Of a stretch of 40,249 nt of DNA, positions 1 to 40,249 are shown piece by piece; the stretch's first letter is position 1; the number at the start of each line of letters is the position of its first letter. The stretch is taken from positions 1 through 40,249 of the forward strand of contig NZ_JQEI01000017.1 in NCBI RefSeq assembly GCF_000743355.1, written 5' to 3'. The translations under genes and the position numbers were made by a program. The notes beneath the pieces were generated by a model. The model searched no databases. It was given only the letters and a program-made list of their open reading frames with translations, and was not told the origin of the DNA. This stretch comes from Serratia sp. Ag1. GTDB taxonomy: Bacteria; Pseudomonadota; Gammaproteobacteria; Enterobacterales; Enterobacteriaceae.

Positions 1-89
1 TGTTTAGGTTGAGTCATTATCAATTACCTCAATTGGCTGTCATTAAATTAACAGGCTATTGAGGTGTCCGGGATTACTGGTCCACTACA
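1..89 (-). mobile_element. IS3-family element, left end (copy 1)
   Basis: The first 89 bases are the reverse complement of the sequence starting at 39882, with only two mismatches, both in the terminal 20 bp. The outer end starts TGTAGTGGA on the minus strand, and the first five codons of orfA (MTQPK) begin at position 17 and run off the window edge. The element therefore points out of the window to the left. Its terminal TAG (85-87) provides the stop codon of the interrupted head gene. Only one flank is visible, so no target duplication can be checked. Confidence 0.85.
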
Positions 90-795
90 GGCCCGTCATT
101 CCGTGCTTCTGTCCCGGTTCTATTAACGTTGGTGGGCTATGCCAGTACACGAATTTATCTTTCATTTTACGGTGTGATGGCCTGGTGCCAGCGCCTTCAA
201 TGCGCCACCAGTAGCCCTCAGAGCCAACGGATAATGCGCGGGCTTCAGTCAGTGCGCCAGTGGCCCGCCCAATCTCTGTACGCGCGATAAGCCGTGCCCT
301 GCTGGCGGCCACATCGCCGGATTGCATGATCATTTCGTACAGTTGATCGGGCCGTTCACCGTTGATAACGGCCCTGATGGCACGGTCTTGAATATCTTTC
401 ACGCGGTCAGCGGCTTCTAACGGTAGCGACTTAATCAGTTGGATTTGCCGGTAAACGATATCGTGCGTAACCTGCCCCACTGGGGTATTACCCACTACAT
501 CGCGAAGCCCCTCAGATATCTGGTGCGAAACAGATTGCCACTGGTTCCACTCTTCTCGCTCCACTTGCAGGAACATCTTACGGGCCACCTGTGCGGCCCA
601 ATTGTCAATCACCTGCGAGTAATCGATAAGATACCCGGCGACCGTGTCAGCGCTTGCTTGAGAACCATCGTAAGAGCCAGTAACTATCCCGTTTATCTGG
701 CTGACTATCGCCAGTAGGCTTTTCTGGTACTGGATTTCCGAACGGCGGCGGAGCGCTGGTTTCAGATTCATGCTCCGCATACTGCGACTTCGCAT
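85..795 (-). pseudogene. Mu F-like / SPP1 gp7-like minor head protein, truncated by IS
   Basis: 236 residues remain of a minor head (head morphogenesis) protein that normally sits at the portal vertex and helps start capsid assembly. The family pattern is visible in the last 70 residues: a stretch ending RTEIGRATG, then WRIEGAGTRPSHRKM and FVYWHSPP. The usual carboxy-terminal NCRC-type motif is missing because the IS enters at 89/90 and supplies the stop codon. The ATG at 795 has GAGGA about 9 bases upstream; internal ATGs at 780 and 771 are alternatives. It overlaps the end of the portal gene by about 150 bp, which is unusual in size but keeps the normal order of portal then minor head protein. 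Probably non-functional. Confidence 0.85.
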
Positions 796-2095
796 TCTCT
801 ATGTCCTCGTCAGTGATCGACGCACCAATGCCCGTTACGCCCGCGGTTTCTCTTAAATCGGTCAGCGCGGCAGCAGGAGACATCCCCAATTCACGCACCG
901 CTGTAGCCAGCGCGGTAGTGGTGTTCGTTGCCACCGTTGAACGATCAACGTTGCTCATCTGCCACAGCGGGTTAAATTCAAATGTGAAATCATCCGGCAG
1001 CGGCTCGCCAAACTCAGAACGGTGCAACACCTCATAGAGCAGCCGCACCGGCGCCCGTAAATCATTCTCTTGCAGTGCACCGATATCGTCATAGTAGTTC
1101 GCCAGGTCAGTGTCGCCGGTTGAGAATCCTTTCGGAGACTGCCGGAATAGCCTCACAAGCGGGATACCAACGGCACCGGCGATATCCTCTTTAAACTCGC
1201 TCAATAGGTCGGATAGCCCGGCGAACGAATATGAATGCGTTTCGAAAGTGTCTTCCGCATCAAAGAGAGACATCCCCTCGTTAGTCTGGAACTGGCGCAC
1301 CATATCCATCTGTTTGATCAGCGCTTCAAAGGGCTTGCCGCCCATCGCGATAATCTCGCGGAGCTTCTTGATCTTCGCGGTGCGCAAATGGGCTTTGTAA
1401 GCGAGCTGGGCCGCGCCGACGTTCGTACTGTCGTAAGATGTCAGGCGGTCAAAGATACGCTCAACAACAGACATGCCCCATTCGTTTTCCGTGAGCGCCT
1501 GTTGATAAGGTAGTGTGATGCCATCCATACGGATCAGTCGGCTGTGATTAACCGTCCACGGCGGGATACCCTGCGCAGTGGTCACAATGTCGTACACCTC
1601 TGGCTTGCCAAGGTCTGGCCCCAGGGTTTTGATGCGGCGTCCAAAGTTTGGATTAATCATCCAGCGGTCAAGCACCGCCAGCCCCTTAAAGCTGCCTTTT
1701 CCTACCTTGTCCAGCATCAGTGGTGTAAGCGGTGCCTGCCCCTCGATAAGGATCAATGACACCGCACCACCGTAGAGCCTCGACCATTTAAGCGTGAGGT
1801 TAAGACGTTCCCACAGCTTTAGCTCTTCAAACTTGGCCTCTAAAATGCCGCGGCGCTTTGGGTCGATTTCACTGGTGATCCGCGTGCCTTTTTTCGTCAT
1901 ATCATCAGGCTTGGCGTCAACAGCCGCACCAATGATCCACGACGAACGGTAAGCCCATTCAATCAGTTGACGGTTCCGACTGGTGTAGTTGGCCCGGTAG
2001 GTAGATGCTGCGTGCTGGTTTGGCTGCTGTAGGCCAACCCTCGCGACAAAGTTATCGTAAGAGTCAGCCGTTGCGACCTTTTGTTTACGTGCCAT
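647..2095 (-). CDS. Phage portal protein (DUF1073 type)
   Basis: 482-aa portal subunit, expected to form the dodecameric ring through which DNA enters the capsid. The sequence has the DUF1073 pattern: an early region with IIGAAVDAKPDDM, a central LYGGAVSLILIEG, then SVVERIFDRL and GIPLVRLFRQSPKGFS-like stretches, with a proline-rich hydrophilic tail. Length is about normal for the family. Its start codon touches the terminase stop (TAATG, overlap at 2095), so it is probably translationally coupled. The same DUF1073 label is shared by some proteins annotated as anti-CBASS, but its place between terminase and minor head protein supports the portal role. Confidence 0.9.
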   Translation of the reverse strand: MARKQKVATADSYDNFVARVGLQQPNQHAASTYRANYTSRNRQLIEWAYRSSWIIGAAVDAKPDDMTKKGTRITSEIDPKRRGILEAKFEELKLWERLNLTLKWSRLYGGAVSLILIEGQAPLTPLMLDKVGKGSFKGLAVLDRWMINPNFGRRIKTLGPDLGKPEVYDIVTTAQGIPPWTVNHSRLIRMDGITLPYQQALTENEWGMSVVERIFDRLTSYDSTNVGAAQLAYKAHLRTAKIKKLREIIAMGGKPFEALIKQMDMVRQFQTNEGMSLFDAEDTFETHSYSFAGLSDLLSEFKEDIAGAVGIPLVRLFRQSPKGFSTGDTDLANYYDDIGALQENDLRAPVRLLYEVLHRSEFGEPLPDDFTFEFNPLWQMSNVDRSTVATNTTTALATAVRELGMSPAAALTDLRETAGVTGIGASITDEDIENAKSQYAEHESETSAPPPFGNPVPEKPTGDSQPDKRDSYWLLRWFSSKR

Positions 2096-3714
2096 TACTG
2101 ACTCCCAAGAATGTTCCAGATATCCATCGCGGTATCCATCGGTGCATAGTTGATCATCGCCGAATCGGCCAGGTTGGGTGATTTAGTCCCATCAGGCTGT
2201 TTATCCACCACGATTTTACCCACCCCGTTAATGGAGTAGGTCGGCTGTGAAAGCTCGATGATGAGTTTGTCTTTGTTTTCCATCGTGCTGCTGATGGAAA
2301 TGATTTCATCTGGGTTATAGGCCATGCCCTCAACCACCGCGCGATAGGTGTTTTGAAACAGTTTGCGTAAGTGCCACCAGCTCTGTGCTTTGGCGTTAGC
2401 AAAGAAATCCTTATTCAGGCGTGCGGCCTGGCCGTTATCGCCTCGCACCGCCTCATCCTCCGGATCGAACACCCCGCCACTGCCCCGGAACGGCGTAGCG
2501 AGGATCGAGGGGCGACGTGCCTCTTTTCTCAATTCGTTGATGGCTCTTGCATCGCCGCGAACACCTGCGCCTAACCCGTCCTCATCGAAACGGAATTCTT
2601 CGAGGTTATCCGCTTCGCAGTAACCGAAAACCTTCTCGACTGACTGGTAGATGTCGCTGCCGACGCCAGACCATTCCCGAACGTTCTCCAACAGGAAGCC
2701 ATAGCGACTCGAGAAGGAGTTTTTATCCTTCCCTTCATCGGCGACGTCCATCGCCCCCAGGCGTTTGCCCGTTGGCTGTATACCCAGTTTAATGTGTGCA
2801 TCGACAGCGGCCTGCACCCAATCGGAAGGGATCAGTACGCCCTCGGCGGATGCGCTGTAGTTAAGATCTAGTTCCTGGGCCACCACTACCGGATTATCGA
2901 TTTTGTCGCATTCCCTCCGATACCAGGCATCATCCTTGCGGGGGTCGCTGCGCCAGTGAAACGTGAATACAGGGATTTTCCCGCTGTGCCGCTTTTGAGC
3001 GAACGGGTTAGCCATTCCGTTGACCGATGAGAGATCGATACGACAGCGCGTGGTTTGCGATAATGCGGCATCAATAAGTTGTGGCCGCAGCAGGAATGCT
3101 GCCTCATCCACCAGATAGAGCGTGGTTCGGTCGCCGCGCCCGATGTTATCGCCTGCCTCACCCTTGATAACGGCGCCCGTATCGGGGAACTCAACGCGCA
3201 TATAGGGCGCATGCTTCTTGTCGTTCCAGCTACCGCGAAATTCAACCGGCAACGTCTCAACGAATCGGCGTGCCTTCCAAAACAACGCCTTCGGGTCGCC
3301 GGTGCTGTCTACGTACTCCTCTTTACGGGAGCCAAAGCCAATCACCATCTCTTTATTGAACAAACACAGGGAGCAGGCCAAGCCGATCGCCGTCCAGCTC
3401 AACCCCATCTCGCGGCTTTTTTCGGTAATGCCGTTTTCCATATTTTTCCGCCGATCCATAATCCAGTGGATCCACTCTTCCTGTTTGGGGAACAGCAGGA
3501 ACGGGATGGTCACTGGCAGACCGTAGTCAATATTGCGGGGGTCGGTCGTCATACCCCAGTCAATAATGAACTGTGCGGGGTTTTCGCGATAAAACGCCCG
3601 GAGAGCAGGCAGCGTTTCAGGATTAGAACGAATGCGCTGTAACCGCTCCATACGCCATTCAAAGACCATCTGATAATCGGGCTTTTTGAAATCGAACGGG
3701 AAAGGTAACGGCAT
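2095..3714 (-). CDS. Terminase large subunit
   Basis: 539-aa packaging motor with ATPase and nuclease. An adenine-binding/Walker A-like motif [10 protein letters not shown] lies at about residues 98-107 and a Walker [11 protein letters not shown] at about 200. The RNase H-like nuclease half starts near [15 protein letters not shown], where the acidic residue of the first nuclease motif sits. Full length. It lies 3 bp after the small subunit and overlaps the portal start by one base, a compact late operon. Confidence 0.93.
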
Positions 3715-3717
3715 AAT

Positions 3718-4341
3718 TTAACCCATCATCTTGCGGTATGCCTCTGCGGCTTCGTCTGGGGTCATGTTGACAGTCTCGGTCTGGATCGGGCCACCGCCCG
3801 CGCCGGTAACCTCGGTTTTCTTCGGTGCTTCCCAGCCCTGCATCTCGCCGATCTGCTTGATGGCCCCGCGTGAATCGTGCAGCTTTAACTTGATGCCTTC
3901 CTTGCCTGCCGTCAGTTCGGCTATTGCGTCCAAGGCCTCGGGGCTTTGCTTTACCGAATCCTTGAAGCGCCAAACAGCCTGAATAATTTCCTCGCCCGTT
4001 TCAGCGTCCACGCCCAGTTTGTGTTCAGAGAACTCCACCAGGTCACGAATGCGTGAACGCCCCATCACAGTTAATCGCTCCAGGGCTTCTGTGCGGGTCA
4101 TGATGGCTTCGGAAACAGCTTCATGCTGTACGGATTGGAGGAAGGCTAAAACGTCTATATTTGTCGCTATTTGATGCGCAGATTTGCGCATGTTTTCGCC
4201 TTTAGCTTTCCCTCCAGCGGCCTTGTAGGCACTGGTTTGTCCCTTACCTTTGATTAGGTGAGTAACGAATCTTTTCTGTAGTGGCGTCAGGGCATCAAAA
4301 AGCGCTTTTTGCTCTGACGTCAGCGTCTTTTTCATGTCCAT
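3718..4341 (-). CDS. Terminase small subunit
   Basis: 207-aa DNA-recognition subunit of the packaging machine. The amino-terminal half (LTPLQKRFVTHLIKGKGQTSAYKAAGG) is the typical Terminase_2 helix-turn-helix, followed by an oligomerisation region and a flexible Gly-rich tail. It sits directly upstream of the large subunit and downstream of the spanin genes. An in-frame ATG at residue 3 is an alternative start. Confidence 0.85.
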   Translation of the reverse strand: MDMKKTLTSEQKALFDALTPLQKRFVTHLIKGKGQTSAYKAAGGKAKGENMRKSAHQIATNIDVLAFLQSVQHEAVSEAIMTRTEALERLTVMGRSRIRDLVEFSEHKLGVDAETGEEIIQAVWRFKDSVKQSPEALDAIAELTAGKEGIKLKLHDSRGAIKQIGEMQGWEAPKKTEVTGAGGGPIQTETVNMTPDEAAEAYRKMMG

Positions 4342-4403
4342 TTAAATATTCCTACTTGGTTATCTTACATTATCGAGCGCCCACGCATAGACGCTCTGTA
4401 ATG

Positions 4404-4721
4404 CTATTGCCGCTTATCTTCGATCTCCCTGATTGCGGCTTTGTCAAGATTGCATTGGCCCAGCGCCACGAACAGCATGGCATTTAGCTCCAGGCTATCA
4501 ACGTATCGGAACGGCATTGGTACTTTCGGTACCGGCGTATCCGCGGTTAATTCAGGGTTTAACTTCGGTGGGCTTACCGGCACGTACTCTATTTTCGAGC
4601 AACCGCAAATGCTCAGTGGCAGCAGTAGCGACATCACGAACAGCACACTGATCGTCTTTGACCGCTTCTCGGATATAAACCACTCTCGCCGCGCCTTCAT
4701 CAGCAAGCTTTTGTTTTTCAT
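4404..4721 (-). CDS. Rz1-like outer-membrane spanin lipoprotein
   Basis: 105 aa at most. The sequence shows a hydrophobic segment (VLFVMSLLLPLSICGC) ending in a lipobox cysteine at about residue 41, followed by a proline-rich short mature part (VPVSPPKLNPE), the hallmark of Rz1. The first half overlaps the end of the Rz gene in another frame, the usual embedded arrangement. It has no good ribosome-binding site, so the start could be at 4721, 4700 or later; translation is probably coupled to Rz. Role: outer-membrane half of the spanin that fuses inner and outer membranes during lysis. Confidence 0.7.
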   Translation of the reverse strand: MKNKSLLMKARREWFISEKRSKTISVLFVMSLLLPLSICGCSKIEYVPVSPPKLNPELTADTPVPKVPMPFRYVDSLELNAMLFVALGQCNLDKAAIREIEDKRQ

Positions 4722-4899
4722 CGTGTGTGGCCTTTGATATGTCGTGCATCAATCTGATTGCGGTCAGCGCATTTTTCGTTACCGCCTGGGTGCTATTTAA
4801 TGACTTCTGAGCCGTGGCATATTGGCCGTGATAGTGAAACGCCAGAGCACCAAGGCAAATAGCCACCAGCAACGTCGCTATAGGCCAATATTTGCTCAT
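4552..4899 (-). CDS. Rz-like inner-membrane spanin
   Basis: 115 aa with one amino-terminal membrane anchor (about residues 5-24, WPIATLLVAICLGALAFHYHG) and a long helical periplasmic part, as in Rz proteins. The end of the gene overlaps the Rz1-like lipoprotein gene in another frame. Start ATG at 4899 overlaps the endolysin stop (ATGA), completing the holin-endolysin-Rz-Rz1 order of lambdoid lysis cassettes. Confidence 0.8.
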   Translation of the reverse strand: MSKYWPIATLLVAICLGALAFHYHGQYATAQKSLNSTQAVTKNALTAIRLMHDISKATHDEKQKLADEGAARVVYIREAVKDDQCAVRDVATAATEHLRLLENRVRAGKPTEVKP

Positions 4900-5288
4900 G
4901 CAGGAAGCTCCACATGCGGCGCATCCAAAAACTTAGCCGGTACATCGCGCGGGTTGCCCGTCCAGGTAATACCGAATCGCAGTGGAACACGCAGCTCTTT
5001 GCCAGCCTGGTGCATGGCATCAAGCACTGGTAGCCAACACTTGTAATTATTCCAGTCGCCACCAATGGGGAACAGATCCACCGCGTGGCCGGTTAGATGG
5101 CGGCTGTCCATCGTCTTGCTTGCGCCAGTAGCTACCAGTTGCTTTTGCCGTTCCACCGTGCGCTTACCTTCGATCACTGAAAAATCTACGATCGAGATCT
5201 CCAGTGCGCGGCGGACAACTTTCACCAACGTTGGGTTTACTCCAACAAGATTGCCCTCGCTGCGCTGCGAAAATTTAAAATTTGTCAT
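4896..5288 (-). CDS. Endolysin, M15-type peptidase
   Basis: 130-aa peptidoglycan peptidase that cuts peptide cross-links (L-alanyl-D-glutamate peptidase type). Zinc-site residues of the M15 fold are visible: SRHLTGHAVDL (His and Asp ligands, residues about 63-73) and the carboxy-terminal DAPHVELP with the third His. No signal peptide is seen, so release depends on the holin encoded just upstream. The gene fits the normal length of short phage M15 endolysins. Confidence 0.88.
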   Translation of the reverse strand: MTNFKFSQRSEGNLVGVNPTLVKVVRRALEISIVDFSVIEGKRTVERQKQLVATGASKTMDSRHLTGHAVDLFPIGGDWNNYKCWLPVLDAMHQAGKELRVPLRFGITWTGNPRDVPAKFLDAPHVELPA

Positions 5289-5292
5289 GGTT

Positions 5293-5703
5293 TTATTCCT
5301 GGCTGGTGTTGTTCTGGTCTTTCTTTTCGCCTGCTGGTCCTAACCTGGTATTCGCCACACGCAAAACGAACTCTTTGATGGCTGACAGGCCGAACATGCC
5401 GATCATGCAGCTAACGGCAATTTCTACTTTCCCAGCAGCAATAGTGGCCATTGAGCCGTTTAGCCATGGAATAGAGTGAACCAAGAAAATAATGACGGGA
5501 GCGATTGCCGGGCTAATTGACACCCCAACAATGCCGCATACGACTGCCTCACCGATGCCCGCTCGGACTTTCCCACCGCCCCAGACAACCCGGCGGAATG
5601 CCACAATGAACGCAACGAAAAAACCATTAATCGGCGTGGCATAGTTGTAATAGAAGGCTGCAACGGCTGCGAGCCAGCTCGGATCCTTTTCTGGCATTTT
5701 CAT
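5293..5703 (-). CDS. Phage holin
   Basis: About 136 aa with three hydrophobic segments (near GFFVAFIVAF, VVCGIVGVSISPAIAPVIIFLVH, and AVSCMIGMFGL) and a charged tail, fitting a lambda-family holin that forms membrane holes for the endolysin. A GGGGGAGG Shine-Dalgarno lies just upstream of two close ATGs at 5703 and 5697, a dual-start arrangement reminiscent of lambda S holin/antiholin (inference). It is 4 bp upstream of the endolysin gene. A longer reading from 5724 lacks a ribosome-binding site. Confidence 0.8.
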   Translation of the reverse strand: MKMPEKDPSWLAAVAAFYYNYATPINGFFVAFIVAFRRVVWGGGKVRAGIGEAVVCGIVGVSISPAIAPVIIFLVHSIPWLNGSMATIAAGKVEIAVSCMIGMFGLSAIKEFVLRVANTRLGPAGEKKDQNNTSQE

Positions 5704-5788
5704 GACCTCCCCCTGTCGGGGCATCGCCCGATCATCGGGTGGTGGGAATAAAAAAGGCCACGCGTTAGCGCAGCCTTGGCTGGATATG

Positions 5789-5812
5789 AAAAAACCCGCA
5801 CGGCGGCGGGTT
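5789..5812 (-). terminator. Rho-independent terminator after antirepressor
   Basis: Perfect 7-bp stem AACCCGC / GCGGGTT with a 6-nt loop, followed on the minus strand by a run of six U. It lies between the antirepressor stop (5894) and the holin start, so late transcription of the lysis genes probably needs Q antitermination to pass it. Confidence 0.75.
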
Positions 5813-5893
5813 CTTTAAATGTTTTTTGGTGGTGCGCTGTTGCATACGCTTTGCGCCACCTTAGCACAATATAGTGTGCGGATGTACGGACAG

Positions 5894-6454
5894 TCAATGC
5901 GTACTGCTATTTTTTTCCACCGCTTTATCAAGCCCACGGGAAAGCCCAAAGGTTATTGCACCGATGGCTGATAGGTGATCAATCAGTCTGGCAGGAATTG
6001 GCGATCCCATTTTTCTCAGTGCCGGGTCTAACTCTTCGCGCCATATCTGCCAGATAAACCTGAAATGGTCTTCTGCTACTTTCGCGTTATGAGCGTACAT
6101 CTCGAAATCAAATACCGGCGCTGTGTTACCGATAGCCACTTCGCGATCTAAAATATCCAGCACCCACTTGCGGAATTCTTTGGCTATTTCAGTGCGAGCA
6201 AACATAGCGATCAGGTGAGCACCGCGAAGGGAGAAAATACGCACTTTTTTGCGGTAGTTTCCTGAGGTAGTCGATTCGACTACCCGAGACATTCCATCAG
6301 TAAATTCATCAGAGTTTTTGTTATAAAGCGCAGTTACCGCATTAGCTGTTGCGTACTTTAGCGCATGGGCAAGTTCTTTGCTGGTTAGCCAGATCTGGTT
6401 GTTATGAGTTACTACGTTGAATTTAGTATCACGGAATGCGAGTTGAGCTGTCAT
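5894..6454 (-). CDS. Phage antirepressor (P22AR/BRO-N type)
   Basis: 186 aa. Residues 1-110 show the BRO-N/P22 antirepressor amino-terminal fold: FNVVTHNNQIWLTSKELAHAL, then KKVRIFSLRGAHLIAMFART and AKEFRKWVLDIL. The remaining part resembles the P22 Ant carboxy-terminal region. Such proteins bind a phage repressor and trigger induction. The start has GAGGA 9 bases upstream and overlaps the end of an Icd/Ash-like ORF. Upstream lies a C4-type antisense RNA, so expression is probably controlled as in the P1/P22 ant systems. Confidence 0.85.
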   Translation of the reverse strand: MTAQLAFRDTKFNVVTHNNQIWLTSKELAHALKYATANAVTALYNKNSDEFTDGMSRVVESTTSGNYRKKVRIFSLRGAHLIAMFARTEIAKEFRKWVLDILDREVAIGNTAPVFDFEMYAHNAKVAEDHFRFIWQIWREELDPALRKMGSPIPARLIDHLSAIGAITFGLSRGLDKAVEKNSSTH

Positions 6455-6782
6455 GGTAGATAGTCCTCATATTGAGATTTCTATCACCACTACCGAGACC
6501 AATCGGTGGGTGGTGAGCTGTGCGGGGTTGGTCTTGCCGGTCTACCGTCCGGTGAGCCTTGCAGCTCCCCCACACAGCCCACCATAAATTGCGAATATGG
6601 CTGTGCTTTGCGCATAAAAAAACCGCTAACGCGGCTATGCGTCGATAGATATCCGAGAGACCAATCCCGGCAACCGATTTTGCGGCTGCAATGGGAATAT
6701 AGCCCCGGATATCATCACGGTCAAGCTGCTTGCTCCAGCAAGCCGTGTATGCGCCCGGCAACATACGCCTCAGCCCTTGCAA
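6429..6782 (-). CDS. Icd/Ash-like ORF overlapping the C4 RNA
   Basis: 117-aa maximum reading frame. Its middle part (FLCAKHSHIRNLWWAVWGSC) resembles ORFs annotated as Icd-like host cell division inhibitor or ash family proteins in enterobacterial prophages, which characteristically overlap the C4 RNA. In phage P1 icd and ant are translationally coupled, and this ORF likewise runs 26 bp into the antirepressor gene. The ORF start lies inside Q and its true start is uncertain. It may be translated only to open the antirepressor start site, or may not encode a functional protein. Confidence 0.4.
   Translation of the reverse strand: MQGLRRMLPGAYTACWSKQLDRDDIRGYIPIAAAKSVAGIGLSDIYRRIAALAVFLCAKHSHIRNLWWAVWGSCKAHRTVDRQDQPRTAHHPPIGLGSGDRNLNMRTIYHDSSTRIP
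6515..6580 (-). ncRNA. C4-type antisense RNA upstream of antirepressor
   Basis: On the minus strand, 6580-6568 (GGGCUGUGUGGGG) pairs with 6527-6515 (CCCCGCACAGCUC) over 13 bp with two wobble pairs. Two small hairpins sit inside (GAGC/GCUC at 6554-6567; CCGG/CCGG at 6537-6552). The unpaired AGACCAA at 6534-6528 is exactly complementary to UUGGUCU at 6502-6496, between this RNA and the antirepressor start. That is the layout of the C4 antisense RNA of P1/P7 and related prophages, which is cut from the same transcript and blocks ant expression. The family assignment is from structure and context, not from a covariance search. Confidence 0.65.
6616..6637 (-). terminator. Rho-independent terminator downstream of Q
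   Basis: Short GC stem CCGC-GTTA-GCGG, extendable by G-U and A-U pairs, followed on the minus strand by seven U. It lies 85 bp after the Q gene and just before the C4-like RNA. It could be the tR'-like site acted on by Q, or simply the end of the early transcript. Confidence 0.6.
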
Positions 6783-7062
6783 GATAAGCGGTGATATAGT
6801 CAGGGCGCTTTTTTTGATACCTTGCTATAGCCCGGCATGAGACGTGTTGCTGATAGTACAGGCAGATGATGTTGTAGCCGTCTATGTCGTATCGCTTTAG
6901 ACTGGCGACAGCTTGATCTACAACCATTCCCTCAAGGTCTGTTAAATATGGTCGGCATTCACTGCTTTCAGTAGACATGTAAGACATTCCCTTATACTCG
7001 GTACCAATGCGGGAAATGCTCCAATTTCCCCATGCAGAAAGAAAATCTTTTACGTGTCTCAC
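6721..7062 (-). CDS. Antitermination protein Q-like
   Basis: 113 aa if started at the GTG at 7062, which has GGAGA 7 bases upstream and overlaps the rusA stop (GTGA). The sequence has the pattern of the small Q family: a Trp-containing start (FLSAWGNWS), a central LEGMVVDQAVASLKRYD, then NIICLYYQQHVSCRAIARYQ and a carboxy-terminal helix. It likely modifies RNA polymerase at the late promoter so that lysis and head genes are read through terminators. The upstream in-frame ATG (7134) would lie far inside rusA and is less likely. Confidence 0.75.
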   Translation of the reverse strand: MRHVKDFLSAWGNWSISRIGTEYKGMSYMSTESSECRPYLTDLEGMVVDQAVASLKRYDIDGYNIICLYYQQHVSCRAIARYQKKRPDYITAYLARAEAYVAGRIHGLLEQAA

Positions 7063-7415
7063 GATATTTCTCCGATAATTATTTGCCCGATATCGCCCCA
7101 GCGCTTGGTAACGCGCACATCCCAAACGGAACAATCCTCGTTATAAATAGCGTCCATCAGTGACTTAAGCAGGTTGTCTGCATCTGGCCGTTGCTGATGC
7201 GGCTTACCGGCCATCTCCGCGCGTTTCTTCTTGCTCCAGCTCGGCGGCATGGGCAGCACAAAGGTAACGTGATAGCCGCTTTCCGGCAGCGAAATCCGGT
7301 TGTGCCGTATCTCGTCGCAAAACGCGCGATAGCGGAGCACCGGCGGGCGCTTGGCCCACTTGTCTCTAACGGTCATTCGCGGCTTGGGGATCGGGACTAT
7401 CGCGTAAGTTTTCAT
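7059..7415 (-). CDS. rusA: Holliday junction resolvase RusA
   Basis: 118-aa endodeoxyribonuclease that resolves four-way junctions during phage recombination and replication. Diagnostic parts: the start YAIVPIPKPRMT, then RPDADNLLKSLMDAIYNED (about residues 74-92), which carries the catalytic aspartates, and a basic segment before it. Start ATG 7415 overlaps the ninB stop (ATGA), which decides against the longer reading from 7493. Located in the nin-like block before Q, as in many lambdoid phages. Confidence 0.9.
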   Translation of the reverse strand: MKTYAIVPIPKPRMTVRDKWAKRPPVLRYRAFCDEIRHNRISLPESGYHVTFVLPMPPSWSKKKRAEMAGKPHQQRPDADNLLKSLMDAIYNEDCSVWDVRVTKRWGDIGQIIIGEIS

Positions 7416-7834
7416 GCGTTCTGGGCCTCCATGAGCTGACGGTATTCGCAACGTGGCGGGATGGTCAGGCGTAAGCCGCGCTGATGCGCCCACATGTCGA
7501 TCTGTTCGAGATAACGGGTCATTTCGCCGGTATCGAGTAATTTTGTTGATTTCACGTAGCGCGTTTCCCCCAGGATGGTGATCGGCTTCGGCGGGCAGTA
7601 CAGGTCTTTCAAATGCTCGTGAATATCGTCCTGGTTAAACTTGCCTTTCCCGGTACGCGTCAACTGCGCGGCTATTTCGCCGTTCCACTTCCACATAAGC
7701 GAGTTTTGGCTTAGTGAGCGCTTCTCCTTCCACTCAACAATGCTGACGCGGTAGCGTTTGCCGGTTGCCAGCATGTCTTTCAGTACCTGCCACAGTTGCG
7801 CCTTGGTTGTTTCGTGCAAGCAGAAATCATCCAT
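7412..7834 (-). CDS. ninB: Recombination protein NinB
   Basis: 140-aa NinB (lambda Orf) family protein, a single-strand-DNA-associated recombination mediator. The pattern KEKRSLSQNSLMWKWNGEIA, then the H-EHLKDLYCP block and TGEMTRYLEQIDMWAHQRGL are typical. The start at 7834 shares one base with the helicase stop (TGATG), which fixes the start. It forms a tight operon with rusA and Q. Confidence 0.9.
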   Translation of the reverse strand: MDDFCLHETTKAQLWQVLKDMLATGKRYRVSIVEWKEKRSLSQNSLMWKWNGEIAAQLTRTGKGKFNQDDIHEHLKDLYCPPKPITILGETRYVKSTKLLDTGEMTRYLEQIDMWAHQRGLRLTIPPRCEYRQLMEAQNA

Positions 7835-9234
7835 CACAGATCCCTTTTCGCATAGCGGCGGCCTGTAGCTGCCTGTTGTGGCTTGGCCCGGCATATTTGC
7901 GCTGCATGCGCCTGATCGGTAGCCATGAAATGGCCGTTTTTGAACTCCTGGTAAACTGTCCCCTGGATCCCGAACCGGTTTTTCGTGACTATGATTTCAG
8001 CGAAAGGCGCTGCCGGGCTGTCTTCTTGATATGCGGCCTCGCGGTACAGCATGATGATGCTGTCTGCGTCCTGTTCAATGCTGCCGCTGTCGCGTAGGTC
8101 TGAGTTCGTCGGCCTGCGCTGACCCATAGGACGCTTCTCAACGTCGCGGGAAAGCTGGCTGAGTGCCATCACCGGCGTTTTGAGGTCTTTAGCCATGCGC
8201 TTTAGAGAGCCGGATATGTGCGCGATCGCCAAATCGTTACGCTCGGCGCGCGGCTTCTCAATGAGGCCTAAATAGTCAACCAAAATCAGCGAAAGGTTGG
8301 GGTGTTCCAACTTGTGCCGTTGAGCGATAGCCAGGATCTGCTCTACCGTGAGTTTGGAAGCATCGACAACCCAGACATGCAGGCCAATAAGGCGCTGAAT
8401 ACCCATGGAAACGCGCGCCCACTCTTCGTCGCCCATGCTTTTTGCGGGATTGCGCAGTACCGATACGGGCATGTTTGAGGCGTTGGCCAACTGACGCTCG
8501 ATCACTTGGTGCGCACTCATTTCCATGCTGAAGATCAGCACTCCACGCGGCATGTCGGCATCACCAATACGCACTGACGTGGTGGCCACACCTTCAGCAA
8601 CCTTGAGCGCAAACTCGGTCTTGCCCATGCCTGGGCGCGCCGCCACGACAACCAGGTCAACTGGGTTCATGCCACCGGTTATCTCGTCCAGTTCGGGGAT
8701 CCCTGTTTTCAGCGTGTCGGACTCTTCACCGTTGAGATTGCGCTGTTCCAGCAGTTCAGCATACGAGCCTAGCAACTCGCTTGTACAAACTGGTCGATGC
8801 TCATCGTGCGGTTTCGAGATGGAAAAAATCTTGCTGGCGAATGCCTGTATGCCGTCCAGAGCCATTTCGTGATTATGAGCACCGGTGATCAGCTCATAGC
8901 TGGACTCCATCAGCTCTTTGAACTGGCGGATCTGGTAATACTCACCAACCACACGCGCATACCCCTTCAGGTTTGCCACTGATGGGCCGCGGTTACGGGA
9001 CATGGTTTCCATGATGTCAGCGAAACACCCCTCCCCCATTGCCTCAGCCACCAGCAGGCCGTCGATCATCCCGCGATTATTTGCCTGGCGGGTGATCTCC
9101 TTGAACGTGTCACGGTATAACGGCACAGAAAACGCTTCGGGATCCAGGGTGGCAATCACATCAGCTGCGTCAGGGCTAAAGCCGCTCAACAGCAGGCCGC
9201 CGATCACGCTGGCTTCGATATCGATATTATTCAC
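7834..9234 (-). CDS. Replicative DNA helicase, DnaB-like
   Basis: 466-aa phage-encoded DnaB homologue that would unwind DNA at the phage origin. An amino-terminal DnaB domain (residues 5-105) is followed by the RecA-like ATPase with Walker A GMGKT (202-206), Walker [13 protein letters not shown], and the DnaB signature [23 protein letters not shown]. It starts with GTG and overlaps the upstream initiator gene (GTGA). A full DnaB replaces the lambda P-type loader, as in P22. Confidence 0.93.
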
Positions 9235-10298
9235 AGGGTTCCCTCCCGTACTTTACGCAGCGTTTCAGGCTTCATCAGGTATTCAAAATCGGCATGCCAG
9301 CCGGTGCCGTCCGGGCCACCGAAGTAGAACTCGCGGGCATCTTCTAGGAATGCAGAGAAATAGGCCCGGAACCCAGCGGACGTCTTGGTTGCCAAGTGCG
9401 TGACCAGTTCCCGGATCGCTATCTCGCGCCCTCGGTCAAGTTCTACCGGTGCCATGCGCCCATTGGTCACGTCGTTGTAGACTTCGATCACAGCTTGGCA
9501 GTCGATATCAACGCAGGTCTTCTGCCAGGCTTCAGCGTCGGACAGGTAGCCATCGAAACGGTTAACCCGGCAGATATTCATCGGCTTGGCGATGGTGTTG
9601 TCTCTGCGTTTCCAGGTCATCACCACCCAACGAACAACCAACTGCAGGTCTTGCAGCGTGTAGGCGCTGCGCGACTTGGTTTCTGTCAGCAGCACTGCGA
9701 AGGGTTCTGCAGAACGGCAAGATCCCTGTGTAAGCTCGTTGTAATACTCCAAGGCCTGTTTTGCTTGTGAGAGAATCTCCTCCGAAAATTCCCCCTTGGG
9801 GGCTTTAGGGGGATCTGTTTTTAATGTCTTTTGAATAGTGTCTTTTGTGTTTAGCTGTTTTGGCGAATGGGTATTAGCTGAATTAGCTAATGTTTTATTA
9901 GCTGACTTGGCTAATGTTTCGCTGTTTTGGCTAACCTGTTTAATTGGCTTCATATCCCACATGGAAATATGCTTGTTAATGCCAACTTTGGTGCCATTAC
10001 TAACCAAAAACCCCCTTTCAATCAGTTGTCGCTTAGCTGAACAAACATGCGTGTGATGAATTCCTGTCATCTCGGCTATCTGCGTGTTTGTTATTCTGTC
10101 CAGCGGCTTATTGAAGCCGTAAGTTTTCCGCATGATAGCCAGCATGATTTTTAGCTGACGCGCGGTTAAATCAGCCAGTAAAATACTGTCAGTAAGTTCG
10201 TTAGCTATGCGCATGAAGCCATTATCGGTATCGGCCACGCGAAGCTCCTCACGCACGACAGGCGCGCGAAATTGAATGATTTCAGCGGTGTTACTCAT
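9231..10298 (-). CDS. Replication initiation protein O-like
   Basis: 355-aa initiator. Residues about 25-110 contain the phage replication protein O amino-terminal winged helix ([54 protein letters not shown]), which binds the iterons. A Ser/Asn/Thr-rich linker (about 120-170) is encoded by the repeats at 9851-9936. The remainder is the part expected to contact the helicase. The gene is followed without gap by the DnaB-like helicase, like the 18/12 pair of P22. Confidence 0.88.
9851..9936 (+). repeat. Four iterons inside the O-like gene (probable origin)
   Basis: Four copies of a roughly 19-bp unit begin at 9851, 9874, 9898 and 9918, with spacings 23, 24 and 20 bp. The core is TTAGCTGNNTTGGCTAATG and has internal dyad symmetry (TTAGCT / AGCTAA). 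They lie in the linker part of the initiator gene, where lambda carries its O-binding iterons, so this is the likely phage replication origin. The coded peptide is correspondingly repetitive ([16 protein letters not shown]). Confidence 0.75.
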
Positions 10299-10455
10299 GG
10301 CGTCCTACCTGTTTTTCCCGTTGCAACTTTCGAAACTCTTCCGCGAAACGTTTCTGAACTGAAGGCGGCATAGTGCCGATAGGGTCCGGGCATTGCTGGT
10401 AGTCCGTCGGTGTAATTTCCTGTTGTTGCGTTCTACGCTTGTTTTTGCGTATCAT
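10291..10455 (-). CDS. Small basic protein upstream of O-like gene
   Basis: 54 codons starting at ATG 10455 with GAGG about 10 bases upstream, ending 8 bp inside the O-like gene. The product starts MIRKNKRRTQQQEITPTDYQ, is strongly basic and has no hydrophobic segment. The overlap suggests coupled translation with the initiator. Not recognised. Confidence 0.5.
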   Translation of the reverse strand: MIRKNKRRTQQQEITPTDYQQCPDPIGTMPPSVQKRFAEEFRKLQREKQVGRHE

Positions 10456-10466
10456 GATTAGGAACC

Positions 10467-10742
10467 TCACAAGTTTTTGTTAAAGCAAGCTTGGCCGAGC
10501 TGTTGGCGCAGTTCGGCTTTGTTTTTTCTTAACCGGCTTATCCTTCTTCGGGCATCCTGCCAGCACGAACTGACGCGCACGAAATAAGCAGTCGTCATAT
10601 GCAGCACCGCGCTTACTGGCCTGTGACATGCGGCGATAATAATCAGCCCCATGAGCTGCCCCCCCTGAGCCAATCCAGGCGGGAACCCCTCGGCTATCAG
10701 TTGCTTGTTGATGTTGTCAAAAACGAAAGTATCCCAAGCCAT
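10467..10742 (-). CDS. Hypothetical phage protein
   Basis: 91 aa, start ATG 10742 sharing one base with the cII-like stop (TAATG). The first half is partly hydrophobic (QLMGLIIIAACHRPVSAVLH) and the second half is basic and helical (WQDARRRISRLRKNKAELRQQLG). It lies between cII and the replication genes. Function unknown; no family recognised. Confidence 0.6.
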   Translation of the reverse strand: MAWDTFVFDNINKQLIAEGFPPGLAQGGQLMGLIIIAACHRPVSAVLHMTTAYFVRVSSCWQDARRRISRLRKNKAELRQQLGQACFNKNL

Positions 10743-11065
10743 TAATCCCACCCCAGCGGCCCCGGTCGGCTGCGTTCTGCTTTCAAACCGATATCAGCCA
10801 ATGTCTCTACCGATGCCAGATAAGCGCGTGATACGAGCACAGCCTCCGGCGGTGCCGCCTGGATGCCGAGTATTGCCAGTTCCTTGGCCATTGAAGCGAA
10901 ATACCCTTCTGCCTTGCGACGGCTCGCGGTAGATTCGCTGATCCCCGTTTTTTCCGCGTAAAACTTCTGCCCCACCGACGCAAGTCGATTGAGTAATAGC
11001 CCCTCAATCTCACGCGGGTTGAGAATTGGGGGTTCTAACTTTCGTGCTATTCCATTGTTTTCCAT
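10742..11065 (-). CDS. CII-like transcriptional activator
   Basis: 107 aa resembling lambda CII in position and sequence: a Glu/Leu start (REIEGLLLNRLASVG), the HTH FYAEKTGISESTASRRK (about residues 35-51) and a following helix MAKELAILGI. CII proteins activate repressor and integrase promoters and favour lysogeny. Second gene of the rightward-equivalent (PR) operon after cro. Confidence 0.78.
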   Translation of the reverse strand: MENNGIARKLEPPILNPREIEGLLLNRLASVGQKFYAEKTGISESTASRRKAEGYFASMAKELAILGIQAAPPEAVLVSRAYLASVETLADIGLKAERSRPGPLGWD

Positions 11066-11095
11066 TAATAATTTCCCTGTTATTAAGCGTCAGCA

Positions 11096-11323
11096 TTATG
11101 CGGATTGATTTGGTGCTGGAAAAAGTTTTGGTAAATCAGGGCGAATTTGGTATGCCCTGACTTTGCCGCCTGTGGCATCTACGATGCTCTCTACATGCTC
11201 CGGAGAAACCTTCGCCTTTCCGTGCAACCACTTGTAAACGGCCTGCTGACTCAAACCGCAGGCCTCTCCAAGTTTTTTTTGAGAACCGACAATGTCAATG
11301 GCGGTTTTTATGACTTTGTTCAT
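11096..11323 (-). CDS. Cro-like repressor
   Basis: 75-aa HTH protein of the Cro/YdaS group. HTH residues about 12-33: GSQKKLGEACGLSQQAVYKWL, followed by the family-typical KVSPEHVESIVDATGGKVRAYQIRPDL. It is divergent from CI and starts 20 bp after a near-consensus promoter, with GGAGG upstream of the ATG. It would shut down PRM and PL/PR during lytic growth. Confidence 0.82.
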   Translation of the reverse strand: MNKVIKTAIDIVGSQKKLGEACGLSQQAVYKWLHGKAKVSPEHVESIVDATGGKVRAYQIRPDLPKLFPAPNQSA

Positions 11324-11349
11324 AACAACCTCCGTGGTAATTAGATTTG

Positions 11350-11378
11350 AATATAAAACTAAGGTTGTTTTTAGTCAA
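11350..11378 (-). promoter_or_regulatory. PR promoter for cro with operator
   Basis: Minus strand TTGACT (11378-11373), 17-bp spacer, TATATT (11355-11350), with the predicted start about 20 bp before the cro ATG. An inverted repeat GTTGTT / AACAAC (11364-11369, 11377-11382) overlaps the -35. The 14-nt string GTTGTTGACTAAAA is shared with PL at 13081. Confidence 0.8.
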
Positions 11379-11391
11379 CAACTACATTCGT

Positions 11392-11420
11392 TTGCTTGCA
11401 TACAACTTGAGTTGTATGTT
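11392..11420 (+). promoter_or_regulatory. PRM promoter for cI, with palindromic operator in the spacer
   Basis: TTGCTT (11392-11397), 17-bp spacer, TATGTT (11415-11420). A palindrome with 9-bp perfect arms (CATACAACT / AGTTGTATG, 11399-11418) fills the spacer and touches the -10. The predicted transcription start coincides with the cI ATG at 11427, so the message may be leaderless, as lambda cI from PRM is. Confidence 0.65.
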
Positions 11421-11426
11421 TTGGGG

Positions 11427-12146
11427 ATGAACATGACACTTGCAGATCGACTTAAGTCAGCTAGAAAAGAAAAAGGGCTATCACAAAAAGCCCTTGGTGA
11501 TGCCGTGGGCGTTAGTCAGGCAGCCATTCAAAAAATTGAAGTGGGAAAAGCCAGAGAGACAACCAAATTGACAGATTTGGCCGTGGTACTTGGCGTTCGA
11601 CCAGAATGGTTATCTGATGGCTCGGAACCAAAGCATCCCCATAACCCAAAATCAACAATTCCGCCAGAGAATAAGTGGGGTACTGTTGACGCTTGGGACA
11701 GCAGAACACCGCTTGGAAACGACGAAGTAGAAGTTCCCTTTTTGAGGGATATTGAGTTTGCTTGCGGAGATGGACGCGTGCAGGACGAGGATCACAACGG
11801 TTTTAAAATAAGGTTTTCAAAAGCCACGCTGCGACGTGTTGGGGCTAATACAGACGGTTCAGGGGTTATCTGTTTTCCAGCAGCAGGTAACAGTATGGAA
11901 CCAGTGATTCCAGACGGTGCCACCGTGGCGGTGGATACAAACAATAAAAAAATTGTGGATGGTGAGTTGTACGCCATCAACCAGGATGGCCTTAAGCGCA
12001 TCAAGCAGCTATACCGGCGTCCGGGCGGCAAGTTAACAATACGCAGTTTTAATCGCGAAGAAAACGATGATGAGGATGCGCTGGAAAGCGAACTGGAAAT
12101 TGTCGGGTTCGTATTCTGGTATTCCGTTGTGCGCTATCGCAAGTGA
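11427..12146 (+). CDS. CI-like repressor with S24 peptidase domain
   Basis: 239 aa. Residues 5-60 form an XRE-type HTH (KALGDAVGVSQAAIQKIE). The carboxy-terminal half is a LexA/S24 self-cleavage domain: cleavage-site ACGDG at 112-116 (Cys-Gly bond), catalytic Ser156 in GNSMEPVIPDG and Lys190 in LKRIK. RecA-stimulated self-cleavage should allow SOS induction. The start is ATG 11427 if the message is leaderless; ATG 11433, six bases after GGGG, is a second possibility. It faces cro across the operator region. Confidence 0.9.
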   Translation: MNMTLADRLKSARKEKGLSQKALGDAVGVSQAAIQKIEVGKARETTKLTDLAVVLGVRPEWLSDGSEPKHPHNPKSTIPPENKWGTVDAWDSRTPLGNDEVEVPFLRDIEFACGDGRVQDEDHNGFKIRFSKATLRRVGANTDGSGVICFPAAGNSMEPVIPDGATVAVDTNNKKIVDGELYAINQDGLKRIKQLYRRPGGKLTIRSFNREENDDEDALESELEIVGFVFWYSVVRYRK

Positions 12147-12188
12147 TGCAGGAATCGGCGTTGGTGTAGAAACTAAGATGAGGCTGGT

Positions 12189-12302
12189 TTAGCCGAAGTA
12201 ACCACGTCTTTTCATAATGAAGTAAATCATTACAAGCCAAACCGCATTGGTTAAAGCGACCGCCAGTGCGGCGGTTGAAAGTAGGTCTGAAAAAGTGAAC
12301 AT
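12189..12302 (-). CDS. Possible 37-aa single-span membrane peptide
   Basis: Small frame from ATG 12302: it starts MFTFSDLLSTAALAVAL, continues with a hydrophobic span including WLVMIYFIM, and ends KRRGYFG. This is one clean transmembrane helix with a positive carboxy end. It lies between the cI stop and the opposite-strand membrane gene, overlapping the latter's start by 8 bp. The ribosome-binding site is poor (GAGG 13 bases away). It could be a small phage membrane effector or a toxin-like peptide; it could also be chance. Confidence 0.35.
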   Translation of the reverse strand: MFTFSDLLSTAALAVALTNAVWLVMIYFIMKRRGYFG

Positions 12303-12732
12303 ACTGGATATGTTAACCTCTGATAGTTATAGTAATATTGTTGCAACAATTGCAATGATTGTAGCATTTGTTGCAGTTCCTGCAAGTGGATATCTAAGCT
12401 ATCACTTTGCAATAAAAGGCGAGAAAAGGAAGGAATTCAACGCTATCGCTGATATTATCAGGGCCAAACTTAGAGAGCAGACACGCATGATAAGCCTTGG
12501 GTATTACCCAGGTCATGGTAATAATGTTTCAATTTCTGACGCGGAATTTGAATCTTTCATTGATATGCATGAAAAGAAAAAACATAGTTTTCTCATGCAC
12601 TTCTGGAGTGAATATCAAGTTGCTCTAGAGGAAAGCGGTCAATTCGATGAGTATAATTTTTTCAAATTCACCGACCCGGAAAGGTTGCAGGCGGCAATAG
12701 ATAGACTATTACCTATCACTGAAAGACGATAA
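12295..12732 (+). CDS. Small membrane protein next to cI
   Basis: About 145 aa. One strong hydrophobic segment near the start (about residues 14-36, YSNIVATIAMIVAFVAVPASGYLSYHF, read in two parts) is followed by a charged cytoplasmic domain rich in Glu/Lys. The DNA is richer in A+T than the surrounding phage genes, as is common for accessory lysogenic genes. It is downstream of cI on the same strand, the place of rex or other superinfection-exclusion genes, so a role in the lysogen is plausible (inference). Start unclear: GTG 12295 or ATG 12310. Confidence 0.6.
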   Translation: MNILDMLTSDSYSNIVATIAMIVAFVAVPASGYLSYHFAIKGEKRKEFNAIADIIRAKLREQTRMISLGYYPGHGNNVSISDAEFESFIDMHEKKKHSFLMHFWSEYQVALEESGQFDEYNFFKFTDPERLQAAIDRLLPITERR

Positions 12733-12734
12733 AT

Positions 12735-12760
12735 AGCCCAGCTCCTGCGCCGGTTTTTTT
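12735..12760 (+). terminator. Probable terminator of the cI-side transcript
   Basis: An imperfect GC-rich hairpin (GCCCAGC...GCGCCGG) is followed by seven T at 12753-12760, 3 bp after the stop of the membrane gene. The stem has mismatches, so this is less certain than the other terminators. Confidence 0.45.
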
Positions 12761-12765
12761 GTGCC

Positions 12766-12978
12766 CTACTCTTCCAGCAACTTCACCGCCAGCTCCATCA
12801 CCTCTAGCTGATCCTCATCCCACTTATCAAACCCCTTGGCTAACTCCGTTCTGATTACGTCAGCGATTGCCACCTTCTTCGTTTCGAATCCAGCCGCGAC
12901 CATGCCAAAAACCACATCACCCACTATGCGACACATCTCCTGGTAGCGCAGTTGCGCCAACTCCTCAGCATTAATCAT
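12766..12978 (-). CDS. Hypothetical small acidic protein
   Basis: 70 aa, start ATG 12978 with GGAGG five bases upstream; a longer reading to 13005 lacks a ribosome-binding site. The product (MINAEELAQLRYQEM at the start, EDQLEVMELAVKLLEE at the end) is acidic and helical. It converges on the cI-side genes and is divergent from PL. Not recognised. Confidence 0.6.
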   Translation of the reverse strand: MINAEELAQLRYQEMCRIVGDVVFGMVAAGFETKKVAIADVIRTELAKGFDKWDEDQLEVMELAVKLLEE

Positions 12979-13070
12979 ACCCACCTCCGTTTGTTTTATG
13001 TGCAAATCACTATACCACGAAAAATAAATTCACTTTTAAAACAACCAAATAAAACCAAATTCAAAAATTA

Positions 13071-13113
13071 AACAACCATTGTTGTTGACTAAAATACAAC
13101 TAAGGTTTTAAAT
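13071..13113 (+). promoter_or_regulatory. PL promoter with operator
   Basis: TTGACT (13085-13090), 17-bp spacer, TTAAAT (13108-13113). An inverted repeat AACAAC / GTTGTT (13071-13076, 13081-13086) overlaps the -35, the same half-sites as at PR. A second operator-like half ACAACTAAGG follows in the spacer. It would drive the rightward early operon, now cut by the second prophage. Confidence 0.7.
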
Positions 13114-13154
13114 GAATCCATCGACAGCCACACCGTCACCCAAGACCACCGGGC

Positions 13155-13165
13155 GCTCTTTAACA
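13155..13165 (+). promoter_or_regulatory. boxA antitermination element after PL
   Basis: GCTCTTTAACA, about 45 nt after the predicted PL start, matches the boxA element of enterobacterial rRNA leaders (NusB/S10 binding). Its place matches nutL. A weak hairpin AACG-CGA-CGTT follows at about 13185-13196. No N protein gene is recognised. Confidence 0.6.
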
Positions 13166-13552
13166 ATTCGAACTGATACCAGCAGAACGCGACGTTTAGA
13201 CCCGTACGCACAAATGCGATGTACCCACCGGGGCGATCCGTCGGCGGGGAAGATTAGCCAGGCCCGAGAGGGAGAACCTGCGTGAATCGGCATCACTGGC
13301 GCCGTGAACCGCTGTTTCAACCAAGAGGATTCGATCATGTAACAGATAGAGAAGTGATTTTACCGCTGCCCTTGCACTGTCGAGGGCCTCGGCAAGACCA
13401 CTACAGCCTGGAGGGATGCGGCACTAAATTGGGCTTAAAAGTAAAGGCATCTGACGCCGGGCATCATCCCGGCCCCTCCCATCATAAACCAGTTCATCAC
13501 AAAGAACCTGCAACGCGGGTGCTTTGTCATGCCACGAATCAGGAGAACCACA
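13166..13552 (+). other. PL leader region without a confident gene
   Basis: About 390 bp between PL/boxA and the truncated gene at 13553. It contains a His/Arg-rich 97-codon frame from GTG 13282 (GAGGGAG upstream), which I do not trust; a start-stop ATGTAA at 13337-13342 preceded by AAGAGGA; and a perfect hairpin GCCGGG-CATCAT-CCCGGC near 13456-13473 without a T-run. Looks like a regulatory leader with possible mini-ORFs. Confidence 0.4.
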
Positions 13553-13708
13553 ATGAAAACTATTCCCAAAATTGACCGGGAACGACTCGGTCAGTTGCTG
13601 CCTGGCGCACTGCTAAAGCTTGGCAGCCAAATCGTAACGTTCGACGGCTACCGGGATGATGTCGATTACCAGCTGATCAGACGTGAGATATTTAGAACGA
13701 CAACGTGA
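13553..13708 (+). pseudogene. Small PL-operon gene cut by insertion of the Mu-like prophage
   Basis: Starts at ATG 13553 with AGGAG upstream and reads MKTIPKIDRERLGQLLPGAL, then a folded-looking stretch (FDGYRDDVDYQLIRRE). From about 13684 the reading frame enters the candidate end of the second prophage and stops after a few odd codons (IFRTTT). The original gene is not identified; the remaining part lies beyond the other end of the second prophage, outside this window. Confidence 0.5.
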
Positions 13709-13760
13709 GATAAATAACGAGTTAGAGCGAGTTGTAGTGAGTTCTGGTGAATCGAGATTG
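13681..13760 (+). repeat. Candidate left end of the Mu-like prophage with phased repeats
   Basis: ACGTGAGATA occurs at 13681 and 13703 (22 bp apart). It is followed by 10-bp-periodic units ending in (C/T)GA and beginning GTT: GTTAGAGCGA, GTTGTAGTGA, GTTCTGGTGA (13721-13750), preceded by ATAACGA. Helically phased direct repeats at a transposable phage end are expected binding sites for the transposase. A 5'-TG terminus at 13684 is possible. The exact border needs the other end, which is not in the window. Confidence 0.5.
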
Positions 13761-13867
13761 TAATTCCTTTGCACCAGTTGAAACAAAATCACCCCATTGA
13801 AACCACCCTTCTGAGTAAACTAGAATCAAGCCCGCAACGACAAAACTCTTTCAAAAGGATGGTTTCA

Positions 13868-14008
13868 ATGACAACCCAAAACAATGAGCGCGATACACTA
13901 GACTACTCTGAAAACCCGAAAGGCGAAGATATTGTAGCCTCAAAAAGCGACGATACCAACGATAAAACAGATCCTCCGGCACCGCCAGCACCATTAAGTA
14001 ATCGGTGA
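13868..14008 (+). CDS. Small acidic protein at the left end of the Mu-like prophage
   Basis: 46 aa from ATG 13868 with AAGGATGG upstream (a second ATG at 13859 is too close to it). Composition is hydrophilic and disordered, with many Asp/Asn/Ser/Thr and a PPAPPAP tail. It converges with the membrane gene at 14011 with only 2 bp between stops. Function unknown. Confidence 0.45.
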   Translation: MTTQNNERDTLDYSENPKGEDIVASKSDDTNDKTDPPAPPAPLSNR

Positions 14009-14010
14009 AA

Positions 14011-14652
14011 TTACGTCTTTTTACTCGCTTTGATTCTTCGAATATCGACCCTGGCAATCTGCTCTACCGGAACGTAGGTTGCCAAGGCTCCCCATGATGA
14101 ATCGACTACACCTTCGCACTCTTCCCAACTGTCGCCGCTTATCGGCAGGCGATGCGTAACGTAAAGCGTTATATCTCCCTTATTCCCCAATGTGAACGGC
14201 CCGTCAGGCCATGCTTCATAATTACCTGGCCGTCGTGATAACAACCCGGAACCATCCTTCAGGTACACATAAATCTCAGTAACTCTGAATTCCGTATGGC
14301 CGAACATGGCCTGCCATGCTGAACTCGTGCTGTCAGACCAGGAAATATCATGGTGGCGCAGGAATTTATACATCCACTTGCGGGCGTATTTGCGCCAGAA
14401 TGCGCCTGAGCCAGCACCAAAGGCCAGTGCAGAGAACGTGGCCAGATACTGCTGAAAATGACCGACGTACAGGTGAAGCGTCAGGCTGTAGAACAGCGAC
14501 GCCAGCAGCCCAAAAACCAGCGTGGAAAACGTGACGTCAATGGGCTTGTGATGCTCGTTCAGCCCCATGTTCGCAATAAAATAGCCTATGTAGCCACAAA
14601 CCAGAGTGACCAGTGTCGCCCAGGGCAAATTCAACAGCGACGCATCAAACAT
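14011..14652 (-). CDS. Membrane protein with DUF6338-like domain
   Basis: 213 aa. Two or three membrane helices in the first 100 residues (LPWATLVTLVCGYIGYFIA; TLVFGLLASLFYSLTLHLYV; YLATFSALAFGAGSGAF), then a soluble part with TSSAWQAMFGH, VYVYLKDGS-like and NKGDITLYV stretches reminiscent of DUF6338 proteins (tentative). It lies outside the early operon, beyond its terminator, and has its own AAGGA ribosome-binding site. At the extreme left end it looks like a moron expressed from the prophage. Confidence 0.65.
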   Translation of the reverse strand: MFDASLLNLPWATLVTLVCGYIGYFIANMGLNEHHKPIDVTFSTLVFGLLASLFYSLTLHLYVGHFQQYLATFSALAFGAGSGAFWRKYARKWMYKFLRHHDISWSDSTSSAWQAMFGHTEFRVTEIYVYLKDGSGLLSRRPGNYEAWPDGPFTLGNKGDITLYVTHRLPISGDSWEECEGVVDSSWGALATYVPVEQIARVDIRRIKASKKT

Positions 14653-14693
14653 GAGGATTTTCCTTTATAGAGAACTGTGTATGCTGTAAGAAT

Positions 14694-14726
14694 AAAAAAA
14701 GCACGGTAAGGGGTCTACCGTGCTTT
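14694..14726 (-). terminator. Terminator of the Mu-like early operon
   Basis: 10-bp stem AAGCACGGTA / TACCGTGCTT with a 7-nt loop, followed on the minus strand by a run of seven U. It ends the leftward early operon 63 bp after the Mor-like gene and separates it from the membrane gene at 14011. Confidence 0.88.
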
Positions 14727-14788
14727 GAGTAATACAGAGATTTTTGAACGTGCTTTAAAAAGCGTTGTGGGTCGCTATTGGCGACGAT

Positions 14789-15166
14789 TCACTTCTCGTC
14801 GTCCGGTTCGTCATCAAATAGCTTACCCTGCATGCGATCCAGTTCCTCTTTCTTCACCCGTTTCACAACGCTGTAAATCCACTGAACCGAAACATGAAAC
14901 TGGCTGGCCAGTTCCTGGTGGTTGCGGCCATTAAACGCATTAAAGATTTCCCGATCACGGACACCCAGCTTCCAGATCATCCCCATCGGGAAGTAGACGT
15001 TTTGCCCGCCCCACACCTGCATCATTCTGTTTGCCACAGCTTCCCCTATCTGTTCTGCCAGCGCCGGGTCAATGTCAATAATCTCACGGATGATCTTGGC
15101 GGTATGCTGCGCCAGTTCAACCAGCAGTTCAGGGCCTTTGCTGCGAAACTGATTATCATCACTCAT
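14789..15166 (-). CDS. mor: Mor/C-type transcription activator
   Basis: 125 aa. The Mor family pattern is clear: a helical dimerisation part (DPALAEQIGEAVANRMMQVWGG), the beta hairpin QNVYFPMG, and an HTH NGRNHQELASQFHVSVQWIYSVVKRV at about 82-107. Last gene of the early operon; start ATG 15166 overlaps the GemA stop (ATGA). In Mu, Mor switches on middle and C late transcription. Only one such gene is seen here, so it probably serves the late promoters at 25488, 32914 and 38829 directly (inference). Confidence 0.88.
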   Translation of the reverse strand: MSDDNQFRSKGPELLVELAQHTAKIIREIIDIDPALAEQIGEAVANRMMQVWGGQNVYFPMGMIWKLGVRDREIFNAFNGRNHQELASQFHVSVQWIYSVVKRVKKEELDRMQGKLFDDEPDDEK

Positions 15167-15588
15167 GATGGCTTCCTCACTGCGCGGTGTTGCCACTGTT
15201 TGAGTTTCTCAATGGCGCTGCTGGCCTGCTCTGGCTCAAGCCATTGCAGGCTATCAACACCGGTTTCACGCTTGATCCAACGAGCCAGGGCCTGCTCCGA
15301 ACTGTCACGAACAATCCCCTGATCGGCCATCTCCAGCCACAAGGCCCGGATTTTCTTCGACTGAGGGCTATCATCCAGGGGGTGCTGTGCTCGCGCCTTC
15401 TTCGCAGGGCGAACCTTGAAGCCTTTCCCCTTTAGAGATTTAAGTACCTTGGTCAATTGAGGAACGTCCATGTCCCGTGTGGAAGTTTTCCCCGTGAGGG
15501 TAAGCAGCATCTGGCTGTAGGTGTCTTTATCCAGCTTGAGTTCGCTACTGGCGATGTGAATAAGCTGGATAAGTTTCGGCTTGGACAT
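15163..15588 (-). CDS. gemA: GemA / Mu gp16-like protein (DUF1018)
   Basis: 141 aa. The start IQLIHIASSELKLDKDTYSQ-MLLTLTGK and the end MADQGIVRDSSEQALARWIKRETG..LQWL match the DUF1018 family containing Mu GemA, a regulator reported to alter host DNA topology and gene expression. It sits directly upstream of mor in the same order as in Mu-like phages. Confidence 0.88.
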   Translation of the reverse strand: MSKPKLIQLIHIASSELKLDKDTYSQMLLTLTGKTSTRDMDVPQLTKVLKSLKGKGFKVRPAKKARAQHPLDDSPQSKKIRALWLEMADQGIVRDSSEQALARWIKRETGVDSLQWLEPEQASSAIEKLKQWQHRAVRKPS

Positions 15589-15597
15589 AATTCCCTC

Positions 15598-15795
15598 CTA
15601 GTCGATGCGTTTTAGGTAATCGACGAATAACGGCAGGGCCAATGGCCACAGCAAGAAAATGACCGACCAGGCCAGCGCCAACTTGATCCCCCGCCAGCGT
15701 CTGAAGCTTCCTGCCAGGCGATGCAATTCGGCAACAGACCAGCCGACATAGCAGAACCAAAAAATGCCGTTGAGGTAAATGACCGGTTCCATCAT
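15598..15795 (-). CDS. Small membrane protein
   Basis: 65 aa with two hydrophobic segments (YLNGIFWFCYVGWSVAEL and LALAWSVIFLLWPLALPLFV) separated by a basic loop. It starts inside the end of the DUF2786 gene (ATGA at 15792-15795) and is translationally coupled. Function unknown; common position for a short inner-membrane protein in BcepMu-like early operons. Confidence 0.65.
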   Translation of the reverse strand: MMEPVIYLNGIFWFCYVGWSVAELHRLAGSFRRWRGIKLALAWSVIFLLWPLALPLFVDYLKRID

Positions 15796-16475
15796 GCGGC
15801 ACCGCCAATTTTTAGCTGTTCCTGACCATCCACTGGTTGGTGCAGTTGCACCTGGCGACCTTCCTGATAGCCTGCTCGCCTGGCCTCCACCGCGCCTCTG
15901 GCGTTACGAGCTTCGCGCCCGTTCAGTTCCTCTGTATGGGTGTACTTTTTCTCCAGCCAGCGTCGCGTCAGGTCTTCTTCCCGCGCTGTCATGGCCAGCT
16001 TTTCAATTTCGTTGAGAACGGCGATGATCCAGCCCTCGGCGAACTTGTCCCCTCTGCTGGTCTTGGTGGTGGTTTTGAGGCGTTTGTTCTGTGTTTTGAT
16101 AAAGTTTTGACGGGCCTTTATCAACTGACGGCCCAGCACTTCAAAGGTATAGGACGCCAGAACAGCACGGTTTTGAGGGCCGTAAAAGCTGACGCGGGTA
16201 CTGATGCCAGAAAGCAACAAGGACTGAACAGCAAAGGCATCCCGGATGATGGCAAGCAGGCCCAGCATATAGGCAGGGGGGCGTGAGCCGCCCACAGGCC
16301 AGTAGTCGCTGATGCTTTCGCTGATATCACTCAACTCTAGGTCAGACTGGTCGATACCATGGTGCTGCATCAGTTTCTGGGCACGTTGCAGAGCCACCGC
16401 CGCTTCGTGTGGATTGCTGGATTTGGACAGGGCATATAGCTTCTTCAGCTTGTCCATGATTTTTTCATTGCTCAT
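15792..16475 (-). CDS. DUF2786 domain protein
   Basis: 227 aa. The DUF2786 signature is at the start: MDKLKKLYALSKSSNPHEAA, then ALQRAQKLMQHHGID (residues 6-40). The rest is helical and basic, with WIIAVLNEIEKLA and a His/Gln-rich tail. Family members are frequent in Mu-like and P2-like phages; their biochemical function is not established. It overlaps both neighbours, so it belongs to the early operon. Confidence 0.8.
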   Translation of the reverse strand: MSNEKIMDKLKKLYALSKSSNPHEAAVALQRAQKLMQHHGIDQSDLELSDISESISDYWPVGGSRPPAYMLGLLAIIRDAFAVQSLLLSGISTRVSFYGPQNRAVLASYTFEVLGRQLIKARQNFIKTQNKRLKTTTKTSRGDKFAEGWIIAVLNEIEKLAMTAREEDLTRRWLEKKYTHTEELNGREARNARGAVEARRAGYQEGRQVQLHQPVDGQEQLKIGGAA

Positions 16476-16740
16476 AGGTTACCCCCAGGCGCTTAGCCAG
16501 GCGCTCCAGCTTTTGCTGTTTATGAAAGTCGATCAGGCTTGCCAGACCGTTATGACGGAACTGTTCAATCATGATCTCAACGTCGGCCATTTCACAGGCC
16601 AGACGGCGTTCAAGACCTTGATGGTTCAACAAGCGGTTGGATTCGGCAGCCAGCTCGCTGGCCTCCTCGGCCAGCTTGCATAACTGTTTGTCGTAGCCGA
16701 ACACCTGCAGGGCCTGCCGGTACAGGGCGAGTTTATCCAT
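16465..16740 (-). CDS. MazG-like nucleotide pyrophosphohydrolase-type protein
   Basis: 91 aa. An all-alpha fold with KLAEEASELAAESNRLL and EMADVEIMIEQF reproduces the EExxE...ExxD metal-binding pattern of MazG/dUTPase-like enzymes, which hydrolyse nucleoside triphosphates. It is about the length of a minimal MazG domain. It may adjust nucleotide or alarmone pools during replication (inference). Confidence 0.72.
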   Translation of the reverse strand: MDKLALYRQALQVFGYDKQLCKLAEEASELAAESNRLLNHQGLERRLACEMADVEIMIEQFRHNGLASLIDFHKQQKLERLAKRLGVTYEQ

Positions 16741-16924
16741 TGTGGGTCTCCATAGGGGTGAGGTCGCCGGAAGGAAGCGCTGCTGCGTATTGCTGGCTGC
16801 AGTGTGGGCAGACCAGGATCAAGTCGACAATCCACTCGCTGAACTCTGGCGTTTGAACCACATCAGCCTGCTTCAGGTTCAGTTGGGACACAGGCTTTTT
16901 GCACTGTTTGCAATGAATAGGCAT
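16733..16924 (-). CDS. Small zinc-ribbon-like protein
   Basis: 63 aa. CKQCKKP at residues 5-11 and VCPHCSQQY at about 38-46 give two CxxC pairs, a probable zinc knuckle. No other domain is present. It overlaps the MazG-like gene by 8 bp and adjoins the Gam stop. Possibly a nucleic-acid-binding accessory factor. Confidence 0.65.
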   Translation of the reverse strand: MPIHCKQCKKPVSQLNLKQADVVQTPEFSEWIVDLILVCPHCSQQYAAALPSGDLTPMETHNG

Positions 16925-17445
16925 TACTGGATCTCCTGCTCAAAAGGCGTGATGGAGAAATCTTCTTTATCCTTATTAAAGGTGATGCCCTTAATATCTT
17001 TCACTGCATCTTTATCTGCCAAAATAGCGTCTTTATTAATTTCCTCTTTGGTACGAATAAAACGGTCGAGTTTCAGGGTTTTTAACGCTTTCAAGACAAC
17101 ATCGACACCTTTGATAGAGACGGAAATTGGACGCGCACGCCACGACACCTCACCGGTATTGAACTTTACCGTCTTGGTTTTGTTGCCATCAGTAATGGCC
17201 TCACGATGCGCTTCACACCAGGTCTGCACACCGTTTTGCAGAGAAGATAGCTGGGCTTTCATGGCCTCAATCTCAGGGGTGTGCTTGTTGGTCAGAATGG
17301 CGATGCGGTCATTAATGTCCGTTTCAACACGGGTTAACTCCCGTTGGATATCACCAATCTTTTTAATATCTTCAATAACCTGCTCGCGTGACTGCGGGAC
17401 ATAGGAAGTCGCCGCAGCTTTAAGCCGCGTTTTACCTTTTGCCAT
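16924..17445 (-). CDS. gam: Gam-like host-nuclease inhibitor
   Basis: 173 aa. The Mu Gam family is recognisable: a long coiled-coil start (VIEDIKKIGDIQRELTRVETDINDRI read in parts), the WCEAHREAITDGNKTKTVKF stretch, GEVSWRARPISVSIKG and a terminal FSITPFEQEI. Mu Gam, related to Ku, coats DNA ends and protects them from RecBCD. Standard length and position, downstream of the transposition genes. Confidence 0.9.
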   Translation of the reverse strand: MAKGKTRLKAAATSYVPQSREQVIEDIKKIGDIQRELTRVETDINDRIAILTNKHTPEIEAMKAQLSSLQNGVQTWCEAHREAITDGNKTKTVKFNTGEVSWRARPISVSIKGVDVVLKALKTLKLDRFIRTKEEINKDAILADKDAVKDIKGITFNKDKEDFSITPFEQEIQ

Positions 17446-17501
17446 TTTTAATTACCTGTATTAAGGGTTAATAAATAAAGAAGGTATTCCGATTAAATTA
17501 A

Positions 17502-17789
17502 TTACCGCACCTCCCAGCTAATCCGGCAGTTGCAAAGCTGAATTTGATACCGTTCATATTTGCCGCATTCATCCGTGCCATACGCATACTTGACGGCCTC
17601 GCCGTTTTCCTGCCGATGTCGACAATTGGCATCATACTGGACGGTGATGGTGGGCCGGGTATACCCATCCAGTTCAATCCGTTCGACGGTAAACCCCATG
17701 GTATTGAGTTGCGTTATTGCCAGGCCGGAAGACGCAAGCTGCATCTGGATCGGCATGTTGTCGCAGGGGATGATCAACCGGCTTCTCAT
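17502..17789 (-). CDS. Hypothetical early protein
   Basis: 95 aa from ATG 17789, which overlaps the upstream stop (ATGA). The product starts MRSRLIIPCDNMPIQMQLAS and contains VERIELDGYTRPTITVQYD plus several Cys and His residues (CRHRQ, DECGKYER, LCNC). Possibly metal-binding. Not recognised. Confidence 0.6.
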   Translation of the reverse strand: MRSRLIIPCDNMPIQMQLASSGLAITQLNTMGFTVERIELDGYTRPTITVQYDANCRHRQENGEAVKYAYGTDECGKYERYQIQLCNCRISWEVR

Positions 17790-18061
17790 GGCGTCACTCC
17801 TTCGAAAACAACTTCTCCCCACCGCCCTGGATGCAATTGGGGGAGTAGCTCTCTGAGATACCACCGGGCCATAAAGGCAGGCTTGGCACGGTAACGGCGT
17901 GCCCCACGTCTGTGGGCTAATAATCTGACGTACTGGCGAGGTTTACCGCTAAACTCACAATCGGAGAAATCTTCAACAAAGTGCAGATGAACATGCTTCC
18001 CTTTGTGCCTCAGTGTCATTCGGTTTGAACGACGCTGTTTCGCTGCGATAGTACGACTCAT
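17786..18061 (-). CDS. Hypothetical basic early protein
   Basis: 91 aa, strongly basic and His/Arg-rich (KQRRSNRMTLRHKGKHVHLH; AHRRGARRYRAKPAFMARWYL). It starts at ATG 18061 with AAGGAAA upstream. It lies 11 bp after the MuB-like gene. Nucleic-acid binding is suggested only by charge. Not recognised. Confidence 0.6.
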   Translation of the reverse strand: MSRTIAAKQRRSNRMTLRHKGKHVHLHFVEDFSDCEFSGKPRQYVRLLAHRRGARRYRAKPAFMARWYLRELLPQLHPGRWGEVVFEGVTP

Positions 18062-18072
18062 GGCGCTTTCCT

Positions 18073-19254
18073 TTATATGCTGCGAATGATGTTGGCATCC
18101 ACAATCGGGATGTCGTTTTCTGCTGCCAGATTCATGGCGGCGGTGACCAGATTGCCGATGGCCAGAGGGTAAAGCAGGCTGACGGTCTCGACAGCGCTGT
18201 TACCGTTTTTGCGGCGCAGGCTGAGCCGTTCGCGAATGGCCTCTACCGCTGACGGGTTCAGCACTTTGTCCATCTCGACACCGGCGCGGGTAAACTTATG
18301 GGCCAGAAACGCATCCAGATGTGCGTCCAGTGGGTCAAGCCTCACCAGTTCGCAACGCTGTACAACCTCGCGAACCTCCTGGCTGCGTTCAGATAACTTC
18401 TGCTGCAGCTCAGGTTGGCCAATCAGGATGATGGAAATCAGCTTTTTGAACCCGTCCTCAAGTTCAAAGAAGCGCTTCAGGTGCTTCAGGGTCGGCACTG
18501 GCAGGCAGTGGGCTTCTTCAATGATCAGAACGTGGCTATGTCCGACCCTGGCGCTCTCTTTCAAAATGCGGTGCAACTGGCGAAAACGGGCCTCGGGTGC
18601 CGATTTCAGGCGCTCCAGCGGGGCGATGGTGCTGAGGATGGCTTCGGCAATACTGGCCGCTTTCAGCGTCTTACCGGTGCGGTCATTGTCTTCCATCGCC
18701 AGCACATAGGGTTCAATGACAATAATGGGGGCATGTTCCCGGTTGATGCGGTCAATCAGGTCGCGGCGCAACGTGGATTTGCCTGAGCCTGACTCGCCAT
18801 GCACTGCAATGAATCCACCGTATTTCGCCGTCTGGTACATGGATTCACGCACGTAGCGGCTTTCCGGCGTCAGAAAAACGTCTTCGGTGCTTTGCATGGC
18901 CGCTTCATCAAACGGGTTGCGGAAGATGCCAAAGTGTTTACGGGTGTCAGGAAGCAATACCTGCTTTTTCAGTAACATATTTTCCTCTTTATCGGTCAGG
19001 GATGTGTCGGTGATCGTCCTGGTGTCGACTGGCTGCACTGCATCAGCCTGCACCTCGTCAAAACTGCCAGTGGTATCAATACCTTTCTGCGCCAGAAACG
19101 CGGTGATGCGCTGGCGAACCGCATCGGCATGCTGCCGTGGCCACTGGTTATGATTCACAATCTGCGCCAGCGCCGCTTCTGATATCCCGACAGCCACGGC
19201 CACCGCACTTTGCGTAAGCTGGTGTGCCTGTAGCTGTTGCTTGAATGCCAGCAT
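18073..19254 (-). CDS. MuB-like AAA+ transposition target protein
   Basis: 393 aa. An amino-terminal HTH (residues 1-55, LTQSAVAVAVGISEAALAQI) is followed by an AAA ATPase of the TniB/ExeA type: Walker A GESGSGKS (153-160), Walker B HVLIIEEAHC, sensor region ISIILIGQPELQ. It is the ATP-dependent target-capture and immunity partner of the transposase. GGAGG lies four bases before the ATG; it follows the transposase gene by 13 bp. Confidence 0.9.
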   Translation of the reverse strand: MLAFKQQLQAHQLTQSAVAVAVGISEAALAQIVNHNQWPRQHADAVRQRITAFLAQKGIDTTGSFDEVQADAVQPVDTRTITDTSLTDKEENMLLKKQVLLPDTRKHFGIFRNPFDEAAMQSTEDVFLTPESRYVRESMYQTAKYGGFIAVHGESGSGKSTLRRDLIDRINREHAPIIVIEPYVLAMEDNDRTGKTLKAASIAEAILSTIAPLERLKSAPEARFRQLHRILKESARVGHSHVLIIEEAHCLPVPTLKHLKRFFELEDGFKKLISIILIGQPELQQKLSERSQEVREVVQRCELVRLDPLDAHLDAFLAHKFTRAGVEMDKVLNPSAVEAIRERLSLRRKNGNSAVETVSLLYPLAIGNLVTAAMNLAAENDIPIVDANIIRSI

Positions 19255-19267
19255 GACTCCTCCTGGG

Positions 19268-21073
19268 TTACTTGCTGTTAACCAACCTGACCACCACTTC
19301 AGAGGTCAGCGCCATGTATTCAGCGGCCAATGCCTCTACCTGGTCGGCGGGAACGCCATCAGGGAAGCGGGTCGTGATATCGGTATAGAATGTGCTGTTC
19401 CAAGTTTTCCCCTGCTGTTTGAACTGCTCACGCAGGGTACGTACCACCTCTACCGGATTTAAAAATTGCTCAATGCGTGGGCCACGCACCTTGGAAGCCT
19501 CCCCGCGGACGGGCAGATAGGTCGGCGCGATATCCTCTTCAATATCCTTGAAGGGATTCAGTCGGCCACCGAACGGCAGCGTTCTGGCCTTGAGCGCAGC
19601 TTGCGCATCAGCCGCAGAGGTTGTTTCAGTCAGCAGTTGATCCAGCTCTGCCTTGTTACGTTCAAGCAATGTCTGGGGAACTGGGGCAAAAGATTCGCCT
19701 ATAACGGGTGCATCGATAGGGAAGCCGTTCTCATCCAGCATGATTTCGTCAACCTGATAAAAGCATTCCATGCCGTTGTCATCATGCAGCACGACCCGCG
19801 CCACGTTCTCTTTGAGGGGGACGACGGTGATCAGCACCGACTCGCCGACGCAAACTAAATCCTGTTCAACCAGTGGGCGCAGGTTATAGCTTTTGCCTTT
19901 GAACGGTACGGACATGTCACCCCGAACCTTGCGGCTTTCGGGAGTGGAAACCGCCAGTTCCCGGCAAACGTCCAGTGGTGGTGCCTTGACCAGATGGCCA
20001 CGGATACCTGCCAACCACTTGGCGGTGCGGGTTTCACCATGGCGGCTATGGATATTCTTGCGGTTGAACAGCATGCGCCAGGCACGGGCCTTGTCGTTAA
20101 GGTCGTCCAGGTCGTTAACCTGCTGGAAGCTGAGACGACCTTCGAACTGTCGCTCAATAATGTCACGCGCCTTTTCTACCGACCCAGTTGCACGGGCATT
20201 CCGTGCCTTGTGCGGGATCATCCTGACCCCTAGCGATTTGCACAGGTTGCCCAGCGTGGGGGCTTTTAACGCTGAACCGGGGTCGGTGAACAGGATTTCA
20301 GGAACGCCGTGCAAAATGTCCGCGCCTTCACGCTCCTGCATGGCATTGATGAGAACACTGGCGAAGTTGGCTGAGGTTTCGCCACCGAACTGGTATTCGA
20401 CATAAATCCACCCGCTGGTGTGGTCGGTGATTTCAAACGACCACACGCGGTCTTTGGCGATACGGTCAAGATTGTCAGGCTTGTTTTTGTTGAATTCTGC
20501 CTCTGGCATCATGTAGAGATTGGACTGCCCCAGGCGTATAGCCTTGCTGATTTTCTTGGGGTTTTTCAGGTAGAACAACACGCAGATGGAGGCATCCAAC
20601 TGCCAGACATGATTGGGGTGGCGGCTGACCAGGCGAACATGCGGCGCAGCAATTTTCATCTGGGTAGGGTGAAGGCGATGTTTAAGCAAAGCTCGACGCA
20701 CGGTGTCTTTATGCACCGGCGTGAACTCACCGGTTGCCTGATCCACCTGACCCGCCTGAACCATGCCATTACGGCGACAATCGTCGGTGGCCTGCTCAAT
20801 GCTGTAAAGGCGTTTGCTGGTCATGCGTGTTGATCCCTTAATAGCCGCAGCGATCGTTTTGACTTCCGCTTCACTGATGATGCTTTTACCGGCATCACTG
20901 CGTTTTTTACGTGGTTTGGTGTAAGCCACGGTTTTTAGCTTCTTCAACAGCGTGGATTTGCTGATTTGCAACTCCTCACAGGCTGCCTGATAGATGGCTT
21001 CTTTTGCCCCGTGCGGTGCCATCCGGGCTTCCTTGGCAATCTCTACCAGTCGTTCGTTTAGGATGGCGTTCAT
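19268..21073 (-). CDS. BcepMu-type DDE transposase (MuA functional equivalent)
   Basis: 601 aa. An amino-terminal HTH region (residues about 15-50) is followed by an integrase catalytic core with Asp160 in VWQLDASI, Asp264 in LFTDPGSA and Glu300 in GSVEKARDI, the DDE triad. A beta-barrel-like domain follows (about 390-450), then a carboxy-terminal region that should contact the B protein. This Tn552/IntB-like type is characteristic of BcepMu rather than of Mu itself. It would carry out integration and replicative transposition. Confidence 0.92.
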   Translation of the reverse strand: MNAILNERLVEIAKEARMAPHGAKEAIYQAACEELQISKSTLLKKLKTVAYTKPRKKRSDAGKSIISEAEVKTIAAAIKGSTRMTSKRLYSIEQATDDCRRNGMVQAGQVDQATGEFTPVHKDTVRRALLKHRLHPTQMKIAAPHVRLVSRHPNHVWQLDASICVLFYLKNPKKISKAIRLGQSNLYMMPEAEFNKNKPDNLDRIAKDRVWSFEITDHTSGWIYVEYQFGGETSANFASVLINAMQEREGADILHGVPEILFTDPGSALKAPTLGNLCKSLGVRMIPHKARNARATGSVEKARDIIERQFEGRLSFQQVNDLDDLNDKARAWRMLFNRKNIHSRHGETRTAKWLAGIRGHLVKAPPLDVCRELAVSTPESRKVRGDMSVPFKGKSYNLRPLVEQDLVCVGESVLITVVPLKENVARVVLHDDNGMECFYQVDEIMLDENGFPIDAPVIGESFAPVPQTLLERNKAELDQLLTETTSAADAQAALKARTLPFGGRLNPFKDIEEDIAPTYLPVRGEASKVRGPRIEQFLNPVEVVRTLREQFKQQGKTWNSTFYTDITTRFPDGVPADQVEALAAEYMALTSEVVVRLVNSK

Positions 21074-21076
21074 GGA

Positions 21077-22006
21077 TTAGCGTTCCTCGCTGGGTTCGGT
21101 CAGAAAATCAGGCTTCTTGAAATTCTTATCATCCTCGGTGGGGCCGTTGATCCACTCAGGTTCGGTCTGGACAGGCAGTTCAGGCAAATCGAAACGTGAG
21201 CGCAGGCACTGGATTTCACGTTCAATATCCAGCAGCAGACCGGCCATAAAGCCGGTATGGGGCACGCCTCGTGCCAGGGTGTCTTCATCCAGGCGAACAA
21301 AGCCGTCCGTGATGCTGCCCATGGTTTTTCTGACCATTTCTTCAGCTAGGTCAGAGAGTTGCCCACGCAGTTCATTGATCTCTGCATCAACGGGGAGGCG
21401 TTTGAGTTTTTCCCGCGTTTCTTTCAGCTCGTTGATTTTCTCGTCTTTTTCCGCCACGGTACGGCGTTTGGCGTCTAGGTCTTCACGGGTTTCACGCAGG
21501 GCGGCTTTGAGTTCACGACTGGTCATGCGGTCGATATCGTCCAGCGTCATACCAGCGATGGTGCCGCCATCAGCCAGTTCAGCCAGATCCCCATCGTCCT
21601 CGGTCATTAACTCGAAGAGTTTGGTTTTGCCCAAATGTGCCAGCGCTGGCACATTTGTTTTCAACGTTGGAGAAAGATATTTAGTTGCGGCCTGCATCAT
21701 TCTCGCGGCAGTTCTATATGGGAGAGCCAGTTCATTTTCGAGGATATCGATTAGAACTCCGTGAGGTTCTACCTCCTTAATAATTACGAGGCGCTTACCT
21801 GCTTCCAGCATGGCTTCAGCACTTTGCGCCATATAGAACCGGGCTTCATGCACTATACGGCTGCGGTCATAAGGTAGCCCGTCACCAAACTGCGCCATGA
21901 TCTGCTGGCGGTGTTCGGTCATAGCATTCAGGTTAAGTTGCAGGTCTTCTGCCAGAGGCACATCTTCAACAAGCTGTGTGGTAATGGTGTTTTTTGGCCG
22001 AGCCAT
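21077..22006 (-). CDS. DUF3102 family protein
   Basis: 309 aa. The first 130 residues show the DUF3102 pattern (EARFYMAQSAEAMLEAGKRLV, KEVEPHGVLIDILENELALP, TAARMMQAATKYL). A long charged coiled coil (about residues 160-230, RELKAALRETREDLDAKRR) follows. The gene sits immediately upstream of the transposase, with its stop 3 bp before the transposase start, as in BcepMu. Molecular function is unknown. Confidence 0.82.
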   Translation of the reverse strand: MARPKNTITTQLVEDVPLAEDLQLNLNAMTEHRQQIMAQFGDGLPYDRSRIVHEARFYMAQSAEAMLEAGKRLVIIKEVEPHGVLIDILENELALPYRTAARMMQAATKYLSPTLKTNVPALAHLGKTKLFELMTEDDGDLAELADGGTIAGMTLDDIDRMTSRELKAALRETREDLDAKRRTVAEKDEKINELKETREKLKRLPVDAEINELRGQLSDLAEEMVRKTMGSITDGFVRLDEDTLARGVPHTGFMAGLLLDIEREIQCLRSRFDLPELPVQTEPEWINGPTEDDKNFKKPDFLTEPSEER

Positions 22007-22017
22007 TTCGTCACTCC

Positions 22018-22335
22018 TTAGTTACGGCTACCAGCAAGCACGCGCTGGTTCATTTCTGCTATGCGGGCCTGTGTAGAGGCCATCTCGTTGGCAAAGGACT
22101 GTGCAATCTGCAACAGCATCATGCCGGGGGCATAGCGCCCCGAGTCCAAACGCTGGGCCATGCCTTCGTCGACCAATGTGTTCAGGGTGCGAGTAATGTT
22201 TGCCGGTGACTCCCCCAGAGCTTTGGCTAGTTCTCCATTGGAAATCCCGTTGAGTGAATGTCCTTTTAGCGCTTTCATGACGCGCAGAGCACGCTTAATT
22301 GATGAGGAGGCGTTGGGCGAAATAGTCATAATCAA
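22018..22335 (-). CDS. IclR-like winged-helix regulator
   Basis: 105 aa. The winged HTH is clear: RALRVMKALKGHSLNGISNGELAKALGESPANITRTLNTL, then a wing (DEGMAQRLDSGRYAPGMMLL). A TTG at 22335 has AGAGGG six bases upstream; the ATG at 22329 is further from it. It is the IclR amino-terminal domain without the effector domain, so probably a phage-level regulator in the early operon. Confidence 0.8.
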   Translation of the reverse strand: MIMTISPNASSSIKRALRVMKALKGHSLNGISNGELAKALGESPANITRTLNTLVDEGMAQRLDSGRYAPGMMLLQIAQSFANEMASTQARIAEMNQRVLAGSRN

Positions 22336-22389
22336 TGCTTACCCTCTTTTCTACAGATGAAACGCTGTTACACTGATTGCAAGCATGTA

Positions 22390-22578
22390 TCATGCTGCAA
22401 CGGTGCCGGATTTGAGTCCCAACTTGACGGCAATCTCGTGGGCCTTGCCGTAATTTGCCTTGGCCTGGCCGTTAAGAACGCGATAAACCTCGTTGCGCGT
22501 ATAGCCGTTTTCTTCAGCCCAGCGAGTGAAGGTCATCCCACGCTGCCGGAAGAGAGCTTTGATTTGGTCTGATGTCAT
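22390..22578 (-). CDS. Ner-like HTH regulator
   Basis: 62 aa. The single domain TRWAEENGYTRNEVYRVLNG with downstream KAHEIAVKLGL is the Ner/Nlp-like phage HTH. In Mu, Ner turns down early and repressor transcription. It is transcribed leftward at the head of the early operon, although a gene on the opposite strand and a possible leader ORF lie between it and the early promoter. Confidence 0.8.
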   Translation of the reverse strand: MTSDQIKALFRQRGMTFTRWAEENGYTRNEVYRVLNGQAKANYGKAHEIAVKLGLKSGTVAA

Positions 22579-22603
22579 AACTTTTCACCTTTTGGATAAC
22601 TAA

Positions 22604-22897
22604 ATGGATACTGCTGATACTGAAACTCCCAACAAGCTGCTTTACGAGGGCTTGGAAGGTGTTATGTCTTGTTTGCAGGTACTTGTTATTTGCCTAGGTA
22701 AATCAGGGCATTTGGATACTGCTGAATACACGCGTCTTCTTGCAGAGTGGCGATTGCAGGAAGCTCCACCTGAGTCAATAACAGAAGCTTTGATCGACCG
22801 GATGTTGGCAATGTTGGTTGATGAACCCGAGGTTCTGTTACGGCGTATGAGCATGCAGCTATTACCGGGAAGTGGTGACGAGCAGCAAACTGATTAA
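22604..22897 (+). CDS. Hypothetical plus-strand protein in the immunity region
   Basis: 97 aa, acidic and helical (LLYEGLEGVMSCLQVLVICL, ITEALIDRMLAMLVDEPEVL). Codon use looks genuine. The ribosome-binding site is weak (GGATAA). It lies on the opposite strand to the early operon, inside the stretch that the early transcript from 22987 must cross, so the two transcripts are antisense to each other. Not recognised. Confidence 0.55.
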   Translation: MDTADTETPNKLLYEGLEGVMSCLQVLVICLGKSGHLDTAEYTRLLAEWRLQEAPPESITEALIDRMLAMLVDEPEVLLRRMSMQLLPGSGDEQQTD

Positions 22898-22946
22898 GCT
22901 TTCTTCCAGTTGAGTTGATGAGTGTCTTCAGTTGATTTCTGGTCAT
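22686..22946 (-). CDS. Possible early leader ORF with strong ribosome-binding site
   Basis: ATG 22946 has AAGGAGG six bases upstream and lies about 40 nt after a near-consensus leftward promoter, so ribosomes should start here. The first 27 codons (MTRNQLKTLINSTGRKLNQF...) resemble the start of Ner-like HTH proteins; the rest does not look like a folded protein and overlaps the plus-strand gene. It may be the remnant of a first Ner-type gene or a leader peptide. Confidence 0.35.
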   Translation of the reverse strand: MTRNQLKTLINSTGRKLNQFAARHHFPVIAACSYAVTEPRVHQPTLPTSGRSKLLLLTQVELPAIATLQEDACIQQYPNALIYLGK

Positions 22947-22983
22947 CGTTGCCTCCTTGGTTGATGCAATGATGTTTGGTTTA

Positions 22984-23022
22984 TATGTGATAGATTATGT
23001 GATCAATAAGTCACATAGTCAA
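22984..23022 (-). promoter_or_regulatory. Early promoter and repressor operators of the Mu-like prophage
   Basis: Minus strand TTGACT (23022-23017), 17-bp spacer, CATAAT (22999-22994). TATGTGA occurs at 22984 and 22996 and inverted (TCACATA) at 23011-23017, so an inverted repeat with an 8-bp gap covers the -35 and -10. This is the obvious place for the divergent repressor to block early transcription. Confidence 0.75.
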
Positions 23023-23031
23023 GGTTGGATA

Positions 23032-23454
23032 GTGATTAATAAATCAATATTTGAGCGGCTCAAAGAAGAACGGAAGAAACTTAAGTTGACTCAGGCTACT
23101 GCGGCAGCGCTTGCAGGTATTAAGCGTGAGACATGGAGCCGGTATGAATCTGGACTTATATCACCAGGAATGGAAGTTCTCGCTGCATTGGCTTCTGCTG
23201 GGGCAAACATTCAATACGTTCTAACAGGAGAGTCATCCGGAGTAACTCTTTCCAGAGATGAAATGGAATTACTTCAGCGCTACCGCCAAGCTCCCATTCA
23301 GGTCAAAGGATCAGTGTTATCGGCACTAACAACAGGTTCATCCAAAGAACGAGCAGAGCAGGTAATTCATGGCGATGTTCTTGGGAACGTTATCAAAGGT
23401 AATGTGACCATGGGGACAGGGGCGATAATGAATAAAAACACGAAGAGAAAATGA
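23032..23454 (+). CDS. Mu-like prophage repressor (XRE family)
   Basis: 140 aa from GTG 23032 (AAGG seven bases upstream). The in-frame extension to 22957 would place the operators inside the gene and is unlikely. HTH residues about 6-60: RLKEERKKLKLTQATAAALAG, then RETWSRYESGLISPGMEVL. The end carries a short repetitive stretch HGDVLGNVIKGNVTMG. No peptidase domain is present, so it would not respond to RecA. Its stop overlaps the start of the membrane protein (ATGA). Confidence 0.82.
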   Translation: MINKSIFERLKEERKKLKLTQATAAALAGIKRETWSRYESGLISPGMEVLAALASAGANIQYVLTGESSGVTLSRDEMELLQRYRQAPIQVKGSVLSALTTGSSKERAEQVIHGDVLGNVIKGNVTMGTGAIMNKNTKRK

Positions 23455-24425
23455 GCGAGCTAAAGCAAACAGTTAACGGAGATGTGGGTAACGTTGTCAG
23501 CGGCGATGTGACCATTAATAACTATGCTGGTGATATTTCATCTACTGCACAGCAGCCAATCTCATTGTTACAAAAACGTGACCTACACAAGCTAATGGAC
23601 GAGTTAGTTGAAGCTGGCGAAAGTAAGCGAGAAATGTGGCTGATGCTCCATACCAAACTCAATACGACGACAGTCAATGAGATGACGGCAGCAGATTATC
23701 ATTGCGCTGTTGGAATCCTGCAAGAGTGCGCTCGACGGATAAAATACCTTAAGGACTGTAATATTCTGGTTGCTAAAATAATAAGTATTACTGGCCAAGA
23801 GTACCGTATTGAAAGGGATAGGTATTGCCTGAAGCGTTTTGGTACGACTCACCTCAAGGGAATGACTAAAGAGCAACTTCAGGAAATATTTGGTTATTTT
23901 GATGATCTATTAAATAATTGTGAATACGGTAGAACAGAGCCATTGCAGCAGGGGGCAGCAACAGAGCCAATTAAGGCAACTCTATCAACAAAAACAGCTC
24001 TATGGTCTGGGGTTGTCATTACTATTGTGGCAGTTTTTGCTGGTTTCATGGGCATTTCAGACAAGTTACCTTCAGTAAAAGATGATACCCAGAACGAAGC
24101 AAAACTATTTGCTGTTGAGACAAGTAACGGTGTTATCAATGCATCAATCCCAGCTTTGCGCAGTATTTTTCCTGGTCTTAATAAATATAAAAATGACTTG
24201 ATTTCACTATCAACTTACAAGCAAAAATCAGGGTGGCATACCCTTAAATTTACCGTTTCACCGCAGTCTTCCGCTCCTGATGCCTATGCTGTCAAGGGGA
24301 AGGTCTGTTACATCAACATCAGCCCTGACGGTGGTTATTCTCGTGTTTTAAGCACTCCATGCAGACTCTTATTATTAGATCAGCACAATGTTCCTGATGA
24401 AAAGTACCGCTTTATTTTACGATAA
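23451..24425 (+). CDS. Membrane protein coupled to the repressor; outer domain paralogous to next gene
   Basis: 324 aa. The start (about residues 8-26, VNGDVGNVVSGDVTINNYAG) repeats the GDV..NV..GDVT pattern found at the repressor's end. Residues 40-160 are helical, with two similar L..MT/Q units. One transmembrane helix lies at about 182-202. Residues 217-324 form a probable periplasmic domain similar to the lipoprotein at 24585 (VETSNGVI/VETDNPVV; FPGLNKYKND/CPGLDKYAAN). Translation is coupled to the repressor. It could tie the repressor to the membrane or signal across it (inference). Not a recognised family. Confidence 0.72.
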   Translation: MSELKQTVNGDVGNVVSGDVTINNYAGDISSTAQQPISLLQKRDLHKLMDELVEAGESKREMWLMLHTKLNTTTVNEMTAADYHCAVGILQECARRIKYLKDCNILVAKIISITGQEYRIERDRYCLKRFGTTHLKGMTKEQLQEIFGYFDDLLNNCEYGRTEPLQQGAATEPIKATLSTKTALWSGVVITIVAVFAGFMGISDKLPSVKDDTQNEAKLFAVETSNGVINASIPALRSIFPGLNKYKNDLISLSTYKQKSGWHTLKFTVSPQSSAPDAYAVKGKVCYINISPDGGYSRVLSTPCRLLLLDQHNVPDEKYRFILR

Positions 24426-24609
24426 GGATATCCGCATCGATGGAAAAACATTACCCGGTTGATTATGAGAACGGTTTATTCCCGTTTTGTTAGGTGATTT
24501 TGGGGAGATTCGCGTCGAAGAGACCGGATCGGTTTGTTTTCCTGAATCAAATGTAAATAACATCATTGAGATAAGGACAGGGTTATGCGCTGCGTATTTT
24601 TACCATTGA
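24409..24609 (+). pseudogene. Decayed coding remnant
   Basis: One frame reads LFYDKDIRIDGKTLPG, meets two close TGA stops (24460, 24466), then stays open with VLLGDFGEIRVEETGSVCFP and on to 24609. The composition looks protein-like, yet there is no start codon and it overlaps the ends of both neighbours. It may be an old gene fragment between the two paralogous-domain genes. Confidence 0.3.
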
Positions 24610-25112
24610 TTTTCATCTTGTCTGGGTGTGGAGATAATGCTGATTCTGATGAAACTTCCCCCCCAGCCAAGGAGCATTCAGTTTTCAACGTTGAAACCGA
24701 TAACCCGGTTGTAAAACGCGAGTTACCATTTATTCGTCAACAATGTCCAGGCTTAGATAAGTATGCTGCCAATTTCGAAGAGGTCAAAGTATCTGATGAC
24801 AATTTGCGTCCGGTGACAACAGTCCAGTTCCACATTAAAAGCGAGAATAATATTCCAGGCGGTTACATAGCGTCTGACCATAATTGCTTTTTGTTTATAT
24901 CAAATGATGCTCACGAGGTGAAAATATCTAAATCAGCCTGCCAGTCAGTTTGTTTAGACAGAATGGATGTTCCTGGTGGGGATTTGAGCGTGAAACTTGA
25001 CAAAGAACATCTTCCTAAGACTGATGGCAGCAAAGCCCCACGAGCAGGTTGTTTGACAGTTTTTTCACCAGACCCTAAGAATGATTATTGGGTATGTCCG
25101 AGACAGGACTAA
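24585..25112 (+). CDS. Lipoprotein with domain shared with the membrane protein
   Basis: 175 aa. The signal MRCVFLPLIFILSGCG gives a lipobox cysteine at residue 15 (LSGC). The mature part has five or six more cysteines that could form disulfides and a domain aligned with residues 217-324 of the upstream membrane protein. AAGGA lies seven bases before the ATG. Likely anchored in the outer or inner membrane facing the periplasm; a role in exclusion or sensing is possible but unproven. Confidence 0.7.
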   Translation: MRCVFLPLIFILSGCGDNADSDETSPPAKEHSVFNVETDNPVVKRELPFIRQQCPGLDKYAANFEEVKVSDDNLRPVTTVQFHIKSENNIPGGYIASDHNCFLFISNDAHEVKISKSACQSVCLDRMDVPGGDLSVKLDKEHLPKTDGSKAPRAGCLTVFSPDPKNDYWVCPRQD

Positions 25113-25121
25113 ATATTCTGT

Positions 25122-25418
25122 GTGTTGACGGCTCGCCGGGTGTTCCACCACCCTGCGGGCCGCTCTTTTTACTTCTGGTGTGCGGGTCACCCTGTTGACG
25201 CGATACTGCAACCGCGTCAGGAAAAAGAAGAGATCGCCCAGCGACCGATTGACGCCTACAAGCGTGATAATCATTTTGAGCATGATGCGGTTACGCCTGT
25301 AGCCGAAGGTGCGTTTGTTGACACGTGCAATCCTATTAATGAGACCGGTATTGAACCGGATAAGGGCGTGTACTGGTTTTGCGCCAGCGATTTCAATCAG
25401 TCTGGCGGTGCATTTTAA
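25122..25418 (+). CDS. Hypothetical protein, possibly a fragment
   Basis: 98-codon frame. From residue 20 on it reads as a genuine acidic protein (PRQEKEEIAQRPIDAYKRDN, NETGIEPDKGVYWFCASDF). The first 18 codons coincide with the terminator hairpin, and the only starts are GTG/TTG without a ribosome-binding site, so it is probably the 3' part of a lost gene or poorly expressed. Not recognised. Confidence 0.4.
   Translation: MLTARRVFHHPAGRSFYFWCAGHPVDAILQPRQEKEEIAQRPIDAYKRDNHFEHDAVTPVAEGAFVDTCNPINETGIEPDKGVYWFCASDFNQSGGAF
25129..25170 (+). terminator. Terminator of the immunity operon
   Basis: Long GC-rich stem of 14 pairs with one mismatch and one wobble (GGCTCGCCGGGTG / CACCCTGCGGGCC plus an outer C-G), a 6-nt loop, then GCTC and five T. 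It lies 16 bp after the lipoprotein stop and insulates the late promoter downstream. Confidence 0.85.
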
Positions 25419-25487
25419 TCCCATGGCAGGCTTATCCTTTGGTATGATTGAGCCGCCATCCTGGCTTCTTTCCCCCGGTACACACTA

Positions 25488-25530
25488 TTAACGCGGTTTA
25501 AAATCCCTTTCACCGTCCATTTGTGATGCT
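25488..25530 (+). promoter_or_regulatory. Late promoter 1 (lysis cassette)
   Basis: TTAACGCGGTTTAAAA (25488-25503), then exactly 21 nt, then a -10-like GATGCT (25525-25530). The same layout is found at 32914 and 38829. An 8-bp inverted repeat (CTGTCTCC / GGAGACAG, 25529-25554) follows and includes the Shine-Dalgarno of the first lysis gene. Confidence 0.55.
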
Positions 25531-25557
25531 GTCTCCACTTACTCAAGGAGACAGATC

Positions 25558-25929
25558 ATGAAATTCCTCAAAACGCTATTAATCCCCGTTACCACGCTAA
25601 TTTCCCATGTTAAACAACTGCGCCTCGGCGGCTGGCTGCTTACCGCCGTACTGCTGCTGGTGCTGATCGCCCTAGTGTCACCGCAGCAATTGCCAGTGGT
25701 GATTTACAAGCTGTCGCTTATTACCCTCGCCGCCGTGCTGGGTTACTGGCTCGACTGTTCGCTGTTCCCCAAATCACGCCCTGGCCAGTACCTCAAGCAC
25801 GACCCCGTCCTGATGGCGGAAGGCAAGTACCCAGTCAATCCCGGTGATCAACGCGTCTTTGCTGCCGTGCTGATCCGCCGCGCCCTGATTGTGGCGGCGG
25901 TCTGCCTCAGCGTTGCGATGGGGCTGTAG
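25558..25929 (+). CDS. Putative holin of the Mu-like prophage
   Basis: 123 aa with three hydrophobic segments (GGWLLTAVLLLVLIALVS; LPVVIYKLSLITLAAVLGYWL; LIRRALIVAAVCLSVAMGL) and an AAGGAGA ribosome-binding site. It is the first gene of the late block, 2 bp before the transglycosylase. Matches the putative holin position of BcepMu-like phages; sequence alone does not prove pore formation. Confidence 0.7.
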   Translation: MKFLKTLLIPVTTLISHVKQLRLGGWLLTAVLLLVLIALVSPQQLPVVIYKLSLITLAAVLGYWLDCSLFPKSRPGQYLKHDPVLMAEGKYPVNPGDQRVFAAVLIRRALIVAAVCLSVAMGL

Positions 25930-25931
25930 CG

Positions 25932-26654
25932 ATGAACTGGCCTCAAATCACCTGGATTGTGGCCGTCACTCTTGGTCTGGGGATGACGGTCACCCTGCAC
26001 GGCAAACCGCGCACCGGGAAATACAGTTTCTGGTGGCAACTGTTCGGCGCTGGGGTCACTGCCTGGCTGCTCTGGTGCGGGGGCTTTTTCTCGCAGGCCC
26101 AGGCCGCACAGCCGTCACTGGCGGCAATGCAGCACCGCGACACGCTTATTCGTGCGGCCCGCGTGGAATGGGGATTGTCTGCGCCGGTGGCCGACTTCGC
26201 CGCACAGCTTCATCAGGAAAGCGGCTGGCGCCATGATGCCGTCTCGCCTGTCGGTGCGCAGGGATTGGCACAGTTTATGCCCGCGACGGCGGACTGGATC
26301 AGCCAGGTGATGCCCGCCCTGGCCAAGCGCGAGCCGTTCAACCCCGCCTGGGCCATCCGGGCATTGGTGAGCTATGACCGCTGGCTGTGGCAGCGCATCC
26401 GGGCAGACAACACCTGCGAGCGGATGGCCATGACCCTCTCGGCGTATAACGGCGGGTTGGGCTGGGTCATCAAGGACAAGGCGCTGGCGCAACAAAAAGG
26501 GTTGACGCCCACGGTATGGTTTACCCAGGTCGAAACCGTCAATGCCGGGCGCAGTGCCGCCGCCTGGCGCGAGAACCGGCAGTACCCGCGCCGCATCCTG
26601 CACGACCTGATGCCGCGTTATCTAGTTTGGGGAGGGACAACCTGTGGAGCTTAA
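25932..26654 (+). CDS. Lytic transglycosylase endolysin
   Basis: 240 aa. Two amino-terminal hydrophobic segments (TWIVAVTLGLGMTVTL; FGAGVTAWLLWCGGFF) end at an AQAA site at about 56-59. An SLT (goose-lysozyme-like) domain follows: catalytic Glu96 in HQESGW, GAQGLAQFMPATA, and LSAYNGG. It cleaves the glycan strand. The membrane anchor suggests signal-anchor-type export, so lysis may not depend strictly on the holin. Confidence 0.88.
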   Translation: MNWPQITWIVAVTLGLGMTVTLHGKPRTGKYSFWWQLFGAGVTAWLLWCGGFFSQAQAAQPSLAAMQHRDTLIRAARVEWGLSAPVADFAAQLHQESGWRHDAVSPVGAQGLAQFMPATADWISQVMPALAKREPFNPAWAIRALVSYDRWLWQRIRADNTCERMAMTLSAYNGGLGWVIKDKALAQQKGLTPTVWFTQVETVNAGRSAAAWRENRQYPRRILHDLMPRYLVWGGTTCGA

Positions 26655-27276
26655 ATCATTACCCTGGCGCGGCATGCTGATCGCGCTGGGGGTAGCCGTG
26701 GTCTTGGGTGGGATTTACCAGAAAGGCTATCTCCATGGCCAGGGTGACGCCACGCTGGCAGGCAACGCTGCGCTGAGTGAACTTCAGGCCACTTTTGACC
26801 GTGAAAAGCGCGAGCAGACCGACAGAGATAATGCCGCCCTGCGTGCCTGGCAGGAACGCTACCAGGCACAGGTGCTTGCCGCTCATCAGGCTGAGGTGGG
26901 CTATCAGGCCACCCTCGCCAGTCTGCAACAACAGAAACAGCAACTACTGAGGAAAATTGATGATGTTACGCAACGCTGGATTGACGAACAGGGCCAGCCT
27001 CATGCTGTGCAGTGCGTGTTTACTCGTGGCTTCGTGCAGCAATACAACGCCGCCTTCGGCGTTGCCGAGTCCGGTGCCCAAAACGGTGCTGCCACCGTTA
27101 CCGCCCAGCCTGGCCAAGCGCCCGGCCCCGTTCACCCCGCTGACGCCCGATTACGTGATTCCGGCGTCACCCAGCGAGACATTCTCGCCAACATCACTGA
27201 CAACGGCCCCCAGTGCCAGGCACTGAGTGCCCAGGTTAACGGACTGCTGGATTACATCGAGGGGTTGCAGCAATGA
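26644..27276 (+). CDS. Rz-like inner-membrane spanin
   Basis: 210 aa from GTG 26644, overlapping the transglycosylase by 11 bp. One membrane anchor (about residues 10-27, GMLIALGVAVVLGGIYQKGY) is followed by a long coiled coil rich in Gln/Ala (EREQTDRDNAALRAWQERY-like). The Rz1-type lipoprotein gene is wholly embedded in its second half in another frame. Longer than typical Rz, as in other BcepMu-like phages. Confidence 0.78.
   Translation: MELKSLPWRGMLIALGVAVVLGGIYQKGYLHGQGDATLAGNAALSELQATFDREKREQTDRDNAALRAWQERYQAQVLAAHQAEVGYQATLASLQQQKQQLLRKIDDVTQRWIDEQGQPHAVQCVFTRGFVQQYNAAFGVAESGAQNGAATVTAQPGQAPGPVHPADARLRDSGVTQRDILANITDNGPQCQALSAQVNGLLDYIEGLQQ
26960..27226 (+). CDS. Rz1-like spanin lipoprotein, embedded in Rz gene
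   Basis: 88 aa from ATG 26960 with GAGG seven bases upstream. The signal ends in LLVASC (lipobox, Cys at about 26), and the mature part is extremely proline-rich (PPSALPSPVPKTVLPPLPP), as in Rz1. It lies completely inside the Rz-like gene in a different frame, the embedded spanin type. Confidence 0.82.
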   Translation: MMLRNAGLTNRASLMLCSACLLVASCSNTTPPSALPSPVPKTVLPPLPPSLAKRPAPFTPLTPDYVIPASPSETFSPTSLTTAPSARH

Positions 27277-27605
27277 GAGTCGAAGTCGAGTTCTGGGCAC
27301 TGGTGGGGCTATTGGTCACCTTTATGGGGTTTGTGTTTGGCGTGGCCAAGATGTTTTTCGCCCAGTTGGAAAAGCGCCAGATAGAGCAGTTCTCTTCGCT
27401 GGACGCCAGCCTTCGGGAGTTCACCAACAACCTGAACACCCTGGAGCGGGAGTTCCTGGAGTTCAAGGCCGACCTGCCTATCCACTATGTGCGTCGGGAG
27501 GACTATGTCCGGGGGCAGACGGTGATCGAAGCCAAGCTGGATGCGGTTTACAACAAATTGGAATTGGTGCAGCAGCACCGTCTTGCTGGAGGTAAAAATG
27601 GTTGA
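27273..27605 (+). CDS. DUF2730 / Mu gp26-like membrane protein
   Basis: 110 aa. One amino-terminal membrane segment (FWALVGLLVTFMGFVFGVAKMFF) is followed by a coiled coil (SLDASLREFTNNLNTLEREF) and a YVRREDYVRGQTVIEAKLD end. This pattern and the place between lysis and packaging genes fit the Mu gp26 / DUF2730 group. It overlaps the Rz stop (ATGA). Confidence 0.75.
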   Translation: MRVEVEFWALVGLLVTFMGFVFGVAKMFFAQLEKRQIEQFSSLDASLREFTNNLNTLEREFLEFKADLPIHYVRREDYVRGQTVIEAKLDAVYNKLELVQQHRLAGGKNG

Positions 27606-27909
27606 TATCACCCGTGTGCGCCGTGAGTCACTGCGTTGGAGCTTGCTGGTTGCACTCAATAAAACCCGTCCGTACACCGCGTGCGAAACGCTGTTGCTGG
27701 ATGTGGCCCGTGCCATCTACCCCGATGCTACCGCGCTGGAGCTGCGTCGCGAGCTGGATTATCTGGCTGACCGCCAGATGCTGGAGCTGAACAAGCAGCC
27801 CTCCGGGATGTGGTATGCCGACCTGACCCGTCTGGGTGTCGACCTGGTGGAGTACACCGTGGAGTGTGGCCCTGGTATCGCCCGTCCGACCAAATACTGG
27901 AGCGAATGA
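27598..27909 (+). CDS. VpaChn25_0724-type phage protein
   Basis: 103 aa from ATG 27598. A winged-helix-like layout: ESLRWSLLVALNKTRPYTAC, LRRELDYLADRQMLEL, then SGMWYADLTRLGVDLVEYTV and a terminal ARPTKYW. Resembles the VpaChn25_0724 family found before gp27 in many Mu-like phages. Function unknown, possibly DNA binding. Overlaps both neighbours by a few bases. Confidence 0.7.
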   Translation: MVDITRVRRESLRWSLLVALNKTRPYTACETLLLDVARAIYPDATALELRRELDYLADRQMLELNKQPSGMWYADLTRLGVDLVEYTVECGPGIARPTKYWSE

Positions 27910-27911
27910 TC

Positions 27912-28454
27912 ATGGGGCGTCGCAGCAGTATCGATATCTTGCCGCAAGAGGTACGTCGCTGGCTGGAGCGTGCCTTGACGGAAAACAACTTTACCGGTTA
28001 TGCCGATCTGGAAGCCTTGTTGCGTGATAAAGGCTATCTCATCACCCGTGCGTCACTGCAACGCTTTGGCTACAAGATGGAGCAGCAACTGGCGCGGGTG
28101 CGTGCGGCCACTGAAGCGGCACGGCTGATGGCGCGTGAAGCCGGAGACGATGCTGATGATCGTTCGGCGGGGCTGATGGCGCTGATCCAGACGGAGATGA
28201 TGGATATCCTGATGCGGTTGCAGCAGGTGGGGGATGGGGATGATCCTTCAGACCGGGCCAAGTTGCTGGCCACCGCCTCGAAGAACATCGCCACCCTGAC
28301 CCGCGCCTCTGTCAACCTCAAACGCTTTCAGAGCGAGGTACGTGAGAAAGTCGAAAGTGCGGCCAGCGCGGCCGAGAAAATCGCCCGCAAAGGGGGCTTG
28401 TCCGCCGAAGCCGTCCAGGCACTGCGCCGTGAAATCATGGGGATCGCCACATGA
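27912..28454 (+). CDS. DUF3486 / Mu gp27-like protein (probable small terminase)
   Basis: 180 aa from ATG 27912 (GGAG nine bases upstream; ATG 27906 is an alternative that overlaps the previous stop). It starts with the family motif MGRRSSIDILPQEVRRWLE, then an HTH-like DLEALLRDKGYLITRASLQRFG. The position directly before the large terminase suggests the small terminase role assigned to Mu gp27. Confidence 0.85.
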   Translation: MGRRSSIDILPQEVRRWLERALTENNFTGYADLEALLRDKGYLITRASLQRFGYKMEQQLARVRAATEAARLMAREAGDDADDRSAGLMALIQTEMMDILMRLQQVGDGDDPSDRAKLLATASKNIATLTRASVNLKRFQSEVREKVESAASAAEKIARKGGLSAEAVQALRREIMGIAT

Positions 28455-29974
28455 GCCAACTGACACCCATGTTACCTGACACCTCCACCCTGGATGTGCC
28501 CGTGGTGCTCATGCCTTATCAGCAGCGCTGGGTGGCTGACCCTTCGCCGCTCAAGGTCATTGAGAAAAGCCGCCGCACCGGCATCACCTGGGCCGAGGCG
28601 GCAGACAATGTGCTGACCGCCGCTTCGGCAGCATCAGCTGGAGGGATGAACGTCTATTACATTGCCTACAACCAGGACATGACCGTGGAGTATATCCAGG
28701 CGTGCGCCATGTGGGCGCGGGCCTTCAACTACGCGGCCAGCGCGATAGAGGAAGGGTTCTGGGAGGAGGAAGAAGACGACAAACATATCAAGACCTACAC
28801 CATCCGGTTCCCGGATGCGGGGTTTCGGGTGGTCGCGCTGTCCAGTCGGCCCTCCAACCTGCGGGGTCGCCAGGGCATCATCGTCATTGACGAGGCTGCG
28901 TTCCATGAGCAGTTGGGTGAACTGCTGAAGGCCGCACTGGCGATGCTGATCTGGGGTGGCAAGGTGCGTGTCATCTCCACCCATAATGGTGTCGAAAACC
29001 CGTTCAATGTGTTGCTGAATGATATCCGTGCCGGACGCCGTGACGGCAGCGTGCATCGCATCCCCTTTGAGGAGGCGGTGGCCGAGGGGTTGTTCCGCCG
29101 TGTGTGCCTGCGTACCGGGCAGACCTGGTCGGCAGAGGCCGAGCAGGCGTGGATGGCATCGGTGTACAAGTTCTACGGTGCCGGGGCCAGCGAGGAGCTG
29201 GATTGTATCCCGGCCCATTCGGGCGGGGCCTGGCTGTCCCGTGCCCTGATTGAACTGCGCATGACCCCTGATACCCCGATTTTGCGCCTCACCTGCCCAG
29301 AGGGCTACGAACTCAAGTCCGATGAGGTGCGGTTCAAGGAGACGCAGGACTGGCTGGACGAAAACCTGAAGCCGCTGCTGGCGGCGCTACCTGCAGATGC
29401 GCGTTCGTTTCTGGGGCGCGACTTTGGTCGCAGCGGTGACCTGTCGATTGACTATCCGCTGCTGCAGCAAAAGAACCTGGTACGCCGGGTGCCGTTCGTG
29501 CTGGAGCTGCGTAACGTGCCGTTCAAACAGCAGGAGCAGATTTCCTGGTTCCTGATGGATGGCCTGCCCAATCTGATGGGCGCGGCGTTTGACGCCGGGG
29601 GCAACGGAGCCTATCTGGCGGAGTATGCCATGCAGCGCTACGGGGCCAGTCGGGTACAGCAGATCAAGCTGAACGAAGGCTGGTACCGTGACCATATGCC
29701 GCCGGTCAAAGCCGCATTGGAAGACGGCAATCTGGAGGGGCTTCCCCAGGATGAGGATACGCTGAATGACCTGCGGGCGGTGCAGGTGATCAACGGCGTC
29801 CCTCGCATCCCAGAGCAACGATCCAAATCCAAAACGGATGGCGGTAAACGTCACGGCGATGCGGCTATTGCCCTGGCGCTGGCCTACTTTGCCAGCCGTG
29901 AACTCAACAAGGGGCCGGTGACCGTCAATTCGCGTCGCCGTCGACAGTCTGCCCGCATGCTGGAGGGGTACTGA
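28451..29974 (+). CDS. Terminase large subunit (Mu gp28-like)
   Basis: 507 aa. The ATPase part shows an EKSRRTGITW motif (38-47) and Walker B IIVIDEAAF (about 144-152). The nuclease part has DARSFLGRDFGRSGD and GGKRHGDAAIALALA near the end, where catalytic acidic residues lie. It packages phage DNA by a headful mechanism from the integrated copy. Overlaps gp27 and shares one base with the portal gene. Confidence 0.92.
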   Translation: MSQLTPMLPDTSTLDVPVVLMPYQQRWVADPSPLKVIEKSRRTGITWAEAADNVLTAASAASAGGMNVYYIAYNQDMTVEYIQACAMWARAFNYAASAIEEGFWEEEEDDKHIKTYTIRFPDAGFRVVALSSRPSNLRGRQGIIVIDEAAFHEQLGELLKAALAMLIWGGKVRVISTHNGVENPFNVLLNDIRAGRRDGSVHRIPFEEAVAEGLFRRVCLRTGQTWSAEAEQAWMASVYKFYGAGASEELDCIPAHSGGAWLSRALIELRMTPDTPILRLTCPEGYELKSDEVRFKETQDWLDENLKPLLAALPADARSFLGRDFGRSGDLSIDYPLLQQKNLVRRVPFVLELRNVPFKQQEQISWFLMDGLPNLMGAAFDAGGNGAYLAEYAMQRYGASRVQQIKLNEGWYRDHMPPVKAALEDGNLEGLPQDEDTLNDLRAVQVINGVPRIPEQRSKSKTDGGKRHGDAAIALALAYFASRELNKGPVTVNSRRRRQSARMLEGY

Positions 29975-31464
29975 TGGCCAAGGGAATTTACGTTACACCG
30001 ACACAGTTTGTTTCTTTTGCCGAGTCCAAGCGCGACCTGACCCGCGAGATTGCCAGCCGTGACCGGGCCATGGGCGTCTTCACCGGGTATCTCAGCAGCC
30101 TGCCGAACCCCGACCCCATCCTCAAATCACTGGGGCGGGATATCAGCGTGTACCGTGACCTGCGGGCCGAGCCGTTGGTCGGCAGCAGCATTCGCCGCCG
30201 CAAGTCTGCCGTCAAAGCGCTGGAGCGTGGGCTGACCGCGAACGGGGCCTCAGACGCGGTAATGGCGTTTCTGACCGACGTCATGAGCCAGTGGGACATT
30301 GACCGCATTATCGGTGAGCTGTTGGATGGCCCGCTGTTCGGCTACCAGCCTGCCGAACTGACCTGGGAAAAAGACGGTGGCCATCTGGTGGTCAGCAACA
30401 TTGTCGGCAAGCCGCCCGAGTGGTTTTCCTTTGATGATGGCAACCAGTTGCGCTTTCGCTCACGCCATGCCGGACTGGCGGGGGAACTGTTGCCACCGCG
30501 CAAGTTCGTGGTGGCCGCGCAGGATGCGAGCTATGACAACCCCTATGGGTTTCCTGACCTCTCCATGTGCTTCTGGCCCGTCACCTTCAAAAAGGGCGGC
30601 TGGAAATTCTGGATGCGTTTTACCGAGAAGTACGGGAGTCCCTGGGTGATTGGCAAACACCCGCGTGGCACGGCGCAAAGCGAGATTGACCTTATCCTGG
30701 ATGCGCTGGAAACCATGGTGGAAGACTCTGTGGCCGCTATCCCTGACGATTCTTCCGTAGAGATTCTGGAGGCCGCAGGGAAAGGCGACTCCAGCGGGAT
30801 TTACAAGGATTTGATCCAGATGGCCCGCAGCGAAATCTCTATCGCCTTGTTGGGGCAAAACCAGACGACAGAAGCCAACAGTAACAGAGCCTCGGCGCAG
30901 GCCGGGCTGGAGGTGACCGCCGATATCCGTGACGGGGATGCGTCCCTGGTGGTGAGTACGGTGAATCAGGTGTTGCGCTGGCTGGTTGAACTCAACTTTG
31001 GGGATGTGCCGTGCCCGGTGTGGGGCATGTGGGAGCAGGAGAGCGTCGATGAGATCCAGTCCAAGCGGGATTACAATCTTGCGCAGGCCGGTGCCATCTT
31101 CACCCCGCAGTATTTTCAGCGGGAATATGGCCTGCAGCCGGGTGACCTTCGGGAGTCTGCGGTGACCACGCCGTTGACCGATGTGGCGTTTGCCGAAGCA
31201 GCAGCGGATGCTGACCTGAACGCGCAGGATCAGCTTGACCATGCGCTCGACAGCCTGATGAAAACCGGCAAGCTGGACAAGGTGCTGACCCCCGTGTTGG
31301 CCCCCCTGTTCGCTGCCGTTCGCCAGGGCGTCTCCCCCTCTGAGTTGATGGGCCAGTTGGCCGAACTCTACCCGCAGATGGGGGCTGACGACCTGCAGGA
31401 ACGGTTGGCCCGCGTGCTGTTCGTGGCCAAGGTCTGGGGGCGGCTGCATGCCAACGCTCAGTAA
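29974..31464 (+). CDS. Portal protein (DUF935, Mu gp29-like)
   Basis: 496 aa of the DUF935 family. Diagnostic stretches: LRAEPLVGSSIRRRKSAV, IDRIIGELLDGPLFGYQPAE, GWKFWMRFTEKYGSPWVIGK, and SIALLGQNQTTEANSNRASA. It should form the portal ring, as its Mu relative does. The end overlaps the F-like gene by 17 bp. Confidence 0.92.
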   Translation: MAKGIYVTPTQFVSFAESKRDLTREIASRDRAMGVFTGYLSSLPNPDPILKSLGRDISVYRDLRAEPLVGSSIRRRKSAVKALERGLTANGASDAVMAFLTDVMSQWDIDRIIGELLDGPLFGYQPAELTWEKDGGHLVVSNIVGKPPEWFSFDDGNQLRFRSRHAGLAGELLPPRKFVVAAQDASYDNPYGFPDLSMCFWPVTFKKGGWKFWMRFTEKYGSPWVIGKHPRGTAQSEIDLILDALETMVEDSVAAIPDDSSVEILEAAGKGDSSGIYKDLIQMARSEISIALLGQNQTTEANSNRASAQAGLEVTADIRDGDASLVVSTVNQVLRWLVELNFGDVPCPVWGMWEQESVDEIQSKRDYNLAQAGAIFTPQYFQREYGLQPGDLRESAVTTPLTDVAFAEAAADADLNAQDQLDHALDSLMKTGKLDKVLTPVLAPLFAAVRQGVSPSELMGQLAELYPQMGADDLQERLARVLFVAKVWGRLHANAQ

Positions 31465-32296
31465 TGACGCTTTATCCATGATGTTTGGTCTGCCCCCGGA
31501 GCGGGTGATTGGCTACCTGAAGGCCAAGGGGTTCGCCATCTCCTGGGACTGGGAGGAGGTGTGGCAGGAAGCCCATGCCCAGGCGTTCACCGTGGCCAAG
31601 CTGACCCGGCTCGATGTGCTGGAAGATGTGCGCCGCGCCCTGGAGCAGGCAGTGGTGGAAGGCAAAACCGGGCAGTGGTTCAAAAAAACGCTGACGCCGG
31701 TACTGCAGGCCAAGGGATGGTGGGGGGAAGTCGAGGCCACCGACCCGAACACCGGGGAAACCGTCACCGTCCAGCAGGGCAGTCCGTGGCGGCTGGACAC
31801 GATTTTTCGCACCAACATGGCCACGCTCTACAGCGCAGGCCGTTGGGCGGAGATGACCGAAAACGCCGCAGACCGGCCCTACTGGATGTATGTGGCCATC
31901 CGTGACAGCCACACCCGCAAGAGCCACCTGGCGCTGCATGGTCTGGTGTTCCCCTCGGACGATCCCTTTTGGCGGGCGTTCTACCCGCCGAATGGCTGGC
32001 GTTGCCGCTGCAGCGTGATCGCCCTGTCGGCAGCGGACGTTCGTGAGCGCGGCTTGCGTGTCGGGCAGTCCGGGGAGGCGTTGGGCTGGTCGCTAAAATT
32101 GGTCTCGGAGAAAACCGGCGAGCTGCAGCCCGTGGCGCAGTACCGGGTGCGCGATGCGGTGCGCAACAGCGAGATTATCGTCAGCCCGGATGTGGGCTGG
32201 TCATACAACCCCGGCGAAGGGTATCGCCCCGACCTGGCCAGATACCAGGGCAAACTGGCCGGATTGGCACAACGTGAGTTGGGAGAGAGACCATGA
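31448..32296 (+). CDS. Mu F-like minor head protein (gp30)
   Basis: 282 aa. The carboxy-terminal half shows the Mu F/SPP1 gp7 domain, complete here: RLDTIFRTNMATLYSAGRW, DSHTRKSHLALHGLVFPSDD, then FYPPNGWRCRCSVIALSA with the conserved Cys pair. Involved in head assembly at the portal. It is intact, unlike its counterpart in prophage 1. Confidence 0.9.
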   Translation: MPTLSNDALSMMFGLPPERVIGYLKAKGFAISWDWEEVWQEAHAQAFTVAKLTRLDVLEDVRRALEQAVVEGKTGQWFKKTLTPVLQAKGWWGEVEATDPNTGETVTVQQGSPWRLDTIFRTNMATLYSAGRWAEMTENAADRPYWMYVAIRDSHTRKSHLALHGLVFPSDDPFWRAFYPPNGWRCRCSVIALSAADVRERGLRVGQSGEALGWSLKLVSEKTGELQPVAQYRVRDAVRNSEIIVSPDVGWSYNPGEGYRPDLARYQGKLAGLAQRELGERP

Positions 32297-32745
32297 AAGA
32301 ACTGATGACCGTGACGGTCAACGACAAGGCACTCCGCCAGGCGCTGAAATCCGTGGATGCGGCACTGGCGGACATGACGCCACTGATGCGCCGCCTGGCT
32401 GAAACCCTCAAGACGGAAACCGACTTCAACTTTGAGGATGAGGGTCACCCCGCCTGGGAGCCGTCTGTGGCCGCACTGGCCCGAAGTGGCATGACGCTGT
32501 CAAAAAGCGGGTTGCTGCGCCGCAGTATCACCACGGCCTATGACAGCAGCAGCGCGGGGGTGGGTACCAACGTTGACTATGCTCGCATTCACCAGTTAGG
32601 TGGCAAGGCAGGCCGTAACCTTGCCGTCACGTTGCCCGAACGTCCCTATCTGCCCGTGGATGCTGACGGTAACCTGCAGGCGCGGGTGGAGCAGAAGCTG
32701 TTAGACCAGACTCTGTCCTACCTCACTGAGGTGACCCGGCGCTGA
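32293..32745 (+). CDS. Virion morphogenesis protein (Mu G-like, gp31)
   Basis: 150 aa of the phage_tail_S/virion morphogenesis family: LMRRLAETLKTETDFNFEDE, GMTLSKSGLLRRSI, VGTNVDYARIHQLGGKAG and LPERPYLPVD. In Mu the G protein acts in tail completion or head-tail joining. ATGA overlap with the F-like gene. Last gene before a terminator. Confidence 0.88.
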   Translation: MKELMTVTVNDKALRQALKSVDAALADMTPLMRRLAETLKTETDFNFEDEGHPAWEPSVAALARSGMTLSKSGLLRRSITTAYDSSSAGVGTNVDYARIHQLGGKAGRNLAVTLPERPYLPVDADGNLQARVEQKLLDQTLSYLTEVTRR

Positions 32746-32763
32746 CAGACGCACGGCGGCGTC

Positions 32764-32796
32764 AAGGGGCGTTGGTGATACAACGACGCCCCTTTT
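32764..32796 (+). terminator. Terminator within the late region
   Basis: Stem AAGGGGCGT / ACGCCCCTT with an inner CGTTG/CAACG option, followed by a short T-run (TTTT), 19 bp after the G-like gene. It separates the packaging block from the protease/capsid block, which has its own promoter at 32914. Confidence 0.75.
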
Positions 32797-32913
32797 CCCG
32801 TTCAACGCCTTTATAAAGCTTTACAGGGGCGTTGTTTTCCCTTCTGACCACCGATGATCCGACATTATGTTGACCGGGTGTCGAAGTGTGCCTGAAATCG
32901 CCCCCGCACATTA

Positions 32914-32956
32914 CTAAACCCGTTTAAAAGTCTTGCCCCCGCCCAGGCGACATACT
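32914..32956 (+). promoter_or_regulatory. Late promoter 2 (protease/capsid block)
   Basis: CTAAACCCGTTTAAAA (32914-32929), 21 nt, then CATACT (32951-32956), 26 bp before the protease ATG. The 10-mer GCGACATACT is identical in late promoter 3. The position matches the Mu PI promoter upstream of gene I. Confidence 0.65.
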
Positions 32957-32982
32957 GCCCCCTGAACTTCCACGGGGGACAC

Positions 32983-34089
32983 ATGAACCTACTTCATATC
33001 TTCAAGGCCGGTACGCATACCGATATGCATGGCCAAAAGCTGCAGTTTAGCGATGCCGATATCCAGGCGATGGCGGCAGCGTATGATCCGGCGCTGCACG
33101 AAGCCCCGATTGTGGTCGGCCACCCGAAAACCGACGACCCGGCTTACGGCTGGGTAAAAAGCCTGGCGGCCACCGGCAAGGACATGCTGGCCGAGCCGCA
33201 TCAGGTTGACCCGGCGTTTAAAGAACTGGTCGATAACCATCGCTTCAAAAAAATCTCTGCCGCCTTTTACGCCCCGGACTCACCGGGCAACCCTGTTCCC
33301 GGCGTCTACTACCTGCGCCATGTGGGTTTTCTGGGTGCCCAGCCGCCCGCCGTCAAGGGCCTCAAGTCTGCCGAGTTCGGTGAGGCCAATGAAGGGGTGG
33401 TGGAGTTTGCCGACTGGGGATTCACCACCAGTGCCACCCTGTTCTCGCGCCTGCGTGACTTCATGATTGAACAATTCGGCCTGGAGAAGGCTGATGAGGC
33501 GTTGCCACCCTGGCAACTGGAGGCGCTGCGTGAAGCGGCCAATCCCCCAGGGAAACCCCACCCCGCATTTTCTGACCCCGCTGCTCCGGCAGCACCAACT
33601 GAAACCCCCACGGAGGAAACACCTGTGGATGAAGAAGAAAAACTGCGCCTTCAGCAGGAGAACGCAGACCTGAAACGTCAGCTTGACGAGCGCAAGCAGG
33701 CCGAGTTGAACACCAAACTGGCGGCGACGCACGACGCCAACGTGGCGTTTGCCGACACGCTTATCACAGAGGCCCGTCTGGCCCCTGCCGGTAAGTCGGT
33801 GATCGTCGCGCTGCTGGATGCAGTCAGCTAGGGTGACAAGCCGGTGGAGTTTGCCGAAGGCACCACCACCCAACCGCTGGCCGACGCCTTCAAGTCCCTG
33901 TTGCAGAGTGCGTCACCGGTCGTGGAGTTCAGTGAAGTGGCCACCGGTGAGCGTCGCCGCAAATCGAGCGACGGTTCGGTGGAGTTCGCCGACGCCGACC
34001 CTGACCAACTGGCCCTGCACCAAAAGGCGCTCACCCTGAGCAAGTCCGAAAACATCAGCTACGAAGCAGCCGTCAAACGCTGTCTGTAA
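32983..34089 (+). pseudogene. Protease/scaffold gene (Mu I/Z-like) with an in-frame amber codon
   Basis: The full frame would give 368 aa. Residues 1-150 are a Mu I-type prohead protease (IVVGHPKTDDPAYGWVKSL, FKKISAAFYAPDS). An acidic coiled coil (about 205-245) and a carboxy-terminal capsid-binding part follow. TAG at 33829-33831 interrupts the frame; GDKPVEFAEG and the rest continue in the same frame to 34089, so CAG to TAG is the likely change. An internal GTG at 33625 with CGGAGGA upstream would make a Z-like scaffold, as in Mu, and the amber would truncate it too. Head assembly should fail without suppression. Confidence 0.85.
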
Positions 34090-34098
34090 GGAGAGTCC

Positions 34099-35037
34099 AT
34101 GTCAGATTATTTACGCGGTAAACGGGTCGTTGACCCGGTATTGACCACCGTCGCCCGTGGCTATCGCAACGCTGCGTTTATCGGTGAGCGCCTGTTCCCG
34201 GTGGTCGAGATGGAGAAGGAAGGCGCGAAGGTGCCGACCTTTGGTAAGGGTGTGTTTGCGGTGTATGAGACCATCCGTGCGCCGGGGGCGGATAGCAACG
34301 TGATGATCCGCGAGAAGACCGGGGCCATGGACATCGTGCTGGACGAGCACGACCTGGCCGCCCCCGTGGACTACCGCGAAGAAGCCGAGTCGATGTTCAA
34401 CGAAGAGGCCAAGGCGGCTCGTCGTTCGACCAGCGGTATCCAACTGCGTCGCGAGGTGTTTGCCGCCACCCTGGCGCAGGACACCAAGATTTACGCGTCC
34501 AACGCGGTGAAAAAGCTGACGTCAACCACGGCCTGGGGAGCGGCCAACAGCAACCCGATCAAGGATGTTGAGGCGGGGATGGATGTGGTGCGGGGCAATA
34601 TTGGCTTGCGCCCGAACCTCATCACCATGGGGGCCAGCGTGTTCTCGCTGCTGAAATTCCACCCGGCCATTCAGGCGGCGATTGGGGCCAATGAACGCAA
34701 GCGCATCACGATTGAAATCCTGAAAGACCTGTTCCAGGTGCAGGACGTGGTGGTGGGTGAATCCCTGGCGCAAAGCAAGGACGGTAAAAGCACCAGTGAT
34801 TTGTGGCAGGACAACCTGATGTTGCATTACGTCAGTGGCCCACAGAGCGAAACGGACAGCGCCGACGAGAACGAGCCGTCCTTTGGCTACACCTTCCGCC
34901 GCAAGGGGATGCCGGTCATTGACAAGTACTCCAGCGCCGGGGGCAAGGTCAGCAACGTGCGCTTCACCGACATCTACAAGGTGGCGGTGGTGGGCAGCGA
35001 TGCCGGGTACATCATCACCAACATTAAAGGGGCCTGA
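34099..35037 (+). CDS. Major capsid protein (BcepMu-type)
   Basis: 312 aa. HK97-fold-like capsid subunit, judged from position after protease/scaffold and stretches such as VVDPVLTTVARGYRNAAFIG, GERLFPVVEM, DVEAGMDVVRGNIGLRPN and SLLKFHPAIQAAIG. It is preceded by AAGGAGA and follows the scaffold stop by 9 bp. Intact. Confidence 0.88.
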   Translation: MSDYLRGKRVVDPVLTTVARGYRNAAFIGERLFPVVEMEKEGAKVPTFGKGVFAVYETIRAPGADSNVMIREKTGAMDIVLDEHDLAAPVDYREEAESMFNEEAKAARRSTSGIQLRREVFAATLAQDTKIYASNAVKKLTSTTAWGAANSNPIKDVEAGMDVVRGNIGLRPNLITMGASVFSLLKFHPAIQAAIGANERKRITIEILKDLFQVQDVVVGESLAQSKDGKSTSDLWQDNLMLHYVSGPQSETDSADENEPSFGYTFRRKGMPVIDKYSSAGGKVSNVRFTDIYKVAVVGSDAGYIITNIKGA

Positions 35038-35039
35038 TC

Positions 35040-35375
35040 ATGGTGACTCAGCAAGTGATTTTGACCACTACCCTGGTGGCTGCTGCGGCACTGACCCAGC
35101 AGCGCCTGGTGGGCGGTGACGGTAAACCCTGCGCGGCGGGCTTACCGGCGCTCGGGGTAGCCGAGGTGGACGCGCAACCGGGTGACGCGGTGCCCATCAA
35201 TGTCCTGGGCATCCTCGTTGTCGAGGCAGGGGCCGCACTGACCGCCGGGCAGAGCGTGCAGTCTGACGGCAATGGGTGTGCCATTCCCCTGGTGACCGGT
35301 AAATCCCCGGTGGGAATGGCACTGGATGCCGCCGCTGCGGCCGGTGACCTGGTGCGCCTTCTGCGAGGTGTGTGA
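35040..35375 (+). CDS. DUF2190-like capsid decoration protein
   Basis: 111 aa rich in Ala/Gly/Val and beta strands (ALGVAEVDAQPGDAVPINVL, KSPVGMALDAAAAAGDLVRL). The pattern fits DUF2190 / RecA-like capsid-stabilising proteins next to the major capsid gene. Directly follows the capsid gene. Confidence 0.72.
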   Translation: MVTQQVILTTTLVAAAALTQQRLVGGDGKPCAAGLPALGVAEVDAQPGDAVPINVLGILVVEAGAALTAGQSVQSDGNGCAIPLVTGKSPVGMALDAAAAAGDLVRLLRGV

Positions 35376-35836
35376 TGCCGTACTGTACGCCCGGTGATAT
35401 TGAGCGGCTGATCCAGCGCCGCACGCTGATTGAACTCACCAATGACCTGTCGGACATGGCGCTTGATAAGCCGTTGCCGGACACGGTCAATGTGGAGGTG
35501 GTCGAGGAAGCGATCCGTTATGCCGACGAACTGATTGATGCCTATCTGCGGGCACGGTACCCGCTGCCGCTGGCGAATACGCCCACGGTGGTCAAGGATT
35601 TTGCCGTGAACCTGGTCTGCCATCGGTTGTACCAGCGTCGCCCGGATCAGGACTTGCCGGAGGTCATCAAGGATGCGTACAAGGCCACGGAGAAAGCGCT
35701 GATTGCCGTGCGGTCAGGCACCTTGACGCTGGGCGTACAGGAAACCCAGGCCGACCAACCCGAATCCGGCGAGTTCCGGGTTCGGGGGCGTCGTCGCCGT
35801 TTTGGCGGCCCGGATGGGCTGCTGGAGAAATACTGA
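35375..35836 (+). CDS. DUF1320 / Mu gp36-like protein
   Basis: 153 aa. Typical start MPYCTPGDIERLIQRRTLIEL, then EEAIRYADELIDAYLRARYPLP, FAVNLVCHRLYQRR and a terminal FGGPDGLLEKY. DUF1320 proteins act at the head-tail connector. ATG 35375 overlaps the previous stop (TGATG). Confidence 0.9.
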   Translation: MPYCTPGDIERLIQRRTLIELTNDLSDMALDKPLPDTVNVEVVEEAIRYADELIDAYLRARYPLPLANTPTVVKDFAVNLVCHRLYQRRPDQDLPEVIKDAYKATEKALIAVRSGTLTLGVQETQADQPESGEFRVRGRRRRFGGPDGLLEKY

Positions 35837-36303
35837 TGAATACCCGCAGCGTTATCGAAGCCACCGTAGAGCGGTTGCGCCGGAAGTTACCGGCGCTGCA
35901 CAGCGACTTTTTCCCGGAGAACCCCGACGCTTTTCGCCTGACGCATTCCTTGGGCGCACTGCTGGTCAGTTATGGCAGCTCCGATTACGGCAATCAGCAG
36001 GATATCGGCGCAGTGCTTCAGCCCCAAACCGTCAAGTTCACCGTCACCGTGGTGGTGCGTCAACTCAACGGTAAGGGAGGTGCTGTCGATATCCTGGATT
36101 ATGTCCGCCAGGCACTGGGGGGCTGGACGCCCCCGAACTGCCGTCGCCGGGTGTGGCTTATCCATGACCGGTTTCTGGGCCAGGTGAACGGGGTGTGGCA
36201 GTACGTGCTGACGTTTGCCACGGAGACCGTGTTTATCCAGGACGTCGAGCCGAACGACTTACCGCTCCTGACCGAAGTGAACTACGAGGAAAGCGAATCA
36301 TGA
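35836..36303 (+). CDS. DUF1834 / Mu gp37-like tail completion protein
   Basis: 155 aa. GALLVSYGSSDYGNQQDIGA, VKFTVTVVVRQLNGKGGAVD and FATETVFIQDVEPNDLPLL fit the Gp37/DUF1834 family, thought to be a tail terminator. One-base and ATGA overlaps on both sides. Confidence 0.87.
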   Translation: MNTRSVIEATVERLRRKLPALHSDFFPENPDAFRLTHSLGALLVSYGSSDYGNQQDIGAVLQPQTVKFTVTVVVRQLNGKGGAVDILDYVRQALGGWTPPNCRRRVWLIHDRFLGQVNGVWQYVLTFATETVFIQDVEPNDLPLLTEVNYEESES

Positions 36304-36503
36304 ATTATCTCTATTGCGGCCCGGCCAGCGGTGTGACGCTGGCGGACGGGGCCGAGGTGTTGCTCTGGCCAGGCAAGGCGGTTGCGTTGCCGGAAGACCA
36401 TGAGTATGTGAAAACCCTGGTGGCGCTGGACTATCTCAAGCCGTTGCCGGACTCCTTTGCAACCGCAGCTACCGGCACGACGGGGGTGAACGATGGCCGC
36501 TAA
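36300..36503 (+). CDS. Small Mu gp38 / DUF2635-like protein
   Basis: 67 aa from ATG 36300 (ATGA overlap). MNYLYCGPASGVTLADGAEV and ALPEDHEYVKTLVALDYLKP match in size and position the short protein between gp37 and the sheath in Mu-like phages. Its function is not known. Confidence 0.7.
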   Translation: MNYLYCGPASGVTLADGAEVLLWPGKAVALPEDHEYVKTLVALDYLKPLPDSFATAATGTTGVNDGR

Positions 36504-37983
36504 CTATCTGCATGGTGCTGAGACCATCGAAGTCGAGCGCGGTGCCCGCCCGGTGAAGGCCGTGAAGTCGGCGGTGATTGGCCTGATTGGCACCGCGCCC
36601 ATTGGGTCGGTCAATACCGTTACCTTGTGCTTGTCAGAGAAAGATGCGGCGCAGTTCGGTAGCCAACTGCCTGGCTTTACCATCCCCCAGGCGCTGGACG
36701 CGATTTATGACCACGGGGCGGGTACCGTGGTGGTGATCAACGTGCTCGACCCGGCGATACACAAAACCAGCGTGCCCACGGAAAGCGTCACGTTTGACAA
36801 GGCCACGGGGCGTGCGCGGCTGGCGTTCGGTGCCCTGTTCAATGGGGCAGCAACCTATGGGGATGCCAGTGCGTTGGCTCGCTCGTTTGGGAAAATCCTC
36901 ACGATCACGCTGACCGGGACAGGCAACACGCATTACGACAAGGATGTTGACTACCGCATCGATGAGGCTACTGGCGAACTGGTGCGCCTGGGGGGCGGGA
37001 AACTGGCCCTTGGTGCAACCGTCACCGCCGCCTACACCTATGCCGACCCGAGCAAGGTCACCGCAGCGGATATCATCGGGGCAGTGAATGCGTCGGGCAA
37101 CCGCACCGGTCTCAAACTGTTGAACGACACTTACAACCTGTTGGGCTTTCTGGCCAAAATCCTGATCGCCCCGGTGTACTGCACCCAGAAGAGCGTTTCC
37201 ACCGAGCTGATTGCCATGGCGGAGAAACTGGGGGCGATGGCCTATATTGACGCGCCGATCGGCACCACCTTCGCCCAGGTACTGGCGGGACGTGGCCCGG
37301 AGGGCACCATCAACTTCAACACCAGCTCTGACCGGGTGCGCCTGTGTTATCCGCATGTGAAAGTCTACGATGCGGCCACCAACACGGAGCGCCTGGAGCC
37401 GTTAAGTCAGCGGGCTGCAGGGCTGCGTGCCAAGGTTGACCTGGACAAAGGCTTCTGGTGGTCGTCGTCCAACCAGGAAATCATGGGGATCACAGGGGTG
37501 GAACGCTTGCTCTCTGCGATGATTGACGACCCGAGCAGCGAGGTCAATCTGCTCAACGAGCAAGGTATCACCACGGTGTTCAACAGTTACGGCACCGGCA
37601 TGCGTCTGTGGGGCAACCGTTCGGCTGCCTGGCCCACGGTGTCGCATATGCGCAACTTTGAGAACGTCCGCCGTACCGGTGACATGCTCAACGAATCCTT
37701 GCGTTACTTTAGCCAGCAGTTTATGGACAGGCCGATTGACCAGGCGCTGATTGATGCGCTGACCGAGTCGGTGAATGCCTATGGCCGCAAGCTGATTGGT
37801 GACGGGGCACTGCTGGGCTTTAGCTGCTGGTTTGATCCGGCCCGGAACGAGGAGACCGAACTGGCCGCCGGTCACCTGTTGCTGAGCTACAAATACACGC
37901 CCCCGCCCCCACTGGAGCGCCTGACGTTTGAAACCGAAATCACCTCGGAATACCTGGCCAACCTGAAGGGAGGTAAAAGCTGA
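36493..37983 (+). CDS. Contractile tail sheath protein
   Basis: 496 aa. Sheath hallmarks: AVKSAVIGLIGTAPIGSVNT near the start, DHGAGTVVVINVLDP, a central domain, GFWWSSSNQEIMGITGVERL, and a conserved carboxy-terminal domain with TVFNSYGTGMRLWGNRSAAW, followed by INVRRT-like ENVRRTGDMLNESL. It shows that the second phage is a myovirus. Overlaps the preceding gene by 11 bp. Confidence 0.93.
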   Translation: MAANYLHGAETIEVERGARPVKAVKSAVIGLIGTAPIGSVNTVTLCLSEKDAAQFGSQLPGFTIPQALDAIYDHGAGTVVVINVLDPAIHKTSVPTESVTFDKATGRARLAFGALFNGAATYGDASALARSFGKILTITLTGTGNTHYDKDVDYRIDEATGELVRLGGGKLALGATVTAAYTYADPSKVTAADIIGAVNASGNRTGLKLLNDTYNLLGFLAKILIAPVYCTQKSVSTELIAMAEKLGAMAYIDAPIGTTFAQVLAGRGPEGTINFNTSSDRVRLCYPHVKVYDAATNTERLEPLSQRAAGLRAKVDLDKGFWWSSSNQEIMGITGVERLLSAMIDDPSSEVNLLNEQGITTVFNSYGTGMRLWGNRSAAWPTVSHMRNFENVRRTGDMLNESLRYFSQQFMDRPIDQALIDALTESVNAYGRKLIGDGALLGFSCWFDPARNEETELAAGHLLLSYKYTPPPPLERLTFETEITSEYLANLKGGKS

Positions 37984-38507
37984 TGGCAGGAAAAATTGAA
38001 ATCAACCGTATCACCAACGCCAACATCTATCTGGACGGGGCCAATCTGCTGGGCCGTGCAGAAGAAATCAAGCTGCCGGATATCTCCATGACGATGCAGG
38101 AGCACAAGGCATTGGGGATGGTGGGCAAGGTGGAACTCCCGTCCGGCTTCGACAAGATGGAGGGGGAAATCAAGTGGAACAGCTTCTACCGGGATGCGAT
38201 GCTGTCTGCCGCCAACCCCTACAAGTCGCTGGCCCTGCAGTGCCGCTCCAACGTGCAGCGCTACAGTTCCCAGGGGCTGATTGATGAAATCCCGCTGGTG
38301 ACGTACCTGACCATCATGTTCAAGAAGAACCCGCTGGGCACCTTCAAGCAGCATGAGAATGCCGAGTTCTCCAGCAGCTTCACCTGCACCTACATCAAGC
38401 AGGTGATCGACGGCGAGGAACTGCTGGAGCTGGACTACCTGGCTAACATCTTCCGTGTCGGGGGTGTTGACCAGTTGGCCGATTACCGCAGTAATATTGG
38501 GGGCTGA
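37983..38507 (+). CDS. Tail tube protein
   Basis: 174 aa of the Mu gpM / P2 FII-like group: INRITNANIYLDGANLLGRA, EIKLPDISMTMQEHKALGMV, GEIKWNSFYRD, and a terminal YLANIFRVGGVDQLADYRSN. It polymerises inside the sheath. One-base overlap with the sheath gene. Confidence 0.92.
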   Translation: MAGKIEINRITNANIYLDGANLLGRAEEIKLPDISMTMQEHKALGMVGKVELPSGFDKMEGEIKWNSFYRDAMLSAANPYKSLALQCRSNVQRYSSQGLIDEIPLVTYLTIMFKKNPLGTFKQHENAEFSSSFTCTYIKQVIDGEELLELDYLANIFRVGGVDQLADYRSNIGG

Positions 38508-38509
38508 CA

Positions 38510-38791
38510 ATGACCGTTGAAATTGAGGACAAAGGCGGGAACTGCGGCTCCATCGGTATGGCTAACGGCACCTGGTTCACGCTTCTGGATATTCCCGGCG
38601 TTGACGCGTTGTTCAATACCCAAAAGACCAATGATCCGATTGATTGCACCCGCTCAAAGGCCCGGAAGTTTGCCAACCTGATCGAGGCATGGACACCGCC
38701 CGACCACTGGTTTAGCGGGTTGACTAAAGCCGAGGGCAAAGCGATGCTGATTGAGTTCCTGCGCCACTGCAAGGGCTTTCGCACTCGCTGA
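38510..38791 (+). CDS. Hypothetical protein inserted after the tube gene
   Basis: 93 aa, starts 3 bp after the tube stop. GGNCGSIGMANGTWFTLLDI, then TRSKARKFANLIEAWTPPDH and KAMLIEFLRHCKGF. This resembles small soluble phage proteins concerned with cell-level regulation rather than a tail part (tentative). It ends before a weak terminator. Confidence 0.55.
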   Translation: MTVEIEDKGGNCGSIGMANGTWFTLLDIPGVDALFNTQKTNDPIDCTRSKARKFANLIEAWTPPDHWFSGLTKAEGKAMLIEFLRHCKGFRTR

Positions 38792-38803
38792 TACCTTGCC
38801 CCC

Positions 38804-38822
38804 AAGGGGCTTAGGCCCCTTT
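38804..38822 (+). terminator. Short terminator-like hairpin after 38510 gene
   Basis: AAGGGGC-TTAG-GCCCCTT, a perfect 7-bp stem followed by only TTC after the stem. It lies directly before late promoter 3, as a terminator precedes the other two late promoters. Confidence 0.55.
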
Positions 38823-38828
38823 CATTCG

Positions 38829-38871
38829 CTAACGGCCTTTATTATCCCTCTCCGCTTTATAGCGACATACT
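38829..38871 (+). promoter_or_regulatory. Late promoter 3 (tail block)
   Basis: CTAACGGCCTTTATTA (38829-38844), 21 nt, CATACT (38866-38871), 41 bp before the tail chaperone ATG. Same dyad-gap-box layout as at 25488 and 32914; GCGACATACT is identical to promoter 2. Confidence 0.62.
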
Positions 38872-38912
38872 CCTGCTATACCTCAAGTCAGAGCGCCCAA
38901 CAGGAGCACCTC

Positions 38913-39239
38913 ATGTCACAGTCAGAAATGTGTTTTACCCTTAAATTCCCCTACAGTTGTGCCGCAGGCAATAACATCACCGAGTTGCCCTTGCGGCGTC
39001 TCAGCGTCAAAGACCTGAAAGCAGCCCGTAAAATCAGCAGTAACGCGGCTGATTGGGATGACATCCTGCTGTCCCGTGCCACCGGTATGCTGCCGGAAGA
39101 TTTCGACAATATGGATCTGGAAGACTATCTGGAGTTGCAGAAGCGATTTCAGAAAATCACAGGGATGGGTAAGGGATCAGAAGGCGCTAACCCAGGCGCA
39201 GGGGCTGCTGGCGAGGTGGTTCCAGTTCCAGCCGAGTGA
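38913..39239 (+). CDS. Tail assembly chaperone (Mu gp41-like)
   Basis: 108 aa from ATG 38913 with AGGAG seven bases upstream. FTLKFPYSCAAGNNITELPL, then RLSVKDLKAARKISSN and LPEDFDNMDLEDYLELQKRF match the Mu gp41 tail chaperone group. A fraction of ribosomes should shift near 39162-39180 to add the downstream GpE-like part, as in Mu. The product guides tape measure folding before tube assembly. Confidence 0.85.
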   Translation: MSQSEMCFTLKFPYSCAAGNNITELPLRRLSVKDLKAARKISSNAADWDDILLSRATGMLPEDFDNMDLEDYLELQKRFQKITGMGKGSEGANPGAGAAGEVVPVPAE

Positions 39240-39327
39240 GATTGACGCGCTGGAGCCGGACGAACTGGAGATGTGGCTGGCGCAGGCGGAGGAGCAAATC
39301 AAACGCGAGTACGGCGACAACGCTTGA
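39169..39327 (+). CDS. GpE-like frameshift extension of the tail chaperone (Mu gp42-like)
   Basis: In the frame shifted by -2 (or +1) relative to the chaperone, KALTQAQGLLARWFQFQPSE and IDALEPDELEMWLAQAEEQI form a GpE/gp42-type helical domain without its own credible start. It is therefore expected only as the end of a fusion product made by frameshifting, the arrangement conserved in tail chaperones; Mu is known to use a -2 shift. Confidence 0.7.
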   Translation, partial: VRDQKALTQAQGLLARWFQFQPSEIDALEPDELEMWLAQAEEQIKREYGDNA

Positions 39328-39568
39328 CCAGGGCCACCACGCCCAGCACGACGGCGGCGAGTAGCCACAGGGCGGGCTGCAGTACTGCAGCGGCCAGGGC
39401 CATCACCAGACTCAGCAGTACCGCCCCCCCGCCAATCATCAGCACCCACACCAACCCATCCGAGCTGGTTGTCACCGTGTAGATAACCAGCTTGGTCAGC
39501 AGGTACAGGTAACCACCGACAAACAGCGTGACGGCAAGGGCCTTGAGCGTGTTCAGTGTGGTTTCCAT
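39299..39568 (-). CDS. Antisense small membrane protein (moron-like)
   Basis: 89 aa from ATG 39568 with AAGGAAGG upstream; longer readings lack a ribosome-binding site. Three hydrophobic segments (ALAVTLFVGGYLYLLTKLVI; LVWVLMIGGGAVLLSLVMAL; LQPALWLLAAVVLGVVAL) and a basic tail. It is the only minus-strand gene in the late block, overlapping the end of the GpE-like frame by 29 bp. Possibly expressed in the lysogen. Confidence 0.65.
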   Translation of the reverse strand: METTLNTLKALAVTLFVGGYLYLLTKLVIYTVTTSSDGLVWVLMIGGGAVLLSLVMALAAAVLQPALWLLAAVVLGVVALVKRCRRTRV

Positions 39569-39613
39569 CTTGCCTTCCTTTATATAGGCATCAGTGTGAA
39601 GAGAGTGTAAATC

Positions 39614-39886
39614 GTGGCCAGTAACTTTTCTATCGGCGTAATGATTGGCGGGCTGATTAACAGCAGCTTCCGCTCTGCCATGAGCGGCACCCGTCGTTCG
39701 CTGGAGTCGCTGGGCGAGACCTCGCGCCGCCTGGAAGACAGGCAAAGTGCGTTGAGCCGTGCGGCTGAACGTTATGGCCAGATTGGCTCACGCAGTGCCC
39801 TACGCCTCAATACCGACCTGCAGCGCGTGGGGCGAACCCTGGAACAGATTGAACGCCAGCAGAAACGCCTGTCCCGTGCCTTGTAG
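39614..39886 (+). pseudogene. Tape measure protein, truncated by IS
   Basis: About 90 residues from GTG 39614. The start (FSIGVMIGGLINSSFRSAMS, then coiled-coil units RQSALSRAAERYGQIGSR) is that of a phage tape measure protein, normally many hundreds of residues. The IS3-family end begins at 39882 and its TAG (39884-39886) ends the frame. No functional tail can be built from this copy. Confidence 0.8.
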
Positions 39887-40249
39887 TGGATCAGTAATAC
39901 CGGACACCTCAATAGCCTGTTAATTTAATGACAGCCAATTGAGGTAATTGATAATGACTCAACCTAAACAGACCAAACGCCGTTTTTCTCCTGAATTCAA
40001 ACTGGAAGCTATTGAGCAGGTCGTTAAGTATCAGCGGTCAACCATCGAGGTTGCACGCGCTCTGGAGTTGGACCCCAGCCAATTGCGTAAATGGATACGC
40101 CAGTACAAAGAAGAAGTCAGCGGGGTGTCGCCGGACAATCCTGCACTGACACCAGAGCAACGTGAAATCCAGTCGCTCAGAGCGCAGATTAAACGGCTGG
40201 AAATGGAAAAAGAAATACTAAAGCAGGCAGCCGTGTTGATGAGCGAGCT
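39882..40249 (+). mobile_element. IS3-family element, left end (copy 2)
   Basis: Begins TGTAGTGGATCAGTAATACC and is almost identical to the reverse complement of 1-89 (two differences). It contains the orfA start and is cut by the window edge. The two copies are in opposite orientations and point outward, with both prophage segments between them. Confidence 0.87.
39954..40249 (+). CDS. IS3-family transposase OrfA (partial)
   Basis: 98 codons visible, open at the window edge. RRFSPEFKLEAIEQVVKYQR opens an HTH of the HTH_Tnp_1 type, with ALELDPSQLRKWIRQYKEE as the recognition part. A leucine zipper (LRAQIKRLEMEKEILKQAA) follows near the end. In IS3 elements OrfA is fused to OrfB by -1 frameshifting to make the active transposase. 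Confidence 0.9.
   Translation, partial: MTQPKQTKRRFSPEFKLEAIEQVVKYQRSTIEVARALELDPSQLRKWIRQYKEEVSGVSPDNPALTPEQREIQSLRAQIKRLEMEKEILKQAAVLMSE

Follow-up and report, generated by a model that had tools for sequence, protein, structure and literature searches.

Organization of the repressor locus

The window, that is, the whole stretch of 40,249 nucleotides analyzed from Serratia sp. Ag1 (contig NZ_JQEI01000017.1), contains a BcepMu-like transposable prophage, a label taken from an earlier sequence-only reading of this DNA and from the way the syntenic region is annotated in E. coli. On the forward strand, a gene for a helix-turn-helix (HTH) repressor is followed by a gene for a membrane protein, hereafter the partner, and by a lipoprotein gene (Table 1). 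This three-gene block is divergent from a reverse-strand block comprising a regulator and transposition genes, while lysis and terminase genes lie after it. The best explanation is that repressor, partner and lipoprotein constitute the lysogeny operon of the prophage. Conservation of this order was checked, and repressor, tagged partner and lipoprotein follow one another again in L151, L153, L186 and L252-L254, the last three being alike; in L257 the order is repressor, lipoprotein and a tagged protein with two transmembrane (TM) segments.

Table 1. Features of the repressor-partner-lipoprotein block in the window
Feature	Position	Strand	Basis
HTH repressor, no peptidase domain, 140 aa	23032..23454	+	HTH_3; phrog_8/phrog_4; E. 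coli homologue start
Repressor C-terminal tag HGDVLGNVIKGNVT	23368..23409	+	Sequence; matches N-terminus of next gene
Membrane partner, 324 aa, ATGA overlap with repressor	23451..24425	+	phrog_10002; model m1bd02da8fa14
Partner N-terminal tag NGDVGNVVSGDVT	23475..23513	+	Sequence; low confidence (disordered) when modelled alone
Partner cytoplasmic helical domain, residues 31-160, Flk-related	23541..23930	+	
Partner single transmembrane helix, residues 186-202	24006..24056	+	Hydropathy and model
Partner outer domain (presumably periplasmic)	24099..24404	+	phrog_10002 positions 217-321; alignment A5; model
Lipoprotein, paralogue of the outer domain	24585..25112	+	Profile, genome search, A5, model mc8cfe9b4561e

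The repressor reading frame is open from 22957 to 23454, and the GTG at 23032 was taken as the likely start because the annotated E. coli homologue WP_412534630.1 (locus L008) starts there. The protein is built from an HTH domain, a short, presumably helical stretch and a C-terminal tag, and its C-terminus reads HGDVLGNVIKGNVTMGTGAIMNKNTKRK. It matches HTH_3 in Pfam (E 1.2e-9) and the phrog_8 and phrog_4 regulators in PHROG; its matches in the Pfam, PHROG and NCBIfam scans are of HTH type, together with weak ones. Using PADLOC, the repressor matched solely the HTH part of the RmrA, HTH_VI and capH models, and the window partner and lipoprotein gave no match. LexA/CI repressors with an S24 peptidase carry a C-terminal peptidase domain, whereas the window repressor, as described earlier from its sequence, is without one: no peptidase match was obtained in Pfam or NCBIfam at E values up to 1.

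The membrane partner and the lipoprotein

The partner reading frame opens with MSELKQTVNGDVGNVVSGDVTINNY, and the protein corresponds to phrog_10002 (E 7.8e-148, residues 1-324 on 328 positions). Its AlphaFold2 model (mean pLDDT 80.6, pTM 0.45), together with hydropathy, reproduces the architecture proposed by the sequence-only reading, namely a helical inner part, one TM helix and an outer domain. Residues 1-27 fall below a pLDDT of 50, the tag being disordered in the monomer; the helices of residues 31-160 are confident, the helix at 186-202 coincides with the hydropathy-predicted TM segment, and an outer alpha/beta domain (residues 227-309), confident for the most part, contains two cysteines conserved in alignment A5.

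The lipoprotein, in which a lipobox-like LSGC is visible by eye, is homologous to this outer domain, as had been suspected from shared motifs. The phrog_10002 profile, which spans the whole partner, matches lipoprotein residues 27-132 (E 3e-13), and a protein search of the genome itself aligns the partner outer domain with the lipoprotein (E 4e-8, 26% identity). The structural likeness of the two was also checked: the lipoprotein model (pLDDT 74.5, pTM 0.64) and the modelled outer domain present the same order of elements, H-H-E-E-E-E-H, in models that are not independent, since the alignment behind each contained sequences of the other.

Across the pairs collected in this study, partners comprise Flk-like tail-anchored proteins with one TM helix, hairpins with two TM segments and a few proteins without any. 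The relatives examined in types B and C, defined below, end directly after the TM helix; the outer domain is thus not essential to the design, and envelope sensing, proposed for this locus earlier, would be a feature of the window subtype and not the core of the system. PHROG 10002 (window partner), 6521 (membrane protein of phage AP3) and 5825 (E. coli P2-like partner) are separate families annotated as unknown function or "membrane protein"; here they are joined by the tag, the helical domain and the place after the repressor.

The helical domain of the partner is related to Flk, a flagella biosynthesis regulator. Comparison with the host Flk by hhalign (alignment A6) gave a probability of 97.7 and an E value of 1.6e-12 over 125 columns, while the Flk model NF007987 scores the partner at 30 bits, below its curated cut-off of 353, and the host's own Flk at 453 bits. 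Both proteins have this domain and, by eye, a membrane anchor near the C-terminus; Flk differs from the partner in having two copies of the domain, in being chromosomal and in showing no tag. The helical C-terminal part of the phage anti-repressor Ant (phrog_245) is matched by the relatives L011 (3.3e-5), L033 (2.8e-4) and L010 (0.0046), and the window partner itself is absent from the phrog_245 matches of the PHROG scan. In its first 70 residues, the fold of the helical domain may resemble that of the C-terminal domain of Red beta, with a weak sequence match (E 0.08, prob 0.7).

Matching tags on repressors and adjacent proteins

The C-terminal stretch of the window repressor recurs, as the sequence-only reading noted, at the start of the overlapping next gene. 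The match has a Smith-Waterman score of 52, higher than any other among the 33 neighbouring same-strand ORF pairs called in the window, the runner-up reaching 39. To define the extent of this relationship, pairs were gathered from E. coli genomes, phage and plasmid records, other genomes and IMG/VR contigs. Type A, found in the window and in E. coli Mu-like prophages, pairs the repressor tag GDVLGNVIKGNVT with the partner tag GDVGNVVSGDVT; type B, in P2-like phages of Enterobacteriaceae, pairs GNRVAGRDYNEN with QNRxAGRDFxEN; type C, from a single family of the order whose genomes measure 2.2-2.7 Mb, pairs GQIAGGNIY with EQIAGRDIY; and type D, from Burkholderia phage AP3 and relatives, pairs SVGQHVTGDVT with DVGQVAGGDVK, its partner being present in KS5 and Carl1 too. 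Further combinations include FHGNVGQVVEGSITN with FHGDVGQVAAGDINN and GGQVAGRNIIN with DGQVAGRDINN, among others. Repressor tags are lineage-specific (GNRVAGRDY, GQIAGGNIY, VGQVxxGDI, GGVAGRDI) and the N-terminus of the next protein tends to match; by eye, the types have a common core of approximately G.V..GQVA.GDI.N.

Among 49 non-redundant pairs, 32 score above 99.5% of their own shuffles and 17 fail this test; true pairs have a mean tag score of 46.4, mismatched ones 29.9 and shuffled ones 21.5. Before clustering, seven rows were removed: L007, L018, L021 and L219, whose repressors have no such tag, L026 and L129, in which the tagged partner does not directly follow the repressor, and L006, a broken copy. 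The 20 dissimilar pairs obtained by clustering average 41.1 against 25.7 when permuted (p=2e-5, the lowest value that 50,000 permutations allow). With composition correction and permutation within low-GC and high-GC groups, p was 5e-5, likewise the lowest value possible with 20,000 permutations; this stratified result holds for 20 and 29 clusters, and also when all 49 rows are retained, which gives 25 and 34 clusters. The tags are nevertheless partly generic, because only 6 of the 20 dissimilar repressors rank their own partner first.

Adjacent ORF pairs on the same strand were also surveyed in the window and L001-L226; among the 585 distinct ones, 81 are led by a repressor relative, and a score of at least 38 was reached by 58 of these versus 2 of the other 504. 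The 31 pairs scoring at least 45 contain 335 identical residues, of which 140 are encoded by identical codons against 139.9 expected from codon usage; the tag match is therefore maintained at the protein level and is no fresh copy of DNA.

The 23 repressor-led pairs below 38 include some with visible gapped tags (types C and D) and others that are tagless. In the Komp_PAO1_1 type (L004, L147-L150) and in L175, the repressor is tagged and the next protein has no matching tag, while L156, L169, L200 and L222 have a tag-like stretch on each side without a scoring match, and L219 and JBD25 have no tag on either side. Conversely, a membrane protein bearing the motif adjoins a tagless repressor in L018, L021 and L250. 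In L026 the tagged partner follows the repressor only after approximately 780 bases, and in L129 a second tagged repressor intervenes before the partner. Members are broken in L006 (phage 520873) and L014, and intact ones occur in other records.

Probable coupling of repressor and partner

The earlier proposal that repressor and membrane protein are coupled through their common stretch is supported by the tag covariation, which served as a proxy for interaction of the stretches, by fused proteins and by exchanges of the HTH domain. In Pseudomonas phage Gregale, a "CI-like repressor" of 267 residues combines an HTH domain, a tag-like stretch recognized by eye and the helical domain of the partner; phrog_17822 has the same layout, its first part being matched by repressors and its second by the partner of L182. 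Triplets occur in L241 and L242, where the repressor, a soluble partner and a hydrophobic third product all carry a tag of the GxVAGRDI kind; hydropathy predicts two TM segments in the third protein of L241 and one above threshold in that of L242.

HTH exchange is apparent in type A, where L062 and L008 are 52% identical in the HTH domain, 96% in the tag and 95% in the partner, and in type C, with 35%, 100% and 92%, respectively. Seven HTH clusters of type B average 43% identity in the HTH domain against 62% in tag and partner, whereas type D shows no contrast between the two. At the DNA level, the type A pair is matched in 125 complete E. coli genomes, and in seven of the eight matches listed the similarity to the L008 pair begins at query positions 187-203, just past the HTH domain. 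Judged from these sequences, the DNA-binding domain is exchangeable and the presumed coupling is left untouched.

Repressor and partner genes overlap or are closely spaced in most of the 49 rows. Tag covariation, fusion, triplets, HTH exchange and gene overlap or spacing thus provide five lines that argue for a physical coupling, in which the repressor tag very likely docks with that of the partner, and through which the repressor would probably be linked to the cell membrane.

Comparison with known systems

In lambda cI-rexA-rexB and in the RexAB-type system of P. putida P1, a membrane protein gene lies downstream of the repressor gene, according to the available part of PMC12894663, and a DNA-binding protein is combined with a membrane protein; the same holds here, the gene directly downstream of the repressor having the same orientation and an ATGA overlap. 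Unlike in Rex systems, the coupling tag sits on the repressor itself, and the partner has one TM helix as opposed to the four predicted for the RexB-like protein PP_5644 (PMC12894663, in the part available). Scans of the window proteins returned no Rex-named match, and the likeness to Rex is, by this comparison, one of position only.

Amyloid signalling motifs, as described in the available text of PMC12261475 and PMC8086366, span approximately 25 residues at the C-terminus of one product and the N-terminus of another, in proteins encoded by collocated genes and acting as pairs or triplets. As in such BASS/HET-s-type pairs, similar short motifs are found here at the termini of adjacent gene products and attached to a candidate effector. 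Amyloid pairs include an NLR, whereas the carrier here is a phage repressor and the likeness is one of layout, as far as those texts describe it (PMC8086366, PMC12261475). The window repressor, partner and lipoprotein show no NLR-type NTPase in the Pfam, NCBIfam and PADLOC lists, and the system is not classed with amyloid-signalling pairs because there is neither an NLR nor amyloid evidence.

A third comparison is offered by the beetreviruses Fc02 and Ps56, in which, in the available part of PMC9936078, an accessory gene downstream of the repressor is transcribed in the lysogen; in the P. aeruginosa Fc02 lysogen, the gene after repC is transcribed along with the repressor. The window is likened to them by layout alone; the exclusion genes tested, olg1 and gene 10, sit upstream of the repressor instead. 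The match of JBD25, with its tagless repressor, equals that of Ps56. No description of tagged repressor pairs was found in the open-licence papers searched, and the accessible portions of the phage AP3 paper (PMC5247547) and the TRADD-N paper (PMC8195603) contain no mention of such a pair.

Proposed function

The place behind the repressor suggests, by analogy with these phages, that the partner would be expressed in the lysogen. There, the two tags would fold on contact and hold repressor and inner-membrane protein in one complex, with the repressor as its DNA-side subunit and the partner as a membrane effector. Infection would alter the state of the repressor, through titration by incoming operators or through displacement, whereby the partner would be released or triggered, and on the envelope side the periplasmic domain and the paralogous lipoprotein may act. 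The most likely output, which we propose tentatively and by analogy, is a Rex-like, prophage-encoded exclusion or abortive defence; it is favoured because exchangeable membrane partners follow a constant tag at the place held by rexAB and RexABpp.

A possible but less likely reading is that a membrane tether regulates the repressor, either by holding a share of it at the membrane or with the partner serving as a co-repressor or latent anti-repressor, so that lysogeny would answer to envelope or replication state and a peptidase-less repressor would be induced in this manner. Regulation is favoured by the fusion of the partner domain to a repressor, by soluble partners and by the possible resemblance of the helical domain to anti-repressor or Red beta; the fused and soluble partners of L243, L182 and L241, according to which the membrane does not always take part, fit it better than they fit a membrane effector. 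However, partner architecture is highly variable for a conserved sensor, the two-TM partners examined have no Flk-like domain and the Red beta sequence comparison is weak.

It is improbable that the tags are self-assembly motifs through which each protein would oligomerize with itself, the likeness within pairs then reflecting shared mechanics with no cross-binding. The common tag core, the 6 of 20 repressors that alone rank their own partner first and the motif-bearing membrane proteins beside tagless repressors are in line with this reading, but the within-pair excess over permutation, which persists under GC stratification, the lineage-specific triplets and the Gregale fusion speak against it. 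The least probable alternative, in which the tag would signal in a prion-like (amyloid) manner, with a conformational change in the repressor tail templating the partner N-terminus and switching the membrane protein on, agrees with the tag placement described in the available text of PMC12261475 and PMC8086366 and with the disorder of the tag in the monomer model, but no NLR or Bell-type protein is present among the scanned proteins.

Implications

Through the tag, what was a pair of hypothetical genes becomes a rule that applies to Mu-like and P2-like phages. Among 5426 complete E. coli genomes, 515 contain DNA matching the type B tagged pair, and in 509 of them the match covers 80% or more of its length. 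The rule joins three PHROG families to one another and to the Flk domain encoded on the chromosome. A broader and quite improbable proposal is that temperate phages of Gram-negative bacteria carry a modular signalling system in which the repressor would act as an immune sensor, a prion-like lineage-specific motif would provide docking and membrane effectors would be interchangeable; if true, this modular tag system would be the phage counterpart of amyloid-signalling immune pairs. The rule predicts a phage repressor physically wired to the membrane, and it opens the questions of how peptidase-less repressors switch and whether the repressors of lysogeny trigger defence.

Domain relationships and integrity of the partner genes

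Chromosomal Flk, a flagellar regulator compared at four loci (the one given in the table, and L025, L027 and L028), contains two stretches that match the cytoplasmic helical domain of the prophage partner, and because of these two matches Flk and the phage repressor partners are placed in one domain family. The tagged membrane protein of phage AP3 is labelled an 'alpha/beta hydrolase' in one record; profile searches assigned the protein to phrog_6521 and gave no Pfam hydrolase match.

Broken copies of the pair were also found. The record of phage 520873 (NC_049344.1, L006) carries no annotation for the partner gene, whose frame is interrupted there; intact copies of this gene are present in many E. 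coli genomes. At loci L014/L037, the repressor frame is broken before its tag, while the type A partner (the type of the window and of E. coli Mu-like pairs) is intact downstream.

Coordinates of features around the window trio and in compared loci
Feature	Location	Strand	Remark
97-aa ORF	window 22604-22897	+	phrog_23931 (unknown function); upstream of repressor, same strand
Partner-lipoprotein gap	window 24426-24584		open stretches
98-aa ORF	window 25122-25418	+	C...YWFC pattern in C-terminal half
AP3 tagged membrane protein	L005:4415-5170		phrog_6521
Phage 520873 partner gene	L006: about 4340-4990		frame broken
Tandem-repressor locus	L129:1497-2353		type B (P2-like) partner
Chromosomal Flk	G000:C9:190840-191838		

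Gene order and neighboring genes

In three loci (L003, L020, L023), a tag-less repressor is followed directly by a lipoprotein of the window's family, with no tagged membrane partner between them. A different small membrane-protein family, bearing a motif like ITISVGGNNxGSIxVGSVVNINP, adjoins tag-less repressors in L018, L021 and L250, and is followed by the lipoprotein in the first two. At L129, two tagged repressors in tandem precede a single partner.

Within the window, the phrog_23931 ORF lies in a position similar to the one that olg1, an exclusion gene upstream of the repressor, has in P. aeruginosa phage Fc02 (PMC9936078). The open stretches in the gap between partner and lipoprotein resemble, by eye, a decayed remnant of another small gene. 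The 98-aa ORF had no family match in Pfam, PHROG, NCBIfam and PADLOC scans; its cysteine pattern recalls GCL...YWVC at the lipoprotein C-terminus.

The gene directly 3' of the partner differs between phages (L009, L010, L011, L017, L019, L183) and includes a BRCT protein, DUF2511 and small secreted proteins, a variable position that resembles an accessory-gene hotspot.
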